A DNA stretch of 64,000 bases from Hornefia porci (GTDB lineage Bacteria; Bacillota; Clostridia; Peptostreptococcales; Anaerovoracaceae): positions 1,178,001 to 1,242,000 of the forward strand of contig NZ_MJIE01000001.1 of NCBI RefSeq assembly GCF_001940235.1. Reading direction: 5' to 3'. The stretch's first letter is position 1. Every line of letters starts with the position of its first letter. The position numbers were made by a program, and so were the translations under genes. Shown here piece by piece: positions 1 to 64,000 of the stretch. The notes under the pieces are model-generated. The model did no database searches. It was not told the origin of the DNA and saw nothing but the letters and a program-made list of their open reading frames with translations.

Positions 1-831
1 GTCCGGATCCTTCGTTCGGAGAAATTCGTCAGTGATAATCCCGCCCCGCTCATTCAGGGCAAGGCCGGCGTCCCCGGCGATTCTGCCGTTGGGCCGGACG
101 CCTATGGACAGAATCACCATATCTGCCTCAACACGCTTTCCGCTCTTCAGATGCACCGCAACCCGTGACGCCTCCTCACGAAAATAATCAACTCCGTCCG
201 ACAGTCTCAGTTCTACTCCGTTCTCCTCGAGATGCTCATGAAGCAGCTCCGCCATCTCCCTGTCCAGCGGCGCCATAACCTGATCCATCGCTTCAATCAG
301 CGTGACCTCAAGCCCCGCGTGGCACAGATTCTCCGCCGTTTCCAGACCGATGAATCCTCCTCCGACGACGGCTGCCGTTTTGGCTCCCTTTTCCTTCACC
401 ATGGCGTGGATCCGATCAGTATCCGGCACCGTCCAGAGCGTCATAATCCGCTCAGAATCAACACCCGGAATCGGCGGTCTCAGCGGAGAAGATCCCGTCG
501 CGATGACCAGCTTGTCATAGTTCTCGCGATACTCCCGGTTTTCCCGGAGATTACGGACCGTCACCTGCTTCGCCTCCCGGTCGATGGACAGAACCTCCGA
601 TTCCGTCCGGACATCCACATTGAACCTGGACTCCATGGTCTCTTTCTTTGTTACAAACAAAGCCTCTCTCGAGCGGATCACTCCTCCGATATAATACGGA
701 AGTCCGCAGTTCGCGTAGGAAATATATTTCCCGCGCTCCAGCAGCACGATTTCCGCGCTCTCATCCAGCCGGCGCAGTCTTGCCGCGCAGCCTGCTCCCG
801 CCGCAACTCCTCCGATAATAACGGTTTTCAT
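1..831 (-). CDS. CoA-disulfide reductase / NADH oxidase-family flavoprotein (partial, C-terminus off window)
   Basis: An FAD- and NAD(P)H-dependent disulfide oxidoreductase of the class with one active cysteine (CoA-disulfide reductase, NADH oxidase, persulfide reductase). The start at 829-831 gives MKTVIIGGVAAGAG, an FAD-binding Rossmann glycine motif. About 40 residues in is SYANCGLPYYIGG, which carries the redox-active Cys of this family. A second glycine motif, VVGGGFIGLETAENL, near residue 150 binds the pyridine nucleotide. Only the first 277 codons are in the window, so a C-terminal rhodanese domain, which would separate CoA/persulfide reductases from NADH oxidases, cannot be checked. 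It is cytoplasmic, with no neighbour fixing the substrate. Family is certain; exact activity is not. Confidence 0.9.
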   Translation of the reverse strand, partial: MKTVIIGGVAAGAGCAARLRRLDESAEIVLLERGKYISYANCGLPYYIGGVIRSREALFVTKKETMESRFNVDVRTESEVLSIDREAKQVTVRNLRENREYRENYDKLVIATGSSPLRPPIPGVDSERIMTLWTVPDTDRIHAMVKEKGAKTAAVVGGGFIGLETAENLCHAGLEVTLIEAMDQVMAPLDREMAELLHEHLEENGVELRLSDGVDYFREEASRVAVHLKSGKRVEADMVILSIGVRPNGRIAGDAGLALNERGGIITDEFLRTKDPD

Positions 832-990
832 AATAAATCCTCCTTTGCGCTGTCAGAAGTCAGTTACCGGTTTTCATCGTAATGCGTGCTCAGCCGTCGA
901 ATACGCCTGAGCAGACACTATTATACCGCCGTCGTCTTACGACTTCTGTAATCAGGTCACAAAGGAGGATTTGATTTTTCTGTTATTCGA

Positions 991-2895
991 CTATTCTCGC
1001 TGTCCGCGCCGCCGGGTCAGCATCCGTCGTACGCCGCGTATAATCAGAGCGGCAATCAGCACCGCAAGCGTCAGAAGCCCCACGAGGATCCAGAAGAAAG
1101 CGCTGTGGTCTTTGTTCATGGGCGCCGGGCTCCAGCTGTTCTCGCAGATCTTCCGGCCTTCCGCTGCGGCATACCGCGCCGGTACTTTGTTCCCGGAGAA
1201 GGAATCAATGTAGGAAGCCAGCGCGTACCATTCCTTCAGCTCGCTCCCGTCTTTTCCGCGGATGATCCGATCCTCAAAATCCGTGATGACCTTCCCGTTT
1301 TCATCCTTGGGTTCCAGGGACAGAAGACCCCTGGACATGGAATTCACCGTCGAAAGCATCTGCGCGGAATACAGATCCGCAACCACCCGGTAAAGTTTCC
1401 CCTTTTCCGGCTTCCGGGTCTGCCCGTTTCCCATGGAGTCCTTCAGCATCACATCATAGGACCGGTCCAGAATAAACCGATGCGGATTGTATTTGTAGTT
1501 CAGACCGCTGAAATACAGACGGGCAGGCTGCATCAGGGGAGATATGGAAATATCGACCTCCGCCGCGAGACGAAGTTCTCTGGCCGTAAGATATACGCTG
1601 ACAAGCGGATATCCCGGCTTTCCGTCCTTTCCTGTCCCGAGCGACAGAGCATTGAACGCATCGGCCACGGTAATATCGCCCCTGCGGAACGAGCCGCGGA
1701 CAACCCCGGCCGGCACCACGGCAGCGTCCACGTGTTCATAGCCGCTTCCCTCAGCCTGCCGCACACCGTAAATATATCCGTCGGAGATGAGATTTCCCAG
1801 CGTATCCTCGCCCTGCTTCTGCCCGAAGGAATCGATGGGGGTGAAACGGATATCGCTGCGGGCCAGGACCTGATCCCAGCTGTAACCGAAGTCTGCGAAA
1901 TACTCCCGGTTCACGAGTTTTTTGAACGCCGCGGTTTTTCTCTGCGTCGCCTTATCATTCTTTACTTTTTTGTCGAGAGGCTTCTCAAGATAGCTTTTGT
2001 ACACAAAGCCCTTCCCAGCGGTTTCCCGGAAGCGCACCACGCCCGCGTTATCGTTATACTGTCCGCAGGACGCAATAACAACGCCGTTCCGTCGGATCGG
2101 CGTCTTCATATATGTGTGGCTGTGTCCGCTGACAATCAGATCGATTCCCTCTGTTTCTTCCGCCAGTCGTATATCCTCGGACTTTTCCGGGTTCTCCGGA
2201 TTGATTCCGCTGTGGGAGAGGCAGACAATCAGGTCTGCGTCCGGTACCTCCCTGTTAATTTCGGCCACCGTCCGCTTCGCGCTTTTCACCGGATCCAGAA
2301 ACTTCGTACCGCTCTCCGGCGCGTAGCTGGCAGACTCCTCTCCAAATATCCCCAACACCGCGATTTTCGCACCTCCGCGTTCCAGAACGGTATAATCCTT
2401 CACGCCGAAAGCCTTCATCGACTCGCGAAGCTTCTCACCGTCTGCCTTCAGCTTTTTATCTTTCAGCGTACCCTCCCAGTCGATATTCGCGATGACGAGC
2501 TGCGGCAGGGGGTCCCCCGACCGCTTCGCATTCTTCAGCATCGTCCTCAATCCCTCGGAGCGGTAATCGAATTCGTGGTTTCCCAGCGTTGCCGCGTCAA
2601 ATCCCGCGAAGCCCATCATCCGAAGCTCTGACGCCCTCCGTTTCCAGATGGTCTGATAAGGCGTGCCCATGGAGAAGTCGCCCCCATCTACCACGAAGGT
2701 TGCCTCGTTCTTCCGTTTTTCTTCTCTGATCACGGTTGCAAGCTTCGGGAATTTCTCCAGATGAGAATGCATATCGTGGGTAAATACCACCGTGATCTCC
2801 TTCGCTTTCTTCTGCGTGTCTCCGAAAGCCGCGGCCGGAATGCCGGCGCACAGCAGCAGTACCGGTATCATAATCAAAAACAGTGTTCTCTTCAT
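991..2895 (-). CDS. Membrane-anchored 5'-nucleotidase-family metallophosphatase
   Basis: An extracellular UshA/YfkN-type phosphoesterase that probably frees phosphate from nucleotides. The start at 2895 is chosen over one 30 codons upstream: it has AAGGAAGG before it, begins with a clear signal peptide (MKRTLFLIMIPVLLLCAG) and avoids overlap with the gene before it. Metal ligands of the calcineurin-like fold follow in order: FTHDMHSHL, GGDFSMG, GNHEFD, SHSG and GHSHTY. The 5'-nucleotidase C-terminal domain comes next, then a last membrane helix (ILVGLLTLAVLIAALII) and a basic tail, so it looks anchored rather than sortase-linked. It starts 22 bp after the AraC gene and may be cotranscribed with it. 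The precise substrate is unknown. Confidence 0.9.
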   Translation of the reverse strand: MKRTLFLIMIPVLLLCAGIPAAAFGDTQKKAKEITVVFTHDMHSHLEKFPKLATVIREEKRKNEATFVVDGGDFSMGTPYQTIWKRRASELRMMGFAGFDAATLGNHEFDYRSEGLRTMLKNAKRSGDPLPQLVIANIDWEGTLKDKKLKADGEKLRESMKAFGVKDYTVLERGGAKIAVLGIFGEESASYAPESGTKFLDPVKSAKRTVAEINREVPDADLIVCLSHSGINPENPEKSEDIRLAEETEGIDLIVSGHSHTYMKTPIRRNGVVIASCGQYNDNAGVVRFRETAGKGFVYKSYLEKPLDKKVKNDKATQRKTAAFKKLVNREYFADFGYSWDQVLARSDIRFTPIDSFGQKQGEDTLGNLISDGYIYGVRQAEGSGYEHVDAAVVPAGVVRGSFRRGDITVADAFNALSLGTGKDGKPGYPLVSVYLTARELRLAAEVDISISPLMQPARLYFSGLNYKYNPHRFILDRSYDVMLKDSMGNGQTRKPEKGKLYRVVADLYSAQMLSTVNSMSRGLLSLEPKDENGKVITDFEDRIIRGKDGSELKEWYALASYIDSFSGNKVPARYAAAEGRKICENSWSPAPMNKDHSAFFWILVGLLTLAVLIAALIIRGVRRMLTRRRGQRE

Positions 2896-2917
2896 ACCTT
2901 CCTTCCGTCTCTTCCGT

Positions 2918-3910
2918 TTATTTCCGGTCGATTTCCGTCTTTTTATATTCTGTAATCGTCTTTCCTGTCCAGATGGAGAAAGCACGGAGAAAGGAGTTCA
3001 GCTCCGCATATCCGAGGAGATACGCGATGTCGTTCGTCGTCATATCCGTGTTTTTGATATAGTGCAGAGCCAGAACCTCTCTCGTGCTGTTCAGCTGTTT
3101 CTGAAAGGTCGTTCCCTCCTCCGAAAGCTTTCTCTGGAGTGTTCTACGGCTCATGCCGAGCTTTTCCGCAACGCTTTCCACGCCGGACACGCCGGCCGGA
3201 AGCAGTTCCGTCAACGCGCTTCGCACTCTTGCGCTGACCGAGTCGTCCACCTCCAGATCAGCCAGCCGCTTATTGAGTTCCGGTTCAAAATATGACCACA
3301 TCGCTTCGCTGTGACTGACAAAGGGTTCTTCCAGCGCCGCGTTCGTAAAGGCAATCGTGTCCCGGCCGCCTTTCTCCGGTGCGATCCCTGCGAATTCCTC
3401 AAACTCACTTCCCTTCGGAAGATCCCGCATCGTAATCCGCTCCGGCTTCATCTCTGTACCGGTCGCTCTGCGGATCATGCCGATCAGAAACGCGAACTCC
3501 GACCGCACCATAAAAGAGGGCATTTTCAGCGCCGGATCTCCTGTGGCAAGTTCGACGGTTTCCGTTTCCTCATCCTTTGATACCACAAAGGACATCGGGC
3601 CGATCAGCTTCTTATATCGGCTCAGACGCTCAATACAGGCCGCGCCGTTTCTGCTGCAATAGGAGGCGAATATCGGCGGCGAAAACGTCTCGATTTTGTC
3701 GGTTGTCGCCATGGCGACAGGCATTCCGGGATCGTCCGCAACCTCGTCAATCGCCTCGAGGAAGCGATAATATTCCACCTCTTTCATCGTCGGAGTTTTA
3801 TGATTCAGAGCGTCCTCCGGAAGCCCCGCCTTCTTCAGAACCACACTGACATCGATTCCCTGATACTCCAGGAGATCTTTATAGCGCCCGTCTACGATAA
3901 AATGATTCAT
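2918..3910 (-). CDS. AraC-family transcriptional regulator (OruR/ArgR-type)
   Basis: A 330-residue DNA-binding activator. The first 200 residues match the arabinose_bd-like ligand domain of the OruR/AraC subgroup. The last 90 hold the two helix-turn-helix units: LGMSRRTLQRKLSEEGTTF begins the first and NDIAYLLGYAELNSFLRAF the second, the typical AraC signature. It lies just upstream of, and on the same strand as, the secreted nucleotidase with a 22 bp gap, so the two may form one unit. The ligand cannot be told from sequence. Confidence 0.9.
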   Translation of the reverse strand: MNHFIVDGRYKDLLEYQGIDVSVVLKKAGLPEDALNHKTPTMKEVEYYRFLEAIDEVADDPGMPVAMATTDKIETFSPPIFASYCSRNGAACIERLSRYKKLIGPMSFVVSKDEETETVELATGDPALKMPSFMVRSEFAFLIGMIRRATGTEMKPERITMRDLPKGSEFEEFAGIAPEKGGRDTIAFTNAALEEPFVSHSEAMWSYFEPELNKRLADLEVDDSVSARVRSALTELLPAGVSGVESVAEKLGMSRRTLQRKLSEEGTTFQKQLNSTREVLALHYIKNTDMTTNDIAYLLGYAELNSFLRAFSIWTGKTITEYKKTEIDRK

Positions 3911-4045
3911 ATCCTGATCCTCCAGTCATCATTTTCCTGTCATCTTTCCTCCGCGGGTCCGGATTCCGGGTTCCGATTTATATTTCCCCGTTTCATTATA
4001 TACGAAAATACCTTCCGCCGGAACATCATATTGCGCCAGTCTTCC

Positions 4046-4840
4046 CTACTTTTTCGCGCTTCCCGCGACCTGCTGATTATACACAAAGTTCAGCATTGTT
4101 TTTTTCGGGAACATCGGAGCCAGCGCCATCATCGGTTTCTGCCAGCCGGGCAGTCCCGCGGTCACATTCAGTTCTCCCTTCAGCATGCCCTCATATCCGG
4201 CCTTCGCGACATCGTCGGGCTTCACCGCGTTAGCGAAAAGCTTTGTATCAGAAAGTCCTCCCGCGTTAGCGAATCCGGTCTGCATCGCCCCCGGCATCAG
4301 CGCGGTAACCGTGACGCCCGTCCCCTGCAGCTCACGCCACAGAGCATTCGACCAGCTTGTAACATATGACTTTGTCGCATAATAAACCGCCTGCAGCGGC
4401 CCCGGCATCGTCGCCGCGGTGGATGAAACGTTCAGAACGCGGCCGCTTCCTCTCTGAATCATATCCTTCAGGAACAGCTTCAGAATACGCGTCGGCGTCT
4501 CGATGTTGACCGCAATCATGGACAAATCCTGCTCCATGGTTCTTTCCCGCGCAAAGTCTCCCTGGCCTCCGAAGCCCGCATTGTTGATGATCACATCCGG
4601 GAGCCATCCGTTCTCTTTGCAAGTGTCATAGATCGTCTGCGCCGCCTCCGGTCCGGAAAGATCCACCGCAATAGTGTGAACCGTCACGCCGTATTTATCC
4701 GCGGTTTCCATCGCCTGCGCCTCCAGCCGTTCCCTGCTTCTTCCGACCAGAATCAGGTCGCCGCCTCTGCCTGCGTGAAGTTTTACAAAACATGTTCCGA
4801 GCCCGCCGTAGGAGCCTGTGATAAGTGCTGTTTCTGCCAT
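4046..4840 (-). CDS. Short-chain dehydrogenase/reductase
   Basis: A cytoplasmic NAD(P)-dependent oxidoreductase of the classical SDR family, 264 residues. The cofactor motif is TGSYGGLG near residue 8; VGRSRERL suggests NADP preference. The NNAG motif (NNAGFGGQGD) and the catalytic Ser-Tyr-Lys set (SSTAATM, then YYATKSYV) are complete. The length is usual and the enzyme should be active; the substrate is unknown. It appears to stand alone, separated from the AraC gene by 135 bp. Confidence 0.9.
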   Translation of the reverse strand: MAETALITGSYGGLGTCFVKLHAGRGGDLILVGRSRERLEAQAMETADKYGVTVHTIAVDLSGPEAAQTIYDTCKENGWLPDVIINNAGFGGQGDFARERTMEQDLSMIAVNIETPTRILKLFLKDMIQRGSGRVLNVSSTAATMPGPLQAVYYATKSYVTSWSNALWRELQGTGVTVTALMPGAMQTGFANAGGLSDTKLFANAVKPDDVAKAGYEGMLKGELNVTAGLPGWQKPMMALAPMFPKKTMLNFVYNQQVAGSAKK

Positions 4841-4974
4841 TTTCTTTTCCTCTTTTCTTCTGGTTCGTGTGCTTTACCGAATCTGTATCTGTTTATAGCT
4901 GAATAATATCAGAAAATACGCGGTCAGGGAACATCATAGGATTCCATAATTTCATCAAATCGTGCCATTCTCAT

Positions 4975-5008
4975 ATTTTGTACGCCGCGTCCCGTCACCG
5001 TACAAAAT
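4975..5008. repeat. Perfect 10 bp inverted repeat between SDR and hydrolase genes
   Basis: ATTTTGTACG at 4975-4984 is exactly mirrored by CGTACAAAAT at 4999-5008, with a 14 bp loop. A second small stem (CCTCC-GGAGG, about 5023-5036) lies beside it. The pair sits upstream of the SDR start and downstream of the hydrolase stop. It could be an operator for the SDR gene or part of the hydrolase terminator; sequence alone does not decide. Confidence 0.5.
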
Positions 5009-5123
5009 GAAAAACGGCCGCCTCCGCAGGGAGGAAGTCGCCTTCCGCAAAATACGTCTCAGCTTTGTTCAGGAAGAATATAAGCCCGGTTCTCCATTCC
5101 GGTTACGCCAGCGGCATCAACTC

Positions 5124-5903
5124 TCACCCGCGGAAAAAATCGATCGCAAGATCCGCGACTTTGTCCGGGCAGTCAGGATTATCATTCAGAGAATGTCCCT
5201 GCCCTTCAAACACCGTAATCGGAATCCCGTTTTCCTCCGCAAATTCTCTGGCAAACCGCACCGGAATCACCGGATCCTTTCCCCCGTGAACCATCGCGAC
5301 TTCAGTGCCTCCGTGGTCATAACCGCCGAACCGGTGCAGCAGATCGTTTTCCGGTCTACTCATATCCTCAAACATTCCTTTCGGAACTCTGATCTGCGGC
5401 GCGTCCGGCAGTCCCAGCATCAGGAAGCCTTTCTCATTCAGTTCCGCCAGCGACGCCGGATCCGGCTCAGAGCCCGGCGCTCCCAGAAACAGCCAGGGCA
5501 TGATGACCGCCCCGCTCCGCATCATCAGCCTGCTCCCGGCGTGAGGTCTCCGGCAGATGTACAGGCCTGTAAGATACGCCCCATAGCTCGATGCAAAATA
5601 GAAGATTTCCTTCCCCGGATAATTCCGGACGACGTAATCTTCAACCGCGGCGAGACTGTCCATGCAGTTCCGGATACGAAACGGTTCCTCCGCCGCCTCC
5701 TCCGTTCCATGCCCCGGCTGATCATACAGCATCACGCCGATTCCTTCCGCAGGCATCCGTCTGAGAAGCAGTTCACCGGTCGCGCATTCCTTGCAGCTTG
5801 TAAAGCCGTGCACCATAATGACCACTGCATCCGCCTCTTGCGGGATTTCTCTGAGGACGGGAATGCGGCGGCCGTTGTCTTTTGTTATCGTAAACTTTTC
5901 CAT
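5124..5903 (-). CDS. Alpha/beta hydrolase
   Basis: A serine hydrolase of the lysophospholipase/acyl-esterase type, 259 residues. The start at 5903 is preferred over the longer frame because AAAAGGAG stands 7 bases before it. Visible elements are the oxyanion HGFTSC near residue 30, the nucleophile elbow FASSYGAYL (Ala replaces the first Gly of GxSxG), the acid in HGGKDPVIP and the histidine in GQGHSLND. No signal peptide, so cytoplasmic. Neighbours give no clue to the substrate. Confidence 0.85.
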   Translation of the reverse strand: MEKFTITKDNGRRIPVLREIPQEADAVVIMVHGFTSCKECATGELLLRRMPAEGIGVMLYDQPGHGTEEAAEEPFRIRNCMDSLAAVEDYVVRNYPGKEIFYFASSYGAYLTGLYICRRPHAGSRLMMRSGAVIMPWLFLGAPGSEPDPASLAELNEKGFLMLGLPDAPQIRVPKGMFEDMSRPENDLLHRFGGYDHGGTEVAMVHGGKDPVIPVRFAREFAEENGIPITVFEGQGHSLNDNPDCPDKVADLAIDFFRG

Positions 5904-6105
5904 TTTGATTCTCCTTTTCAGCACCAAAAGCATACCATTGAATCTCCGGTTTTGCAAGACATGGCTTGGAATGGTTTGTATCTGTTTCGCCGCATCCCCC
6001 TTCTTATGTATGGAATTCTGTCCAGGGAGTGACAAGCATGATAACTGTATTTTCATATACTGCTATACTGCACGATGGATCTGCACGCTTTTCGCGGCAT
6101 ATTGA

Positions 6106-6495
6106 TCAGGAAAGCTGATTACAAAACTAAAAATGCCCGCCATTCTGGGCTGGCTGATCGCCGGCGCCGGACTGTATACCTTCGTTTATGTTGCGGCACG
6201 CGCCGCCGGGAAATACTTCGGCGCCCGAGGCGGAGCAAAGGCGACGCATATGCCGGTCACCGTACAGAAATATCTCGGTCTCACGCTTCTTCCCCATTCC
6301 GGAGTATCACTGGTGTTCACTTCAATCATCTGCTCCGTGCTCGCCCCATCTGCGCCGGATCTCGCGTCCATTATAAAAGGGACTGTCGCCGCAGCCGCGG
6401 TTATCAATGAGATTATCGCTGTAATTGCCGCCAAGAAAGGCTTTGAACTCGCCGGTGAAATCAATTCTGCGTCAGTGCGGCAGGGCGCTTCCTGA
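6106..6495 (+). pseudogene. Internally deleted cation:proton antiporter remnant
   Basis: The frame is open from 6106 and reads SGKLITKLKMPAILGWLIAG, which resembles the first-helix region of Kef/NhaP-like antiporters. It then jumps to AGLYTFVYVAARAAGKYFGA and KYLGLTLLPHSGVSLVFT, which resemble the last third of the same proteins. The middle, some 250 residues, is missing without loss of frame. An ATG at 6133 could make a 120-residue membrane peptide, but no good ribosome site precedes it. It abuts the putP stop with 4 bp between them. Best read as a decayed gene. Confidence 0.65.
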
Positions 6496-6499
6496 TCCT

Positions 6500-8014
6500 C
6501 TACTCGTCATTTCCGACAGCAGTCGCCGCATCATAAATTGCCGTAACCTCCGCCGACGGCTCCTTTGTCAGCTTCGCCGCGATGACCGCCGCCGCGAAGC
6601 CTGCCGCAAAGCCCGGCAGAATCTCATACACTCCGGTTCCTGACAGGAACACGAACCACAGAATATCCACCACCGCTCCGGCGATCACGCCGGCACAGGC
6701 ACCGGCGTAGTTAAATCTCCGCCAGAACAGAGACAGCACGATGGTCGGTCCGAACGCCGCGCCGAATACGCCCCATGCGTTCCCGACCAGTTCCATAATC
6801 GCCTGCGCACCCGCTCCCTTTGAAGAAGCAATCACATACGCGACGACCGCGATCACCACCACCGCGGCTCTGCCGACCCAGAGAATTTCTTTGTCGCCGG
6901 CGTTCCTTCGAAAGATCGGCTGATAGATGTCCGCCGTAAAAGAGCTGGACGCCACGAGCAGCTGCGAATCCGCTGTCGATACCGACGCCGCCATGATCGC
7001 CGCCAGAAGCAGTCCGGAAATCGCCGGCGGGAAGAATCTCCTTGCCATCACGATGAACACCGTCTTCTGCGCGCCGGTCGTAAGCAGCTCCTCCCCGACG
7101 ATCATTCTGGCCTGGTACGCCATCAGACACGCCGCGCCCAGCGAAAGAATGACCCAGACGATGGCGATTGCCGCTGATTTTTTCACCATCGAAGGCTTTT
7201 CAATCGACATGAAGCGCACAATGATGTGGGGCATCCCGAAATATCCCAGCCCCCAGGCCAGCCCGGACAGAACATCCTGCCACCGGGCATTGAACAGTCC
7301 GGTTCCGAAGCTGCAGGTTACAACTTCTCCGGACGCTGCATCCGTATACCGGTACACATTGCTCAGCAGCGAGGTGTCCAGATCCTGTGTGGCCGCAACG
7401 ATAATCGGAACCGCAAGCAGTGCCGCGAGCATCAGAATCCCCTGGAAAAAGTCAGTCCAGCACACCGCCTTGAATCCGCCCATGAAGGTGTAGCCGATGA
7501 TGATCAGCGCGAAGGCAAGCATCGCTGTGCCGGTCGATACCTCAGGGAACAGCATGGTGAAAACCGAGCTTCCTGCAACAAAGGCCGATGCGACGTAGAT
7601 GGTGAACGCCGCGAGGAAAATCACCGCGCAGACGATCTGAAGCGTCTTGCTCCTGCTTGCAAACCGGTTCGTAAGATACTGCGGAATCGTGATGGAATCC
7701 GACGCGGCTTTAGAGAACAGCCTCAGACGCTTCGCACAGAGAATCCAGTTGGCGGCCGTCCCCAGCATCAGTCCGATACCGATCCAGATCTGCCCGAAGC
7801 CGAAAGCCAGAATCGATCCCGGCAGTCCCATCAGAAGCCATGCGGACATATCAGACGCCTGAGCCGACATGGCGGCGACCCACGGCCCCATCGACCGTCC
7901 GCCGAGGAAATAATCCTCTCCGTTCCGGTTAGCTCCTTTCACAAAAAAAGCTGTGGCGAACACGAACAGCGCCACAAAATACAGGATAAATACAATAATT
8001 TCCACATTCTGCAT
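6500..8014 (-). CDS. putP: Sodium/proline symporter
   Basis: A Na+-coupled amino acid importer of the SSS family in the inner membrane, 504 residues with about 13 hydrophobic helices. Typical PutP segments are seen: EDYFLGGRSMGPWVAAMSA after helix 1, SAQASDMSAWLLMGLPG in helix 2 (sodium and proline site), and DSQLLVASSSFTADIY in helix 8. The ATG at 8014 is chosen because AAAGGAC stands about 9 bases before it; a TTG at 8023 is too close to that site. It is transcribed away from the TetR gene next door, which may control it. Proline is likely from the close family match; related amino acids are possible. Confidence 0.92.
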   Translation of the reverse strand: MQNVEIIVFILYFVALFVFATAFFVKGANRNGEDYFLGGRSMGPWVAAMSAQASDMSAWLLMGLPGSILAFGFGQIWIGIGLMLGTAANWILCAKRLRLFSKAASDSITIPQYLTNRFASRSKTLQIVCAVIFLAAFTIYVASAFVAGSSVFTMLFPEVSTGTAMLAFALIIIGYTFMGGFKAVCWTDFFQGILMLAALLAVPIIVAATQDLDTSLLSNVYRYTDAASGEVVTCSFGTGLFNARWQDVLSGLAWGLGYFGMPHIIVRFMSIEKPSMVKKSAAIAIVWVILSLGAACLMAYQARMIVGEELLTTGAQKTVFIVMARRFFPPAISGLLLAAIMAASVSTADSQLLVASSSFTADIYQPIFRRNAGDKEILWVGRAAVVVIAVVAYVIASSKGAGAQAIMELVGNAWGVFGAAFGPTIVLSLFWRRFNYAGACAGVIAGAVVDILWFVFLSGTGVYEILPGFAAGFAAAVIAAKLTKEPSAEVTAIYDAATAVGNDE

Positions 8015-8219
8015 ATATAACAAGTCCTTTCTGTTTCTTCGCTATCTATCATAACGCGAAATCACCCAAAACAAAATACAGACTAAAATCTGTACTATTA
8101 TACGGTCATTTCCATATATTATCGATATCTATGTTGAAATTCCAAAGCTCATATAGTAGACTGTATTTTGTAACAAAAATATAACCCGAATAAAACGTCT
8201 GACTCAGAAAGGAATTCTC

Positions 8220-8810
8220 ATGAACCAGTCCGCAAAACGACAGACCAAAGCGAAGATCGTTTCCGCCGCCTGGAAACTGTTCTATCAGAACGGATACGAC
8301 GACACCACCATTGATGATATCGTCGAGGCGTCCGGCACATCCAAGGGCTCATTCTACCATTATTTCCGGACAAAGGACGATCTGCTGGCTTCGCTCTCTT
8401 ACCTCTTCGACGACAAATACACCGAGCTGGACAGCACCATGGATCCGGCTCTGACGCCTCTGGAAAAGCTGATTTTCATGAACCGTGAGCTTTTTCTGAT
8501 GATCGAGAACACCGTCCCCGTCACACTTCTGTGCCAGCTGTTTTCTACGCAGCTGATTACAAAGGGCGAACGGCATATGCTGGATCCGGACCGGGTGTAT
8601 TACCGCAGGCTCCGCCAGATTGTGATGGAGGGGCAGAAGGACTTGCTTTTCCGTGCGGACCTCAGCGTAAACGACATCATGAAGGCCTACGCCATGTTTG
8701 AGCGCGGCATGATGTACGACTGGTGCCTTTCCAGCGGCAGCTACTCGCTCTGTCAGTACTCCCAGCAGATTCTTCCTTTGTTCCTGAAAAGCCTGTGTCG
8801 GCAGGCGTGA
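8220..8810 (+). CDS. TetR/AcrR-family regulator
   Basis: A 196-residue repressor. The N-terminal helix-turn-helix is clear (TTIDDIVEASGTSKGSFYHY, residues 28-47), followed by KDDLLASL. The ligand domain is unassigned. A ribosome site (AAAGGAATT) precedes the ATG. It is divergent from putP across a 205 bp AT-rich gap, so it may control itself and putP; this is inference from position only. Confidence 0.9.
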   Translation: MNQSAKRQTKAKIVSAAWKLFYQNGYDDTTIDDIVEASGTSKGSFYHYFRTKDDLLASLSYLFDDKYTELDSTMDPALTPLEKLIFMNRELFLMIENTVPVTLLCQLFSTQLITKGERHMLDPDRVYYRRLRQIVMEGQKDLLFRADLSVNDIMKAYAMFERGMMYDWCLSSGSYSLCQYSQQILPLFLKSLCRQA

Positions 8811-8962
8811 ACAAAGGACGGTCCCCCTCGCTCTCATCCCCTTCCGGATATCGGCGCCCTCTTGTCATGAAATGGCGCTGCCAGTCATTTAAAATTTCTT
8901 CATATTTTTAAATACATACCGGTTATATGCCGTACGATTTAAAATTTTGCTTGTTTTTTTAG

Positions 8963-8968
8963 TATAAT
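8963..8968 (+). promoter_or_regulatory. -10 element for the fic gene
   Basis: TATAAT at 8963-8968, with only a weak AT-rich -35. Transcription would begin near 8975, two bases before an in-frame ATG at 8977, so that ATG would have no leader. This supports the TTG at 9010, which has AGAGGGGG in front, as the true start. Confidence 0.5.
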
Positions 8969-9009
8969 GCTCTATTATGTTAGTATCCGGAAAAAGAGGG
9001 GGCGTTATC

Positions 9010-10230
9010 TTGAAAAGCAGAGATTACGTATTACTGAAAAGTCTATATTACGACCACAAAGAAGAATACGAAGCATTGTATGACAGCCGGTTTAATTCTG
9101 ATGAATGCGTTCATCTGAACTTCACAGTCGCGGGTAACCCCGCTTTCTTTATGGAAACACCTGCATTGATAAAAAAGGTTGTAGAGATTTCCAGGCTTGA
9201 TAAAGATATTTTCCGGCTGTCGCGCGATCTTCCCGGAATTGCTTTGAAGCAGTATATAAACAAATGTCTGATTGATGAAATCGTTATTACCAATAACATC
9301 GAAGGCGTCCACAGTACGAGGAAGGAAATCAGCGAAATACTTGATGATCTTGAAGGTAAAAGTGACAAAAGATTTTTCGGCCTGGTTAACAAATACAACG
9401 CATTGATATCTGGAAATCATTTGTCAATAAAAGACAGTCATGATATCCGGGCTTTGTATGACGAGATGTTCCTTCCTGAGATCATTGAGGAAAATCCAAA
9501 AGACGAGCCTGATGGGAAGATCTTCAGAAAAGAGCATATCGACATCGTGGATCCGACACAAAAAGTAATTCATCACGGATTATACCCGGAGAATAAAATT
9601 ATCGAAAGCATGAATGATGCCGTCGACATTTTAAACGATACAGGTATCGACCCCTTATTCAGGATATCAATATTCCACTATCTGTTCGGGTATATTCATC
9701 CGTTCTATAACGGCAACGGACGTCTGAACAGATTCATCAGCAGCTATTATCTTGCAAATACGCTTGAATCAATTATGGGGTATCGCCTCTCATATACAAT
9801 CAAAGAAAACATCAGCAGGTATTACAGGAGTTTTAAGCTCGTGAACGAAGAAATTAACAGGGGCGACATAACGCCGTTCATCTTCACGTATCTGGAGTTT
9901 ATTAAAGAGTCTGCCGTAAATCTGCGGGACAGTCTGACCGACAAGAACCGGCACTTAAAAGTATTTACCGGACAGCTTGTGAACCTGCCGCACGGTGATG
10001 AGGAAAAGTACGGTTATCTATACTTCCTTTTATTGCAGGCTTCACTGTTTTCCGAAATCGGCATCACAACAAAAGAACTGCTGCAATGCCTGCAAATCAG
10101 CCGACCAACTCTGCAGAAACGTTTAAGCGAGATTGATAAGAGCTGCAATCTGCTTATTACCGAAAAACGCGACTCAAATAAGTTCTACCGGCTTAATCTC
10201 GAGGTTTTTGCAGAGATGACGAAAAAATAA
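9010..10230 (+). CDS. Fic-domain protein (class II inhibitory motif)
   Basis: A Fic enzyme that would transfer AMP or another nucleotide moiety to protein side chains. The motif is HPFYNGNGRLNR (near residue 235), where the usual Asp/Glu that holds magnesium is Asn. The motif TNNIEG, fitting (S/T)xxxE(G/N), lies N-terminal, marking class II self-inhibition by an internal helix. The C-terminal winged-helix-like part (TTKELLQCLQISRPTLQKRL) suggests DNA binding or self-control. The start is taken as TTG 9010, with AGAGGGGG before it; an ATG at 8977 would sit at the predicted transcript start. The gene is lower in GC than its neighbours, a hint of transfer. Confidence 0.85.
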   Translation: MKSRDYVLLKSLYYDHKEEYEALYDSRFNSDECVHLNFTVAGNPAFFMETPALIKKVVEISRLDKDIFRLSRDLPGIALKQYINKCLIDEIVITNNIEGVHSTRKEISEILDDLEGKSDKRFFGLVNKYNALISGNHLSIKDSHDIRALYDEMFLPEIIEENPKDEPDGKIFRKEHIDIVDPTQKVIHHGLYPENKIIESMNDAVDILNDTGIDPLFRISIFHYLFGYIHPFYNGNGRLNRFISSYYLANTLESIMGYRLSYTIKENISRYYRSFKLVNEEINRGDITPFIFTYLEFIKESAVNLRDSLTDKNRHLKVFTGQLVNLPHGDEEKYGYLYFLLLQASLFSEIGITTKELLQCLQISRPTLQKRLSEIDKSCNLLITEKRDSNKFYRLNLEVFAEMTKK

Positions 10231-10246
10231 ACGGCGTCTGCCCACT

Positions 10247-10300
10247 TTGTCCCCGTTGGACTTGACAGGCGCCGTCGGCAGTCTGTCGGCAGCGCCGCTC
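10247..10300 (+). repeat. Dispersed intergenic repeat, copy 1 (diverged)
   Basis: Resembles 21842-21895: a GTCCCCGT-GGACTT block followed by a GGCGC...GTCGGCAG...GCAGCGCC hairpin. It sits between the convergent ends of the Fic and threonine aldolase genes, where a terminator would be expected. Confidence 0.7.
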
Positions 10301-10307
10301 TGCCGCG

Positions 10308-11348
10308 CTACCGTGCGACCTCGTCCAGAATCCCGGCCAGGCGGCGGATATCCTCGCGCGTCGTCGCCCAGCTGGTGCAGAACCGCAGGATGGAATGCGT
10401 CTCGTCATACTTGCCGGAAACCTCAAAGCCGACATGCTCATGAAGTTTTCTGACAAGCTCATTCTCTACAACAAAGAACTGCATATTGGTGGGAGACTCC
10501 ACGTAAAACCTGAATCCCCGTTCCAGGAAAACCTGTTTCAGTTCCTCCGCCATATCCAGAGCCTGCTCTCCAAGCCGGAAATACAGACCGTCCGTGAACA
10601 GCGCAAGGAACTGAACTGCCACAACACGGCCTTTAGCGAAGACATTGCCCCGCTGTTTCATAATTGTGAAGAAGTGTTCGGGCGCATTTCCCCGCGGAAA
10701 TACGACCGCCTCGCCGCAGAGGGCGCCGACCTTGGTTCCGCCGATATAGAACACATCCACGATTTTCGCGATATCCTTCAGCGTCAGATCGCTTGCGTCA
10801 CTGGCCAGTCCGTACCCCATACGCGCTCCGTCCAGATAAAGAGGAATTCTGCACTCGCGGCAGATCTCCGCAATTGCGGTAAGCTCCGACCGGGTGTAAA
10901 GCGTCCCGAGCTCAGTCGGATGTGATACGTAAACACCGCCGGGAAACACCATATGTTCCCAGGCTTCATCGTCATAGAAATCCACCAGAAGTTTTCTCAG
11001 CCGTTCCGGAGCTATCTTTCCGTCCTCGGACGGAATCGTCAGAACCTTGTGTCCGGTGTATTCCACGCCGCCCGCTTCATGACAGTTCACATGACCGGTT
11101 TCCGCGGAGATGATACCGTCATACGGGCGCAGAATCGAGTCGATGACCGTAACATTGGTCTGTGTTCCTCCCGCAAAGAAGTAAACCTGCCCGTCGGGAC
11201 ATCCGCACGCCTCCCGGATCAGGTCCGCGGCTTCCCGGGTATAATGGTCCTCGCCGTAGCCCGGAAGCTGCTCCATATTGGTTTCAATGAGTTTCAGCAG
11301 CACCGACTGATGCGCTCCCTCATGATAATCACATTCAAATGAAAACAT
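10308..11348 (-). CDS. Threonine aldolase-family PLP lyase
   Basis: A fold-type I PLP enzyme of the beta-eliminating lyase group, 346 residues, likely cleaving L-threonine or allo-threonine to glycine and acetaldehyde. Visible are FFAGGTQTNVTVID (cofactor phosphate site), ETGHVNCHEAGG, LYLDGARMGYGL (Asp contacting the PLP nitrogen) and GGTKVGALCGEA with the Schiff-base lysine. The length is normal. The nitroreductase-fold gene lies just upstream on the same strand with a 32 bp gap, so they may be cotranscribed. Stereospecificity cannot be predicted. Confidence 0.9.
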   Translation of the reverse strand: MFSFECDYHEGAHQSVLLKLIETNMEQLPGYGEDHYTREAADLIREACGCPDGQVYFFAGGTQTNVTVIDSILRPYDGIISAETGHVNCHEAGGVEYTGHKVLTIPSEDGKIAPERLRKLLVDFYDDEAWEHMVFPGGVYVSHPTELGTLYTRSELTAIAEICRECRIPLYLDGARMGYGLASDASDLTLKDIAKIVDVFYIGGTKVGALCGEAVVFPRGNAPEHFFTIMKQRGNVFAKGRVVAVQFLALFTDGLYFRLGEQALDMAEELKQVFLERGFRFYVESPTNMQFFVVENELVRKLHEHVGFEVSGKYDETHSILRFCTSWATTREDIRRLAGILDEVAR

Positions 11349-11380
11349 AACGCGCCTCCTCAGGGATTTCGGTTATCCTG

Positions 11381-11953
11381 CTATTCGCAGAATTTCACCC
11401 GATTTGAAATATCTTCTTTTTCCTTCGGTTCCGGCTCTGCGGCGATGCCGCCGAACGGCATCTGCGCGATCAGTTTCCAGCTCTCCGGAATGTCGAACAT
11501 CCTTCTGACCGTGTCGTCAATGACCGGATTGTAGTGCTGCAGGTTTGCGCCGACGCCGATTTCGCGAAGCGCTGTCCAGACGTTAATCTGGAGCATACCG
11601 TTCGCCTGATTTGCCCAGACCGGGAAATTAGCGGCATACAGCGGGAACTGCTCCTGCTTCTCCTTCACAACAGCCTCGTCATAGAAATAGAGAATCGTTC
11701 CGGCGGCTGCTTTGAACCCGTCGATCTTCTCTCTGGCCACCTTCCCCTCAAAAGCGTTATAAACGCCGTCCCAAAGTTCATCCTGCCTGCTTCCCAGCGC
11801 AGTGACGACCCGTGCGCTCTTCATGTTGAAGGCGTCCGGAACAAGTTCAGTGACCTCTTCAATCAGTTTTTTCACCTCGCCGACTGAAACCGGCAGTTCT
11901 CTGTTCAGCTGATAATAACTTCTTCTCATCCCGAGAGCATCTGTAATCGCCAT
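11381..11953 (-). CDS. Nitroreductase-family protein
   Basis: An FMN-dependent nitroreductase-fold protein of the HBN1/Frm2-like group, 190 residues. The ATG at 11953 has AGGAGG 7 bases before it, better than the ORF-maximal start. The N-terminal MRRSYYQLNRELPVS and the FMN-site-like VWANQANGMLQIN and LREIGVGANLQHY segments support the family. Such proteins reduce nitro compounds or respond to lipid and redox stress; the role here is not shown. Confidence 0.85.
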   Translation of the reverse strand: MAITDALGMRRSYYQLNRELPVSVGEVKKLIEEVTELVPDAFNMKSARVVTALGSRQDELWDGVYNAFEGKVAREKIDGFKAAAGTILYFYDEAVVKEKQEQFPLYAANFPVWANQANGMLQINVWTALREIGVGANLQHYNPVIDDTVRRMFDIPESWKLIAQMPFGGIAAEPEPKEKEDISNRVKFCE

Positions 11954-12057
11954 AAGGCACCTCCTGTTCATCCTCCGGCCTGTCCGCCGTCGATACGGAA
12001 AACTCTGCGCAGCGGGATTCGGAATCGGCCGAATCCCTGAGCACAGGCATCAAGTAG

Positions 12058-12145
12058 GGTCTGCCGGCGCACTCTTCCATTGGATTGTGCGCCGCGGCGC
12101 TGCTGACAGACTGCCGTCAGCGCCCATTAAGTCCGACGGGGACTT
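12058..12145 (-). repeat. Dispersed intergenic repeat, copy 2
   Basis: Reverse-complement match to 21842-21930 over nearly its full length with few mismatches. Shared blocks include GTCTGCCGGCGCAC, TTCCATTGGAT, GCGGCGCTGCTGACA and CATTAAGTCCGACGGGGAC. It lies upstream of the nitroreductase gene and downstream of the amidase gene. Confidence 0.8.
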
Positions 12146-12235
12146 AATGCGCAGATACTACTTAATGATACCACATTTCCCTGCTCTCACACACGAAAAG
12201 AATTCTTTGTCTTGTTGGCACAGAGGCATCAGAGA

Positions 12236-13033
12236 CTACCCATACAGCTCTTTTCGTCTCAGCATCGTATACGGCCTTCTGCTCCGTTCCCGTTTCGACG
12301 CTTTCATATCGATGTCCGCATATACGATCTGTTCGCTGTCATCTGCTTTCACAACGCAGTTTCCACGGGCATCCGCCACCATGGATTCTCCGGCGAAATC
12401 CATCTCTCCTTCTTTCCCGACGCGGTTGCACATTGCAATTGCCACACTGCTCTGGAACGCCTGAATTCTGATTTCCCATTCAAAGATTTCCAGAGGCTCG
12501 CTCTTTGTATTCACCGTCGGAACCAGGATAAGATCCGCTCCCATGAGACTTTCGGTCCGGATGCTTTCAGGGTAGTGCCGGTCAAAGCACACCACAATCC
12601 CAATACGGCCATGCTCTGTATCAAACACCTGAAACCCCGTATCGGACGGTGTATAATAATCCTTCTCATAAAACTGTTCTGCCTGTGCCACATGAACCAT
12701 TTTCTGAACGCCGACAATCTCTCCGTTTCTGTCGATCAGAATACTTGCATCGTAATACTTTTCATTCTCCATCAGATAGATATTGGGCACTGCGGCGATC
12801 CCGCCTTCCCGGCAGGCAGTGCGAATACTGTTCACGGTCTCTGAGTCAAGCTCAAGCCCATACGAGGTCGCGTCTCCGCCCGGATATTGCGGGAAAAATT
12901 CCGTAAGCTGCACCTCCGGGAACAAAATCAAATCCGCTCCTTCCCGTGCCGCCGTTCTGATTGCGTCAATACTTTTCTTCAGATTTCTCTCTACAGTTCC
13001 CGCATTGCTCATCTGTACCATTGCAAGTTTCAT
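12236..13033 (-). CDS. Carbon-nitrogen hydrolase (nitrilase superfamily amidase)
   Basis: An amidase of the N-carbamoylputrescine amidase/omega-amidase branch, 265 residues. The Glu-Lys-Cys triad is visible in FPEVQLTEFF, GVQKMVHVAQ and VVCFDRHYPES. The start at 13033 has GGGAGGAA 8 bases before it and gives the family's usual N-terminus MKLAMVQM. The acidic FYEKDYYTP stretch is common to polyamine-pathway members, so N-carbamoylputrescine is one candidate substrate. It stands alone between the sirtuin operon and the nitroreductase gene. Confidence 0.88.
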   Translation of the reverse strand: MKLAMVQMSNAGTVERNLKKSIDAIRTAAREGADLILFPEVQLTEFFPQYPGGDATSYGLELDSETVNSIRTACREGGIAAVPNIYLMENEKYYDASILIDRNGEIVGVQKMVHVAQAEQFYEKDYYTPSDTGFQVFDTEHGRIGIVVCFDRHYPESIRTESLMGADLILVPTVNTKSEPLEIFEWEIRIQAFQSSVAIAMCNRVGKEGEMDFAGESMVADARGNCVVKADDSEQIVYADIDMKASKRERSRRPYTMLRRKELYG

Positions 13034-13154
13034 GGATTTTTCCTCCCTGCTGTCTGTGTTTAAAGACATTATCCAAGTTATCAATAGGCCAGTTGACTTT
13101 TAAATTCCATCGGATTTCGTCAGCAGAAGCCGGATTTTCTGCTGGACGAAACGC

Positions 13155-14066
13155 TCATCTGACAAGGAGAGACAGAGTCCTCCTGATGTCGCCGTCAATG
13201 CAAATGGACTTTTCCCGTATTTCTTCCGGAGCATAAGCCTCGCCGCGGTTCAGGCAGGCATAGATCGCATACGGCCATTGCGCGGTCATCCTCCAGAAGG
13301 GGAATTTGATTATGCCGGGTGTGTTCATGCCGACTGCGCATTCCAGGAAGAGCACCTTCCCGTTCTCATGTTCTCTCAGGAATTCCGAATAGCGCTCCGC
13401 CGCCCTGTACCACCCTTTGTCCTCCACAAAGTTGTCATCCGCGCGCAGGTTAGTCGTCATCGGCTCTCCGTCATCCGGGCAGTATGGAATCAGCTCTGTC
13501 GGAATCCTCATGGCAAGCTCTGCGGTTTCGGGAACGAGCAGCTCGTTATCCTCCGCAATCTCATACCCCTGGGCAAGCACCATCTTCCGGATGATTTCTT
13601 TGTTCTCGTAGGTCTTATGCGCCGAAGCGCCGTGCGGATCGGAACTCTGCAGCAAACCATAGTCCCCCTGTGTATAGAAGAGCCGTTCCCTGTCAAAGCC
13701 GGTTCTCTGAAAGCAATGATCCACATTGGTGGTCAGAACAAAGTAATCCTTGTCCTTCACCAACTCCAGCAGCATATCATAGGTGTCGCTGGGAATCGGT
13801 GCATAACGGTTGATCCAGATATATCTGCTCCAGAACGACCAGAAGGTCTCCTTATCAGGATACGGATAAAAACCGCCGGAATACATGTCGCTGAAGTGGT
13901 ACTTTGCGGCGAAGTCACCAAAGTATTTGTCGAAACGCTCTCCGGTATAAACATATCCGGCAGATACGGAAAGGCCTGCACCCGCACCGATAATCACCGC
14001 ATCCGCGCTGTCAGTTTCTCTTCTCAGCGCCCTGATTTGGTCCGAGTAATTTTCTGTATATTTCAT
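13155..14066 (-). CDS. Class M sirtuin (SirTM-type protein ADP-ribosyltransferase)
   Basis: An NAD-using sirtuin of the class found beside macrodomains, 303 residues. The Rossmann motif IGAGAGLSVSAGY and the TTNVDHCF segment with the conserved Asn are present. Where deacylating sirtuins have HG, this reads FYTQGDYG: Gln for the catalytic His, as in SirTM enzymes that ADP-ribosylate protein. The Cys knuckle is nearly gone (one Cys remains in IPYCPDDGEPM), so zinc binding is doubtful. The ATG at 14066 has AGGATGAGG before it and lies 56 bases inside the macrodomain gene, showing translational coupling. The lipoylated GcvH-like target and LplA2 ligase of the known staphylococcal and streptococcal operons are not nearby, so the target is unknown. 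Confidence 0.88.
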   Translation of the reverse strand: MKYTENYSDQIRALRRETDSADAVIIGAGAGLSVSAGYVYTGERFDKYFGDFAAKYHFSDMYSGGFYPYPDKETFWSFWSRYIWINRYAPIPSDTYDMLLELVKDKDYFVLTTNVDHCFQRTGFDRERLFYTQGDYGLLQSSDPHGASAHKTYENKEIIRKMVLAQGYEIAEDNELLVPETAELAMRIPTELIPYCPDDGEPMTTNLRADDNFVEDKGWYRAAERYSEFLREHENGKVLFLECAVGMNTPGIIKFPFWRMTAQWPYAIYACLNRGEAYAPEEIREKSICIDGDIRRTLSLLVR

Positions 14067-14811
14067 AATCCTCATCCTTAAAAACATTGAACACGACTTT
14101 AATCGCGCCGCCTTTTTCTTCCCTGTATTTCCGGACTGTTCTCACCGCGATTTCCGCCGCCCGACGCTGCGGAAATCCGAAGACGCCTGTGGAAATACAG
14201 CAGAAGGCAATGCTCCTGAATCCGTTTTCCTCTGCCGCGCGCAGACACGACTCATAACAGGACGCCAGAAGCCGCTCGTCTTCTTTTGTCAGCGCTCCCC
14301 GAACGATGGGCCCCACCGTATGGATCACAGCCCTGCACGGCAGGTTATAACCGGGCGTGACTTTCGCCTGCCCTGTCGGCTCTGCATGTCCCTGCTCGTC
14401 CATTATCTTGCCGCAGATGTACCGGAGCTGCACGCCTGCGAAGGTGTGAATACAGTTATCGATACAATTATGGAGCGGCTGATAGCATCCAGTCATTCCG
14501 CTGTTGGCAGCGTTTACGATGGCGTCCACACGAAGTCTGGTGATGTCTCCCTGCCAGAGGAAAATATTTTCGCCGCAATCCTCCCACTCGTCCCCGGAAA
14601 CCACGCCGCGAAGGCGAAGCTCCTCACCGAGATAGTCATCCTGAATCCTCAGAAACTCCGGGGATGCCGGTCCCGGCATGCGCACATTCATCAAGGCGCG
14701 AAGCAGATCCCTCTGCTCCCCGTCGGTTCCGGGGATCTCCAGTCCCCGACAGTTTTTGTTTTCCTTAAGCAAATACTTAATCAGATATTCTCTCTCCTGC
14801 TGATGATTCAT
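14011..14811 (-). CDS. SirTM-linked zinc-type macrodomain (ADP-ribosyl hydrolase)
   Basis: Removes ADP-ribose added by the partner sirtuin, by family analogy. The protein has 266 residues; the macrodomain begins about residue 85 (IFLWQGDITRLRVDAIVNAA). The stretch GCYQPLHNCIDNCIHTFAG matches the Cys/His zinc site of SirTM-associated macrodomains. STGVFGFP near residue 212 is the phosphate loop. The start overlaps the Rrf2 gene by 35 bases and the end overlaps the sirtuin start by 56, so all three form one operon. Confidence 0.92.
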   Translation of the reverse strand: MNHQQEREYLIKYLLKENKNCRGLEIPGTDGEQRDLLRALMNVRMPGPASPEFLRIQDDYLGEELRLRGVVSGDEWEDCGENIFLWQGDITRLRVDAIVNAANSGMTGCYQPLHNCIDNCIHTFAGVQLRYICGKIMDEQGHAEPTGQAKVTPGYNLPCRAVIHTVGPIVRGALTKEDERLLASCYESCLRAAEENGFRSIAFCCISTGVFGFPQRRAAEIAVRTVRKYREEKGGAIKVVFNVFKDEDYEIYRKLLGPNQGAEKRN

Positions 14812-15256
14812 CCTTATTCTCCCTGTCGATCACTTCCCGGATCTCCGACACCACGTCCGCCATCGTCATTTTTTTCAGTTCGTTTTCCATAGTCTGCTGC
14901 ACAGCCGCCAGTCTCGCATCCATCACCTTATGAATATTCCTTCCGACCGGGCACGCGGCGTTCGGCTGCTCATGAAAATGAAACAGTCCCTCCTCTTCAT
15001 CGACGCTCCCAACCGCCCGGTAGAGGTCATACAGAGTAATCTCCTCCAGCGGTCTCGCCAGCGTGGCGCCGCTGCTCCCCCGCCTTGTATTCACAATTCC
15101 CGCCCGACGCAGCTGCGACAGAACATTCCGGACGATCACCGGATTGACGCCTATGCTGCCTGCCAGAAACTCGCTGTTGACCCGGTCCATATCCCTGAAA
15201 TAATCCAGCGCCGTAATGGTGTGCACCGCGATTGTAAACTTGCTTGTAATCTGCAT
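14777..15256 (-). CDS. Rrf2-family regulator
   Basis: A winged-helix repressor of 159 residues. The second ATG (15256) is chosen: GGGAGG directly abuts the first ATG but is 6 bases from this one. Rrf2 features are the N-terminal FTIAVHTITALDYF, the recognition part NPVIVRNVLSQLRRAGIV and the wing TRRGSSGATLARP. One Cys (AACPVGRN) sits where cluster-binding members have three, so sensing by a single thiol as in YwnA/CymR relatives is more likely than an Fe-S cluster. First gene of the macrodomain-sirtuin operon, which it probably controls. Confidence 0.9.
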   Translation of the reverse strand: MQITSKFTIAVHTITALDYFRDMDRVNSEFLAGSIGVNPVIVRNVLSQLRRAGIVNTRRGSSGATLARPLEEITLYDLYRAVGSVDEEEGLFHFHEQPNAACPVGRNIHKVMDARLAAVQQTMENELKKMTMADVVSEIREVIDRENKDESSAGERISD

Positions 15257-15292
15257 CTGCATCCTCCCTGTTGTCATTCTTGTGATAGTTGC

Positions 15293-15321
15293 AATATATC
15301 ACTTTACACAAAAACAGTCAA
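15293..15321 (-). promoter_or_regulatory. Promoter of the Rrf2-macrodomain-sirtuin operon
   Basis: On the minus strand: TTGACT (15316-15321), a 17 bp spacer, and TATATT (15293-15298). TTGCAACTAT directly after the start of the -10 matches TTGTAACTAT at the next promoter upstream (15582-15610), a possible shared operator for the Rrf2 protein. Confidence 0.75.
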
Positions 15322-15451
15322 ACCGGTTCTGCGCCGCCGTCCGGTTTTCCGATCTTACAACCGCGGTCACATCAAATCCTTTTTTTACCGCTTCTTCAGT
15401 GATGAGTCTTCCTTCTTTTCCGTTTGCTGCCACTACTGCGATCTTCTTCAT
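15299..15451 (-). pseudogene. N-terminal remnant of a NAD(P)-binding reductase (YwnB-like)
   Basis: A 50-codon frame with a strong ribosome site (GGAGGAAAAAACA before ATG) reads MKKIAVVAANGKEGRLITEE and then FDVTAVVRSEN, the dinucleotide-binding start of NmrA/YwnB-type proteins. It stops after 50 residues, where about 160 more are expected. The stop lies within the Rrf2 promoter. In Bacillus, ywnB neighbours the Rrf2 gene ywnA, so this is probably the old partner of the regulator, lost by deletion. Confidence 0.65.
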
Positions 15452-15581
15452 TGTTTTTTCCTCCATGCTTTTTCATTACTGTTTTTTCTGTTTCTTTTGC
15501 CTGTCCGCTTTAAGTTCATCACCTGTCGACAATTTCACGTTTCAGGCCTGTTCGAGTTGAAATAATATTGTTTACATCTTC

Positions 15582-15610
15582 AATATAGCACGGCTCAGTT
15601 GTAATGTCAA
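15582..15610 (-). promoter_or_regulatory. Consensus promoter upstream of the YwnB-like remnant
   Basis: Minus strand: TTGACA (15605-15610), 17 bp, TATATT (15582-15587). An inverted repeat TTGTAA-N9-TTACAA overlaps the -35, in a form similar to the sequence at the Rrf2 promoter. Likely an Rrf2 operator. Confidence 0.7.
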
Positions 15611-15666
15611 TAGTTACAATTATTTTTTTACAAAAAAAATCCGGCGCCGGTTTTGGCGTCGGTTTT

Positions 15667-16260
15667 TCAAATCTCAAGCGCTTTCATAAACCCCTTTACA
15701 TTACCGGTCTGCATGAACCCGCTCATCAGACATGCGCCGGAAGCTCCTGCGGCCCTGACCTCCGCAATATTTTCCGGACCGATACCTCCGATTGCATATA
15801 CCGGTATACCGGACACATCACATACACTCCTGAGAAAATCGATTCCACGGGGTTCAAGTCCCTTCTTACAATCAGTCTCGAACACGTGACCTGCCGTAAT
15901 GTAAGTGCAGCCGAGCATCTCCGCTTCAAGCGCATCTTCGACTGAATGACAGGACGCTCCCAGAATGCCAAACGCAAGTCTGTCACTCTCAGCCATCTCA
16001 CGAAGCCCCGGGAGCGGCATATGCAGAGCGTCTGCTCCGAGTCGCCTTGCGACTTCAGGGTAACTGTGCAGAACAGGCTTTGTTCCATGAGCTTCACACA
16101 CCTTTATAAACTCGCGTGCGAGATCCTCATATTCAATTTTCTCAAGCTCCTTCTCGCGAAGAATGATCGCCTTTGGACGGGCATCCCCTATCTGTCCTAT
16201 TTTCTCCAGGAAGTCACCTCTGCAGAGGGAGCGGTTCGTCACACACAATATATCAGACAT
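15667..16260 (-). CDS. thiE: Thiamine-phosphate synthase family protein
   Basis: Joins the pyrimidine and thiazole halves of thiamine, or acts as the related TenI. About 197 residues forming a TIM barrel. MSDILCVTNRSLC is the usual start; the ATG at 16258-16260 overlaps the thiH stop by 8 bases. Family segments include HMPLPGLREM and YAIGGIGPENI, with MSGFMQ at the end. Last gene of the thiSFGHE cluster. TenI-type aromatizing isomerase cannot be excluded because ThiE and TenI are close. Confidence 0.82.
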   Translation of the reverse strand: MSDILCVTNRSLCRGDFLEKIGQIGDARPKAIILREKELEKIEYEDLAREFIKVCEAHGTKPVLHSYPEVARRLGADALHMPLPGLREMAESDRLAFGILGASCHSVEDALEAEMLGCTYITAGHVFETDCKKGLEPRGIDFLRSVCDVSGIPVYAIGGIGPENIAEVRAAGASGACLMSGFMQTGNVKGFMKALEI

Positions 16261-17506
16261 AAATGTAATCATTCAGGACCGGCTGCAGTCCTTCATCAGA
16301 CAAATCAGCATACATGCTGTCAAAGCTTCTCGCATCTGCGATCTCGAACTGCTCATCGCCTTCACTCTCTTCACTGCAGGTTCCCGTGTACTTGCTCTCG
16401 TGATCACCTATCCCCGTAGAAACACCCGCAGAGACCTTTGTACATGCTATCTTCGTTATACCATTCCTGAATCCTGCATTCTCACGGGATGATACTACGA
16501 TTTGTGCAAACGGCAGAAATATCCTGTATGCACATATGATCTGACAGAGCTGCTTTTCATGCACATCGAGAGGACTGATCTTCTCGTTATTCACTATCGG
16601 CCTCAGCCTCGGACATGATATCGACATTTCCGCATAAGGATATTTTCTCTGGATATGGTATACGTGCATCCCGGTCGCAAACGCATCCTTTCTGAAATCG
16701 GCAAGCCCGAGAAGAGCTGAAAAGCCAACGCCTCTCATGCCTCCCATAAGAGCCCTCTCCTGGGCCTCGAATCTGTAAGGCCATACGCGCTTATGGCCGA
16801 GCAGATGGAGCTTTTCGTACTTATCCGTATCGTAGGTTTCCTGAAATACCGTTATATAATCCGCTCCGCACTCATGCAGATATTTATACTCTTTCACATT
16901 GACCGGATATATTTCCAATCCGACGTTCCTGAAATATTTTCTCGCAAGTCTGCAGGCATCGCCTATATATTCGACAGGACTCTCGGAGCTGCTCTCTCCT
17001 GTCAGTATCAGTATCTCTTCGATCCCCGAATCGGCGATCACTTTCATTTCGTGTTCAATCTGACTGTGATCCAGTTTAAGTCTCCTGATATTGTTATAGC
17101 AGTTAAACCCGCAGTAGATGCAGTAATTACTGCAATAATTCGCGATGTACAGCGGTGTGAAAATGTATACAGTGTTGCCGAAGTGTCTGCCCGTCTCTAT
17201 CTGCGCTTTATGCGCCATCTGCTCAAGGAATGGTTCTGCCGCCGGTGACAGGAGCGCTTTGAAATCCTCAATTCCGCACTTATCCCGTCGGAGTGCCGTC
17301 ATGACATCTCTTGCCGTGTATTTATCATAATCGTAATTTTTCATCTCAAACAGAACCGCTTCTCTTATACCGGGATCTATCCGGTCCATATCCTCCATGT
17401 ATTCCATGTGGTCAGTTCTGGAGGAAGGATCGTTTTCCAGCCGGTGTTTCCTGGCAAGCGCCTGCTCAGACAAATTTCCGGTATCCATAAGGAATTCATT
17501 TTCCAT
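16253..17506 (-). CDS. thiH: 2-iminoacetate synthase
   Basis: A radical-SAM enzyme that splits tyrosine to dehydroglycine for the thiazole ring of thiamine; an anaerobe's alternative to ThiO. The protein has 417 residues. The cluster motif is in YIANYCSNYCIYCGFNC (CxxxCxxC). ILILTGESSSESP and MEYMEDMDRID are also family-like. It follows thiG with a 15 bp gap and overlaps thiE. Expression should follow the upstream TPP riboswitch. Confidence 0.95.
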   Translation of the reverse strand: MENEFLMDTGNLSEQALARKHRLENDPSSRTDHMEYMEDMDRIDPGIREAVLFEMKNYDYDKYTARDVMTALRRDKCGIEDFKALLSPAAEPFLEQMAHKAQIETGRHFGNTVYIFTPLYIANYCSNYCIYCGFNCYNNIRRLKLDHSQIEHEMKVIADSGIEEILILTGESSSESPVEYIGDACRLARKYFRNVGLEIYPVNVKEYKYLHECGADYITVFQETYDTDKYEKLHLLGHKRVWPYRFEAQERALMGGMRGVGFSALLGLADFRKDAFATGMHVYHIQRKYPYAEMSISCPRLRPIVNNEKISPLDVHEKQLCQIICAYRIFLPFAQIVVSSRENAGFRNGITKIACTKVSAGVSTGIGDHESKYTGTCSEESEGDEQFEIADARSFDSMYADLSDEGLQPVLNDYIYV

Positions 17507-17521
17507 TATATCTTTCGCCTC

Positions 17522-18292
17522 CTAATCACGCAGAAATCCCGTGAGCGGATCTGATGCCTGCGCCCCTCTCGTAAGCACCCTTCCGAGACCGGCAATATAT
17601 GCTTTGCGGCCCGCTTCTATCGCAAGCTTGAACGCGCCGGCCATCGCCGGGAGATCTCCCGCCGTAGCCAGAGCAGTATTTGCCATTATTGCGTCAGCGC
17701 CCATTTCCATCGCCTCGCATGCCTGCGACGGTCTGCCTATCCCGGCGTCTACAATGACAGGAACATCGATCTCATCGATCAGTATCTGAATAAACTCTTT
17801 TGTCGCCAGGCCCTTGTTTGAACCTATAGGACTTGCAAGAGGCATCACTGTCGCCGCACCGGCATTCACCATATCCCGCGCATCGTTAAGATCGGGAAAC
17901 ATATACGGCATTACTACAAAACCTTCATTCGCAAGGACTTCGGTTGCCTTTACAGTTTCTTTATTATCCGGCAGCAGATACTTGCTGTCTCTCATTATTT
18001 CGATCTTGACAAAATCACCGCACCCGAGCTCGCGCGCAAGCCTCGCAATACGCACCGCCTCATCGGCATCCCTCGCTCCGGACGTATTCGGAAGAAGCGT
18101 CACCCCTTCAGGGATGTGATCAAGGATGTTTTCCTCTTTTTTTGTATTGGCTCGCCTTACCGCGACAGTTATTATCTGTGCACCGGCATCCCTGACCGCC
18201 GCATTTATAAGATCCATGGAATATTTCCCGGATCCCAGAATGAAACGTGAATCGAATTCATGTCCCTGTATCACTAATTTGTCTTTGTTCAT
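17522..18292 (-). CDS. thiG: Thiazole synthase
   Basis: Builds thiazole phosphate from deoxyxylulose phosphate, dehydroglycine and ThiS thiocarboxylate. 256 residues, the usual length. Typical segments: FILGSGKY at the start, AVRRAN with the expected Arg, [15 protein letters not shown], and [11 protein letters not shown] with MANTALA near the C-terminus. Third gene of the thi operon, 26 bp after thiF. Confidence 0.96.
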
Positions 18293-18318
18293 AATATGTC
18301 TCCCTCTTCAGCCGGATC

Positions 18319-18954
18319 CTATGCTTCATACTCTCCCGCAATAATACGGAGTGCTACGGTCGCCTCATGTGCCGCACATGTCATGACACGCGCAGAAAAC
18401 AGGCTTCCAAGTTCTGCGACATCGCTGACGCCATCGCCGCAAAGATAAAACCTCTTTCCGATCCTCTGCGTCCTGATGTCATTCGCAGATCCGAGCCCGG
18501 CCATGCCCGCTGCCGCTATAAAGTATTTATCCGGATACCTCGTCAAAACTTCTTCGGTCAGCATTGCCTTCTGCTCCGGAGCATCGAACGCTTCGATAAT
18601 AATATCCTCATCATCAAACAGGCCATCTATATTCTCAGGGCTTATCATCATCCGATCCGCCTTTATGTCACAGTAAGGCGCCGCCGCTTTCAGGTTCTTT
18701 GTCATCGCTTCTGCCTTGGACATTCCGATCTGATCCGCAGCATACTGCTGCCTGTTCAGATTCGAGATGTCCACACTGTCGAAGTCTATGATATGCAGAT
18801 GTCCAATCCCGGCTCTTGCAAGGCACAGACACACATTGCTCCCCAATCCGCCAAGACCGCAGACTGCTACCGATGCCGCACAGAATTTTTTCTGGAGCTC
18901 TGTTCCATGTCTGGCCGCAAGCGCCGTTTCCATTTCCTCTCTTGAAGGCACCAT
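18319..18954 (-). CDS. thiF: ThiS adenylyltransferase
   Basis: An E1-like enzyme that adenylates the ThiS C-terminus. 211 residues, shorter than E. coli ThiF and like Clostridial forms. The ATP loop is CGLGGLGSNVCLCLARAG, followed by DFDSVDISNLNRQQY (Asp/Arg ATP contacts). No CxxC zinc pairs are seen, as in several short ThiF proteins. Starts one base after the thiS stop. Confidence 0.93.
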   Translation of the reverse strand: MVPSREEMETALAARHGTELQKKFCAASVAVCGLGGLGSNVCLCLARAGIGHLHIIDFDSVDISNLNRQQYAADQIGMSKAEAMTKNLKAAAPYCDIKADRMMISPENIDGLFDDEDIIIEAFDAPEQKAMLTEEVLTRYPDKYFIAAAGMAGLGSANDIRTQRIGKRFYLCGDGVSDVAELGSLFSARVMTCAAHEATVALRIIAGEYEA

Positions 18955-18955
18955 A

Positions 18956-19150
18956 TCAACCGCCTCCTACAAATCCCACAATTTCGATAACGTCACCGTC
19001 TTTGATGCGCGTGCACTCATACTCCGCTTTGGGGAGTACAGCCTGGTTAAGCTCAACTACTATACGGGATTTCTGATAACCTGCTGACTCTATATATTCC
19101 TCTACAGTCTTTCCTGCAGCGTCTGCATTTTTACCGTTTATCTTCACCAT
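18956..19150 (-). CDS. thiS: Sulfur carrier protein ThiS
   Basis: A 64-residue ubiquitin-like carrier. It starts MVKINGKNADAAGKTVEEYI and ends IEIVGFVGGG, with the terminal Gly-Gly needed for thiocarboxylate formation. First gene of the operon, directly after the riboswitch and its terminator. Confidence 0.96.
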   Translation of the reverse strand: MVKINGKNADAAGKTVEEYIESAGYQKSRIVVELNQAVLPKAEYECTRIKDGDVIEIVGFVGGG

Positions 19151-19177
19151 CTGTAATCACACCTCCTCCCTTCAACT

Positions 19178-19214
19178 GCAATAAAACAGGAGGCCGTTTC
19201 CGAACGCCTCCTGT
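19178..19214 (-). terminator. Intrinsic terminator under riboswitch control
   Basis: On the minus strand ACAGGAGGC (19206-19214) pairs with GCCTCCTGT (19186-19194), followed by TTTTATT. It lies between the TPP aptamer and thiS, so TPP binding probably favours it and stops transcription. Confidence 0.85.
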
Positions 19215-19229
19215 AAAGATCCTCTCTTT

Positions 19230-19315
19230 AAGACTCCCTACGGCGGCATTATCCGCATCAGGTAAAAGGGCCGAAGCCTGTGCTTCCTCTCAGCCCTCCA
19301 CGCGGGCTTCCCTGT
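19230..19315 (-). promoter_or_regulatory. TPP riboswitch (THI element)
   Basis: The minus strand carries the TPP aptamer landmarks in order: GGGCTGAGAGG, then CCCTTTTACCTGAT, then GGATAATGCCGCCGTAGGGA. It sits upstream of thiS with a terminator after it. It begins only a few bases past the stop of the decarboxylase gene. Confidence 0.96.
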
Positions 19316-19321
19316 CCTATT

Positions 19322-20404
19322 CTATATCAGTGTACACCCGCATGACATATTTATCAAGTTCGATATTTTCAAAAAAATCGACGCCGTTTCAGGCGTCACT
19401 TCCTCCGCCTGCGTCTCGTCGTTTAAAATCCGCAAGGAAACCTCATTTCCGCAGGTATACAGGGGCTCCATCCCCTGCTCCGGATACTTTCCGGCCGCGC
19501 TCTTCAGACACTGCGCTATCGCCGGTCTCGCAAACCCGTTCAGCCCGTTCCTGACGATCAGATACTTTGTTCCCCGGGACTCCTTGATATCCACAACCGG
19601 CGTATAATACCTTCCCGCGTTTCCGACGATAAATCTGCCCGTCTCGATATACAGCTCCGCGTTCAGGGTTTCCGCATTCCGTTTCCGGATTCCGTCAAAC
19701 GCCGCAGAGAGCCTGGACAGATCCACCTCCGCCTGGGAAGTCCGGTCATAAACCATCCCGATCCCGCTGCCGAAGTTCACGAAACGGATATCGATTCCGC
19801 GCAGCCCGCCGGCGCGAACCGCCAGTTCAAAGCATTGCCCGTAATATTGTTCCAGCTGTCCTGTGCTCAGCACCTGAGAGCGGACATGGACATGAACCCC
19901 CACAATTCTCAGATGTGTGAGCCTCTCCATTCCGGCGCTTACTGTCCCGAGCAGTTCCTCATCGACTCCGAACCCTGACGGCCGCAGTTCTTCCTCGAAG
20001 GCGGACATCGGATTTACTCTGATACCGACAGAAAGCACTTCATGGTGCTCCGCCGCCACAGTATTCAGAAGCTCCAGTTCATGCAGGCTGTCCGCGATAA
20101 AAACGCATTTCCCATATGCGTTCCGGATATCGCTCGCAGTCTTCCCGGGCGCAGAATAGAACACCGCATTTCTGCTCATTCCGGCCTCCTCCGCTCGAAG
20201 CACCTCACCGGAAGACGCCGCATCCGCGCCGAAGCCCTGCTTCCGCACCAGCCCTAGCAGAGGCCTGAAAGGATTCGTCTTGACCGAATACAGGAATTTC
20301 ACCTGTGGAATCGCCGTCGTCAGTCTGCTGCAGTTCCGGATTACCGGCGCTCTGTCATAGACATAACACGGCGCGTGCTTTTTCAGAAATTCAATGTTGT
20401 TCAT
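19322..20404 (-). CDS. PLP decarboxylase, fold type III (diaminopimelate/ornithine decarboxylase family)
   Basis: An alanine racemase-fold PLP enzyme of 360 residues. Start at 20404 with AAAGGAGC before it. CYVYDRAPV and the lysine in YSVKTNPF mark the PLP site; VGVHVHVRSQ, FVNFGSGIGM and ETGRFIVGNAG follow. It is about 50 residues short of typical diaminopimelate decarboxylases. After a T7 run near 19371 the other frame reads FFENIELDKYVMRVYTDIE, which looks more protein-like than the annotated end, so a frameshift or truncation at the 3' end beside the riboswitch is possible. Substrate not determined. Confidence 0.8.
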   Translation of the reverse strand: MNNIEFLKKHAPCYVYDRAPVIRNCSRLTTAIPQVKFLYSVKTNPFRPLLGLVRKQGFGADAASSGEVLRAEEAGMSRNAVFYSAPGKTASDIRNAYGKCVFIADSLHELELLNTVAAEHHEVLSVGIRVNPMSAFEEELRPSGFGVDEELLGTVSAGMERLTHLRIVGVHVHVRSQVLSTGQLEQYYGQCFELAVRAGGLRGIDIRFVNFGSGIGMVYDRTSQAEVDLSRLSAAFDGIRKRNAETLNAELYIETGRFIVGNAGRYYTPVVDIKESRGTKYLIVRNGLNGFARPAIAQCLKSAAGKYPEQGMEPLYTCGNEVSLRILNDETQAEEVTPETASIFLKISNLINMSCGCTLI

Positions 20405-21032
20405 CAGTGCTCCTTTCCGCCTTTCTGCTCATTTAACGTGTGCTCAGTATAAGACATTTGCGCTTTCGGCCTTGTCCTTCCGCCCTCATGAGCAGTGCCC
20501 GGGTTCGGGGAATCCTGCAGTCTTCCTGCCAACATTATATATCAGATTTGAATTCTGAGTAGTCCCTAAACAGCACTCTTCTGATAACCGGGTAATAAAT
20601 TACCCACTGTGCTCGCTGCTGTTTCCCTCGGTGCGCGATTCTCTCTGATCGGACTGACAGGGTTATGCTGCATTATTCTGACAGTCTTTCTCTCGGTCAG
20701 AGGTACTCCATGCCGAACCGCATCGGGTTAAGAATCGGTCTCCGGAAAAGGCTGCGGACATATTGATTTTCCCGCAGGGAATATTCAAAAAGTACCCCAA
20801 GGGTACTGGTGGTCTATTTTCATTTCATAGTACAATGCAGATAAGAGCATCATGCTGCAACTCGCTTTGTCAGGCTGAAGCGCACGATGACGAAGGAAGA
20901 ATGTACGGTGATATAAAGAGTTCAGGATTCATGGAAAACCAAAAAACCGAAAACGCCGGTGTAAGCATGAACTCCGTCGGGTTTTCCAGCTATGAATAGT
21001 TTCTGTAGTATTTACAAAATGAGGAGGATCGT
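20405..21032. other. 628 bp gap with remnant and palindrome
   Basis: No full gene. On the plus strand 20606-20731 reads a 41-residue hydrophobic frame (LIGLTGLCCIILTVFLSVRG) like the last helix of an MFS carrier; no start codon. At 20791-20807 a perfect palindrome AGTACCC-CAA-GGGTACT resembles CsoR/CopY-type metal operators, but no metal gene follows. Confidence 0.4.
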
Positions 21033-21767
21033 ATGGGTCTGTTTTCAAGGAAAAATAAGACAGCCTCTCCAGAGGAAATCGCAGCAAAACAAGAAAATCG
21101 TAAGCTGCTGGAGCAGTTTCAGGTGACAAAAGCCTGGGGCGTAAAGAAATATCGAACGGCGATGCAGTTTATTTACGATGAAGCCCGCAGATGCTTCGTA
21201 GTTGCGGAAGGCCCGGAAGAGACTTTCAGAGAACGCGAGCCATATGTGATCCGCTTTGACCAGGTGAACAGCATGGCATTGGAGGTCGACGAATACTGGT
21301 CCGAGGAAGGCGGCCAGTACAGCCCGAGAGGGTTTGGACAACTTACGCAGGAAAAGTATAAAGACGTTTTCTGGCGTTATGATTTTTACCTCATTATCCG
21401 CACCGATCATCCGTATGCGGGAACGATACGCTACAAGATGAATTTCAAAACCACCGTTATGAAGGTTCCGGAGCGCGGATTCATGTACAGGCGGGGACTG
21501 GAAATCGGCGGAGCTTACGAAGGTGAAGATATCCGGCGGCTCATTTCTAAGATAGAGAAGGAATTAAACAGAGATGAGAAAGGCATACGGCGCGAGGCGG
21601 CCGTCGGTATTCTGACGAACACGGATCCGGAAGGCGTGACCGGAAAACTCGTGAAGGGTTACTACGATGAGAAGACGTTAAACAAAATAGAAAATCTTCT
21701 TAACCATGCAAAGCGGGGAGAGAGAATCCGCATGCTCTTCGTTCCACCTACATGCGGCGAGAATTGA
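21033..21767 (+). CDS. Conserved hypothetical protein, 244 aa
   Basis: Not recognised. A soluble protein with no signal or membrane segment. It starts with GAGGAGGATC before the ATG. The central part is rich in aromatic and charged residues (YWSEEGGQYSPRGFGQ, FWRYDFYLIIRTDHPYAG), suggesting a beta fold similar to the body of DUF4428-type proteins but without their zinc ribbon; this resemblance is weak. A helical charged tail ends it. It stands alone, followed by a dispersed repeat. Confidence 0.7.
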   Translation: MGLFSRKNKTASPEEIAAKQENRKLLEQFQVTKAWGVKKYRTAMQFIYDEARRCFVVAEGPEETFREREPYVIRFDQVNSMALEVDEYWSEEGGQYSPRGFGQLTQEKYKDVFWRYDFYLIIRTDHPYAGTIRYKMNFKTTVMKVPERGFMYRRGLEIGGAYEGEDIRRLISKIEKELNRDEKGIRREAAVGILTNTDPEGVTGKLVKGYYDEKTLNKIENLLNHAKRGERIRMLFVPPTCGEN

Positions 21768-21841
21768 TTCAAGGGAGCATCTTCATAAACATACTATGGT
21801 GCACGGACCTAAAGCCCAAGCTTAGTTAGTGTCCGCTCATT

Positions 21842-21930
21842 ATGTCCCCGTCGGACTTAATGGGCGCTGACGGCAGTTTGTCAGCAGCGCCGCGACGCAC
21901 CATCCAATGGAAGGGTGCGCCGGCAGACAC
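21842..21930 (+). repeat. Dispersed intergenic repeat, copy 3
   Basis: Reference copy of the family: GTCCCCGTCGGACTTAATG, then GGCGCTGAC...GTCAGCAGCGCC (a hairpin), then GTGCGCCGGCAGAC. Copies lie at 12058-12145 (inverted, near full length) and 10247-10300 (partial). Upstream of the DUF6273 gene. Confidence 0.8.
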
Positions 21931-21991
21931 TATATGGAGTCCCCATTATCACTCCAGCACAAATCATAGATAAAAGAGGAGGAACTCTATT

Positions 21992-23647
21992 ATGATTAGA
22001 ATAAAAGGAATAGGGAAACACACCTTTATGACAGTGTTCAGTATCGCCATGGTATTTACCATGATGCCGCTGATACCGGAGGCAGCGGAGTACGTCAATG
22101 CGGCCTCCGGTGATCCCGCCATCAATCTGGTGAGAAATGGTGAGGCACCACAGATTTCCGGAGGCGGCGGAACTAAAGATGGTACAGTTTGGTATGGAAA
22201 TTACCCGCAATCGGCGTACTCCCCAAAGACGGTGCCCAGCAGTCCTGAACGGGGAGAAATATGTGTAGACAGCGACGGAACAATTTTTAAGTGTTCCAAT
22301 GGTGACACGATAGATTACTGCAAGGTGGAGCCTGTGAAATGGCGTGTCCTTTCCAACTCCGGCAAAAAACTGTTCCTGCTTTCCGATACAAACCTCGATG
22401 TGAATAGTCATCTCCGACCGTACGGTCCTTACGCCTGGGAAGACAGCATGATAAGAGCCTGGCTGAACTGCAGAAAGCATACGGATTTTTTCGACTACAC
22501 ATATTCCGGATTCTATAAAAACGCCTTTTCCTATGAAGAGCGACGAGCCATTGCGACCACCACTGTAGTGAACGAGAGTGTCGGTAATGCAGAGGGAGGC
22601 AATGATACGGAGGACAAGCTGTTTCTCCTTTCCTTCGCAGATGCATGTAATGAGGATTACGGGTTTTCTTCAGATTGTGATAAAGAGACGCCTGAGAGGC
22701 TGGCTATGAACACAGCCTACGTCAAAGAAGGAGGAGAATCTGGCTGCGATGATCTTATCACAGGGAAGAAAGGTGATTGGTGGCTTCGCACCACTGGCTG
22801 CGGGCTTACGGAGCCGGGCAGAAACATGTTTGTGACCTTCGTCTATTTCAGGGGGTCTGTCAACCCGTTCGGCGACCGTTCGGATGCCCGCATGCCGATT
22901 CGCCCGGCAATGAACCTTGATCTGAATTCAGTAATCTTTACCTCTGCTGCAATGGGAGGCAAGACCTCGGCAGGAGTCGGTCCCAATTCTCTGAAGAAAG
23001 TGGGAAAAAGCAGCACGGATCAGTGGAAATTCACCGTCAGGGACACTTACAGAAATGAATTCTCGATCAGTGATGTTACTGTGACCGGCTATGCGATGCT
23101 GCAAATGAACTATAGTGGTGCTGCTGTTGATTCCAGAGAATGCCCGGAGCGCATTTCAGCTATTGTAGTTGGTTCAAAAGGCAATATCAAATATTACGGA
23201 AACATTGCAACACCTGTGTCCCCCGGCGGAACGGCAACCATAAATCTGGATGGCAAATTCGATCAGAAAGCCGGGGATAAGCTCTATGTATTTAATGAGC
23301 AGCTGGGTGGCGATAAGAAAACAGACTATTCATCCGAACTGAAGGAAATTAATGTTCCGCCTCTGGAAAGTCGTCCTGCCAGGGTATCGATTCTGGCACT
23401 AAAAGCGGGCAGGAAGAAAGTCACGGTCAGATGGAAGAAAGCATCCGGCGGAGTTTACTATCAGGTCGGCTACAGGCTGAAGGGATCGAAGACCTGGAGA
23501 TATACGACCAGCAAGACCACATATAAAACAATCAAAAAGTTAAAAAGCAGGAAATACTGCTACGTTAAAGTCCGTGCTTACAAAAAAGTCGGTAAAACTG
23601 CCTGCTACGGCGCATGGTCTGCGACCAGAAAAGCAAAAATTAAATAA
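21992..23647 (+). CDS. Secreted DUF6273-type protein with C-terminal Fn3-like domain
   Basis: An exported protein, 551 residues. The signal peptide is in the first 35 residues (FMTVFSIAMVFTMMPLIP). The region from about 60 to 310 carries the DUF6273 pattern WYGNYPQS, VKWRVLS and MIRAWLN, then WWLRTTG and RPAMNLDL. This domain occurs in Clostridial surface proteins of unknown function, with a C-type-lectin-like character. Residues 460-551 look like a fibronectin type III repeat (KVTVRWKKASGGVYYQVGYR). A terminator follows directly. No sortase motif; surface retention, if any, is unexplained. Confidence 0.85.
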   Translation: MIRIKGIGKHTFMTVFSIAMVFTMMPLIPEAAEYVNAASGDPAINLVRNGEAPQISGGGGTKDGTVWYGNYPQSAYSPKTVPSSPERGEICVDSDGTIFKCSNGDTIDYCKVEPVKWRVLSNSGKKLFLLSDTNLDVNSHLRPYGPYAWEDSMIRAWLNCRKHTDFFDYTYSGFYKNAFSYEERRAIATTTVVNESVGNAEGGNDTEDKLFLLSFADACNEDYGFSSDCDKETPERLAMNTAYVKEGGESGCDDLITGKKGDWWLRTTGCGLTEPGRNMFVTFVYFRGSVNPFGDRSDARMPIRPAMNLDLNSVIFTSAAMGGKTSAGVGPNSLKKVGKSSTDQWKFTVRDTYRNEFSISDVTVTGYAMLQMNYSGAAVDSRECPERISAIVVGSKGNIKYYGNIATPVSPGGTATINLDGKFDQKAGDKLYVFNEQLGGDKKTDYSSELKEINVPPLESRPARVSILALKAGRKKVTVRWKKASGGVYYQVGYRLKGSKTWRYTTSKTTYKTIKKLKSRKYCYVKVRAYKKVGKTACYGAWSATRKAKIK

Positions 23648-23655
23648 AAAACATA

Positions 23656-23690
23656 TACTGGTCAAGGTTGTTCAACGACCTTGGCCAGTA
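23656..23690 (+). terminator. Intrinsic terminator after the DUF6273 gene
   Basis: TACTGGTCAAGGT and ACCTTGGCCAGTA form a 13 bp stem with one G-T pair and a 9-base loop; AT-rich sequence with T runs follows. Confidence 0.85.
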
Positions 23691-23842
23691 CATTTCCCGG
23701 CATTTTTTGATTTTTTATGTTTGGCGGACTAACCCCGTCTATGCAGTTGCCAGCGCTACAGGTTTTGGTTGCGCCGGCATCCCATGTGCGACCTGTCCGG
23801 TTATTCCTGCCAGGCAGATGGGGGAGTTTCTGTCAGAACGAA

Positions 23843-23871
23843 TTGAGATGAAATTCCTGATATGATATAAT
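23843..23871 (+). promoter_or_regulatory. Promoter of the lipoprotein gene
   Basis: TTGAGA (23843-23848), a 17 bp spacer, TATAAT (23866-23871). The ATG at 23878 is only 7 bases from the -10, at about the predicted transcript start, and no ribosome site can fit. Confidence 0.7.
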
Positions 23872-23877
23872 GAAATC

Positions 23878-24420
23878 ATGAAAGGACAAATCAGAAATTC
23901 ACATATTATTTATATTGCTCTTTGGGTTCTCATATCCGCTGCTATATTTGCCCCTGTTTGTATACTCCTGACCGGATGCTCTGATGAGGACGAAGAGGAT
24001 CACGGCAAGGTCGTCAAAGTGGAAGCACATTGGTGGGGAGACCATTATGCGGGGCAGGTCATCAAAAGCGGCAACGTCTATGTTGAGTGCAATGTCACCT
24101 ATGAAGACGGAAATACAGAGAGCGTCGACGATTGGACGATGAAGAAACCGGTTACGGTGCCCACCGAGAAATCCGTCAGTTTCTATGTGTATTACGGCGG
24201 CATGAAGGACAAGGTGACCGTTCCAAAAGACAAATTTTACACTTCCGGAAAACCACCAATCACGGACAGGAAGCTGACCAAAGAGGAGGAAAATGCCATG
24301 ATGGCTGACATGCTCAAGGAGGAGTATCCCGGGCACGGTCACCAGTACTATCTGGATCTGCTGATGAACGAGGGACTGACGCTTGAGGAAGCCGAAGAGG
24401 CGCTGAGCGGCTCCAGCTGA
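23878..24420 (+). CDS. Lipoprotein, function unknown
   Basis: 180 residues with an N-terminal hydrophobic segment (IALWVLISAAIFAPVCI) and the lipobox LLTGC at about residues 30-34, followed by an acidic linker DEDEED. The middle (VKVEAHWWGDHYAGQVI, then FYVYYGGMKDKVTVP) looks like a small beta-sandwich (Big/Ig-like) domain. The acidic tail LTLEEAEEALSGSS resembles a short SHOCT-like helix. The start may be leaderless (see promoter at 23843). No family name can be given. Confidence 0.75.
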   Translation: MKGQIRNSHIIYIALWVLISAAIFAPVCILLTGCSDEDEEDHGKVVKVEAHWWGDHYAGQVIKSGNVYVECNVTYEDGNTESVDDWTMKKPVTVPTEKSVSFYVYYGGMKDKVTVPKDKFYTSGKPPITDRKLTKEEENAMMADMLKEEYPGHGHQYYLDLLMNEGLTLEEAEEALSGSS

Positions 24421-24489
24421 TTATCACGGAAAATCCTGATTTACAGAGATTTCTTCACACACGGGGGTGCGGATTCTAAAACACCCCCG

Positions 24490-24807
24490 TTACAATCCTC
24501 TAATTATACTGAGGTAATCTTGCCTCTGATCAACAACTGCATAAACCGTAATAATTTTTTTCTTATCATCAACCTTATAAAAGACAAGAGTTTTTTCTAA
24601 TATCAGTACCAAATATCCTTGGCGCTTTAATACGTTATATCTTGGTTCTGCACCGATGTATGGATTATCTCCCAGATTCATAATTGACTTTTCCAGATAA
24701 TCCAGTCTATCAAGGGCTATATCATTCCCAAAATTCTCCGCTATAAATAAAACGATCTTATGAATCAGGGAATCGGCCGTATCTGTTCTTTCAACTTTAT
24801 ACTTCAA
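24490..24807 (-). CDS. ParE/RelE-type toxin
   Basis: The toxin of a type II toxin-antitoxin pair, 105 residues. It begins at TTG 24807, two bases after the antitoxin stop, with AAGGAGGG in front. IAENFGNDIALDRLDYLEKS, LGDNPYIG and YLVLILEKTLVFYKVDD match the ParE/RelE core. Whether it hits gyrase or mRNA cannot be judged. Coupled to the gene before it. Confidence 0.88.
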   Translation of the reverse strand: MKYKVERTDTADSLIHKIVLFIAENFGNDIALDRLDYLEKSIMNLGDNPYIGAEPRYNVLKRQGYLVLILEKTLVFYKVDDKKKIITVYAVVDQRQDYLSIIRGL

Positions 24808-24809
24808 TC

Positions 24810-25088
24810 CTAGCCCTCCTTAAGGATTCTTCGCAAATCATCGAAGGTATCCTTCATCGGAGCTACCCTTCCGCATTTAACATCCTCATCCGCTTCGGCC
24901 AGAATCTCTAAGAGCTCTATTCTGGCTTTCATTCTCTTGTATTCCTCATAACCAAGAGAAACTGTATCGCCTCTTCCATTTACAGTGATGATTACAGCCT
25001 CATTATTCTCACGGCACTGTTTTGATACTTCGTTATAATGATTTCTAAGATCCGCTGACGGACGAATTGTTTCTTGTAATGAATACAT
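24810..25088 (-). CDS. Phd/YefM-family antitoxin
   Basis: 92 residues. The ATG at 25088 has GGAGGTGATTCTG before it, so it is preferred to the longer frame. SLQETIRPSADLRNHYNEV and EAVIITVNGRGDTVSLGYE form the Phd DNA-binding half; the C-terminal helix binds the toxin. First gene of the pair and likely autorepressor. Confidence 0.9.
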   Translation of the reverse strand: MYSLQETIRPSADLRNHYNEVSKQCRENNEAVIITVNGRGDTVSLGYEEYKRMKARIELLEILAEADEDVKCGRVAPMKDTFDDLRRILKEG

Positions 25089-25181
25089 CAGAATCACCTC
25101 CATTCTACTACAATATATTTGTGGTTAATAATCCTTACCGCCAGTAAGGAATTATCCATCTTGTTGCTTAAACTGTATAAT

Positions 25182-25383
25182 GATGGAGCAATCGGTACAT
25201 CGTCTACCTTTCTTGGACCTCGCGTCCGTTAAAAAGACTGATAACCAGCTCCTCATTCGCAGCGTTCGTTTTATGCAGGTTGAATCGCCACAGGTGCATT
25301 CGTGTCACACCACAGTAGATTGAATAGGCAATGAGTAAAACTGGTACTTATCCATTGCAATAATCTTAAGGAGTGACAAAATT
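25182..25383 (+). ncRNA. Candidate bridge RNA leader of IS110 element 1
   Basis: About 200 bp with no gene lies between the element's left end and the transposase. In the IS110 group this is where the bridge (seeker) RNA that pairs with target and donor DNA is encoded. A -10 (TATAAT) directly precedes it. Structure was not computed. Confidence 0.5.
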
Positions 25384-26595
25384 ATGAGCGCAGTAGGTAT
25401 CGATGTTTCTAAAGGTAAAAGCATGGTTGCAATCATGAGACCATTTGGTGAAATTGTTTCTACACCTTTTGAAATCAAGCACACAACCAGTGATATCAAC
25501 TCACTTATTGATCTGATCAATTCTATTGAAGGTGAATCTCGGATTGTAATGGAGCATACAGGGCGTTACTATGAAGTCCTTGCACATCAGTTCTCCAAGG
25601 CCAATCTCTTCGTCAGCGCCGTCAATCCCAAACTGATCAAGGATTTTGATAACGACTCCCTGCGTAAAGTAAAATCCGATAAGGCGGATGCCGTTAAGAT
25701 TGCACGCTATGCGCTTGACAAGTGGCAAAATCTGAAACAGTATAGTGTTATGGATGAATTACGCAATCAGCTTAAAATCATGAATCGTCAGTTTGGCTTC
25801 TACATGAAGCACAGGACGGCTATGAAGAATAATCTCATCGGCATCCTTGATCAGACCTATCCTGGCGTTAATACTTACTTTGACAGCCCCGCGCGTAGTG
25901 ACGGCAGCCAGAAATGGGTTGATTTTGCATCCACTTACTGGCATGTTGACTGTGTTCGTAAGATGTCTCTTAATGCCTTTATTGACCACTACCAGAAGTG
26001 GTGCAAAAGAAAGAAGTACAACTTCAGTCAGGCAAAAACTGAGGAAATCTACGGAAAAGCGAAGGAGCTTGTTCCTGTACTTCCAAAGGATGAAATAACA
26101 AAACTTATCATCAGGCAGGCGATTGACCAACTCAACAACGCCTCTGCAACCGTCGAGAAACTTCGCACGCTCATGAATGATACTGCATCTAAGCTCCCGG
26201 AATACCCTGTCGTCATGGATATGAAAGGTGTTGGGCCAGCGCCCGGTCCACAACTCATGGCTGAAATCGGTGATGTCACACGTTTCACTCACAAGGGAGC
26301 TATCACTGCATTTGCCGGCGTAAATCCCGGCGTAAATGAATCAGGTTCCTATGCACAAAAGAGCGTTCCTGCCTCAAAGCGTGGATCTGCAGCTCTACGA
26401 AGAACCCTGTTTCAAATAATGGATGCTCTTATCAAGAATATGCCGCAAGATGATCCGGTATATCAGTTCCTGGATAAGAAACGAGCTCAGGGTAAACCCT
26501 ACTATGTCTACATGACAGCAGGTGCCAACAAGTTTCTACGAATCTACTATGGACGAGTGAAAGAATATCTTTTATCTCTTCCGGACTCAGAATAG
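25384..26595 (+). CDS. IS110-family transposase
   Basis: A DEDD serine-assisted recombinase of 403 residues. The RuvC-like domain begins SAVGIDVSKGKSMVAIM (first Asp), with VMEHTGRYYE (Glu) and VKSDKADAVKIARYA (Asp pair). The C-terminal Tnp20 domain has VVMDMKGVGPAPGPQLMAEIG and FAGVNPGVNESGSY; the Ser in the latter region is the likely nucleophile. GGAG lies 10 bases before ATG. Full length. Confidence 0.95.
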   Translation: MSAVGIDVSKGKSMVAIMRPFGEIVSTPFEIKHTTSDINSLIDLINSIEGESRIVMEHTGRYYEVLAHQFSKANLFVSAVNPKLIKDFDNDSLRKVKSDKADAVKIARYALDKWQNLKQYSVMDELRNQLKIMNRQFGFYMKHRTAMKNNLIGILDQTYPGVNTYFDSPARSDGSQKWVDFASTYWHVDCVRKMSLNAFIDHYQKWCKRKKYNFSQAKTEEIYGKAKELVPVLPKDEITKLIIRQAIDQLNNASATVEKLRTLMNDTASKLPEYPVVMDMKGVGPAPGPQLMAEIGDVTRFTHKGAITAFAGVNPGVNESGSYAQKSVPASKRGSAALRRTLFQIMDALIKNMPQDDPVYQFLDKKRAQGKPYYVYMTAGANKFLRIYYGRVKEYLLSLPDSE

Positions 26596-26705
26596 CTTCA
26601 TAAACATCCTTTCAGACCAACACGAGTATGGTGGTGGTCTTGTTTTGATACCTAATTTTCAACCTGTATAAAATTATCAATGTTCTTCATTTTCGCCTTG
26701 ACTTT

Positions 26706-26924
26706 TTATTTGCAGGCTTTATAGACATATTGTATCACGATACGTCTATATTCACAACCTTCTCTTATAATAATTTTAAACAACATCTCAATGAACTGAT
26801 TACCCATTCTGTATGGGTATAGCGGGCACTTCTCAACAGTACATAACTTGATCTCTTTAGTCATGCCGCCACTGCACTCGATGCAGTATGCCCGAATTGC
26901 CTTAATAGGCGTTAGCACTTTCAT
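26706..26924 (-). CDS. Small Cys-rich mobile-element protein, altered C-terminus
   Basis: The start at 26924 has GGAGGTG 6 bases before it. The first 40 residues, KAIRAYCIECSGG and CTVEKCPLYPYRMG, match a small four-cysteine protein common in Firmicute phages and integrative elements. After YPYRMG, where homologs usually end, a further 30 unrelated residues follow. The gene faces the right end of IS110 element 1, so its tail may have been replaced when that element inserted. Function unknown; the Cys spacing suggests a zinc knuckle. Confidence 0.7.
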   Translation of the reverse strand: MKVLTPIKAIRAYCIECSGGMTKEIKLCTVEKCPLYPYRMGNQFIEMLFKIIIREGCEYRRIVIQYVYKACK

Positions 26925-27162
26925 TGTCATCACCTCCGTTTCTGAGCATAAGAAAAATCGGATCATACTCAGTGTGTATTAAATAATACTTTCCCAAAAT
27001 GCCGGACTATAGGTTAAGCCTGTAATCCAGCCAAATATACCGTGTTACGCCTCAAAGCAAGGCACCAGTTGACAAGCAACCCTGGAAAACAGCTCCTTTT
27101 GGCGGCGCAGCACCCCAGAATCTGCGAAAGATTCTTGTAAAAAAGTGCATAAAGCACTACCA

Positions 27163-27197
27163 TATATAGTCCAGATATGATATAATAGGACTATATA
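27163..27197 (+). promoter_or_regulatory. Palindrome over the transposase promoter
   Basis: TATATAGTCC (27163-27172) and GGACTATATA (27188-27197) are a perfect inverted repeat around the -10 TATAAT (27181-27186). GGACTATA also forms the inner part of the element's terminal repeats, so the transposase may bind here and control itself. Confidence 0.65.
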
Positions 27198-27212
27198 AAG
27201 GAGTTGATTTTT

Positions 27213-28796
27213 ATGCCAGTACCAGCTGAAATCAGAGCGGTCCCCCGGCCAGTCAATACCGTTGTAGATGACAACGGTGGGGATGGCCCCAAACGCTATG
27301 CTGTCCGGCAGCGAGGATCCTCGAAATACGTTCCCGGCGGCAACCCGCAGCCAAAAAACGGCAAGGTTATCGGTCACATTATTGACTACAAGTTTGTTCC
27401 TCTCCCCGAAAAGGATCCGGGTGCAGACTTGCCGGACATGTTGTCCTACGGAGCATCTGCTCTGGTCAAGTCTGTGACTGCAGACCTTAAGGAGGATCTG
27501 CTTGCGGTATACGACGCATCCGATGTCTATGCAATGATGTCTCTGGCTACCCTCCGGGTTATCAAGCCAGCCATTACAGCGGATCGAGCGCGGACGCATT
27601 ACCTCAGGACGTTCGTATGCAAAGATTATCCCGGTGCAGCCATGTCCAGGAATTCCATCGGCAGTCTGCTTCAGCGGATCGGGATGAACGGATCCAGACG
27701 AAGACAGTTCTACCAGTTGCGAATGAAGGCAACGGCTGCCGACCATCACATTGCCATCGACGGGATGCTGAAGCAGGACAACAGCAAGGTCAATGACCTG
27801 TCTGCGTACTCCCGCAAGGCAAAAGTGCGCGGCATCTGCGAGGTATCCGTCCTGTATGCCTACGACATTGAACGGATGGAGCCGGTGTGCGCTGAGGTCT
27901 TCCCCGGCAACAGCATCGATGCTAGCAGTTATCCGGCGTTCATCCGTGACAATGACATCCGCAAAGGGATCATTGTCGCTGACAAGGGATTCCCACCAAG
28001 CAAGATCAAGGAGGAACTACAGGAACGTCCGGATCTGCACTTCCTCACACCGATCAAGCGCAATGACACACGTATATCGAGCAATGACATGCTCGCTTTC
28101 GAAGGCGTGCTGTCCGGCATCGATGCCCATGTGGTCTACAAGAAGAAGCAGATCAAGGGTGGCCGATACCTGTATGCCTTCAAGGATGCCAGGAAGGCAT
28201 CCGCCGAAGAAGCCTCGTATCTGGCGAATGCTCAGAAGAAAGGAACCTTCTCTCCTGAGAAATATGCTAGGAAGCAGGCAACTTTCGGAGTGATCGTTCT
28301 TGAATCCGATCAGGATCTGGAACCAAAAGCCGCATACCTCTGTTACGAAGACCGCTGGCTTTTGGAGATGGTCTTCAATCGGTACAAGAGCGATGAATGC
28401 CTGGACCACACCGATGTTCAGGGAGACTTCTCCGTCATCGGCAGCGAATTCATCAATTTCATATCAACGGTTGCCACCTGTCGGATTATCCGCAAGGCCC
28501 AGAACGCAGGATTACTCGAGAAGATATCCTACGGCGAGCTGATGGATGACCTGGCATCTGCCTGGCGAAAGGCAGATGCTCCGGAGGAGCCGGCGACTGA
28601 TGATGGCTATTGGGTTCACACGTTGCAACTCGTATTCGATGAGCTTGAAGCACTCGGTCTGGCAAGGCCTGTGCCGAAACCGGCACCGAAGAAGCGTGGG
28701 CGTAAACCCAAGCCCAAGGATGAAACCGAGCCGAAGCCTAAGCGCAAGCGCGGTCGTCCCCGGAAGGATTCAACCCCGTCTGCCGGTACTGTATAG
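27213..28796 (+). CDS. IS1634-type DDE transposase with AT-hook tail
   Basis: 527 residues. The ATG at 27213 has AAAGGAG 9 bases before it. DDE residues probably lie in HHIAIDGML (Asp), GIIVADKGFPP (Asp) and DRWLLEMVFNRYKSDE (the YxxxE-like motif with Glu). The C-terminal 45 residues are Lys/Pro/Arg-rich, with KKRGRKPKP and KRKRGRPRK, two AT-hook motifs that grip the minor groove. Intact and probably active. The coding sequence is high in GC against the AT-rich flanks. Confidence 0.92.
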   Translation: MPVPAEIRAVPRPVNTVVDDNGGDGPKRYAVRQRGSSKYVPGGNPQPKNGKVIGHIIDYKFVPLPEKDPGADLPDMLSYGASALVKSVTADLKEDLLAVYDASDVYAMMSLATLRVIKPAITADRARTHYLRTFVCKDYPGAAMSRNSIGSLLQRIGMNGSRRRQFYQLRMKATAADHHIAIDGMLKQDNSKVNDLSAYSRKAKVRGICEVSVLYAYDIERMEPVCAEVFPGNSIDASSYPAFIRDNDIRKGIIVADKGFPPSKIKEELQERPDLHFLTPIKRNDTRISSNDMLAFEGVLSGIDAHVVYKKKQIKGGRYLYAFKDARKASAEEASYLANAQKKGTFSPEKYARKQATFGVIVLESDQDLEPKAAYLCYEDRWLLEMVFNRYKSDECLDHTDVQGDFSVIGSEFINFISTVATCRIIRKAQNAGLLEKISYGELMDDLASAWRKADAPEEPATDDGYWVHTLQLVFDELEALGLARPVPKPAPKKRGRKPKPKDETEPKPKRKRGRPRKDSTPSAGTV

Positions 28797-28852
28797 TCCG
28801 GCAGATTGGGAATGTATTATTTTAACTAAAGCTGTATTTATTTGCATAATAT

Positions 28853-30556
28853 TTACTTCGACTGCTTTCTCAATGCCTCTATTGCACTTTCAATATCTAC
28901 TGTAGTTGATTCTTTTGACCATTCATCCCAAAACTCAATAGTTGCGCTCCGAGGTTTCATATTAGGTGGAGCAATGCGTATTCTGCTCGGAAGCAGGCTT
29001 GCATCACCAACAACTAGGGCTTCTCCTATATCTAAAATAGGCAACATTTCCGCATAGTCACCTAAACTATCTGGTAAGAGACGTTTTACAACGGACTGAT
29101 CATCTACATTTGTCAGTCTCATAGCAATAAAATTATTACTTTGACTAAGCACAGTTCTATTCACTTCGGAAGGTCGCTGAGATATTACAACCAAGCCAAT
29201 CCCATATTTTCTTCCTTCTTTCGATATACGTTCAAATGTTACCAAACTTGCATCGTCAATACTCTTTTCAGTATTTGCGGGAATATACAGATGTGCTTCA
29301 TCGCAAAAAATCGCAATTGGATGTCTACGATCAGCAGTCGTCCATTGTTGCACAGAGAATATTACGCGAGCTATAAGAGATACAATCAGTGGAAGAATAT
29401 CAGAGGGAACTTCTGAAAAATCAATAATTTTTACCCCCTTCTTCCCAGAATCAGAAGGTAACATTAACTCACTACATAGTTCACTCATATAATCATAGCT
29501 AAGTAAAGAATCCTCGGATGAAAACATAAAATTTAATCGCTTATCTCTCTGTTTGCTTTCCAAACGTTGAATAAATCGAGTTAATTTACCAAAGTATGGA
29601 CCTTGCTTTTCACCTCTGGAACCAGAAACCATTTCAGTGTCTTTGGATTTCAAAAAAGCAAGTAAGTTGTCAAGGCTATATGGAATAGGGCTATCCAATG
29701 TAATATTGGCTTCCATTTCGGTTTTCCCTGCATTTCTTAGGAATTCTTTTTTACCATCAATTACAGCACTGCTAAACATCATTGCCTGATTTGGAGCATT
29801 ATTATCACTTCGATCAAGCATAAGAGACAGCATTTCCTCATAGGTCAGAAGCCAATACGGAAGAAATAGCATTCCTTCCTGAATATCGTCATTAGGACCT
29901 GCTACTTTAAAGTGTGTAAAATTATCACCCTGTAATGGCGAATATTCCCCATGAATATCGAACAGTATCGCGTCCGCAGATTTGAGAGCCGCAACTTGCT
30001 CAAGAATTTTGGCAACACACCATGATTTTCCAGAACCTGTGCTACCAACAATTACGGCATGCCTTTGAAATAATTTATTTCCATTTAGCCATGCCGTAGC
30101 ATCTTCGTCAATCGAATAGTTGCCAATTTGCAGGCTAACAACATCTTCTCCAGCTGGAATAGAGGATATTGCTTGCATAAATTGTTTTAGCCTATCTCCA
30201 TGGATAAGATGGCATTCTGCATTTATCGTTGGAATAGTTGCCAAAGAACGGCGAAATACGTTTTCTTTTCCAGCAGATCTATCAAAGTGTGTTCCTATAA
30301 GAATAACTTTAATGATATTATACCCAAGTTCAGGAACAATGTCTGCTGTTGGATCACTATATGCTGATTTGCGGATAATTTTCGATACTAACCCAATCAA
30401 ATGCTGACCTATTTTGGAACTTTGGATAGAGATCAAATGGTTGACTTGCAGACCGCGCAATTTATCATCGTTTTCCACCTTAACAACAACTGTAGATGTA
30501 TCTACACTTTCGACAGTACCCAACAATTCTTCAGGCGCATATTCAAATATACTCAT
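28853..30556 (-). CDS. HerA-type ATPase of a SIR2-HerA defence system
   Basis: An FtsK/HerA-like hexameric DNA translocase, 567 residues. The HAS-barrel N-terminus (ELLGTVESVDTSTVVVKVEN) is followed by Walker A GSTGSGKSWCVAKILEQ near residue 175 and Walker B IAIFCDEAHLYIPA near 430, then GIGLVVISQRPSEVNRTVLS with the arginine finger. The start at 30556 (AAGGAGGG before it) lies 11 bp after the SIR2 stop. The partner SIR2 protein is known to assemble with HerA rings and degrade NAD during phage infection. The cassette lies between two insertion sequences. Confidence 0.94.
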   Translation of the reverse strand: MSIFEYAPEELLGTVESVDTSTVVVKVENDDKLRGLQVNHLISIQSSKIGQHLIGLVSKIIRKSAYSDPTADIVPELGYNIIKVILIGTHFDRSAGKENVFRRSLATIPTINAECHLIHGDRLKQFMQAISSIPAGEDVVSLQIGNYSIDEDATAWLNGNKLFQRHAVIVGSTGSGKSWCVAKILEQVAALKSADAILFDIHGEYSPLQGDNFTHFKVAGPNDDIQEGMLFLPYWLLTYEEMLSLMLDRSDNNAPNQAMMFSSAVIDGKKEFLRNAGKTEMEANITLDSPIPYSLDNLLAFLKSKDTEMVSGSRGEKQGPYFGKLTRFIQRLESKQRDKRLNFMFSSEDSLLSYDYMSELCSELMLPSDSGKKGVKIIDFSEVPSDILPLIVSLIARVIFSVQQWTTADRRHPIAIFCDEAHLYIPANTEKSIDDASLVTFERISKEGRKYGIGLVVISQRPSEVNRTVLSQSNNFIAMRLTNVDDQSVVKRLLPDSLGDYAEMLPILDIGEALVVGDASLLPSRIRIAPPNMKPRSATIEFWDEWSKESTTVDIESAIEALRKQSK

Positions 30557-30567
30557 TCTATCCCTCC

Positions 30568-31566
30568 TTACCAAATTTTCAAGAAATTATCTAAAAGCCA
30601 ATATTGACCGTCATACATTTCTTCCCATCCGTTACCATATACTTTAGTATGCGTATCATCTGCATACTCAAATACCAGAAATTTCTTGATACCTGCATCG
30701 ACAATATGTTTCCTACAAGCTGAAGTCATAGTTCTTGTAAGAACAACTATTGGCTTTCCCTTAGAAATTTGTGCTAAAAGTTTCGGCTGAATATGTTCAT
30801 CATTAAATCCATATCCAATACACAAGTACGCACCTGATTGAACGAATGCATTATCTGCTTCTGCAATAACTGTCCTATACGGTTCGTCGTGCGTCGCACT
30901 ATACTTTTCCTTTCCAGGAGGAATAATAAGTGGTTGTAAAGCACTTGGTATGTTACGTGTCAAAGGAAACGATGCAACGGTTCCATCGGAAGCTATAAAC
31001 CAATCCAATGAGCCATGTACTTTCCAAATATCAACAACGCGTTCACGGGCACGAGTTCGACGTGTTTTCAACTGCAAATTAGGCAGTTCTAATTTTTTAA
31101 TCAAGCATCCCTCAAAACCTGTTACCGTGGTTGCCCCGACTTGATCTGCAGAATATTCAGCTAAACGGTCATAATTGGTTGTAACAATTACCGCTTTATT
31201 CGGAGTTGGCGCAAGTATCTTGTGGAGAAGTTCCGCCAATGCTTCAGGAGGAGTTGTTGGATTACTATCAAAATATGCTAAATCTCTTTCGTTTACTGTC
31301 TTCCAAACAATACGACGTATTTCGTTTAATGTTTGGGGCAATAACTCAACCGAATCTATCGCTTCCTCAAGCCCCAAACCATCCATAGCTGTGCAGAAAA
31401 CACTAAAATTCGGATCGGAAATAATGCTATCGGACTTTTTTATTTCTTCAGCAAGAATTTTCATGGATGGTAATCCATATGACATAGAAGCACCCGAACC
31501 CAAAACAATCAAAGGATTGTTCTCCAAATATCCTTGCAATACACCTATGCATTCAGTCCAATTCAT
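30568..31566 (-). CDS. SIR2-domain NADase of a SIR2-HerA defence system
   Basis: 332 residues. SIR2 motifs are complete: VLGSGASMSYGLPS (NAD loop), VIVTTNYDRLAE (catalytic Asn), WKVHGSLDWFIA (catalytic His) and CIGYGFNDEHIQPKL. Unlike the SirTM protein elsewhere in this window it keeps the His, and has no zinc fingers, like abortive-infection SIR2 proteins. By family knowledge it destroys NAD when the HerA partner senses infection. Same operon as HerA. Confidence 0.95.
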   Translation of the reverse strand: MNWTECIGVLQGYLENNPLIVLGSGASMSYGLPSMKILAEEIKKSDSIISDPNFSVFCTAMDGLGLEEAIDSVELLPQTLNEIRRIVWKTVNERDLAYFDSNPTTPPEALAELLHKILAPTPNKAVIVTTNYDRLAEYSADQVGATTVTGFEGCLIKKLELPNLQLKTRRTRARERVVDIWKVHGSLDWFIASDGTVASFPLTRNIPSALQPLIIPPGKEKYSATHDEPYRTVIAEADNAFVQSGAYLCIGYGFNDEHIQPKLLAQISKGKPIVVLTRTMTSACRKHIVDAGIKKFLVFEYADDTHTKVYGNGWEEMYDGQYWLLDNFLKIW

Positions 31567-31627
31567 TTAGCATAACTCCCTTCTTTAGTAATAGATTTAC
31601 ATTGTATCTTAATTTTAAAAATGGAAT

Positions 31628-31816
31628 TTAATAAAATCCATTATATCCACTGAACCCCAGCATATAAACAGCCATTGCTATTGACAAGTCTTCCGTATCT
31701 CCGTCTAAATGCTGCGCCCAGTCTCTCAGTTCAGCCACTACCGTATCATTAGGAACTCGTACATCTTCCATTTCACTTACAACTTTTTCAATGACTTCAG
31801 GAAGAACCATACACAT
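31628..31816 (-). CDS. Short ORF upstream of SIR2, probably a gene fragment
   Basis: 62 residues, acidic (VIEKVVSEMEDVRVPNDTVV), ending GFSGYNGFY. No good ribosome site. The same frame upstream of an in-frame TGA still reads protein-like (DEDYDQLQQETVEKYTICI), so the original gene was longer and lost its front. Not recognised. It ends 61 bp before the SIR2 start and could be a leftover of the host locus or an extra defence gene. Confidence 0.4.
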   Translation of the reverse strand: MCMVLPEVIEKVVSEMEDVRVPNDTVVAELRDWAQHLDGDTEDLSIAMAVYMLGFSGYNGFY

Positions 31817-32261
31817 CTGATAGAAAGCATCTTCTTCCTCATATTGTCAAATACAAATTGTGTATTTCTCAACGGTTTCTTGTTGTAGTTGATCATAATC
31901 CTCATCGAGATGAGCCGATGGTTATGGGCATCTTCTGCATCTTCTGCATTTTCTGCTGGATTAGAGGTTTTTCGGGTACGCTAAGCGATACGTCTTGTAT
32001 CTCTTTTGTTGGCCGTGCGTATCCCCTTTCCTCTATGGCGGCGAACCTCCTATGTCCACCAGGGTCTTGCCCTCACTTCCTTCGTCCCGCCTGTCCATAA
32101 CCGGGGTGTCAGATCAGCTCCCCTTCAGGGTCTTGCCCCATGGTAAATATTCCTTCTGACTACTGGCTCATTTTCTTGTTGATTGCTGTTTTTTCCTGAA
32201 CTGCCGGCACCTTGCGGCGGACGTTGCCCGGCATCGGAAATTCTTTTTTCTGATCGATCTG
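31817..32261 (-). other. Long 3' non-coding end of IS110-family element 2, possible bridge RNA
   Basis: 445 bp without a credible gene downstream of the second IS110 transposase. It has a 13 bp direct repeat CAGGGTCTTGCCC at 32060-32072 and 32126-32138, and a GC-rich hairpin region near 32200-32240. In the IS1111 branch of the IS110 family the guide RNA lies at the 3' side, which would fit. The outer end of the element was not found. Confidence 0.45.
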
Positions 32262-33473
32262 TCAATCGAACGGATTATCATCCGGCGTCTGCACCTGCGG
32301 ACGCCGGATGTCCATCCTCATTTTCTCGGCACTGTATTCGTCTCCTTTCGTCAACAGTGCGTAGAATATGCGGATCAGTTTGCATCCGACCGCAATGAGT
32401 GACTGCATCTTCCGAAGCGGATTAACTTCCCGCGTCGTATAGTACCGGTGCAGTTCCCGGAATTCCGGGTTTTTCGATACCAGCGACATCGATACCTCGA
32501 ACAGCAGATATCTCAGCCTCTTTCGGCCTCTTCTGCTGATCCTCGTCCGGCCTTTGTGCTTTCCCGAACTATTCTCCACGATTGCCAATCCTGCATATTT
32601 CTGTAGCTGCTTCGGATTTGTGAAACGCCTCACATCTCCGACCTCCGCCAGAAATCCGGACACGGTCTTTTTCCCGACGCCCTTGATTTCCAGAAGCATC
32701 CGGATTTCAATCCTTGCGGCTTTTCCTCCATTCCGGATTCCGATGCTCTGCTTTGCGGCTTCTACCAGGCTCTCAGCCCGCTTCCTTCCATTGCTGCCTC
32801 TCAGCTTCGCCTTTCTCCAGATCCGATTGACTCCTTCTGCTCCCAGTACTATGATGTCTTCCGGAAGCGGTGCTTCCTTCAGTATCATCAGCCCGTCTTT
32901 TGCGTCCGGCTTGTTATACACTCTCCGATATTCCGGAAAGTAGATACTGATCCACCTTGCCAGACGATTCTTTACGCTCGTCAGTTCCGATTCGATACGG
33001 AACCGGAGATTCGATGCCGTCCGCAGTTCGGCGTACACTCCTTCCGGAATATACGGCTCACTGTACCGTCCGTCTTTGACCAGTCCCGCAATGACCTTCG
33101 GATCCTTGCGATCGTTTTTACTCTGACTGTTATCGTCGAGCTCTTTTGATTTTTTTACATGTTGTGGATTGACCAGTACCGGACGAATCCCGTTATCCTT
33201 TAAGAATACTCCGAGACAGAACCAGTAATGTCCGGTCGGCTCCATTCCGGCAATGATATTCTCTTTGCCTTGTTGATCTTTTATCGCCTGCATCCATGTC
33301 AGTAATTCACAGAAACCACTTTCCGTATTGCTGAAGCGCAGCGGTTTCTTTGAATATTCGAAGCCCCGATGATCAAACGCCCGGGCATAATGGAACTCGC
33401 TTCCGACATCGATGCCGATGACCACTGTTGTAGTTTTTACTTGTTCAATCTTCCGATTTTGTGTAGAATTCAT
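32262..33473 (-). CDS. IS110-family transposase (IS1111-like layout)
   Basis: 403 residues from ATG 33473 (GAGAGGT before it). DEDD parts: VIGIDVGSEFHYARAF, IIAGMEPTGHYWF, and KNDRKDPKVIAGLVKDGRY. The Tnp20 domain carries EIKGVGKKTVSGFLAEVGDV and YAGLAIVENSSGKHKGR, where a Ser is the probable nucleophile. Only distantly like the transposase at 25384. Intact. Confidence 0.93.
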   Translation of the reverse strand: MNSTQNRKIEQVKTTTVVIGIDVGSEFHYARAFDHRGFEYSKKPLRFSNTESGFCELLTWMQAIKDQQGKENIIAGMEPTGHYWFCLGVFLKDNGIRPVLVNPQHVKKSKELDDNSQSKNDRKDPKVIAGLVKDGRYSEPYIPEGVYAELRTASNLRFRIESELTSVKNRLARWISIYFPEYRRVYNKPDAKDGLMILKEAPLPEDIIVLGAEGVNRIWRKAKLRGSNGRKRAESLVEAAKQSIGIRNGGKAARIEIRMLLEIKGVGKKTVSGFLAEVGDVRRFTNPKQLQKYAGLAIVENSSGKHKGRTRISRRGRKRLRYLLFEVSMSLVSKNPEFRELHRYYTTREVNPLRKMQSLIAVGCKLIRIFYALLTKGDEYSAEKMRMDIRRPQVQTPDDNPFD

Positions 33474-33580
33474 TGTAGATACCTCTCTGTTCAATCTGGA
33501 TTTGCTTTGGTTCAGCAATCTAATTGTACTCTGAGGTATTTACTTTTCAATCTACATTTAAATCATACAGGAAGCTCCTC

Positions 33581-33826
33581 TTACTTAAATATTTCATTCA
33601 CAACAGCGTTTTCTAAATCATCAATGCTGTAGATGTGCTCCATAGAATCAAAAGTCTCTCTCAAATTTCCTCTTGCACTCTTCCATCCAAGTCCATCTGT
33701 AAACCAAACAAATTCGAATCCGTCTACAGTATGTGCTTCCTGTGCAAGCATTTTATAGCTACGAGCAGTTTCATTAAGTTTTGAACCTCCACTCGCATAG
33801 AAGTTAGTTTCTATAGCATATATCAT
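33581..33826 (-). pseudogene. C-terminal fragment of a DpnII-type restriction endonuclease
   Basis: 81 residues beginning MIYAIETNFYASGGSKLNE, then TARSYKML and FVWFTDGLGWKSARGNLRE, which match the end of DpnII/MboI-family enzymes that cut GATC. Upstream the frame reads ACT-GAA-AAC (TEN) and then meets TAA at about 33836-33838, where the neighbouring integrative element begins. The first two thirds, with part of the active site, are gone and no cognate methylase is in the window. Confidence 0.8.
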
Positions 33827-33835
33827 GTTTTCAGT

Positions 33836-33840
33836 TTATT
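33836..33840. other. Probable end of the Tn916-type element (attachment junction)
   Basis: Restriction-enzyme homology stops here and AT-rich sequence starts, as at Tn916 insertion sites. The exact coupling bases cannot be fixed without the empty site. Confidence 0.55.
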
Positions 33841-33886
33841 TTAAACTCTAATACGATTTTTAACTATCTTTTCAAAACTTCTTATA

Positions 33887-33922
33887 TGCCGGTATAGCCT
33901 GTCTTTACAGGCATTTCCGGCA
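33887..33922 (-). terminator. Terminator after the integrase gene
   Basis: TGCCGG/CCGGCA outer stem with CCTGT/ACAGG inner stem, 36 bp; it follows the integrase stop on the minus strand and could act in both directions. Confidence 0.5.
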
Positions 33923-33984
33923 TTTTGTATATCGGGAGATACTCACATATTTTCTTAAATCCGCTTGTGTTTTCGCTTTGAAAG

Positions 33985-34003
33985 GTAGTAAAGAAGTAGT
34001 AAA
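33985..34003. repeat. Integrase arm sites (two GTAGTAAA repeats, 11 bp apart)
   Basis: GTAGTAAA at 33985-33992 and 33996-34003. They match the DR2-type sites bound by the N-terminal domain of Tn916 integrase and sit just outside its gene, between it and the element end. Confidence 0.7.
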
Positions 34004-34017
34004 ACCTCTCTTTTCCT

Positions 34018-35208
34018 TTAAGCTGCCAGTCTGAAAAATTCCGCCTGTGCGCTGTCAAAGGTGGCGTGTGCGTAATAGTTCAGGGTCATCGTTATGTTGG
34101 CGTGTCCCATAAGATACTGTAAGGCTTTCGGATTCATTCCCGCATTTGCCATATTGGTACAGAATGTGTGCCGCAAGGTATGGGGAGTTGTTACCGCCGG
34201 CAAAGCTTCCTTATGGTTTTGGTTGTACTTTTCTACAAGTTTGCGAAACATAATATCATAGTTAATGTAGTTTTGAGGTGTTCCGTTTCTTGTAAGAAAG
34301 AGGAAGCCTATATAACCGTCAACAGTAAAATCACTGCTTTTCCTGTTTTTAAGCACTCTCTGTAAGGCTTCAAGGACGCGGTCGCTCATTGGAATTTTGC
34401 GAATGCCGTTGTCCGTTTTCGGTGTTTCAATGCGGTAGGAGTTTTTACCGGAATATTGAAGCTGATGATCCACATTGATAGTACGATTCTCAAAGTCAAT
34501 ATCTCTGTACGTTAGTCCACGCAACTCGGAGATACGAAGCCCTGTACCAAGCAGAATGATAAGTTCGTCATAATACTTGTAATAGACCTTATCGCTTTTC
34601 ACAAAGGAAAGCAGGCTTTCTTCCTGCATGGGCGAAAGAGGAATTTTCGGTTCAGTGTCATCCTCAATGACTGTATTGATAGGAAAGTCAAAGGGATTTT
34701 TCCTGATACAGTCATCCTGAATGGCGGTGTAGAAAGCTGCCTTTAGAGAACGCTTATAGTTGCTGACCGTAATAAAAGAATAGCCTTTTTCTTTCATTCG
34801 TAAAGCCCATTCCTTTGCATCAGACATTTTTACATTCTCAATGCTGCAGGCTCCAATCGTATCTTCCTCAAGTATTCTCATAAGCTGCTTTCGTCCTTGC
34901 TTTGTGCTGTGCCTTACATTTGCACGATTTCGTATGTGCTTTTCATAAAGCTGGCATACGGTCATTTTCTTTCCTACAGGATCAATCCTGTCATCAAGGT
35001 CTTTTTGTATCTCCTTGATTTTTTCACGCAGGGATTTATCCTCACGCTTGCCTTTCGGTGTCTTATCCGTAGGAACTAATTTCCATGCGTACACAAACTG
35101 CGGCTTTCCAAAAGTATCTGTATATTTGTAAGCATATCTCCCGTCTTTTCTCTGGCTCTCACCTGACCGCAAAACTCGGTTTTTGCTGTCCCGTCTTTTT
35201 TCTGACAT
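34018..35208 (-). CDS. int: Tn916-type tyrosine integrase
   Basis: 396 residues. The N-terminal arm-binding domain has SQRKDGRYAYKYTDTFGKPQ, as in Tn916 Int. Catalytic residues: Arg in GTGLRISELRGLTYRD, HTLRHTFCTNMANAGMN (His-x-x-Arg), GHANITMTLNYYAHA (His and the nucleophilic Tyr). AGGAGC precedes the ATG. It excises and inserts the element together with the Xis next to it. Confidence 0.97.
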   Translation of the reverse strand: MSEKRRDSKNRVLRSGESQRKDGRYAYKYTDTFGKPQFVYAWKLVPTDKTPKGKREDKSLREKIKEIQKDLDDRIDPVGKKMTVCQLYEKHIRNRANVRHSTKQGRKQLMRILEEDTIGACSIENVKMSDAKEWALRMKEKGYSFITVSNYKRSLKAAFYTAIQDDCIRKNPFDFPINTVIEDDTEPKIPLSPMQEESLLSFVKSDKVYYKYYDELIILLGTGLRISELRGLTYRDIDFENRTINVDHQLQYSGKNSYRIETPKTDNGIRKIPMSDRVLEALQRVLKNRKSSDFTVDGYIGFLFLTRNGTPQNYINYDIMFRKLVEKYNQNHKEALPAVTTPHTLRHTFCTNMANAGMNPKALQYLMGHANITMTLNYYAHATFDSAQAEFFRLAA

Positions 35209-35283
35209 TTTATGCTCCTTTCCAAGACGGAAAGAGCCTTGATATGCTATATCTATTATACCATCATCAAGACCCGATCTCCA

Positions 35284-35487
35284 TTAGATTGTGTCAACCG
35301 TATCGATCATTTTTTCAAACTGCTTGCGCTTGATTTGAATACGGTTGCCGTTTAATATCACCCAATTTGCAGTAGGGTTTTCTTCCGCTAACTTTCGCAG
35401 CTTATTTTCTCCGATACGAAAATACTTTGCCGCTTCTTCTATGGTAAGGGTATATTTCTCCCAAATAGGCACATCCATTTGATTCAT
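35284..35487 (-). CDS. xis: Tn916-type excisionase
   Basis: 67 residues with the winged-helix start [20 protein letters not shown] and the basic [30 protein letters not shown] precedes the ATG. It lies 75 bp upstream of int on the same strand, the standard Tn916 order. Confidence 0.95.
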
Positions 35488-35918
35488 CTCATCGCCCCCT
35501 TTCTCAAAATAGGTATCATAAAAGTTCTGATATTTATATTTTTAAGAAAGGCATCACCGGATGGCTGTCAGCTTTAGCCTCACGGGAATTTCACCCCTGC
35601 ATGGATCTCATCCAGCCCTACCCATTGCCTGCGACGCTTCTAACGCTCGGACTGTGGCTGTAGGGGAGTATCATTATGTATTTTGTGCTGTCATGGCTTG
35701 CAAGGTGCTACGCTTGCTTTACGGTAGAATATTTCTCGCTCAACTTCCGGATAGGGAAAGTGTCATGGCGTATTCTTCGCACAGCTAAGGCACAAAAGGA
35801 AAGTGTCCGGTTTGCCCTATGATACGCCGCCGTTATCTTGCGGGTATGTTTGTCAAAGAACAGGCGACAGCTTCTTTCTGCCTTGTCTGCGGAAAGGGGA
35901 ACGCAGGCAGTTACATTC
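35488..35918 (-). other. 431 bp conserved non-coding segment A
   Basis: No gene supported. It carries a chain of motifs, GTATCATT (35668), GTCATGGCG (35762) and GTTATCTTG (35832), that recurs in the same order at 48,596-48,785 in the second integrase module, also between a sigma-factor gene and the recombination genes. Confidence 0.45.
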
Positions 35919-36170
35919 TTAAATCTTAAACATCAGGACAGCCTGCATAAGCTTTGAGTGAAGGCGATCTCGTATATCCTCGTCTATGCCGTAATAAGTA
36001 TTTCCTCGTTCATCACGGAGCTTTCTCATAGAAAGATGTGCGATATAGCCTGCGTAATGCCGGCAGGCAATATTCATTGCCTGCGGCTCTCCCTTGGTTG
36101 CGGCTATGATTATCGGATAAGGCAACAAGCCGCGTTCATCATCGGTTGTTTTACCAGTCGTGGTAGTCAT
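35919..36170 (-). CDS. Tn916 Orf8-like helix-turn-helix protein
   Basis: 83 residues; starts at 36170 or 36176, both after GGAGGAAC. LLPYPIIIAATKGEPQAMN and HYAGYIAHLSMRKLRDE are the usual body of these small proteins, found directly downstream of the sigma-like Orf7 in Tn916 relatives. It overlaps the sigma gene end by about 20 bases. It likely takes part in control of transfer genes. Confidence 0.85.
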   Translation of the reverse strand: MTTTTGKTTDDERGLLPYPIIIAATKGEPQAMNIACRHYAGYIAHLSMRKLRDERGNTYYGIDEDIRDRLHSKLMQAVLMFKI

Positions 36171-36594
36171 AAGCATGTTCCTCCAAATAGCGTTTCAGCA
36201 GCTCAAATGAGCTGGTTCTCCGATACTGCACTGTGCTTCTCGGAATCTGATAGAGTGCTGCTATTTCCGCATCGCTCATATCAAAGAAGTAGTAGAGCAG
36301 GATAGCTCTTCTTTTTTCTTCCGGCAAGCTGTGGATTGCGTCAGCGATAAGCTTTGCACTCAATTCTTTTCCGCCTGCGAAAAAGGTCTGTTCCTCTTTA
36401 TCTTCTGCAAAGAAATCTTCACAGGTATAAAGCTGGTTTTCCTCTTTCGGTGTCAGATCGGAAAAGTTAATTTCGTGTGCCTGCCGCTTCCTAAGTTCCT
36501 TATGGGCATTGATACTTTCGTTTTTCAATGTCCGTTTGCAGAAGCCGTTAAATGCACAGCGTATTTGCCATTCGGTTCTTTCAGGTTCATTCAT
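36151..36594 (-). CDS. Tn916 Orf7-like sigma factor
   Basis: 147 residues from ATG 36594 (AAAGGAGGTG before it); the longer frame lacks any support. Region 4 is clear: IHSLPEEKRRAILLYYFFDM then IAALYQIPRSTVQYRRT. Such small sigma-70 proteins switch on excision and transfer in Tn916-family elements. Confidence 0.92.
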   Translation of the reverse strand: MNEPERTEWQIRCAFNGFCKRTLKNESINAHKELRKRQAHEINFSDLTPKEENQLYTCEDFFAEDKEEQTFFAGGKELSAKLIADAIHSLPEEKRRAILLYYFFDMSDAEIAALYQIPRSTVQYRRTSSFELLKRYLEEHAYDYHDW

Positions 36595-36865
36595 GGTATT
36601 CACCTCCTTTCGCAGCCGCGAAAGCGGGTAGAATTTCCCCTTTCGTAAACCCTCAACAACGCAGAGTTGAAAACTGCCAAAGAAAAGCGAATATTTTTGA
36701 AAAAAAGTTTTTGCGGACACAAAAAATCCCGGCTGCACAGGGCAGACGGGATCGGACATGAAAAGATAGCTGTATGGATATGATGTAACAGGTTATCCGT
36801 AAAGGTACAGAAACCCGGAAATAGAATATATCCCCCTTAACAAGATTTTAAGATAACGAAAAATG

Positions 36866-36899
36866 AACACGACGATACCTCCTTTGATACCGTCGTGTT
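36866..36899. terminator. Bidirectional terminator hairpin
   Basis: AACACGACG and CGTCGTGTT form a 9 bp stem with T-rich sequence after it. It lies in the 455 bp gap (36,595-37,049) between the sigma gene and the KTR gene; no gene is seen in the rest of that gap. Confidence 0.7.
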
Positions 36900-37018
36900 T
36901 TCATAGGTTATGATTGATTTTAAGACACCGCTTCTTTATTCAAGCAGGATAAAAACGACGGTCATATATAACTTGTATATTGCAACTTTTGCATAAGTAG
37001 ATTTCTCCTTAATAAAAT

Positions 37019-37058
37019 GAGCCGGCAATTACAGTTTTATAACTGTAAATCACCGGCT
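37019..37058 (-). terminator. Terminator after the ABC exporter operon
   Basis: GAGCCGG/CCGGCTC outer stem with an inner TTACAGTT/AACTGTAA stem; it overlaps the last codons of the KTR gene. Confidence 0.75.
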
Positions 37059-37238
37059 CTGTGTCTTTGCATCTGGCTCTTTGATTATTGTGGTTTTCAA
37101 TTCTTTTATATTTACCAAAGTTTCTAATTTGCACTTAGGACAATAGAGAGGAAAATTTTTTAATTCGGTATCTGCCCTTAGTTTTATTCTTGTTTTATTT
37201 TTACAGATAGGGCATAACAGCCATTCTGTTAGTATCAT
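37050..37238 (-). CDS. Cysteine-rich KTR-domain protein
   Basis: 62 residues with two CxxC pairs, CPICKNKTRIKLRAD and PLYCPKCKLETLVN, the KTR zinc-ribbon found widely in Firmicute mobile elements. It ends KEPDAKTQSR as its homologs do. The ATG at 37238 has AGGAAG 8 bases before it. It follows the permease with a 15 bp gap. Function unknown. Confidence 0.88.
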   Translation of the reverse strand: MILTEWLLCPICKNKTRIKLRADTELKNFPLYCPKCKLETLVNIKELKTTIIKEPDAKTQSR

Positions 37239-37253
37239 CTTCACCACTTCCTT

Positions 37254-38030
37254 TTAATTGTAATCAGCATATCTCCACCAAGTTATTGTTGAAATCAGTT
37301 CTAAAACACTTACACCAAACAGACTAATTATGCTCCATAAATTAAATATCACTTTTCCCGTAATACCACTTGCAAGTGCAGGAACAGACCACGGAATATA
37401 TTCACCCAAATTAAGAGCTGAACCAAGTTGAGAAAAAAGCATTGTAAAAATAATAAACGCCAATGGTAATAAATACCCACGCCCTAAGCAGGCAAAAAAT
37501 GCAACCGGAGTAGAGAGTAAAACCGTAAGGGTAGTACAATAGCCAAAAGTAAGCATTCCTTTGAAAAATATTATTGAGCTCCAACCGGCAAGTCCAATCA
37601 ATTTACCGGCCAACAATCCTAACAAAAGTGCAAAAATAGATATAATATAACTCCATAAAGCGACAACTATAAACTTGGATAATACTATCGTATCTCTTTT
37701 GATTGGAAGTGCTAATAAGTCTACCATTGTTTTATCAGAGTATTCTCTGCCAAAAACCCAAGAGGTTGTAAAACCGAAAATGAGTAAGCCTCCAACAGAA
37801 ATTACTTGTGATAAAGACATAAAGTATGATGACCAATCTGTTATCCTAATCATCTCTATTTTTGCAGAAATCAAACCAAGATTTTTTAAATACTCCGGAT
37901 ATTTCATCATAACTGCAAATAGCCCAACAATAAAAGGAACTAAACAGATCGAACAAAGAGTTATTATAGAAAGTTTTGATTTTATCAACTTTCTCCATTC
38001 AATTAAAATACAGGAAACAATCCTATTCAT
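37254..38030 (-). CDS. ABC-2 permease (bacitracin/lantibiotic export type)
   Basis: 258 residues, six membrane helices (for example IISIFALLLGLLAGKLIGLA). It starts at 38030 (GAAGGAGC before it), overlapping the ATPase stop by 8 bases. Together with the ATPase it forms a BcrAB/NisFEG-like exporter that could protect from peptide antibiotics; substrate not known. Confidence 0.88.
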   Translation of the reverse strand: MNRIVSCILIEWRKLIKSKLSIITLCSICLVPFIVGLFAVMMKYPEYLKNLGLISAKIEMIRITDWSSYFMSLSQVISVGGLLIFGFTTSWVFGREYSDKTMVDLLALPIKRDTIVLSKFIVVALWSYIISIFALLLGLLAGKLIGLAGWSSIIFFKGMLTFGYCTTLTVLLSTPVAFFACLGRGYLLPLAFIIFTMLFSQLGSALNLGEYIPWSVPALASGITGKVIFNLWSIISLFGVSVLELISTITWWRYADYN

Positions 38031-38970
38031 TATGCGCTCCTTCATTGTAGTCATGAATTATTCTAACGAAATAATTTTCTAAATCTTCTTTTTCAACAGT
38101 CAGAAGTTTTGGGGGATAACCTGAATTAACCAGCAATTTAGCAATTTCTTCCGGATATTTCACGGATTTTATATCAGTCAGTTCCACGAAACAGATATTA
38201 TTTTCTAAGTCTGATTTGAAATCCACTTGATAGCCTTTATTAGATAATACTTCTTTTATAGCCCTGTTATCAGAACCGCTTACTAACAACTTTTTTTCTA
38301 AGTACTTATCTAATTCTTTACTCTCAACTTCTCTTATCAGTCTGCCCTCATGTATAATTATTATTCTGGTAGCAATTTTAGCTATTTCTTCCAGTTTATG
38401 ACTGGAAATAAGAATCGTTGTACCGAGAACATTCGCTAATTCATTTAATAGTTCTCTAACCTCAATAACTCCTAAAGGATCTAATCCGTTGGTCGGCTCA
38501 TCGAGAATTAGTATTTTAGGTTTATGAATAATAGCTTTTGCAATTCCTAAGCGAGCAACATTTCCCAAAGAAAGGTGTTTTACTTGTTTATCTTTATGTT
38601 GGTTTAATTTTAATTTCTCAATTACCTTGTCAATATTATCTGTATTTCTAACCCCTCTTAATGTACTAACAATTTCTAAATTTTCCTTCACAGTTAAGTC
38701 CGGATAAGAATAAGGCGTTTCAATAATATAACCTATTTCATTCCGAACCTCTAAATTATATTGGTCTACCTTTTTCCCTTGGATATAACATTTTCCTGTT
38801 GTAGGTTTTATCAATCCTAAAAGCATTCTCATAGTTGTCGTTTTTCCTGCACCATTCAACCCTAAAAAACCTACTATTTCACCACATTTTATTGATAGAT
38901 TCAGGTCATCAACAACAAGATGTTTTCCATATTTTTTAGAAAGATTTATTGTCTTAATTGCCTCTTTCAC
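38023..38970 (-). CDS. ABC transporter ATPase (BcrA-type)
   Basis: 315 residues from a GTG start at 38970, with GAGGAGG in front. Walker A is GLNGAGKTTT, Walker B ILILDEPTNGLDP. The signature motif is LSLGN instead of LSGGQ, common in this branch. The C-terminal 90 residues are the BcrA-like extension. It overlaps the TetR gene by 17 bases; both are one operon with the permease and KTR genes. Confidence 0.93.
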   Translation of the reverse strand: MKEAIKTINLSKKYGKHLVVDDLNLSIKCGEIVGFLGLNGAGKTTTMRMLLGLIKPTTGKCYIQGKKVDQYNLEVRNEIGYIIETPYSYPDLTVKENLEIVSTLRGVRNTDNIDKVIEKLKLNQHKDKQVKHLSLGNVARLGIAKAIIHKPKILILDEPTNGLDPLGVIEVRELLNELANVLGTTILISSHKLEEIAKIATRIIIIHEGRLIREVESKELDKYLEKKLLVSGSDNRAIKEVLSNKGYQVDFKSDLENNICFVELTDIKSVKYPEEIAKLLVNSGYPPKLLTVEKEDLENYFVRIIHDYNEGAHNE

Positions 38971-39565
38971 TATTATCCTCCTCAATAATTTGCCCAACAA
39001 TTCCTTGTATTAGTAATTTTAATATCGTATCAAATTGCTTTTCTCCGATTTCTTCGATGTGTAATATGCTCATAGCAATCGTTCTAAATAAAGCGGAGAT
39101 AATTTCTACTGATAAGGTTTCTCTAATATTGATTTGGGACACAATTCTCTCAACCATTTTACCATCTAAGAGATGATGGGTTTTTATCACTTCTTTGGGC
39201 AATTTTCTTATGAGTAACTCCATTTCATGATTTTTGAAAATGGTATACACAAATGAATAGCGAAAATCCTGATAAAAATCATGTAGTAATCGCACAAACT
39301 GATCTGCATTTATTTGATTTTCTTGTCCTAATTGTTCCGTTAGACGGTTCATAATATCTATTTGATATTCTTCCAAGACTGAAAAAAACAACATTTCTTT
39401 TGAAGCATAAAAATTATAAAAAGAACCCTTGGAAATATCTGCCATTTCTACCATTTGGTCAACTGTGGTTTTCCTAACCCCATATCTTTTAAGACAGTCC
39501 TTTGCAACCTTATGTAATTTCTTTCTAATTGCTTCTTTTTCTTCATCAGTAAAAGCAGTAGCCAT
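38954..39565 (-). CDS. TetR-family regulator of the ABC exporter
   Basis: 203 residues. The helix-turn-helix KTTVDQMVEMADISKGSFYN (residues 32-51) is standard. First gene of the exporter operon. A palindrome in its promoter (39585-39612) is the probable operator, so it likely represses itself and the exporter. Confidence 0.92.
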   Translation of the reverse strand: MATAFTDEEKEAIRKKLHKVAKDCLKRYGVRKTTVDQMVEMADISKGSFYNFYASKEMLFFSVLEEYQIDIMNRLTEQLGQENQINADQFVRLLHDFYQDFRYSFVYTIFKNHEMELLIRKLPKEVIKTHHLLDGKMVERIVSQINIRETLSVEIISALFRTIAMSILHIEEIGEKQFDTILKLLIQGIVGQIIEEDNSERGN

Positions 39566-39584
39566 AATTCCCTCCTGAATACTT

Positions 39585-39612
39585 TATGACTTTTTTTGTA
39601 TTTATAGTCATA
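39585..39612. promoter_or_regulatory. TetR-type operator palindrome
   Basis: TATGACT (39585-39591) and AGTCATA (39606-39612), 14 bp apart, just upstream of the TetR start. Form and place fit an autorepressor site. Confidence 0.7.
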
Positions 39613-39793
39613 GAGTATTGTATCATATAAAATCAAAAATGTCAAAATGGCTTATATCTTCATGGTTGACAATTTTCTGTTTGCCATCATTCTTTTCACT
39701 TGCTTTTCTTACTGTCTTTTAATTTACCTTTTTTGGCAAAAGATGAATTTCCGTTGTTGTAGAGATTAAGGGATAAGTGGAATAGCAAGCATA

Positions 39794-39855
39794 GGAAAGG
39801 GGTATCCTTTCCGTAAAAAATCTCTATTTTCCGCAGTTCCGGCGATAGAGATTTT
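39794..39855 (+). other. Candidate origin of transfer (oriT)
   Basis: Two dyads stand directly upstream of mobC: GGAAAGG/CCTTTCC (39794-39812) and AAAATCTCTA/TAGAGATTTT (39817-39826 and 39846-39855). Relaxase elements usually carry oriT here. The nick site cannot be placed from sequence alone. Confidence 0.5.
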
Positions 39856-39908
39856 GCTTGCTGGGAAGTGTCCCAAACCCTCTACGAAAACAAAAAGGAA
39901 ATTCACCG

Positions 39909-40238
39909 ATGAATAACAGAAAAAGAAATGTGCAAATTAAGTTTCGTGTTACAGAAAAAGAACGAAACTTGATTGAAGAAAAAATGAAACAGGTGCCTAC
40001 AAGCAACATGGAAGCGTACCTTCGGAAAATGGCGATAGACGGATATATCATTCAGGTCGATCACAGCGATATAAAGAAAATGACGGCAGAACTTCAAAAA
40101 ATCGGGGTCAACATCAATCAGATTGCAAAAAGAGCAAACGCGACCGGAAATGTGTATCAGGAAGATATAGAAGAAATCAAAGGAGCCTTAAAAGAGATAT
40201 GGCGGTTACAAAGATTAAGCCTATTAAAAGCACATTAA
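39909..40238 (+). CDS. mobC: MobC relaxosome protein
   Basis: 109 residues from ATG 39909 (AAGGAAA before it). A ribbon-helix-helix start, NVQIKFRVTEKERNLIEEKM, is followed by the MobC core MTAELQKIGVNINQIAKRAN. It helps the relaxase open oriT. Overlaps the relaxase start by 40 bases. Confidence 0.93.
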   Translation: MNNRKRNVQIKFRVTEKERNLIEEKMKQVPTSNMEAYLRKMAIDGYIIQVDHSDIKKMTAELQKIGVNINQIAKRANATGNVYQEDIEEIKGALKEIWRLQRLSLLKAH

Positions 40239-41542
40239 AAAAGGCACTTGAATATATCCAAAACCCCGATAAAACCGATGACAAAATGCTTGTATCTTCT
40301 TTCGGATGCAGCTATGAAACCGCAGATATAGAATTTGCCTTTACGCTTTCACAGGCACTCGATAAAGGAAACAATTTAGCCCATCACCTGATACAGTCCT
40401 TTGAACCGGGAGAGGTCAGCTTTGAAAAAGCCCATGAGATTGGAAAGCAGCTTGCAGATGCAGTAACGAAAGGACAGTATGAATATGTCCTTACCACCCA
40501 TATTGATAAAGGGCATGTCCATAATCACATCATTTTTTGTGCTGTCAATTTCGTGGATTATCATAAATATAATTCCAACAAAAGAAGCTATTACGGAATC
40601 AGAAATATCAGCGACCGCTTATGCTATGAAAACGGTCTGTCGATCATCACTCCGGAAAAAGGACGAAAAGGAAAAAGCTATATTGAGTATCAAACGGCAA
40701 AGAAAGGTACAAGCTGGAAAGGAAAGCTGAAAGAAGCGGTTGATCTTCTGATTCCTCAGATAAAGGATTTTGAAGAACTTTTAGAGAAACTTCAAGCTTC
40801 CGGCTATGAAATCAAACGCGGAAAATATATTTCCTGCAGGGCACCCGGACAGGAGCGATTTACAAGACTGAAAACCCTCGGAGCAGATTATACGGAAGAA
40901 GCAATCAAAAAACGCATTGCAGGAATTAAGAGCCGCACCGGAAAGAAATTGACACAGGAGAACGGAATATCCCTACTGATTGATATTGAAAACAATATCA
41001 AGGCGCAGCAATCGGCGGGTTATGAGCATTGGGCGAAAATCCATAATCTGAAACAGGCTGCAAAGACAATGAATTTTCTCACCGAAAATAACATTAGGCA
41101 GTATGAGGATTTAATCAGTCGGATAGATGAATTGATCCTTGATAGTGAACAGACGGCAGACAGCTTAAAGCAGGTGGAAAAGAAGCTTTCCGATATGGCT
41201 GTTCTGATAAAAAATATTTCAACCTATCAAAAGACAAAGGATATTTACAGAGGATATATCAAGGCAAAGAATAAGGACGCATACAGGCGTAAACACGAAA
41301 GTAGCCTGATACTTTATGAAGCTTCCGGAAAGGCACTAAAGGATGCAGGCATTAAAAAGCTGCCGGAGCTTACCGTATTGCAGAAAGAATATTCTACCCT
41401 GCAAAAGAAGAAAGATGCCATATATTCCAATTACGAAAAACTGAAAAAGAAAGTCAAGGAATATCAGAAGGTCAAGCAGAATGTTGATATGATTTTACAA
41501 AGAGAAAATTCAGGCAAGGAACATACAAAGACCCTTGAATAA
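40199..41542 (+). CDS. MobP-type relaxase
   Basis: 447 residues. The N-terminal relaxase domain (PF03432 type) has the metal-binding histidines in HIDKGHVHNHIIFCAVNF, and the tyrosine near the front (KALEYIQNP) is the probable nicking residue. The C-terminal 150 residues are a coiled coil rich in Lys and Glu. It nicks oriT and carries the strand to the recipient, using a helper's transfer machine because no type IV secretion genes lie in this element. Confidence 0.94.
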   Translation: MAVTKIKPIKSTLKKALEYIQNPDKTDDKMLVSSFGCSYETADIEFAFTLSQALDKGNNLAHHLIQSFEPGEVSFEKAHEIGKQLADAVTKGQYEYVLTTHIDKGHVHNHIIFCAVNFVDYHKYNSNKRSYYGIRNISDRLCYENGLSIITPEKGRKGKSYIEYQTAKKGTSWKGKLKEAVDLLIPQIKDFEELLEKLQASGYEIKRGKYISCRAPGQERFTRLKTLGADYTEEAIKKRIAGIKSRTGKKLTQENGISLLIDIENNIKAQQSAGYEHWAKIHNLKQAAKTMNFLTENNIRQYEDLISRIDELILDSEQTADSLKQVEKKLSDMAVLIKNISTYQKTKDIYRGYIKAKNKDAYRRKHESSLILYEASGKALKDAGIKKLPELTVLQKEYSTLQKKKDAIYSNYEKLKKKVKEYQKVKQNVDMILQRENSGKEHTKTLE

Positions 41543-41656
41543 TTCCTGTTGTGGATGATGAGTAAAATTCATGGTATGATATAGCTAACTAAAGAAACGG
41601 GAAATACACAATATTGAGGGCAGAAAACAGTTCCCGGAAGAAAAGGAGCTGATAGA

Positions 41657-41989
41657 ATGACACGTGGGGAAATATGGAAAGATTTTTTTAGGAAAGTAAT
41701 AGTACCTGTTTTATTGACAGCATTTCTCTTTTACTGGGGAAAGAGCATATTTACACAAAACGGAGAAACCAATTATTTCTATGTATGGCTGTTTTGCGGA
41801 GTTCCTTTCGGTATCAGAAGAATGTTCCTGTGGCTGATTCCGATAAACCATGACTTCACTGCAACGGTGGGAATATTTGCCGTAAATATCATAGTCGGCG
41901 GACTGATCGGCTGCATTGTGATTATCTGGCAGCTTCTCGTTGCGGCATGGTACATTCCGCTTACGATATACAGGCTTGTAAAAGAATAA
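41657..41989 (+). CDS. DUF6050-like membrane protein
   Basis: 110 residues with three or so hydrophobic helices (IVPVLLTAFLFYWG, then IIVGGLIGCIVIIWQLLVAA). AAGGAGCTGATAGA lies before the ATG. Such small membrane proteins follow relaxase genes in many Firmicute elements; role unknown. Confidence 0.8.
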   Translation: MTRGEIWKDFFRKVIVPVLLTAFLFYWGKSIFTQNGETNYFYVWLFCGVPFGIRRMFLWLIPINHDFTATVGIFAVNIIVGGLIGCIVIIWQLLVAAWYIPLTIYRLVKE

Positions 41990-42008
41990 AATTCAGAAAG
42001 GTGTTTTT

Positions 42009-43127
42009 ATGGACTATACTGACATCCGTAAATTAGCAATAGAATTTTCAGGTTTATCAGGAATGGATGATACCTATACATTCTATTACGATGAAACTAA
42101 TAATTCTCGAAAGTTTAGAATTACTGAAAAAGATTTCAACTCATCAAAAGATGAAGATTTTGTTATAGGTGGACTTGTTTATGAGGGTGAAAACAGACAG
42201 TTTAGCCTTGACAAATTATTTCAGTCGTTCAAATTGCAATCCAATGTGAAAGAGGTTAAACGTCAACATATCGCACCCGGTAAAACTTTTCTTGAATGTG
42301 TAAAATCAACCAAATTACAGCTTTTATTAAAATGGATTATTGAAAATGATGTATATGTACATTTTATGGCAATGAATAATTTATATTTCGGTATTGTAGA
42401 TATAATTGATTCATTAGTTGCTGATACAGAGTTTTCGATGCTTCCACCTGATTATATCAATCTCATGAAAAACACTTTATATAAATATATCAATGCAGAT
42501 ATTGATTATATTCATTCTGTTTTTCTGAAATATAATTATCCCAATATACAGTCTGATAATGTACAGCCATTCTGTGAGGACTTTATTGCTTGGATAGAAA
42601 ACATAAGTGTTGAAAATGAACAGGAAGATTTTGGATTAGAATCAGTTCGTCAGCTGCTAAAAGATTCTCGGAAAAAGGAAAATCTTTGTTTTTTAAGCGA
42701 CAATAAAGATTTGATTTTAATGGATGGATATGAAAGCTTATATATTGAACCTATTTATATGTTCCCATATTCACAACATACTTTTGATGAAGAAGTAGAG
42801 ATAATAGATAAACTAAAGGATTTTCCTATTTGCATTGATAATCAAATACTTAGCAATTACGTCTTTGTTAAATCCGAAAGCAATCAATGGATTCAATTAT
42901 CTGATGTCATTATTGGGATTTTAGGAAAAATGTTTCTGTATGCAAATTCTAAAAGCAAATCGGAAATCATAAACGAAACCATAAAACTAAGTGATATGCA
43001 GAAAGAAAATATATCACTATTAAAGTCCTTAATAGAAAAGTCAGAGAAAAAATGTTTAGCTTTTATTCACTTCACTGCAAATTTTTATGAGATTGAAAAG
43101 GTTAAACTTATTTTATCTATGAAATAA
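42009..43127 (+). CDS. DUF3800-like protein
   Basis: 372 residues, strongly AT-rich. Near the start, TFYYDETNNSRKFRI matches the first conserved Asp/Glu motif of DUF3800 proteins, which have an RNase H-like fold. QLSDVIIGILGKMFLY near residue 300 carries the last conserved Asp. The family is often cargo in mobile elements and defence islands, though its function is not settled. Ribosome site GAAAGG before the ATG. It stands just before the ISL3 element, so the far end of the host element is hidden. Confidence 0.78.
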   Translation: MDYTDIRKLAIEFSGLSGMDDTYTFYYDETNNSRKFRITEKDFNSSKDEDFVIGGLVYEGENRQFSLDKLFQSFKLQSNVKEVKRQHIAPGKTFLECVKSTKLQLLLKWIIENDVYVHFMAMNNLYFGIVDIIDSLVADTEFSMLPPDYINLMKNTLYKYINADIDYIHSVFLKYNYPNIQSDNVQPFCEDFIAWIENISVENEQEDFGLESVRQLLKDSRKKENLCFLSDNKDLILMDGYESLYIEPIYMFPYSQHTFDEEVEIIDKLKDFPICIDNQILSNYVFVKSESNQWIQLSDVIIGILGKMFLYANSKSKSEIINETIKLSDMQKENISLLKSLIEKSEKKCLAFIHFTANFYEIEKVKLILSMK

Positions 43128-43362
43128 AAGGGTAATCAAAGTTTTTTAGGGTTTGTCAAAGTTTTTTGGGGGAAAGCATTAGGGTCAGATGTCATTCGTT
43201 ATGGTCTGTCGTTAGGGACAGTCTGTGGGGTCGTTCATTAGGGGCGAACTATGGGGTCTGAACAAACAAGAACTGAACGGAAAATCAAGCGGAGGATCGA
43301 TAAGTGATCTCCGCTTTGAATTGCAACGATTCTGATGTCAGTTTTCTTAATGAGAGTTTAGG

Positions 43363-43554
43363 TTAAAGTACCAGACGTGGGAAGGGTTCGTCTTCATTTT
43401 GTTCAGAATGAGCATGGTTTCTGAAATAGATGAATTCATCCCATAGATTCATCCAGGACAGGAATCCGTACAGGCAGTTTAATTCCGTTGTTTGAAAATC
43501 GAGATCCGTTTCAAGATCGAGGATATGTTGATGCAGTTCTTGATAGGTGGTCAT
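43363..43554 (-). CDS. Small accessory ORF in the ISL3 element
   Basis: 63 residues with excellent ribosome site GGGAGGTGATTTGAG before ATG. The ATG overlaps the transposase stop (ATGA), so it is translationally coupled. Sequence: helical start TTYQELHQHILDLETDLDFQ, an aromatic middle FLSWMNLWDEFIYF, then an acidic tail. No family recognised. Its place suggests a role in transposition control. Confidence 0.75.
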   Translation of the reverse strand: MTTYQELHQHILDLETDLDFQTTELNCLYGFLSWMNLWDEFIYFRNHAHSEQNEDEPFPRLVL

Positions 43555-45203
43555 CTCAAATCACCTCCCTTATTGATGTCAAGAAAGGCTTCGTCCAGTA
43601 TTCTGCTGGCAGCAATGAAGTCACATGGAAGCCCCGCTTCATTGAGGATCCTATCCGGGTTGTTAAAAGGACTGTTGCCTTCAGCCACCCAGTGCCGAAG
43701 GGAAAGAAGCTCGTCCTTTGAGCAGTCGTACATTTCGAGAATCGACTCGAGCTCAGCGTTCAGGACGCGCTGTTTACTCTTAGGAACTGTGTTCCGGTAT
43801 CTTAAAGAACGAGGCCGGTCTTGTCCGACAGGCTCGCGTCCGTTTAATTGGGGATCGTTTCTTGAAGCAAAGAGGAACCGATTCCGAAAATGGTTGAAAT
43901 TACGGAAACCCCGCCCCATCCGTTTCAGATCTTTGGCCTTTCTGTTCGTGGATTCGATAGGACCGTTGGACAATCTCGAAATGATAGCGCCCCCGTTTTT
44001 ATCAAGCCGTTCCATCAGAACGAATGAGTTGATGATAGGTTCCCTGTGTCGTTTCAGGAGTCTGGAAAAACGGATAAAGATGTCGTGATCGCAATGGGCG
44101 TAGTCATTGATCAGTTGATTCAATTCGATTGCCGCCTTTTGAGGCTTGCCGGCATTTACTGTGTTGAATCGCACATAACGCTCTTTCAGATCATGGAGTT
44201 CTTTCAACGCGGGATCAATGAGAAAAAAGCGTTCCTTGTAATCGGAGGTTCTCATCAGGCATCTGAAGTGCCGGTCCATGTGTGGTTCCTCGTGATATGT
44301 GATGGAATCTGCATTGGAAAGTAAAAGGAAACGGTAGTGCTTCAGCAGATACAGTTCATCGGACATTGGAAGCCTTACCTGGTGTCCGGCCTTTTCCGAC
44401 AGTTTTTTCTGCCGTATTTCGTCACGCTCTCTGATCGTATTCTGCAGATCGCGTATGAAATCCGCAAGTTCTTTGACGATCCACTGGATCACATGGAAAG
44501 AATCTACGACAGATACTGCGTTCGGAAAGTATCTCTCAACATAGCGAAGATATTCATTGTTCATGTCCGTGATGAGATATTGAACGGCAAAACGTTCTTC
44601 CTTTGGAATGGATGCGAAGTATGGTTCAGTCACATTCTGCCTGCGGCTTTCGAGCAGATCAATCACTTCTCCTGTATGAAAATCCTGAACGACCAGCGCA
44701 TATTGACATATCTGATCGATGTCGAGATGAACTTCGTCGATGCTGATCGCATCCGTCAGGGCAATCCTCTTCATGTTGACATACCGGTCAAATACGTTGA
44801 TGGCGTATGTGTCAGAAGTGTTGAACTTCCTTGCGATATCTGCGGCAGACTTAGTCAGATCCCGGAATTCATTGACGATGAGAAAGTCGGCTGCGTTTGT
44901 GTTCCGACGGTGTTTACTTATGAAATTAAAAGATTCATTTTCTTCATATCGACATTGCCCGTTCGTACAGCGCCAGCGCCGCTGCTTCAGTAAAAGGACT
45001 AACTGATACGTGTCCTGCAATATCGGATGATTGACCCTTCGGATCCTGATCCCTCTGGAATGCATTCGAAAGCTGCACCGGGGACAGAATCTGATCTCCG
45101 GTGGTGTCGACAACGTAACCGTTTTGACACGTCCCTCTGTGGAGATGTCCTCGATTGTTATTGCAGGGTCTTCTAATTCAAGAAATCTTATGATATCATT
45201 CAT
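43551..45203 (-). CDS. ISL3-family transposase
   Basis: 550 residues from ATG 45203 (AAAGGAGC before it). The N-terminal zinc finger is in RFCPRCSFRMHSRG and RRWRCTNGQC. The DDE domain has ISIDEVHLDIDQ, VDSFHVIQWIVKELADF and SNGPIESTNRKAKDLKRMGR, the last holding the catalytic Glu. Intact. Confidence 0.95.
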   Translation of the reverse strand: MNDIIRFLELEDPAITIEDISTEGRVKTVTLSTPPEIRFCPRCSFRMHSRGIRIRRVNHPILQDTYQLVLLLKQRRWRCTNGQCRYEENESFNFISKHRRNTNAADFLIVNEFRDLTKSAADIARKFNTSDTYAINVFDRYVNMKRIALTDAISIDEVHLDIDQICQYALVVQDFHTGEVIDLLESRRQNVTEPYFASIPKEERFAVQYLITDMNNEYLRYVERYFPNAVSVVDSFHVIQWIVKELADFIRDLQNTIRERDEIRQKKLSEKAGHQVRLPMSDELYLLKHYRFLLLSNADSITYHEEPHMDRHFRCLMRTSDYKERFFLIDPALKELHDLKERYVRFNTVNAGKPQKAAIELNQLINDYAHCDHDIFIRFSRLLKRHREPIINSFVLMERLDKNGGAIISRLSNGPIESTNRKAKDLKRMGRGFRNFNHFRNRFLFASRNDPQLNGREPVGQDRPRSLRYRNTVPKSKQRVLNAELESILEMYDCSKDELLSLRHWVAEGNSPFNNPDRILNEAGLPCDFIAASRILDEAFLDINKGGDLR

Positions 45204-45434
45204 GTATGCTCCTTTCATTTTAAAATCGTTGCAGTTATATGATAAATGAAGAAGCATAGAGGAGGCAATCACGGCCTCCTCTAATCATTTTGAGTTCTTT
45301 TGCCCCTACGCACTGCCCCCATTGTCAGACCCCACGGAAGGAGCCCACTGTTAGACCCGAATGAACAGAGACCCTAAAAAACTTTGATTACCCGATTTTT
45401 CAACACCCTTGGGTCGTTTTTTATTGAGATTGTA

Positions 45435-45494
45435 TTATTCCATCTCTTCCGAGGATTCCATCAGCTCTCGCCATTTGCTTTGGTTTCTAGCCAT
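45435..45494 (-). CDS. 19-codon ORF with strong ribosome site
   Basis: AGGAGGTAAGAA stands before ATG 45494; product MARNQSKWRELMESSEEME. It follows the terminator of the integrase operon. It might be a leader peptide or the stub of a gene cut off by the ISL3 element 40 bp further on. Confidence 0.35.
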   Translation of the reverse strand: MARNQSKWRELMESSEEME

Positions 45495-45548
45495 TTCTTA
45501 CCTCCTAACTCACCGATTTCATCATATTCTTTGTTGCTTTCAAAGCGC

Positions 45549-45568
45549 TTAGTATCAAATTAGTATCA
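45549..45568. repeat. Two TTAGTATCA repeats, 11 bp apart
   Basis: TTAGTATCA at 45549-45557 and 45560-45568. Period and place beside the second integrase module parallel the GTAGTAAA pair at 33985; probable integrase arm or attachment sites of this module. Confidence 0.5.
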
Positions 45569-45615
45569 CAGGGCATCTTGACCTGCTCGTACAATGGATT
45601 TTCGTCCTTGCATTA

Positions 45616-45652
45616 TAAAAGGCGCTACCGACTGTGTGAATCGGTAACGCCT
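45616..45652 (-). terminator. Terminator of the second integrase operon
   Basis: GGCGTTACCGA/TCGGTAGCGCC stem (one G-T pair), then TTTTAT on the minus strand. Confidence 0.85.
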
Positions 45653-45676
45653 ATGGCCAACGATATTTACTTTTTC

Positions 45677-46012
45677 CTATTCCCATGTTTTGGTGATCTC
45701 ATATATCGTCCGAAGCTCAGTAAGGACGTTCTCATCATCGGAATGACCTTTTGCTATCTCATTCAGCTTCGGCTCCAAGACTTCAAGTCTTTCGATGATC
45801 CTTCTGCGGAGTCGTTCATTACCAACGACTACGATTTGCTGACTCAACCCGCTTTGTAGCATGTAGTCCTGAATGCTCCTTCCAGTAAGATGGATTCTCT
45901 TATAGAGCTCATCCCTCTGTTCCGGCGAGACTCGGAAGCCGACCGTGATGTACCTTTTTCTGTTCTTGTAATTACGAAGCGGCTTTTCTCCTTTCTGTTG
46001 ATATCCTCCCAT
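45677..46012 (-). CDS. MobC-like relaxosome protein
   Basis: 111 residues. RYITVGFRVSPEQRDELYKR is the ribbon-helix-helix start; SIQDYMLQSGLSQQIVVVG and LEVLEPKLNEIAKG follow as in MobC-type proteins of ICEs. AGGAGGCG, within the integrase end, serves as its ribosome site. No relaxase gene lies beside it; the partner was probably lost at the ISL3 junction. Confidence 0.75.
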   Translation of the reverse strand: MGGYQQKGEKPLRNYKNRKRYITVGFRVSPEQRDELYKRIHLTGRSIQDYMLQSGLSQQIVVVGNERLRRRIIERLEVLEPKLNEIAKGHSDDENVLTELRTIYEITKTWE

Positions 46013-46014
46013 AT

Positions 46015-47106
46015 CTATATCGCCTCCTGCCAGTCATTTTCTATTTCTAGTTTGCCCACGATTTCCTGCTGCTTATGAGGGAACATGTGAGCGTAGTGCA
46101 TTGTGATATCAATGTTTTCATGTCCTACTCTGTTTGCGATATCTACTGCAGAGAATCCCATATCAATCAGCATAGACACATGCGAATGTCTCAGATCGTG
46201 AATACGGATTCTCTTTACTCCAGCAGCTTCACTACCGCGATCCATCTCATGATGCAGGAATTCCTTCGATATCATAAAGATTCGATTCTCGGGATTAATT
46301 CCATACTGCATCCTGGTAAACATCTCCAGCTCTCTAGTCAGGAAGTGTGGGATCTTCACCACTCTGATTCCCTTCTTTGTCTTTGGTGGTGTGATAACAA
46401 TCTGACCCCTGATGTGCTGAAGAGACTTTGTAATGTGGATCTCATCGTTCTCAAAGTCGATATCGCCTAATGTCAATGCAAGCATTTCGCCGAGTCTGAG
46501 ACCTCCCCAGTAAAGCACTTCGAATGCCGTGAAGCTTTCGATGTTACCGCTGATTGCCTCAGAGAATGCCCTGTACTCGTCCTTCGACCAGATGCTCATT
46601 TCCTGTGTTCTATCATCCCCTCCAATCGGACCAGCCGAATGAACCGGATTTTTCTTCAGTTCATAGAGGCGCACAGCGTGATTAAAGATGCAGCTAAGCT
46701 GTGACTGGATCGTTTTCAGATACTTCCTGGAATACAGTGGCTTTCCGTTTTCATCCTTCATAGTGATCAGCGTGTTCTGCCACTTGATGATATCGCTTGC
46801 TTTTATCTCATTCATTTTCTTTTTCCCAAAGTACGGTATCAGTTTTTCTTTCAATATGTATTCCTTCGTAATCCATGTGTTCCATCTAAGCTTCGGCTTC
46901 ATATCTTCGGTATATACTTCCACGAAATCGGCGAAAGTCATATCCAGAGTCTCTGCCTTCTGATTCCTGAAACTACGTTCCCATTCCAGTGCCTCTTTCT
47001 TTGTCTTGAACCCGCGCTTAGTCTTCTTCTTTTTTGTTCCGGTCCAGTCCTCATAATAGAAAGAAGCCATCCATGTGTTTCTGTTCTTGTCCTTATATGC
47101 TGGCAT
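46015..47106 (-). CDS. int: Tyrosine integrase of the second element
   Basis: 363 residues. AP2-like N-terminus (YKDKNRNTWMASFYYEDWTG). The catalytic set lies in YWGGLRLGEMLALTLGDID (Arg), RIHDLRHSHVSMLIDMGFS (His, Arg) and GHENIDITMHYAHMF (His, Tyr). Intact. It differs strongly from the Tn916-type integrase at 34018, so a separate element is represented. Confidence 0.95.
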   Translation of the reverse strand: MPAYKDKNRNTWMASFYYEDWTGTKKKKTKRGFKTKKEALEWERSFRNQKAETLDMTFADFVEVYTEDMKPKLRWNTWITKEYILKEKLIPYFGKKKMNEIKASDIIKWQNTLITMKDENGKPLYSRKYLKTIQSQLSCIFNHAVRLYELKKNPVHSAGPIGGDDRTQEMSIWSKDEYRAFSEAISGNIESFTAFEVLYWGGLRLGEMLALTLGDIDFENDEIHITKSLQHIRGQIVITPPKTKKGIRVVKIPHFLTRELEMFTRMQYGINPENRIFMISKEFLHHEMDRGSEAAGVKRIRIHDLRHSHVSMLIDMGFSAVDIANRVGHENIDITMHYAHMFPHKQQEIVGKLEIENDWQEAI

Positions 47107-47245
47107 CTTTTCCTCCTTCTTCTATCCCAAAGGCAGCGCAGGTTCTCTCGATGTAATCCTTGCACCTTACGGGTCCAGCCGCTCTCATAGAACCATCTGC
47201 CTCCAATTTCTTATTTCTCTTCTTTGTCATTCGACAGGTCTTCAT
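47093..47245 (-). CDS. Small ORF before the integrase
   Basis: 50 residues, MKTCRMTKKRNKKLEADGSM then RAAGPVRCKDYIERTCAAFG, with three Cys. It ends 14 bases inside the integrase gene. AAGG abuts the ATG, so the start is unsure and the second Met is possible. Function unknown. Confidence 0.5.
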   Translation of the reverse strand: MKTCRMTKKRNKKLEADGSMRAAGPVRCKDYIERTCAAFGIEEGGKDASI

Positions 47246-47272
47246 CCTTGATACGCAAGGCCAACAGTAACT

Positions 47273-47500
47273 TCATCGACTTGTAGGAATCTCTTGCTGG
47301 CTTCCATTTCTATGCTCCTCACTGGCGAATCCGTAAATGCGCTCACGGTAATACTGTCTGCTGACGCGGCCGGCTACTGTCAGGTATCCTTTCGCTTTCA
47401 ACTCGTCGTTCATCTGCTTGATCAGCTTATATGCAAAACCCTTTGATACGCCAAAATCCTTGGCAACAGTTTCTACTCCAACAAACATTTCGTTTTCCAT
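47273..47500 (-). CDS. HTH protein, probable excisionase or regulator
   Basis: 75 residues. VETVAKDFGVSKGFAYKLIK is a helix-turn-helix and GRVSRQYYRERIYG the wing. Such proteins precede integrase genes in ICEs and may act as excisionase-like factors. Confidence 0.8.
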   Translation of the reverse strand: MENEMFVGVETVAKDFGVSKGFAYKLIKQMNDELKAKGYLTVAGRVSRQYYRERIYGFASEEHRNGSQQEIPTSR

Positions 47501-47594
47501 AATGACCTCCGTCTTTATTTCCCGGGATGTCCGTATCTTACTTCTTGATTTTTAATTCGTTAACAATGCGATTTTCTCATTCGCACATTTGACC

Positions 47595-47981
47595 TTATCT
47601 CTTTCTTTTCTTATGCCAATGCTCCTTCGAGCTGTCAGCACATCGGATCGCCCGATCGACCTGTTTCATGGTCTCATCTGGCAATGTGCAGCGATATGAT
47701 ACCAGCTGTTTTCTGTCCACAGTCGTCTGCTGCTCTCCGAGCACCATCGACTGCTTTGGCAGCCCTTTCAGCTTCGGGAGTAGCACATGGGTCGCCATTC
47801 CAGTGTTCTTCAGCCGGCTGGTAATAAGTGCTACTCCATAGGTGGTGGATGTTCTGTTCAACCAATTCCCCTGCTTAATCACCACCGGTCTGATCCCGGC
47901 CTGCACCGATCCGATCTGGTCCTGGAGAAGATCCGCATAGAATACATCTCCTCGCTTCACTTCCATATCGTGACTGATCAT
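47595..47981 (-). CDS. PemK/MazF-family toxin
   Basis: 128 residues with AGGAGG 6 bases before the ATG. VKRGDVFYADLLQDQIGSVQ, GIRPVVI and LITSRLKNTGMATHVLLP match MazF-type mRNA interferases; GLPKQSMVLGEQQTTV is the second conserved part. No MazE antitoxin is beside it; the 103-residue gene directly upstream may take that role. Confidence 0.88.
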   Translation of the reverse strand: MISHDMEVKRGDVFYADLLQDQIGSVQAGIRPVVIKQGNWLNRTSTTYGVALITSRLKNTGMATHVLLPKLKGLPKQSMVLGEQQTTVDRKQLVSYRCTLPDETMKQVDRAIRCADSSKEHWHKKRKR

Positions 47982-47993
47982 ATTCCACCTCCT

Positions 47994-48305
47994 CTACATG
48001 GCATCCAGCAAGATGCTACGGATGGTACGGATCTCAATGCGGATCTCCTTTACAGACAACTCCATGTCTGCCCTCACATCCAGAGGACTCTTTCTGTCAA
48101 ATACCAGTGCTTCTATTATGGCGATCTGTCTTTCAGAAAGAGCCTCCAGTCCACCACGCAGGCCTTCATCTCTGACATGGCGGATCCAGGTCTTGTGTTT
48201 ATCTGTAATGTAAACTCTTTTGATTCCTTCAATGTTCAGCAACTTGTCGATCAGATCACTCATGTCGTCATCGAAGATAAGCATGCCATCTGCTCTCGTC
48301 CTCAT
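47994..48305 (-). CDS. Conserved protein upstream of PemK, candidate antitoxin
   Basis: 103 residues from ATG 48305 (GGAGGAAGCT before it). LIFDDDMSDLIDKLLNIEGI leads to a middle YITDKHKTWIRHVRDEG and a C-terminal helix-turn-helix-like LEALSERQIAIIEALVF. The gene ends 12 bp before the PemK start and its last codons contain the toxin's ribosome site. Not recognised; its place suggests antitoxin or operon regulator. Confidence 0.6.
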   Translation of the reverse strand: MRTRADGMLIFDDDMSDLIDKLLNIEGIKRVYITDKHKTWIRHVRDEGLRGGLEALSERQIAIIEALVFDRKSPLDVRADMELSVKEIRIEIRTIRSILLDAM

Positions 48306-49022
48306 AGCTTCCTCCATTTCTCTGAACACACATTCATGGGAAATACAAAATGAATCGCCTATGTATCATCCGGCGCAGGAAAATAATCCCTTCGTATACT
48401 TGACACGCCGAGCTCATTCACCTTGCCGGATTTTCTTCATAAAACGATCCATTTTGTCCACGACACCCCGGATCTCAGGAAACAATCAGGCGAAGGCAAG
48501 CTACCGCCTCCTCATGGGTCTCTAACCCCTCCGGTCCCCCGAAGCAATTCTCATTGCGTGATCCCGCATCCCTGCAGGGCTGTGACTAAATTGAAGTATC
48601 ATTGTCCTCCCCGGCGGTCATCGCACAATGACAGCCGCCTTGCTGTCTTTTGAAGTAAGACATTATCGCTCGCCTGATGGGTCATGGCGCATTACTTCGC
48701 ATGCTCACGGAGTTACCCGATATACCAGAGAGAAAGTACCTGATGAATGTGTATTCCGTTTTCAAAGTGCAGTTTGTTATCTTGAGCGGTCACCGGCTGT
48801 CATGATTTCTTTACGAAAGTCCTGCCCGATTTTGCCTCTCACCCTATAGACAAAAATGGGAGGAATTATAACGGTCTGAATCGAAATTTTTTCTGTTTTT
48901 CCCAATCCGAAGCATTTTAGGACAAAAAAAGCACCTTGCAGTTATTTGCAAAGTGCTGTGTAATGAATTGCCGCTACCCTGGTTGATTCTACTCAACCAG
49001 GGCAAAGAATTCGTCATTTTGA
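48306..49022 (-). other. 717 bp gap with conserved non-coding segment B
   Basis: No gene seen. Motifs GTATCATT (48596), GTCATGGCG (48681) and GTTATCTTG (48776) recur in the order and near the spacing of 35,668-35,840. Both copies sit between sigma gene and recombination genes of unlike integrative elements. A structured RNA or regulatory region is possible. Confidence 0.45.
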
Positions 49023-49442
49023 CTACTTCAATAACTTTTCCAGCTTTCGTTTGATACGATTCAGGCGACGCGCAACAGCGGCCTGAGATATTCCAAGTTT
49101 TGACGCATATTCCGTCTCTGTCATTCCATCCTCATAGAGAGCTTTCAGCAGCTCCCGCTGACTTCCGCTGAGTTCGGAAAATGCTTTTACAATTCTTCTT
49201 TCGTGATCGGCTTTGTAATCTCTGTACCGTTCTTCTTCGATCATTGCAAAGGGATCACCTTCTGAATCTGCAAAGTATTCTTCCTTTCCGTCCAGATCGG
49301 CAAAATTGACACTGTGACGTTCCTCACGTTTGTCCAGTTTCCACTGCTCCCGTTTTACTGACTTCAGTTTTTCTCCCCATTCATCGCTGATCTCGATCTC
49401 AACAATTTCTTCAGTGATGAACTCATATCTGATTGTTTTCAT
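49023..49442 (-). CDS. Small sigma-70-like factor of the second element
   Basis: 139 residues from ATG 49442 (CAGGAGGAAGAA before it); the longer frame upstream covers two terminators and is rejected. Region 4 is LSGSQRELLKALYEDGMTET then ASKLGISQAAVARRLNRIKR. Functions like the Tn916 Orf7 protein in control of the element. Confidence 0.88.
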   Translation of the reverse strand: MKTIRYEFITEEIVEIEISDEWGEKLKSVKREQWKLDKREERHSVNFADLDGKEEYFADSEGDPFAMIEEERYRDYKADHERRIVKAFSELSGSQRELLKALYEDGMTETEYASKLGISQAAVARRLNRIKRKLEKLLK

Positions 49443-49563
49443 TTCTTCCTCCTGACTTTCGAAAAGATGTAAATCTGCTTTTTTCGAAATCAGAAGGTTA
49501 CGGACCTCTGATGAATCGCAGGGCCTGTCTCCGCATCCGCACTGTCTTTCTCCTTTCGGGCAA

Positions 49564-49655
49564 ACAAAAAGGCCGGGAGAATTTCTCCTGGCCGGAGCCA
49601 ATTGTCTGAAAGACAGGCATAAAAAGAGCCCCACATCCATTTGGATATGAGGCTT
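49564..49655 (-). terminator. Two tandem terminators before the sigma gene
   Basis: On the minus strand AGCCTCATATCC/GGATGTGGGGCT then CTTTTTAT (49620-49655), and GGCCAGGAG/CTCCCGGCC then TTTTTG (49564-49594). They close the upstream operon and lie in the sigma gene's leader, so transcription into it may be attenuated. Confidence 0.8.
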
Positions 49656-49764
49656 CGTTAACTATTCATTTTTCATATGCTGCTATCTCCCAGCATATAC
49701 AGTGTAACCTCCTGCGGGTCTCAGGTCAGTACCGGACGTGTTCCATTGAGGTCGGTTTCATGTG

Positions 49765-50208
49765 TCATTGGGGTTTCAGTGAAGTATCAATGAGGTTCCA
49801 TCCGACTCTTACCAGCTGGGCCTCCCGGTCGTTGTTTGCAGGATCGATGGTAATGTGATCATAGGCGTTATTACATTCCAGACCTTTTCCATCCTCCGAA
49901 AACGGAGCAAACTCCAGAAGATCGCCATTGGGCTTATAGAACTTTACTCCACGGATTCCTTCGTCATTCTTCCGTATTTCAAGATCAAGCCCCGGACTCA
50001 TCCGTATAATTGAGATCAATTCAACATCTTCATCACCACGATTCTTCGGATCGCTCCAGAGCAGGCACTCCAGCAATCCTTTTCTAAGTATTACCGGTGA
50101 CTGGAATATCGTACGCTCACCAAATACTGCGATTCCTCCCTCCTTGTATACGGGAATCTTCTGCATTCCGTCCCGTGGCGGCCATAATTCTTTCAGTTTG
50201 ATTGACAT
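49765..50208 (-). CDS. Hypothetical protein of the second element
   Basis: 147 residues from ATG 50208 (GAGGAGAGAA before it). Soluble, beta-rich by appearance (GGIAVFGERTIFQSPVILRK; GIRGVKFYKPNGDLLEFAPF). No family recognised. It starts 9 bp after the gene before it; one operon. Confidence 0.65.
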   Translation of the reverse strand: MSIKLKELWPPRDGMQKIPVYKEGGIAVFGERTIFQSPVILRKGLLECLLWSDPKNRGDEDVELISIIRMSPGLDLEIRKNDEGIRGVKFYKPNGDLLEFAPFSEDGKGLECNNAYDHITIDPANNDREAQLVRVGWNLIDTSLKPQ

Positions 50209-50216
50209 TTCTCTCC

Positions 50217-50807
50217 TCATACTTTCTGATAACTCCGGGCCATTTCCTCAAACGTCATTTGCTGTGGCTTGTTTCCCAGCATTATCTGCCGTAAATCATC
50301 GATACTTCCTCCCCAGATTGCCAGTCCGAAAACAATAACCGCTTCCTTCTTACGACGGTAATAGGAACTTCTTTCAAGATTCAGCTCTTCCATCATCTCC
50401 GCTTCGGTGTACTGGAACTTGCCCAGATAATACATGGACAGAATATGAGCATACAGCTCACCGTTCAGCGGAAACTCTCTGACTTTGATGATCGCAGAAT
50501 CTACAATCTCAACCATCCATTTGACACTGAACAGCGCCCGTATCTTTGCGGCAAATTTCTCCTTCTGTTCATCTGGAGCGAAGTTTTCCAGATACAGCAG
50601 GGCAGTGTCAAGATCACTGCTGGCATATCCGTATTCACATGCAAGATCTTCTCTGACTAGATTCGCATATTCACTTGTCTCCCAGCACACATCACGGTAG
50701 CTCTCCAGGAGCTTCTTTGCTCTGTCGTAAACTTCAGTTTCACTGATTTCCCGGCTCGAACATATTGTAGCTATTCTCTGTCTGGAGCCGTTTCTGTTGT
50801 TACCCAT
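50217..50807 (-). CDS. ArpU/RinA-like regulator of the second element
   Basis: 196 residues from ATG 50807 (GAAGGGAGACGAG before it). The C-terminal part has a helix-turn-helix, KFQYTEAEMMEELNLERSSY then YRRKKEAVIVFGLAIWG, as in phage late regulators of the ArpU/RinA group. It is the first gene after the LexA-type promoter at 51070-51108, about 250 bp away. Confidence 0.65.
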   Translation of the reverse strand: MGNNRNGSRQRIATICSSREISETEVYDRAKKLLESYRDVCWETSEYANLVREDLACEYGYASSDLDTALLYLENFAPDEQKEKFAAKIRALFSVKWMVEIVDSAIIKVREFPLNGELYAHILSMYYLGKFQYTEAEMMEELNLERSSYYRRKKEAVIVFGLAIWGGSIDDLRQIMLGNKPQQMTFEEMARSYQKV

Positions 50808-51069
50808 CTCGTCTCCCTTCAATTCGTTCTTTTACACTCTGTGTGCCGGTGGAACTCATGATCCCGGCGTGTGCATCCCCGGCTGCTGCTTAAGCGATAG
50901 GGAAACGAATCGCTGAAGAACTCCGGCACTCCGGTAATGTACTAAGTCTGCAGCATTTCTGATTTTGTAACAAAGAAAGTGCTGCCTTCACCAGCAACAA
51001 AGCTTACACTGATCACGGCATTCTGCCGGATCACTTGGGGGTAATTGTTCTGCATCAGCTGATATCAAT

Positions 51070-51108
51070 ATTATATGGCCGGTCCGGCAAAAAGTAAACA
51101 TATGTTCG
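51070..51108 (-). promoter_or_regulatory. Promoter with LexA/DinR-like box, left copy
   Basis: Minus strand: TTTACT (51093-51098), 17 bp spacer, TATAAT (51070-51075). CGAACATATGTTTA (51095-51108) overlaps the -35 and fits the Gram-positive SOS box CGAACRNRYGTTYG at all but the last base. Reads toward 50807. Confidence 0.7.
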
Positions 51109-51198
51109 TTTATAAAAAGAACATCGGTCGATTTTAGGACCGGTGTTGCATGAAGATGAATTAATATTAAACACAACGGAAAGTTGCCAAAAATTGCG

Positions 51199-51246
51199 AA
51201 GGGACCATCATAATGAGGCAGTAAGCTGCTTCTGATGGTCCCTTTT
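51199..51246 (-). terminator. WYL-gene terminator (left copy)
   Basis: AAGGGACCATC pairs with GATGGTCCCTT around a 24-base loop; T-rich sequence on either side. The same hairpin is in the right copy near 57,330-57,376. Confidence 0.75.
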
Positions 51247-51358
51247 GACTGATCACACTTGGATATTACCAAAAAGGATGGATTTGTTAACCATCAGTTT
51301 GTATTTCATATGTACTGTTTTCTTTTGAATTCGATATCTCGGCGAAGTATTACCTGGA

Positions 51359-51463
51359 TTACAGTGATAAATGATTCAAAGCGGTTTCCAGCATTTTGCG
51401 GTATTCATCCACTACCGGCTCTGGTGACAGCGGCCGCATCTTTCCGGAAAACTGGAACAGCCA
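51359..51463 (-). pseudogene. 3' end of a WYL regulator gene (truncated copy)
   Basis: The last 34 or so codons of the gene at 57491-58471, same frame and stop. Upstream of 51463 the sequence is unrelated. Confidence 0.9.
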
Positions 51464-51520
51464 TCTCTGATAGCGAACGATAGTCGCTCAGCTCATCGAC
51501 GGAAACTTCCGGTGATGTTT

Positions 51521-51585
51521 AAGGGGCTTGGGGCGCTTCCCCAACGAGCGGAAAAGGTCTGGGTATATACCCAGACACTGCTCGC
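51521..51585. other. Candidate oriT: paired palindromes
   Basis: TTGGGG-CGCTT-CCCCAA hairpin (51529-51545) followed by the perfect 20 bp palindrome GTCTGGGTATATACCCAGAC (51557-51576). This pairing resembles transfer origins of Clostridial integrative elements. No relaxase gene lies next to it now. Confidence 0.45.
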
Positions 51586-51765
51586 ACAGAATGTTTGCCC
51601 CGAAAAATTGTGACGAAAGAAAAACGAAAAACGAATTTTGCCATGAATTTACACGAAAGAATAGCGAGAAGTCGGCAATTCATATTGAAACCTCGCTTGT
51701 TATTTGGTATAATCCATCATGTCATACTGTAGCATAATTTGTTAAGTAAAGATGAGGATAATACC

Positions 51766-51969
51766 ATGATCATTTCTTATGATAATCTTTGGAAACTGCT
51801 AATTGATAAACGCTTGAACAAGACTGAACTGGCGAAGAAAACAAAAATTAGCACCAGCACGATTACGAAAATGTCACGTGAAGAACCTGTGGCTTTGACG
51901 ATCCTCGTTCGCATATGTGATTATCTCAACTGCGATATTGGAGATATTGTCAGCGTAAGAAGAGATTGA
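51766..51969 (+). CDS. Xre/Cro-type regulator
   Basis: 67 residues from ATG 51766 (GATGAGGATA before it). Helix-turn-helix: LNKTELAKKTKISTSTITKM, then VRICDYLNCDIGDIVSV as in small YozG/Cro-like repressors. AT-rich. May control the genes that follow. Confidence 0.88.
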   Translation: MIISYDNLWKLLIDKRLNKTELAKKTKISTSTITKMSREEPVALTILVRICDYLNCDIGDIVSVRRD

Positions 51970-52025
51970 AGTGCGTTTTTTGGTACAGCTCATTGGCTAC
52001 AGTAAAAGTATAGATACATGAAGAT

Positions 52026-52793
52026 ATGGGGCTACCACTAATCCTTGATCTGGATGATCAGATTAAGTTTAAGAGCGCTGCTAAGTCCTTTGTGCGTACA
52101 TACGGCTTTCTTGGTGCAATTCTTCCTTACGGAAATGTTGACTGGGAGAAGCTGTCGATTTTCTTGAACTTACTGATACCAAAGCTCCCGTCTCCGCGAG
52201 GCGATGATCTTTCAGAAGGAATTCTTCAGACCATTGATCTGAGCAGCTATCGTAACGAAGCTCAGGAAGCTATTGCAATCAAGTTGGAAGATGCCGATGC
52301 AGAAATAGCGCCGGTGCCCGCAGGCAAGGTCGGCCATATCGTTGAGCCGGAGATGGATCTGCTTTCCAAGATTATTATGGATTTCAATGATATGTTCGGA
52401 AATATAAATTGGAACGATGCGGATAATGTGCAGCGCCAGATTCTTGCGATTCCGGAGATGGTTTCAAAGGATAAGAAGTATCAGAATGCTATGAAGAATT
52501 CCGATGCACAGGAAGCGCGTACCGAAAGTGAACGTGCGTTGCAGCAGGTCATATTCTCAATAATGGCGGATAATATGGAGCTATTCAAACAATTCCAAGA
52601 CAATCCGTCCTTCAAGAAATGGCTGTCTGATTTGGTGTTTAACTTGACCTACAATCCGGAAGGCAAAGAATATATAATGCCTGCATCAAAGATTCAAGAC
52701 AAGAAAGCAGTTCAGTATGATTTCAAATCTCAGAATGATTTGATGATGGTAGCGGAACCGCAGGCACCATATGGAAAAAAGAATAATAAATAG
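52026..52793 (+). pseudogene. C-terminal fragment of type I restriction subunit HsdR
   Basis: 255 residues. FVRTYGFLGAILPYGNVDWE, PKLPSPRGDDLSEGILQTI and GKVGHIVEPEMDLLSKIIMD are typical of the last quarter of HsdR proteins, after the helicase domains. The nuclease and motor parts, some 750 residues, are missing, and no hsdM or hsdS is near. No ribosome site before the ATG. It cannot restrict DNA alone. Confidence 0.82.
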
Positions 52794-52854
52794 AGGGATT
52801 GGTAATAGGCGTGGTGACTGTATATAACTACGCCTTGATGGAGGCTTTGGCTGA

Positions 52855-55581
52855 ATGATTATTGATAATAAAATTGCGAACATAAATGAAGCGATATGCA
52901 AGAATATTGATTTAATCGATTTCAGCACTGTAACGAGGGGCTTGGTGGCGCAGAATCTTTTGAGTCAATCAAGAAATCTTGTAGAACACATTGCGGTGAA
53001 GATTTATGCCCAAGGTGCGGATATCGATGCTGACTGGAACACTATTCCCGCGGCGATGGAATTTCTAAAACGGGATAATAAGTATTTGTTTTTGCGAAGC
53101 TTTCATTCTTTTTTGCAAGAGTCAAAATCTCACTATACACCTGACAGCGAAGGTGCGGAACGGCTGGTGCTGAAGTATTATCAATACTATTTACAGACAA
53201 GAGAGTTTGTGAAAAGGGAATACCAGACAGATATCCTCCAGAACATAGAAAAGTTTCCTGTCGATACAGATAATTCTGTAAGGGAATATCACCGAAAAAT
53301 AGCGGAAAAGCTCAATCTGGACTATGGTATCCGTAATTTTAACCACGAACCGAGGATGTATGTCCACAAGATTGTACCGTTTATTGTGGATGGGCGAGTC
53401 TACTATGAGATAACATTGACACCTGCATATGATACTACTAGCAAATTTGATAGATTCGTTTGCTATTCTGTCGGAGTGGTTCCTTCTTATTACTCAATAA
53501 AGGCAGATATTCATTACGACAAGATTGATATCAATGGAAGAAAAATGCCGATCAGCATACTAACAGACTATGCTGTTTCCGTTAGACCGTGTGAATTAAA
53601 CAACTATGCAAGCATTTTGGGGATCAATATTAAGATGACGGCTACCCATTCCGAGTATACAGGGATGATGTCCTATCTTAGTAGATCAGGAGCCAGCCTT
53701 CTTGACGTTGCAACTGCGTCCCCAAAAGAATATAAGTGGATCAAACATCAAATGTTTGGACGCAGTATGGCTCATCAGTTTGAACCGGTTTTAGATAAAA
53801 GCCGTGATTTGATTTTAAAAGGTGCGCCTGGATCGAATGTTCTGCGGTATCTGCTACATACTCTAAACAATAAAATAATCAAGAATCAGAGGTACGATGA
53901 AAGCGTCTGGAAACTTTCAGATTTGTATCTTAAATGGGGCTGCATACCTTTTGACACGATGCCTTTTGCATCTTCCTTGATTCAGCATAATCCTGGTGAT
54001 CGCGATCTTTTTGGAAGTATAAGTCCCGAGGGCCGCGAACATGAAATAATGGCACGATATATTCATACGAATATGAGCATCAATTCCCGACTCTATACCC
54101 CGCTGAAAGAATTGGAAGAGTATACAGATGACATCGATGGAAAGATTAACAAATTCAATGCGGCACTATATAGCGGGCACCCAGGCCGTAGAATTGAGAA
54201 GTTCGGACAAAGCCTATATATTAAGGAATCGTATGACCATACAAAACTTATTATCGAAAAGCTTCAAGAAATGTCCCAAGAAGGGGTTCAGGGCTATTCC
54301 GATGCTATAGAATTCTGGCTAATGTTTGAGGCGGATGTTGATAGTGAAGAGAAGAAAGAGATCCTCGGAAAAATGTTTAAGGATACTCATGTTTCTCTTG
54401 TGTATGGTGCTGCAGGCACTGGAAAGACATATATTATAAATCATGTTGCACAGTTCTTTGAAGATCAATCTAAGCTGTTCCTTGCCAATACAAATCCGGC
54501 AGTGGATAATCTGCGAAGGAAAGTGAACGCACAAAACTGTGAATTTATGACTATACGAAAATACCTTATGTCCAAGTACATTAATACTGACTACGACATA
54601 CTGGTAATTGATGAGTGCAGCATGGTAAGTACTGGCGATATGTCTGCGCTTCTTGAAAAGGTCAATTGTGAGCTTTTGATTCTTGTTGGAGATACATATC
54701 AGATAGAGTCAATCGTATTTGGAAACTGGTTCTCGCTGGCGAAATACTTTTTGCCAAAGCATGCTTGGCACGAACTGGAGAAACCGTATCGGACTGACGA
54801 TGCAAAACTCCTTGAATTGTGGAGAAAAGTCAGAAATATGGACGATGACTTAACAGAGTATATAGTGAATCATCAGTATGCTGTAAATCTAAATGACTCT
54901 GTATTTGACAAAAAGTCTGAGGACGAGATAATCCTTTGTTTGAATTATGATGGATTATATGGAATTAACAATGTAAATCGATTCCTTCAAGAAAACAACA
55001 GTAATCCTCCTTTTCGGTGGGGCGTTTGGACATTTAAGGTCGGTGATCCGATACTGTTTAATGAGTCCAAGCGTTTTGCGCCGGTATTATATAACAATCT
55101 AAAAGGAACAATCATTGATATAGAACTGGATAAAGAGAATGATTATATATGGTTCACCATAGAAGTTGATAAGCGCCTAACAGCATTGGATGTGCGGAAT
55201 AACGGATTAGAGCTACTGAAGCCAATTAGGAAAGGGAAATCTGTTGTTCGGTTTTATGTTTCAAAGAAAAAAGATGCTGACGACGACAAAGATTATGCAG
55301 ATGATACGGATATTCCGTTTCAGATTGCATATGCTGTTTCAATACACAAAGCACAGGGCTTGGAATACAACTCAGTAAAAGTGGTGATTACACGAGACGT
55401 CGATGAAAAGATTACTCACAACATCTTCTACACGGCAATTACTCGTTCTAAAAAGCATCTAAAAATCTATTGGAGCCCGGAGAGTCAGCAAAAAGTGTTA
55501 AGCAGCTTTACGATCGGAAATGTAAAGCATGACGCTTCCATTTTTTCAGCTCAGGCACAGATAAAAATGAAGAAGGTATAA
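52855..55581 (+). CDS. Large SF1 (RecD/Pif1-like) helicase with unknown N-terminal domain
   Basis: 908 residues. The C-terminal 400 are an SF1B motor: LVYGAAGTGKTYIINHVAQ (Walker A, about residue 520), ILVIDECSMVSTGDMSALLE (Walker B), LILVGDTYQIESIVFGNW (motif III), AVSIHKAQGLEYNSVKVV (motif V) and NIFYTAITRSKKHLKIY (motif VI). The first 500 residues have no known motif; they are helical early and beta-rich around 170-260. The gene sits beside restriction debris and a WYL regulator, a defence-like context. A 52-codon ORF follows. No ribosome site of note. Confidence 0.82.
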   Translation: MIIDNKIANINEAICKNIDLIDFSTVTRGLVAQNLLSQSRNLVEHIAVKIYAQGADIDADWNTIPAAMEFLKRDNKYLFLRSFHSFLQESKSHYTPDSEGAERLVLKYYQYYLQTREFVKREYQTDILQNIEKFPVDTDNSVREYHRKIAEKLNLDYGIRNFNHEPRMYVHKIVPFIVDGRVYYEITLTPAYDTTSKFDRFVCYSVGVVPSYYSIKADIHYDKIDINGRKMPISILTDYAVSVRPCELNNYASILGINIKMTATHSEYTGMMSYLSRSGASLLDVATASPKEYKWIKHQMFGRSMAHQFEPVLDKSRDLILKGAPGSNVLRYLLHTLNNKIIKNQRYDESVWKLSDLYLKWGCIPFDTMPFASSLIQHNPGDRDLFGSISPEGREHEIMARYIHTNMSINSRLYTPLKELEEYTDDIDGKINKFNAALYSGHPGRRIEKFGQSLYIKESYDHTKLIIEKLQEMSQEGVQGYSDAIEFWLMFEADVDSEEKKEILGKMFKDTHVSLVYGAAGTGKTYIINHVAQFFEDQSKLFLANTNPAVDNLRRKVNAQNCEFMTIRKYLMSKYINTDYDILVIDECSMVSTGDMSALLEKVNCELLILVGDTYQIESIVFGNWFSLAKYFLPKHAWHELEKPYRTDDAKLLELWRKVRNMDDDLTEYIVNHQYAVNLNDSVFDKKSEDEIILCLNYDGLYGINNVNRFLQENNSNPPFRWGVWTFKVGDPILFNESKRFAPVLYNNLKGTIIDIELDKENDYIWFTIEVDKRLTALDVRNNGLELLKPIRKGKSVVRFYVSKKKDADDDKDYADDTDIPFQIAYAVSIHKAQGLEYNSVKVVITRDVDEKITHNIFYTAITRSKKHLKIYWSPESQQKVLSSFTIGNVKHDASIFSAQAQIKMKKV

Positions 55582-55624
55582 AGGCGTTTTTTGAAAAAGA
55601 TGATACATATAGTGGTGATGATAC

Positions 55625-55783
55625 ATGGGACTATTCAGCAAGAAATATATATACGTGGATGTCTGTTTCCTTCATGGAAAGCATCCATACACATACCGGA
55701 CAGATGACAGCAGCATTGCCATCAATACTGTTGTAATGGTTCCTGCCGGGATAACGTATAATAAGTTTCGCAAATTCAATTGA
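55625..55783 (+). CDS. Downstream partner of the helicase, cut by IS256
   Basis: 52 codons: MGLFSKKYIYVDVCFLHGKH, then PYTYRTDDSSIAINTVVMVP. The last six codons lie in the IS256 left repeat, so the real gene was longer and its remainder is lost. GGTGAT precedes the ATG. Starts 43 bp after the helicase stop on the same strand. Not recognised. Confidence 0.55.
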   Translation: MGLFSKKYIYVDVCFLHGKHPYTYRTDDSSIAINTVVMVPAGITYNKFRKFN

Positions 55784-57100
55784 ATAAAAATAGACATAGT
55801 CTATTGCCATCGGTAAAATTAAGTTACCACACAAAATCCACCAAGGAGGCAATAGCTATGTCTGATAACATTATACAGTTAAATGAAGACCTGATAAAGC
55901 ATGATCTTAAGGATCTTGTCCGCAGCAGTGTTGAAGAAACGCTGAATGCCCTGCTCGATCATGAAGCGGATGAACTTGTCAACGCTTCAAAGTATGAACG
56001 TACAGAGAATCGTAACGGCTACCGCTCAGGTCATTATGAGAGAAACTTCACCACAACTGCGGGAGACGTGAAATTAAAGGTCCCTAATTGAAAGGTATCC
56101 AGTTTGAGACAGCCATCATCGAACGCTATAAACGCCGGGAATGCTCCGTCGAAGAAGCCCTGATCGAAATGTGTCTGGCCGGGGTATCCGTTCGTCGCGT
56201 AGAGGATATCACAGAAGCTCTTTGGGGGACTAAGGTATCTCCAGGAACGATCAGTAATCTCAATCAGAAGGCTTACGAACATATCGAAACCTGGCGCAGC
56301 CGAAAATTAACCGGTGAATACGCATACGTTTATGTTGACGGTATTTACCTGAAACGCAGCTGGGGCGGCGAAGTGCAGAACGTGTCCGTCCTTGTTGCTA
56401 TCGGCGTATCTACAGACGGCTATCGCGAGATTATCGGCGCTGCAGAAGGCATGAAGGAAGATTTTGAAAGCTGGCATAACTTCTTTATTTGGCTTAAAGA
56501 GCGGGGCCTTACAGGAGTCAGACTAATCGTTGGTGATAAGTGCCTTGGTATGCTGGAATCCATTGCCGATGTATTTCCGGAAGCGAAATATCAGCGCTGC
56601 ACAGTACATTTCTATCGGAATGTCTTCAGCGTAGTCCCTCGAGGCAGGATGCGGGAAGTATCCTTAATGCTGAAAGCCATCCACGCGCAGGAGAACAAGG
56701 AGGCATCACGCGAAAAGGCAGCCGCCATTGTTGCGAAACTTCGCGAAATGAAGCTCTCTGCAGCCGCAAAGAAAGTTGAGGACGGTGTAGATGAAACGCT
56801 GACCTACATGGACTTTCCTACAGAACATTGGACCCGTATTCGGACGAACAATGTAACCGAGCGAGTCAACCGGGAAATCAAGCGGCGTACCAAGGCAATC
56901 GGGGCGTTTCCAGACGGGCAAAGTGCTCTGATGCTGGTTTGCGCCAGACTTCGTTATGTAGCGGCTTCGGATTGGGGAACCAATCGGTATCTCAACATGG
57001 ATCATCTGTTCCAGATGGAACTTATGAACAATACTGAAACGGCTGAGGCGTCTGCCGGCTAACTACCAGGAATCCGATGGCTGAAATTGAATTTGCGAAA
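55766..57100 (+). mobile_element. IS256-family insertion sequence
   Basis: 1,335 bp. Inverted repeats TTTCGCAAATTCAATT (55766-55781) and AATTGAATTTGCGAAA (57085-57100). Flanks show no target duplication, so one side was rearranged; the right side abuts the direct repeat. Confidence 0.9.
55858..57062 (+). pseudogene. IS256-family transposase, frameshifted
   Basis: The first part (MSDNIIQLNEDLIKHDLKDL to GDVKLKVPN, stop at 56089-56091) and the second (from about 56092, LKGIQFETAIIERYKRRE) make one protein of about 400 residues if one A is restored in CCTAATTG. DDE elements: YAYVYVDGIYLKRSWGG, then RLIVGDKCLGM, and TNNVTERVNREIKRRTK. GGAGGCAATAGCT precedes the start. Otherwise complete, so the loss is recent, or a sequencing or slippage effect. 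Confidence 0.9.
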
Positions 57101-57115
57101 AAATCTTGACACTAT

Positions 57116-57595
57116 CTTCACCGGCAACAAAGCTCATACTGATCCCGGCATTTATCAGGATCATTTTGAGGGTATTTGTTCTGCATCAGCTGATATCAAT
57201 ATTATATGGCCGGTCCGGCAAAAAGTAAACATATGTTCGTTTATAAAAAGAACATCAGTCGATTTATAGACCGATGTTGTATGAAGATGAATTAATATTA
57301 AACACAACAGAAAGTTGCCAAAAATTGCGAAGGGACCATCCTAACGAGGCAATAAGCTGCTTCTGATGGTCCCTTTCGACTGATCACACTTGGATATTAC
57401 CAAAAAAGGATGGATTTGTTAACCATCAGTTTGTATTTCATATGTACTGTTTTCTTTTGAATTCGATATCTCGGCGAAGTATTACCCAGATTACAGTGAC
57501 AAATGATTCAAAGCGGTTTCCAGCATTTTGCGGTATTCATCTACCACCGGTTCTGGTGACAGCGGCCGCATCTTTCCGGAAAACTGGAACAGCCA
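57116..57595. repeat. Direct repeat, right copy (480 bp)
   Basis: Mate of 50986-51463. It continues into the intact WYL gene, so this is the parental side. Begins 16 bp after the IS256 end. It fills the gap 57,063-57,490, with terminator and SOS-type promoter and no other gene. Confidence 0.93.
57201..57239 (-). promoter_or_regulatory. Promoter with LexA/DinR-like box, right copy
   Basis: TTTACT (57224-57229), 17 bp spacer, TATAAT (57201-57206); the box CGAACATATGTTTA at 57226-57239, same as the left copy. Its transcript runs into the IS256 end, so its old target gene is gone. Confidence 0.7.
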
Positions 57596-58471
57596 GCCGT
57601 AAAACGTCGGGCTGATGCTCACCATGGTCCGAAGCCGGAAGTGGGTCTGTGAGATCCTCCATGTCTCCACATCCTCGCCAAAGTGATCAATGACGGATTT
57701 CATGGTCTCTGCCGCACACTCCAGCACTACTTCCTGCTGATCTCCCGGATACATCTTGAACACTTTTTTCGCAAAATTATCCAGATCGAAGTCCTTCGGC
57801 TGGATCACAGCCGGTTCGCTGCTACGATTCAGATTCGTGATCCGGTCCACCCGGAAAACATTCACCTCGGCTCTCTTGTCCAGATAGCCTACCATGTAAT
57901 AATGGTTGTCATCCCAGAGAAGGGCGTAGGGGCTTACCACATAGATTTCGCCGTCGTGTTTCAGAATCCGATGTTTGTCAATGGTGTAGTCCAGATACTG
58001 AAAAGTCACTTTCTGATCACTGTTAATGGCATCCGTCAGGAGATCCACGTCGTAATAAACGTTACCGTTCTCGGAGTCCATTCTGCCGGCAGTGTATAGA
58101 TGGCGTACCAGTTTCTCGGCCTCATACTTGCTGGTCAGGTGACTGAGCTTCCAGATCAGCTGATCGCACTTCGCCTTGGAAATGAAACGAGAGGAAGAAA
58201 CTGCATCGATGAGCAGCTTCAGCTCTGGAAGCTCGAATTCACGGCTGGCCATGAAAAAAGCATTGTAGTAACTCTTGATGGTTACGATGTCATAGCCTTC
58301 CGCTACAAGCACATCAATGTCGTCCTTCACCGTCTTCCGGGCAGCATTGGCGCTGGCCTCCGTAAAAATCTCCACCAACTCGTTGGTAGTAACCGGATGT
58401 TCTTCATCCGTTTCACGGTATAAATATTTAAAAAGCCGAATTAGGCGTTGTTTGTTGCGTAGTTGAGTCAT
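57491..58471 (-). CDS. WYL-domain transcriptional regulator
   Basis: 326 residues from ATG 58471 (TAGGAA before it). The winged-helix start is RLIRLFKYLYRETDEEHPVT; the WYL domain lies about residues 140-220 with YVVSPYALLWDDNHYYMVGY and the FRVDRI segment; a WCX C-terminus follows. WYL proteins such as BrxR and CapW repress phage-defence genes and sense nucleic acid signals. Its neighbourhood of restriction and helicase genes fits such a role. Confidence 0.92.
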   Translation of the reverse strand: MTQLRNKQRLIRLFKYLYRETDEEHPVTTNELVEIFTEASANAARKTVKDDIDVLVAEGYDIVTIKSYYNAFFMASREFELPELKLLIDAVSSSRFISKAKCDQLIWKLSHLTSKYEAEKLVRHLYTAGRMDSENGNVYYDVDLLTDAINSDQKVTFQYLDYTIDKHRILKHDGEIYVVSPYALLWDDNHYYMVGYLDKRAEVNVFRVDRITNLNRSSEPAVIQPKDFDLDNFAKKVFKMYPGDQQEVVLECAAETMKSVIDHFGEDVETWRISQTHFRLRTMVSISPTFYGWLFQFSGKMRPLSPEPVVDEYRKMLETALNHLSL

Positions 58472-58569
58472 AGCATTCCTATTTTTCTGTAAAAAATACA
58501 AAATACGGAAACAACTTTATCGATTGCAGAGCGGTGGTCTCTCTGATTTTAGATTGGATGTTATCGTTC

Positions 58570-58770
58570 TCACATCACGAATTTTTTTGCTTTCAGCCTT
58601 GTTCGCAATTTTTTCAACGCTTTCGACTCTATCTGTCTAACCCTTTCTCGTGTTACACCAAGCATGCTTCCCACTTCCTCTAATGTCTTTTCTCTATTGT
58701 CACTAAAACCATATCTCTCACGAATCACTTGCTGTTCCCGTGGTTTCAATCCATCCAGTATGTGATCCAT
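58570..58770 (-). pseudogene. Sigma-70 region 4 fragment (RpoD-like)
   Basis: 66 residues: LDGLKPREQQVIRERYGFSD, then TLEEVGSMLGVTRERVRQIE. This is a primary-sigma type region 4. The frame stays sigma-like upstream (GEEFYDEDSLRDVEDAVFRE) to about 58,850 and then shifts frame (IIADPEKEDALQDEIVEKN), so the gene is a decayed fragment. Confidence 0.75.
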
Positions 58771-58869
58771 TTCTTCTCTGAAAACAGCATCCTCTACATC
58801 CCGTAAAGAATCCTCATCGTAGAATTCTTCTCCACTATTTCGTCTTGTAGGGCATCTTCTTTTTCAGGA

Positions 58870-60225
58870 TCAGCAATGATAGTATACCATACAAACCCAA
58901 TATTTTGTAGCATTTTTCACAAGCACCATGTAGATTGGGCATATTATCGCCCAATCATATTTTGGAATTCCATACCCATAGATTTGTCTTCCGCCCACCG
59001 GGTAGCTGCGCCTTCTGCAGGTGTCGGAGCTGTTTCCTTCTATGGTGTAAACGGTTCTGCCATCGCATTTTTCCACCAATCCCACGTGGTCCGGGCTGCC
59101 GTCGCCTCCCCAGTCGAAGAAGATCACATCACCGGCACTCGGCTTGTAGCTTCTGGTCTGCCACTGATGCTTGTTTTTATAGAAACTGATCATTCCGCCG
59201 ACTCCGGCAGATTTCGGCATGATTCCGGCCTTAATATACCCGCACTGGACGGAGTACCAGGAAACGAAGCAGGCACACCATTCCACACGACTGTGGAAAC
59301 CGTACCAGCTCCAGAATTTTTTTCCTCCTTTGTTTCCAATCTGCTGAGCGGCAACGCTGACGATCTTGCCGTTGCCGATACCATAGTTGTAATTGCCGTA
59401 TGGATAGTATCGAAGAACATGGGCAGGGTACGGCTTATCGCCATAGGATTTCCAGCCGTGCTTTTTCGCCTGCATGTCCGAGAAATCCGAAGCGTTCTTC
59501 ACCGTGTATCCGCCGTCCCGGGCTATACCGTTGCCGTAGTTGTACCCTTGCAGTGCGAGGCGGATCCGCTTCATATCCATGGGGTTCTTGCATTTTGCTT
59601 CTTTCAGGGATGCAGCCAGCGCCTGAACACCGCACTGGACGGAGTATGCCGGGTCCTTGATGCTGTTTGGAGAGTGAGGATACATCTTGTTATAGCCGCT
59701 TTCCGAGGCCTGCATGGGATCGGCGCCTCTGCCTCCGGATTCCTGCATCATGACGGCCTTGACCAGCTCCGTATATTCACCGATTCCGTATTGGCCGGCA
59801 TATTTGGAAATCACAGCAAAATAGTCTTCTACCTCCGGGTTCACCAGCGTGTGGTTTGCTGAACTTTCATCCCCGAAGAAATAAAACGCAGCCCCAAACA
59901 GGATGCAGACAAGCACGATCACTAGGCAGATGATTCCTCCGGCAGAGATGGCTTCGATCATTGCTTTCGCGTTTCGAATCAGCTCCCGCATTATCCTTGC
60001 CGTTCGTTGCGCCATTCTTCCCGTCTGCCAGACGGCTCTCTTTGTGATGCGGACGCTCTGCATGGATCTTTTCCGGGAATCTACAACGGTTCACTGCCTG
60101 GCGAAGTCACGAATCGCTTTCTCTTCTCCTTTTGCCCTCGCCAGCTGACGGCTGTTGGCGAAGTTTCGGATGCTTTGCTCACGGCTGCCATAATTCCGGA
60201 TGGTTCTCTGCTTACCGGTGATTAG
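58870..60225 (-). pseudogene. CD1108-type mobile-element cell-wall hydrolase, nonsense-mutated
   Basis: The 397-residue open part has a membrane helix (GGIICLVIVLVCILFGAAFY), a lysozyme-like domain (AVMMQESGGRGADPMQASES) and a CHAP domain (WCACFVSWYSVQCGYI; PDHVGLVEKCDGRTVYTIEG). The same frame upstream of a TGA at 60091-60093 reads TIRNYGSREQSIRNFANSRQ, the normal front of the protein. The end, after PKYDW, runs 25 residues into unrelated sequence. In an intact ICE this enzyme opens the wall for the transfer channel. Confidence 0.82.
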
Positions 60226-60935
60226 CTTTTTTCTGCAAGTTGTCTTTTGCGGAACCGGACGAAGTTTTGGATTCTGACTGAAGATGCAGTGACGCTATCC
60301 TGCGCCTGACTCACCGCATAGCGGATCTTTCCCACTTCACGGATCATCTCCAGAATGCGGAGTTCCTGATTGGAGAGCATGTCAAACTCATCAGTTAACG
60401 CCTCAGGAGGTTTCGCAGATGCAGGTTTCCGCAGTTCCTCCAGTCTTTCTCCCGGCTTGGTGGTCATCAGCTTATACAGCTTCGTGTTTTTCGGGGATTT
60501 GTTCTCGAACGGCACTATGGAGGATCCAACCTTGATCAGGCCGTGTCCGGCATCCACGTTGGTGATATATGAAAGCTGAAGATCGGAGATATTCAGCAGG
60601 CGGGCCAGCTCGATCCGGTTTGTGGCTGCCTGATTCAGCATGACGATGAACTCGGAGTTGGACAGCATGGTACGGGCGGTGTGGGACTGCAGAAGATCCA
60701 GCACGTTCTGGGTGAGTAGGCGCCGTATTTCCGGACCCGCTTCCACAGCTTGTACAGGAACTGGGCAGAATACTCGTGCATGAAGAGAACATAGATCTCG
60801 TCGATGAACACGAAGGTCTGCTTTCCTTTCTGCCGTTTTTCCGTAATCCGGTTCACAGAATCACCAGCATTCCGATGGCACGAAGCTGTTCTCCCAGCTC
60901 CAGAATGTCGTAGCAGATCACTCCTATCTTCCAAC
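60222..60935 (-). pseudogene. VirB4/TraE-type conjugation ATPase, frameshifted remnant
   Basis: Three pieces in different frames make the C-terminal part of a VirB4 protein: ICYDILELGEQLRAIGMLVI; then KGKQTFVFIDEIYVLFMHEY (Walker B) to KLWKRVRKYGAY; then LTQNVLDLLQSHTARTMLSN to VDAGHGLIKVGSSIVPFENK. Small deletions near 60,855 and 60,722 break the frame. The front with Walker A is absent, so the transfer apparatus is dead. Confidence 0.85.
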
Positions 60936-61084
60936 ATGCACTATGTAATATCCGGCGGGTCTCAAATCAGTACCCAGTACCAAACCTTCGCCTTCATCCG
61001 TTTGCGAAAAGTGTTTTTTCCTCTTTCCGCGCCACCGTTTGGCAACGCGCGGTTTGTTGCAAAAAGGAGGAGATTTTGTTATCA

Positions 61085-61802
61085 ATCGGGTAGGAGGCGG
61101 TCGTTAGACCGCCGACCTCTCACACCACCGTGCGTACCGTTCGGTACACGGCGGTTCAACCAACTTAACAAGTGACACACCTTGTGGCGTAGTAGTCTAA
61201 CATGGAGATTAGCCCGAAATCGGCTAATCTCTTGTTGCTTATTGCTATGTGTACATCTCCGCAATGAGCGGGCTTTGCATATCCATGCAGGTATGCAGTT
61301 TTCCACGCTGACCACACCGGTACGCCGAGTTTGATAAGGTTCTTTGCCGCCTTTGAAGTTATCGACAGGCGTATGCTCCGGCTACGAAGTGGAACGTACT
61401 TCAACTGATTGATTGTTCAGCCCTTCGCTCCATTCCCATTACAGGAACTTCTCCACTACTATGGCTTCTGCTGACTTCTCACAGTTCGTTGTTACTACGG
61501 CTAATGAGACCGCCTGTGAGACCTCCCCAGTTAAGGTGCGCACTCTTTCCCTCCATGTACCTGCCGAATTTACCCGTACTTCCAGCAATTTTTGGACTTC
61601 AGTGCCTTTTGCCACCTTATCCGTATTTCCGAGCCTTGTATGCGGTTCCTGTCCGTCAGGTCAGAGGTTTGCTTACAGCTTCTTTCAGATTCTGTCTCAC
61701 GGCGGACACCCTTGCTGTTCGGCTATGTGCTTCGTCGTTGCCTACGCGCACTCGGGACTTTCACCCGTTAGAGAACGCCCATGCTGGGCAAACAAAAAGC
61801 AC
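61085..61802 (-). mobile_element. Group II intron with most of its maturase deleted
   Basis: The minus strand starts GTGCTTTTTGTTTGCCCAGC, continues with domain I landmarks (GGGTGAAAGTCCCGAGTGCG, then GTAGGCAACGACGAAGCACA), and ends with domain V (GAACCGCCGTGTACCGAACG to CGCACGGTGGTG) and domain VI ending CTACCCGAT. In between, only the start and C-terminal end of a reverse transcriptase/maturase remain. Both ribozyme halves survive in 718 bp. Confidence 0.85.
61165..61404 (-). pseudogene. Group II intron maturase, C-terminal remnant
   Basis: 79 residues: KNLIKLGVPVWSAWKTAYLH, then HIAISNKRLADFGLISMLDY, the end of the DNA-binding domain of intron maturases. No reverse transcriptase motifs and no HNH endonuclease remain. 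Confidence 0.75.
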
Positions 61803-61913
61803 ATGAACAGTTATCCTGAACATATGCTTTCCAAGCCTATTCCAATTAATGCTTTCTGAGAATGATTTAATTCTTTTATATTCTGACTTCCTTTCTCACT
61901 GCTAAAGACAGAA

Positions 61914-61950
61914 AACCAGCAGGCAAAAGGTGTTACCCTGCCTGCTGGTT
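61914..61950 (-). terminator. Terminator after the Cna-B gene
   Basis: AACCAGCAGGC (61914-61924) and GCCTGCTGGTT (61940-61950), an 11 bp perfect stem, followed on the minus strand by TTTTC. Confidence 0.88.
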
Positions 61951-61958
61951 ATATGGAC

Positions 61959-64000
61959 TTATATTTGTTTTCTTCTCTTACGAACCAGGAAAAGGATCAC
62001 TCCCAGAGAAGCGGCCATCAAACCGACATAAAGCAGAAGATTACTATTGTCTCCTGTCTTTGGCGTATTGCTCGATGTCGTATCCGGCGACTTTGGTGTA
62101 TTCTTGGTATTCGTAATCATGAAACCACTCTTGGCATCGCCAGTGATCGTTGTAGCGTAGCCAGACACCTTCTCTTCTTTTATCGTGTAGGTGATTTCGT
62201 TTCCATCCTTATACCTGTCAAGACCTTTGAATGTATACTGCCAATGATTCTCCTTGGACAGTTTCTGTGTATCTACCTTCTTGCCATCCGCATAGAGATT
62301 GACGGTAATACTGTCTGCTGCACCGCCAATCCACTTCTTGGTTACCGGGATGGATACCTTGCCGGTAATGGTATTGGTGATGGTAAAACCGTCTTTAGCT
62401 GTGCCAGAAATGCCAGTTACATACCCATCCACTTTCACTTCAGCGACCGTATAAACAATCTCATGTCCATCTGATTCATCATATTTCGGAAGATTTGTGA
62501 ATGTATGCTTCCAGTTGCCGTCCGCTGTCAAGGTAGCTGTAGCCTTCTCGACGTTGTCTGCCAGAAGTTTTACTTTTATCTGATTTGTTGTCTTGCCAAC
62601 CCACTGCTTGGTTATCGGTACGGATACCTTTTCCGTATTTGTGTTCCTTACAGTATATCCGGAAGTTGCATCGCCTGTGATTTCCGTTTTGTAATTGTCA
62701 ACGGGCTCTTCTTTGACGGTATACCGGATTTCCTTACCATCTTTATACTTCTCAAGATTGGTGAAAGTGTGCTGCCAGTTATTTGCATGATTCAATGTAA
62801 CGGAATCGACCTCCTTACCATCAGCATACAAACGAATCGTAGCTGAAGACCCTGCTTTTCCGACCCATATTTTTGTGACTGGAATGGATACCTTTCCGGT
62901 AATCGTATTGGTGATCGTAAAGCCAGTGCCTGCTGTCCCACTGATGACGCTATTATAGCCATCCACTTTGACCTCTTCGATTGTATAGTCAATTTCATGT
63001 CCGTCTGTACCATCGTATTTCGGAAGATCGGTAAAGTTATCTTTCCACTGATTTTCTGCATTCAGAATAACGGTTTTCCCAGTGTCTCTCTTATCTGCAA
63101 ACAATTTCACTGTGACATCTTTACCAACCTTCCCCACCCATGTCTTTGTGACTGGAACGGAAATCTTTTCTATATTGGTATTGGTAATGGTATAACCGTC
63201 TTCCTGCGAGCCAGTTACCTTTCCTTCATATCCAGTTGGCACATCCTCCCTGACCGTATATTTGATTTCTGAGCCGCTCGTCGTGTACTTACGCAGGTTA
63301 TCGAAAGCGTCTTTCCATCTGTTCGAGGTATTCAGTGTAACTATCTTCCCAGTATCTTTCCCATCGGCATACAGATGCACGGTCACCGCATCACCCATTG
63401 TTCCAACCCACTTTTTATTGACAGACACTGAAGTTTTGGTCGGCTCATCCTTGATGGTCTGCAGTGCACCGCCAGAAGCAGTGACCTGCAAAGAATATTC
63501 ATCATCATTTAATTGGTATCCAGCAGGGGCAGATTTTTCCTTTATTTTGTATATGCCAGAGGTAAGCGAACCGGAAGTGACGGTACCATCATCACCAGTA
63601 GTCAGCTCAAACGTACTGCCATCCGGTCTTGTGACCTCAAAAACCGCCCCTGATAAAGTGATCGAATTGTCATCAGCATCCACTTTTGTGAGTTTAATCT
63701 TATTGGCTAATGTCCCTGTGCCTGAGCCGCCTGAATCCGCTGAGATATGCGTTGCGCTGGCGGTCTTACTCTGTTCGGTCGATGTCAGACTCGTATTATT
63801 ATGCAGTGTTGTTCCGGCTGTATATGTCGTTTTATAACTAAGGCGATACTGATCGCCATTGACATCTCCCAACTTTAAAGTGAACGATTTGCCATCTCCG
63901 GCGATAGTCAGCTTCCCATCTAAATTGACCGTTTCATAGGTCCGGTCAATGTCACCTGTCGATGTAAATTTGACACGAATCAGCTTGAAGCTGTCAGCCA
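61959..64000 (-). CDS. Cna-B repeat surface protein, LPXTG-like anchor (N-terminus off window)
   Basis: 680 codons are in view and the frame runs past 64000; the apparent start at 63872 is an internal TTG. Order: collagen-binding-like beta domain (FKLIRVKFTSTGDIDRTYET), a SpaA-type domain (LSGAVFEVTRPDGSTF; GIYKIKEKSAPAGYQL), five Cna-B repeats of about 85 residues each starting near VPVTKTWVGK and ending ITNT, a Pro/Thr linker, the sortase motif TPKTG (Thr for Leu), a membrane helix (LLLYVGLMAASLGVILFLV) and RKRRKQI. An adhesin or stalk joined to the cell wall, probably with isopeptide-bonded repeats. It may be cargo of the decayed conjugative element. Confidence 0.92.
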   Translation of the reverse strand, partial: ADSFKLIRVKFTSTGDIDRTYETVNLDGKLTIAGDGKSFTLKLGDVNGDQYRLSYKTTYTAGTTLHNNTSLTSTEQSKTASATHISADSGGSGTGTLANKIKLTKVDADDNSITLSGAVFEVTRPDGSTFELTTGDDGTVTSGSLTSGIYKIKEKSAPAGYQLNDDEYSLQVTASGGALQTIKDEPTKTSVSVNKKWVGTMGDAVTVHLYADGKDTGKIVTLNTSNRWKDAFDNLRKYTTSGSEIKYTVREDVPTGYEGKVTGSQEDGYTITNTNIEKISVPVTKTWVGKVGKDVTVKLFADKRDTGKTVILNAENQWKDNFTDLPKYDGTDGHEIDYTIEEVKVDGYNSVISGTAGTGFTITNTITGKVSIPVTKIWVGKAGSSATIRLYADGKEVDSVTLNHANNWQHTFTNLEKYKDGKEIRYTVKEEPVDNYKTEITGDATSGYTVRNTNTEKVSVPITKQWVGKTTNQIKVKLLADNVEKATATLTADGNWKHTFTNLPKYDESDGHEIVYTVAEVKVDGYVTGISGTAKDGFTITNTITGKVSIPVTKKWIGGAADSITVNLYADGKKVDTQKLSKENHWQYTFKGLDRYKDGNEITYTIKEEKVSGYATTITGDAKSGFMITNTKNTPKSPDTTSSNTPKTGDNSNLLLYVGLMAASLGVILFLVRKRRKQI

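Follow-up and report, generated by a model that had tools for sequence, protein, structure and literature searches.

In the extended SirTM operon of Staphylococcus and Streptococcus, a macrodomain gene and a gene for a class-M sirtuin (SirTM) stand with genes for GcvH-L and LplA2 and are associated with flavin oxidoreductases (OYE and LLM). Independent, or minimal, Macro/SirTM operons were described in 2015 (PMC4518038); according to the cited sections, adjacent zinc macrodomain (Zn-Macro) and SirTM genes occur there without GcvH-L or LplA2, SirTM is reported for Lachnospiraceae and other groups, and Enterococcus faecalis and Treponema pedis are given as having lone pairs (PMC4518038; PMC11490716). 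The cited part of PMC11490716 adds that GcvH-L is not a substrate of the Zn-Macro from a minimal operon and that the targets of SirTM/Zn-Macro systems beyond the GcvH-L operon are unknown. On the regulatory side, SifR, of the SifR/YwnA type, is described in sections of PMC9218516 as sensing quinone through its Cys and as having the operator TGTAA-N9-TTACA.

The locus considered here lies in a stretch of 64,000 nucleotides from Hornefia porci (the window), where genes for an Rrf2-family regulator, a Zn-macrodomain and a SirTM overlap one another on the minus strand (13155-15256). It shares with the minimal operon the adjacent Zn-Macro and SirTM genes and the lack of GcvH-L and LplA2, and adds to it an Rrf2 gene that overlaps the macrodomain gene, with SifR-type operator sequence upstream. 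With the extended operon it has in common Macro, SirTM and the association with flavin oxidoreductases, which in the window's relatives are a nitroreductase and a PNPOx-ferredoxin; it differs in lacking GcvH-L and LplA2 and in the clade of its SirTM. The novelty of the operon is its Rrf2/SifR-type control, not the absence of lipoyl genes. Rrf2 goes unmentioned in the main texts of PMC4518038 and PMC11490716, and HxlR in that of PMC4518038; sirtuin, macrodomain and "ADP-ribos" do not occur in the text of PMC9218516. Among the matches listed, no paper links SifR with SirTM, and one, on S. aureus ClpX (PMC12710355), holds the words Rrf2, sirtuin and macrodomain together.

The first-pass annotation had described this overlapping trio, with no GcvH or LplA gene beside it, and both points held: there are three minus-strand open reading frames with matches to the expected families. 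The Rrf2 gene (14777-15256, 159 residues) has an alternative in-frame ATG at 15277 that would add 7 residues. The macrodomain gene (14011-14811) encodes 266 residues, and the SirTM gene (13155-14066) encodes 303 residues starting MKYTENY, or 7 more from an in-frame ATG at 14087. A carbon-nitrogen hydrolase gene of the PF00795 family follows 115 bp downstream (12236-13039, minus strand); its membership in the operon is unsure, and its order is identical in L005, the closest relative locus.

The product of 13155-14066 is, by its sequence and modeled structure, a SirTM with QG replacing HG and an SpySirTM-like fold, and is predicted to have ADP-ribosyltransferase activity and no deacylase activity. 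A Pfam search gave no match at E 0.01; by sequence the protein matches 5a3a, the S. pyogenes SirTM (3.8e-55), which is also the best PDB fold match (E 1.2e-25, TMq 0.81) of the AF2 model (pLDDT 85.7). The Gln noted earlier in place of the catalytic His is numbered Q134 when 13155-14069 is translated (304 residues); together with N115 and R209 it is invariant across 19 aligned rows, and in our reading of the 5a3a alignment these active-site residues correspond to N118, Q137 and R192 of SpySirTM. The 14011-14811 product likewise agrees with its first assignment as a zinc-type macrodomain. It matches PF01661 (1.4e-38, with the domain starting at residue 99 of 266, after an N-terminal extension) and scores 350.7 bits against the NCBIfam cut-off of 272 for NF003163, "protein-ADP-ribose hydrolase." The zinc loop Cx4HxC reads GCYQPLHNC and the NAAN motif lies in VNAANSG; the same loop occurs in 129 of 131 distinct macrodomains from the surveyed SirTM loci, and solved relatives include 8rsi (best) and 5kiv. 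By sequence it is a Zn-Macro with predicted zinc-dependent ADP-ribosyl hydrolase activity. Two of the three residues of the SpyMacro patch facing GcvH-L (R172 and R183) are not conserved in the window's protein, by our reading of an alignment with 8rsm, which we take from its residue numbers to be SpyMacro.

The regulator matches PF02082 (1.6e-29), has 1ylf and 1xd7 (YwnA) as solved relatives, and resembles in sequence the SifR/YwnA monothiol quinone sensors. It does carry a single Cys, as had been stated, in ACPVG, and this Cys column is invariant across the distinct Rrf2 proteins encoded at the fetched SirTM loci (32/32). With SifR/YwnA and YwnB, as described in sections of PMC9218516, the locus shares the single conserved Cys before PVG, the TGTAA-N9-TTACA sequence and an adjoining ywnB-like gene; it differs in that its Rrf2 gene precedes an ADP-ribosylation pair rather than catechol or iron genes, and in one position of the HxxPNPxC signature, which here reads HEQPNAAC. 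Among the SirTM-linked Rrf2 proteins, 22 of 32 have HxxPNxxC and 11 of 32 have HxxPNPxC. The score against the NCBIfam HypR model, 64, is below its cut-off of 180.

Upstream, a perfect palindrome, TTGTAA-N9-TTACAA (15599-15619), covers the -35 box of a sigma-70-like promoter (TTGACA-17-TATATT, 15582-15610, minus strand, 11 of 12 consensus positions) that precedes a ywnB remnant. This putative site contains the published SifR operator, as given in PMC9218516, and is the only perfect copy in the 2.81-Mb assembly, where we estimate that chance would supply about 0.2 per genome. A second operator-like palindrome (15289-15309, 10 of 12 positions) lies over a Rrf2-proximal promoter-like site (TTGACT-17-TATATT, 15293-15321, minus strand, 10 of 12 positions); promoter-like sites in the region number 5, compared to 3.0 expected from shuffles. 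Of 30 SirTM-linked Rrf2 genes, a set that includes near-copies, 12 have a site with at least 11 of 12 operator positions within 300 bp upstream (0.05 expected from shuffles) and 17 have one with at least 10 positions (1.05 expected); the other 13 have no site of at least 10. The corresponding counts upstream of HxlR genes are 2/77 and 8/77. Sites with up to two mismatches are not enriched genome-wide (84, compared to 124 for the reversed control), and none lies at the glycine-cleavage operon among the matches listed. A wider regulon could not be drawn from such a search: beside the single perfect site there are seven one-mismatch sites, by our estimate about the number due to chance. The earlier suggestion of thiol-type control is thus supported by the invariant Cys, the likeness to SifR/YwnA and the perfect SifR-type operator sequence.

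Just upstream of the Rrf2 gene lies what is left of a ywnB-like gene for an NAD(P)H quinone reductase (15299-15451, minus strand), which keeps the first 43 residues and then runs into an unrelated tail; those residues are the only match in the window's genome. The gene is intact in L005 and cut in the window by a loss of about 590 bp, with the junction at 15327-15342 (BLASTN; 573 bp of L005 unmatched, 16 bp matched twice). The related protein of another locus, L054, matches 4r01, named SpYwnB in PMC9218516 in the section cited, at 248 bits. The first-pass annotation mentioned neither this truncated gene nor the operator-like palindrome at 15599-15619. With ywnB truncated and the Rrf2, macrodomain and SirTM genes still open and at low dN/dS relative to L005 (SirTM 0.12, macrodomain 0.18, Rrf2 0.08, over a span that includes time before the ywnB deletion), YwnB is an improbable target of the SirTM.

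We put at roughly 60% the probability that this is an electrophile-derepressed operon acting on some protein, probably other than a GcvH, which the SirTM would ADP-ribosylate and the macrodomain would set free. By analogy with SifR (sections of PMC9218516), reduced Rrf2 would bind TGTAA-N9-TTACA and repress, and an electrophile adduct on its Cys would release it from the DNA, so that the three genes would likely be induced together by quinones or similar electrophiles. As for SpySirTM and SauSirTM in the cited parts of PMC4518038, SirTM would use NAD+ to ADP-ribosylate a protein on an acidic residue, and the Zn-macrodomain would reverse this. The target may be a thiol- or flavin-bearing redox protein of the same response whose gene lies outside this locus; the modification would keep it inactive until the macrodomain released it. 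If this is right, bacterial ADP-ribosylation joins thiol/quinone stress control, with quinones, to which operator and regulator point, as a concrete inducer candidate.

Rrf2 and ywnB might instead form an independent quinone-response pair that settled before Macro-SirTM, making cotranscription functionally meaningless. We consider this unlikely, given the neighbors of other SirTM genes. Across 80 loci, using models built from families found in those same loci, we compared DNA within 4 kb upstream (275 kb) with more distant DNA (417 kb). Enriched near SirTM (near/far) were Rrf2 (8/0), HxlR (24/2), PNPOx-ferredoxin (24/0), nitroreductase (15/1), ywnB-like (7/0) and MDR (4/0) genes; AKR (2/4), LysR (3/3), MATE (1/2), MarR (0/3) and FMN reductase (1/2) were not. 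In Clostridia and Bacilli, SirTM often adjoins SifR-type Rrf2 or HxlR-type thiol sensors and flavin/NAD(P)H oxidoreductases; neither Rrf2 nor HxlR is in range in 21/54 and 15/30 sampled loci. Well supported branches of a quick SirTM tree force at least 10 changes in the Rrf2-neighbor label, which also argues against independence. With the neighbor gained or lost so many times, the proposal that Rrf2 stands "in place of" the lipoyl genes is not supported.

It is quite improbable that SirTM acts, staphylococcal-like, in trans on the canonical lipoyl-GcvH. An LplA gene does stand in the same run as the genome's one GcvH, and there are two LplA-type genes in all. That run is a canonical glycine-cleavage operon (GcvT-H-PA-PB-LplA-Lpd), and a search checked on genome G560, where GcvH-L adjoins SirTM, found no GcvH-L and no GcvH-L/LplA2 pair in the 98%-complete assembly; a lipoyl target elsewhere in the genome was rejected on the same ground. 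According to sections of PMC4518038, SirTM modified lipoyl-GcvH-L but left canonical GcvH from S. aureus and from E. coli unmodified, and the Hornefia protein appears, from its sequence, to have the C-terminal segment that makes up the blocking helix of canonical GcvH. Among 50 SirTM genomes, GcvH was matched at E < 1e-30 in 14 and missed in 36, many of them incomplete metagenome assemblies, and 21 were over the Pfam cut-off; the SirTMs linked to GcvH-L form a separate clade (support 100, two rows). The first-pass annotation had treated the missing lipoyl target as unusual. Since the fetched DNA of 83/84 SirTM loci, in two class samples, holds no GcvH, the absence of GcvH-L/LplA2 is the rule rather than an anomaly. 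A different, non-GcvH-L target would fit published work. A 17-residue insertion relative to SpySirTM was rejected as a mark of non-GcvH-L SirTMs: its pattern matched only 31/100 SirTM rows, and 9 non-GcvH-L rows share the short SpySirTM spacer.

The loss of most of ywnB could mean operon decay, and SirTM matches with stops or as fragments occur in other genomes; that the operon is a relic on its way to loss we hold to be of similarly low probability, since the three overlapping frames are open, with the low dN/dS noted above (pre-deletion time included), and both operator-like sites are kept. A NAD-consuming antiphage or toxin-antitoxin module is very improbable: SirTM matches are patchy in relatives (18/61 genomes) and sometimes multiple (6 in G015, some of them parts of one gene), but the enriched neighbors, redox genes and thiol sensors, weakly oppose it.

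In other Clostridia, Macro-SirTM often ends a cluster behind an HxlR-type regulator and comes after genes for an ACGX-repeat peptide and the radical-SAM protein that matures it (TIGR04340/TIGR04341), in 12/12 and 11/18 informative loci. From this recurrence, the peptide, which is rich in cysteine, may take the role of lipoyl-GcvH-L there. As an obligatory SirTM partner it is weakened by 7 loci of the second sample that have no SirTM despite 4 kb or more of sequence downstream, and as the window's own target it was rejected, the window genome having no match to the maturase of locus L069 at E 1e-30. A search for literature on the peptide system, in which papers with the word "ACGX" were judged by title, found none. 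A tentative, rather doubtful extension would make SirTM and Zn-macrodomain a portable writer and eraser that serve small thiol carriers of electrophile-response clusters, triggered by quinone-sensing repressors (SifR-type Rrf2 or HxlR): lipoyl-GcvH-L in staphylococcal operons, the radical-SAM-matured ACGX-repeat peptide in many Clostridia, and in Hornefia a thiol or flavin protein reached in trans. Were it true, the ACGX system would gain a likely function, and its peptide would be a concrete substrate candidate in these relatives.

The minus-strand operon at 13155-15256 holds an enzyme pair of known kind, here in the lone form that is common; what is newly recognised is a candidate trigger, and its first gene is broken. 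Its Rrf2 gene (14777-15256, starting at MQITSK) overlaps that of the macrodomain (14011-14811), which has a Cx4HxC zinc loop and scores above the cut-off of the NCBIfam protein-ADP-ribose hydrolase model. The SirTM (class-M sirtuin) encoded at 13155-14066 matches S. pyogenes SirTM 5a3a at 3.8e-55, and 5a3a is also the top solved fold for its AlphaFold2 model (pLDDT 85.7). Gln at the catalytic-His position, N115 and R209 are each unchanged across 19 aligned rows. The first-pass annotation, which had described three overlapping genes for an Rrf2 regulator, a zinc macrodomain and such a SirTM, is confirmed. The minus-strand genes that follow the operon face a convergent plus-strand gene (8977-10230), which encodes a Fic/DOC-domain protein.

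The lipoyl carrier pair of extended operons, GcvH-L and LplA2, had been noted as missing, and we found none across the 2.81-Mb, 98.19%-complete assembly, so that claim is not refuted. The sole GcvH sits inside a GcvT-GcvH-GcvPA-GcvPB-LplA-Lpd run, and there is one more LplA-type gene elsewhere. In published work SirTM did not act on canonical GcvH, whether from S. aureus or from E. coli (PMC4518038). That a missing lipoyl target is unusual was not borne out. SirTM was present in 54/291 genomes of one class sample (the class of G103) and 29/296 of another (the class of G079), from which we examined 54 and 30 loci; fragments alone were present in G222 and G602, which were omitted, while G573 has three loci and G213 two. 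GcvH lay near SirTM in 0/54 and 1/30 of these; among the 84, the DNA upstream of SirTM is shorter than 2 kb in 3 and the DNA downstream shorter than 1.5 kb in 11. The exception (L256, in G560) has, by our own reading, an extended operon that includes GcvH-L, SirTM, LplA and an OYE-like fragment; a separate Pfam search also recovered its GcvH-L, so GcvH detection works. This genome seems to read TGA as Trp. Among 50 SirTM-holding genomes from the best 80 of 575 loci, 21 have a GcvH match above the Pfam cut-off and 14 have one at E <1e-30, absence being weak evidence for any one genome because many are metagenome assemblies. Independent Macro/SirTM operons were already described by Rack et al. 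(PMC4518038); a 2024 paper reports that a macrodomain from a minimal operon did not act on GcvH-L and states that other targets are unknown (PMC11490716).

What triggers the operon is suggested by its regulator. The closest solved relatives of the Rrf2 protein are 1ylf and YwnA (1xd7), and its top NCBIfam match, HypR, is below cut-off. The 32 distinct Rrf2 proteins encoded at the SirTM loci retrieved all share one Cys column (32/32); CPxG is found in 31, and nine have a single Cys. SifR and YwnA are both described as monothiol members of the Rrf2 family that carry a CPV motif, and SifR as one that senses quinones and has the operator TGTAA-N9-TTACA (PMC9218516). Independently of that operator and of other promoters, we had drawn the palindrome TTGTAA-N9-TTACAA from the window. 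Its one perfect match in the whole assembly (15599-15619) overlaps the -35 element of a near-consensus promoter. For 30 Rrf2 genes at SirTM loci, the 300 bp preceding the gene held a site matching at least 11/12 positions in 12 cases (0.05 expected) and at least 10/12 in 17 (1.05 expected), the independent number being below 30 because near-copies remain (window/L005, L043/L051, L270/L271, L284/L285). The window contributes only a weaker, nearer site (10/12) to this count. These 30 come from 41 Rrf2 matches >60 bits; the others were left out because they were short duplicates from loci already counted, because the locus end truncated them (one) or because they lay on the other strand (two). 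In 77 HxlR upstream regions, at least 11/12 positions matched in 2 and at least 10/12 in 8.

The broken gene lies just before Rrf2, as a remnant at 15299-15451 (minus strand). In Hornefia butyriciproducens (L005), whose SirTM is 94% identical, this position holds a complete gene for a 210-residue NAD(P)-binding protein (PF13460), of which the window keeps residues 1-43. BLASTN left 573 bp of L005 unmatched and matched 16 bp at the junction to both sides, which puts the missing stretch at about 590 bp. Those 16 bp (15327-15342) are as expected for short-repeat recombination; an assembly error at the junction may instead account for the gap. Intact copies also precede Rrf2 in L075 and L223; the difference is therefore a loss here, not a gain in L005. 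The lost gene is called ywnB-like because the homologous L054 protein matches SpYwnB (4r01, 248 bits); in many genomes the ywnB gene lies beside ywnA, and its product is described as an NAD(P)H quinone reductase (PMC9218516). No further copy was found in the assembly. Against L005, dN/dS is 0.08 for Rrf2, 0.18 for the macrodomain and 0.12 for SirTM, above the 0.02-0.05 of three flanking genes but still far below 1, and spans the entire time since the two split.

Similar sensors recur near other SirTM genes. In the best 80 of 575 loci, hence near relatives, we counted genes within 4 kb upstream of SirTM and farther away, using models built from gene families of these same loci: Rrf2 (8 and 0), HxlR (24 and 2), PNPOx-ferredoxin (24 and 0), nitroreductase (15 and 1), ywnB-like (7 and 0) and MDR (4 and 0) were concentrated, whereas AKR (2 and 4), LysR (3 and 3), MATE (1 and 2), MarR (0 and 3) and FMN-reductase (1 and 2) were not. 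The class samples, which share two loci with this set (L190 = L012, L192 = L064), had HxlR near SirTM in 29/54 and 5/30, Rrf2 in 4/54 and 10/30, and neither in 21/54 and 15/30. The one HxlR searched, from L054, matches YybR, YodB and QsrR, among others, and 47 of 58 distinct HxlR proteins have an N-terminal CPV. On a quick LG+G4 tree of 98 SirTM rows without bootstrap (L287, L229 and L288 dropped), the Rrf2 label needs 16 changes, of which well-supported (starred) branches force at least 10; the count does not separate gains from losses. The two GcvH-L-linked SirTMs form one clade (100) apart from the rest, one being a long branch of odd composition. The tie of SirTM to thiol/electrophile sensors thus arose or disappeared several times, an argument for its importance. 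Some loci (L006, L007, L106, L111) have tandem or multiple diverged SirTM genes; G015 gives six matches, some being parts of one gene.

A different partner appears in L069, the G103 locus, where SirTM is last in a cluster with an ACGX-repeat peptide (TIGR04341, 59.3 bits, cut-off 28), a radical-SAM protein (TIGR04340, 585.7 bits, cut-off 400), a nitroreductase and a PNPOx-ferredoxin. This maturase is above cut-off in 12/291 genomes of the class sample, and SirTM is present in 12/12 of these vs 42/279 others (Fisher p 5.6e-10, uncorrected for kinship). At 12 of their 13 loci, SirTM has the same orientation and is no more than 5 kb away, with the macrodomain before it in 11; the thirteenth stops at a contig end. 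In a second sample the peptide was found in 24/392 genomes, and we fetched 24 loci, all except that of G103: SirTM is downstream in 11 (L341, one of these, duplicates L046 of the 80), 6 end too soon, and 7 lack it although 4 kb or more of downstream DNA was available. The link is strong and, because of these 7, not obligatory. L203, where a short peptide without maturase remains beside PNPOx, Macro and SirTM, seems to be decaying towards the plain pair. Extended operon and ACGX cluster appear parallel, each with a carrier, a maturing enzyme, flavin enzymes, Macro and SirTM; by this analogy, one idea of ours is that the ACGX peptide could be the ADP-ribosylated protein. The window's genome gave no match to the L069-type maturase at E 1e-30. 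In the clusters with maturase whose last gene is SirTM, which mostly follows Macro (L069, L148-L157, L159, L283 and 11 of L339-L362), a nitroreductase or PNPOx-ferredoxin and an HxlR regulator are usually present as well.

Just upstream of the operon, 15667-19323 holds thiamine-synthesis-like genes (ThiE by Pfam; ThiH, ThiG and ThiF by our own reading) and a TPP riboswitch (19218-19323, minus strand). Elsewhere in the window are a group II intron RNA (61420-61706, minus strand) and two matches to the pemK RNA motif (35580-35677 and 48512-48605).
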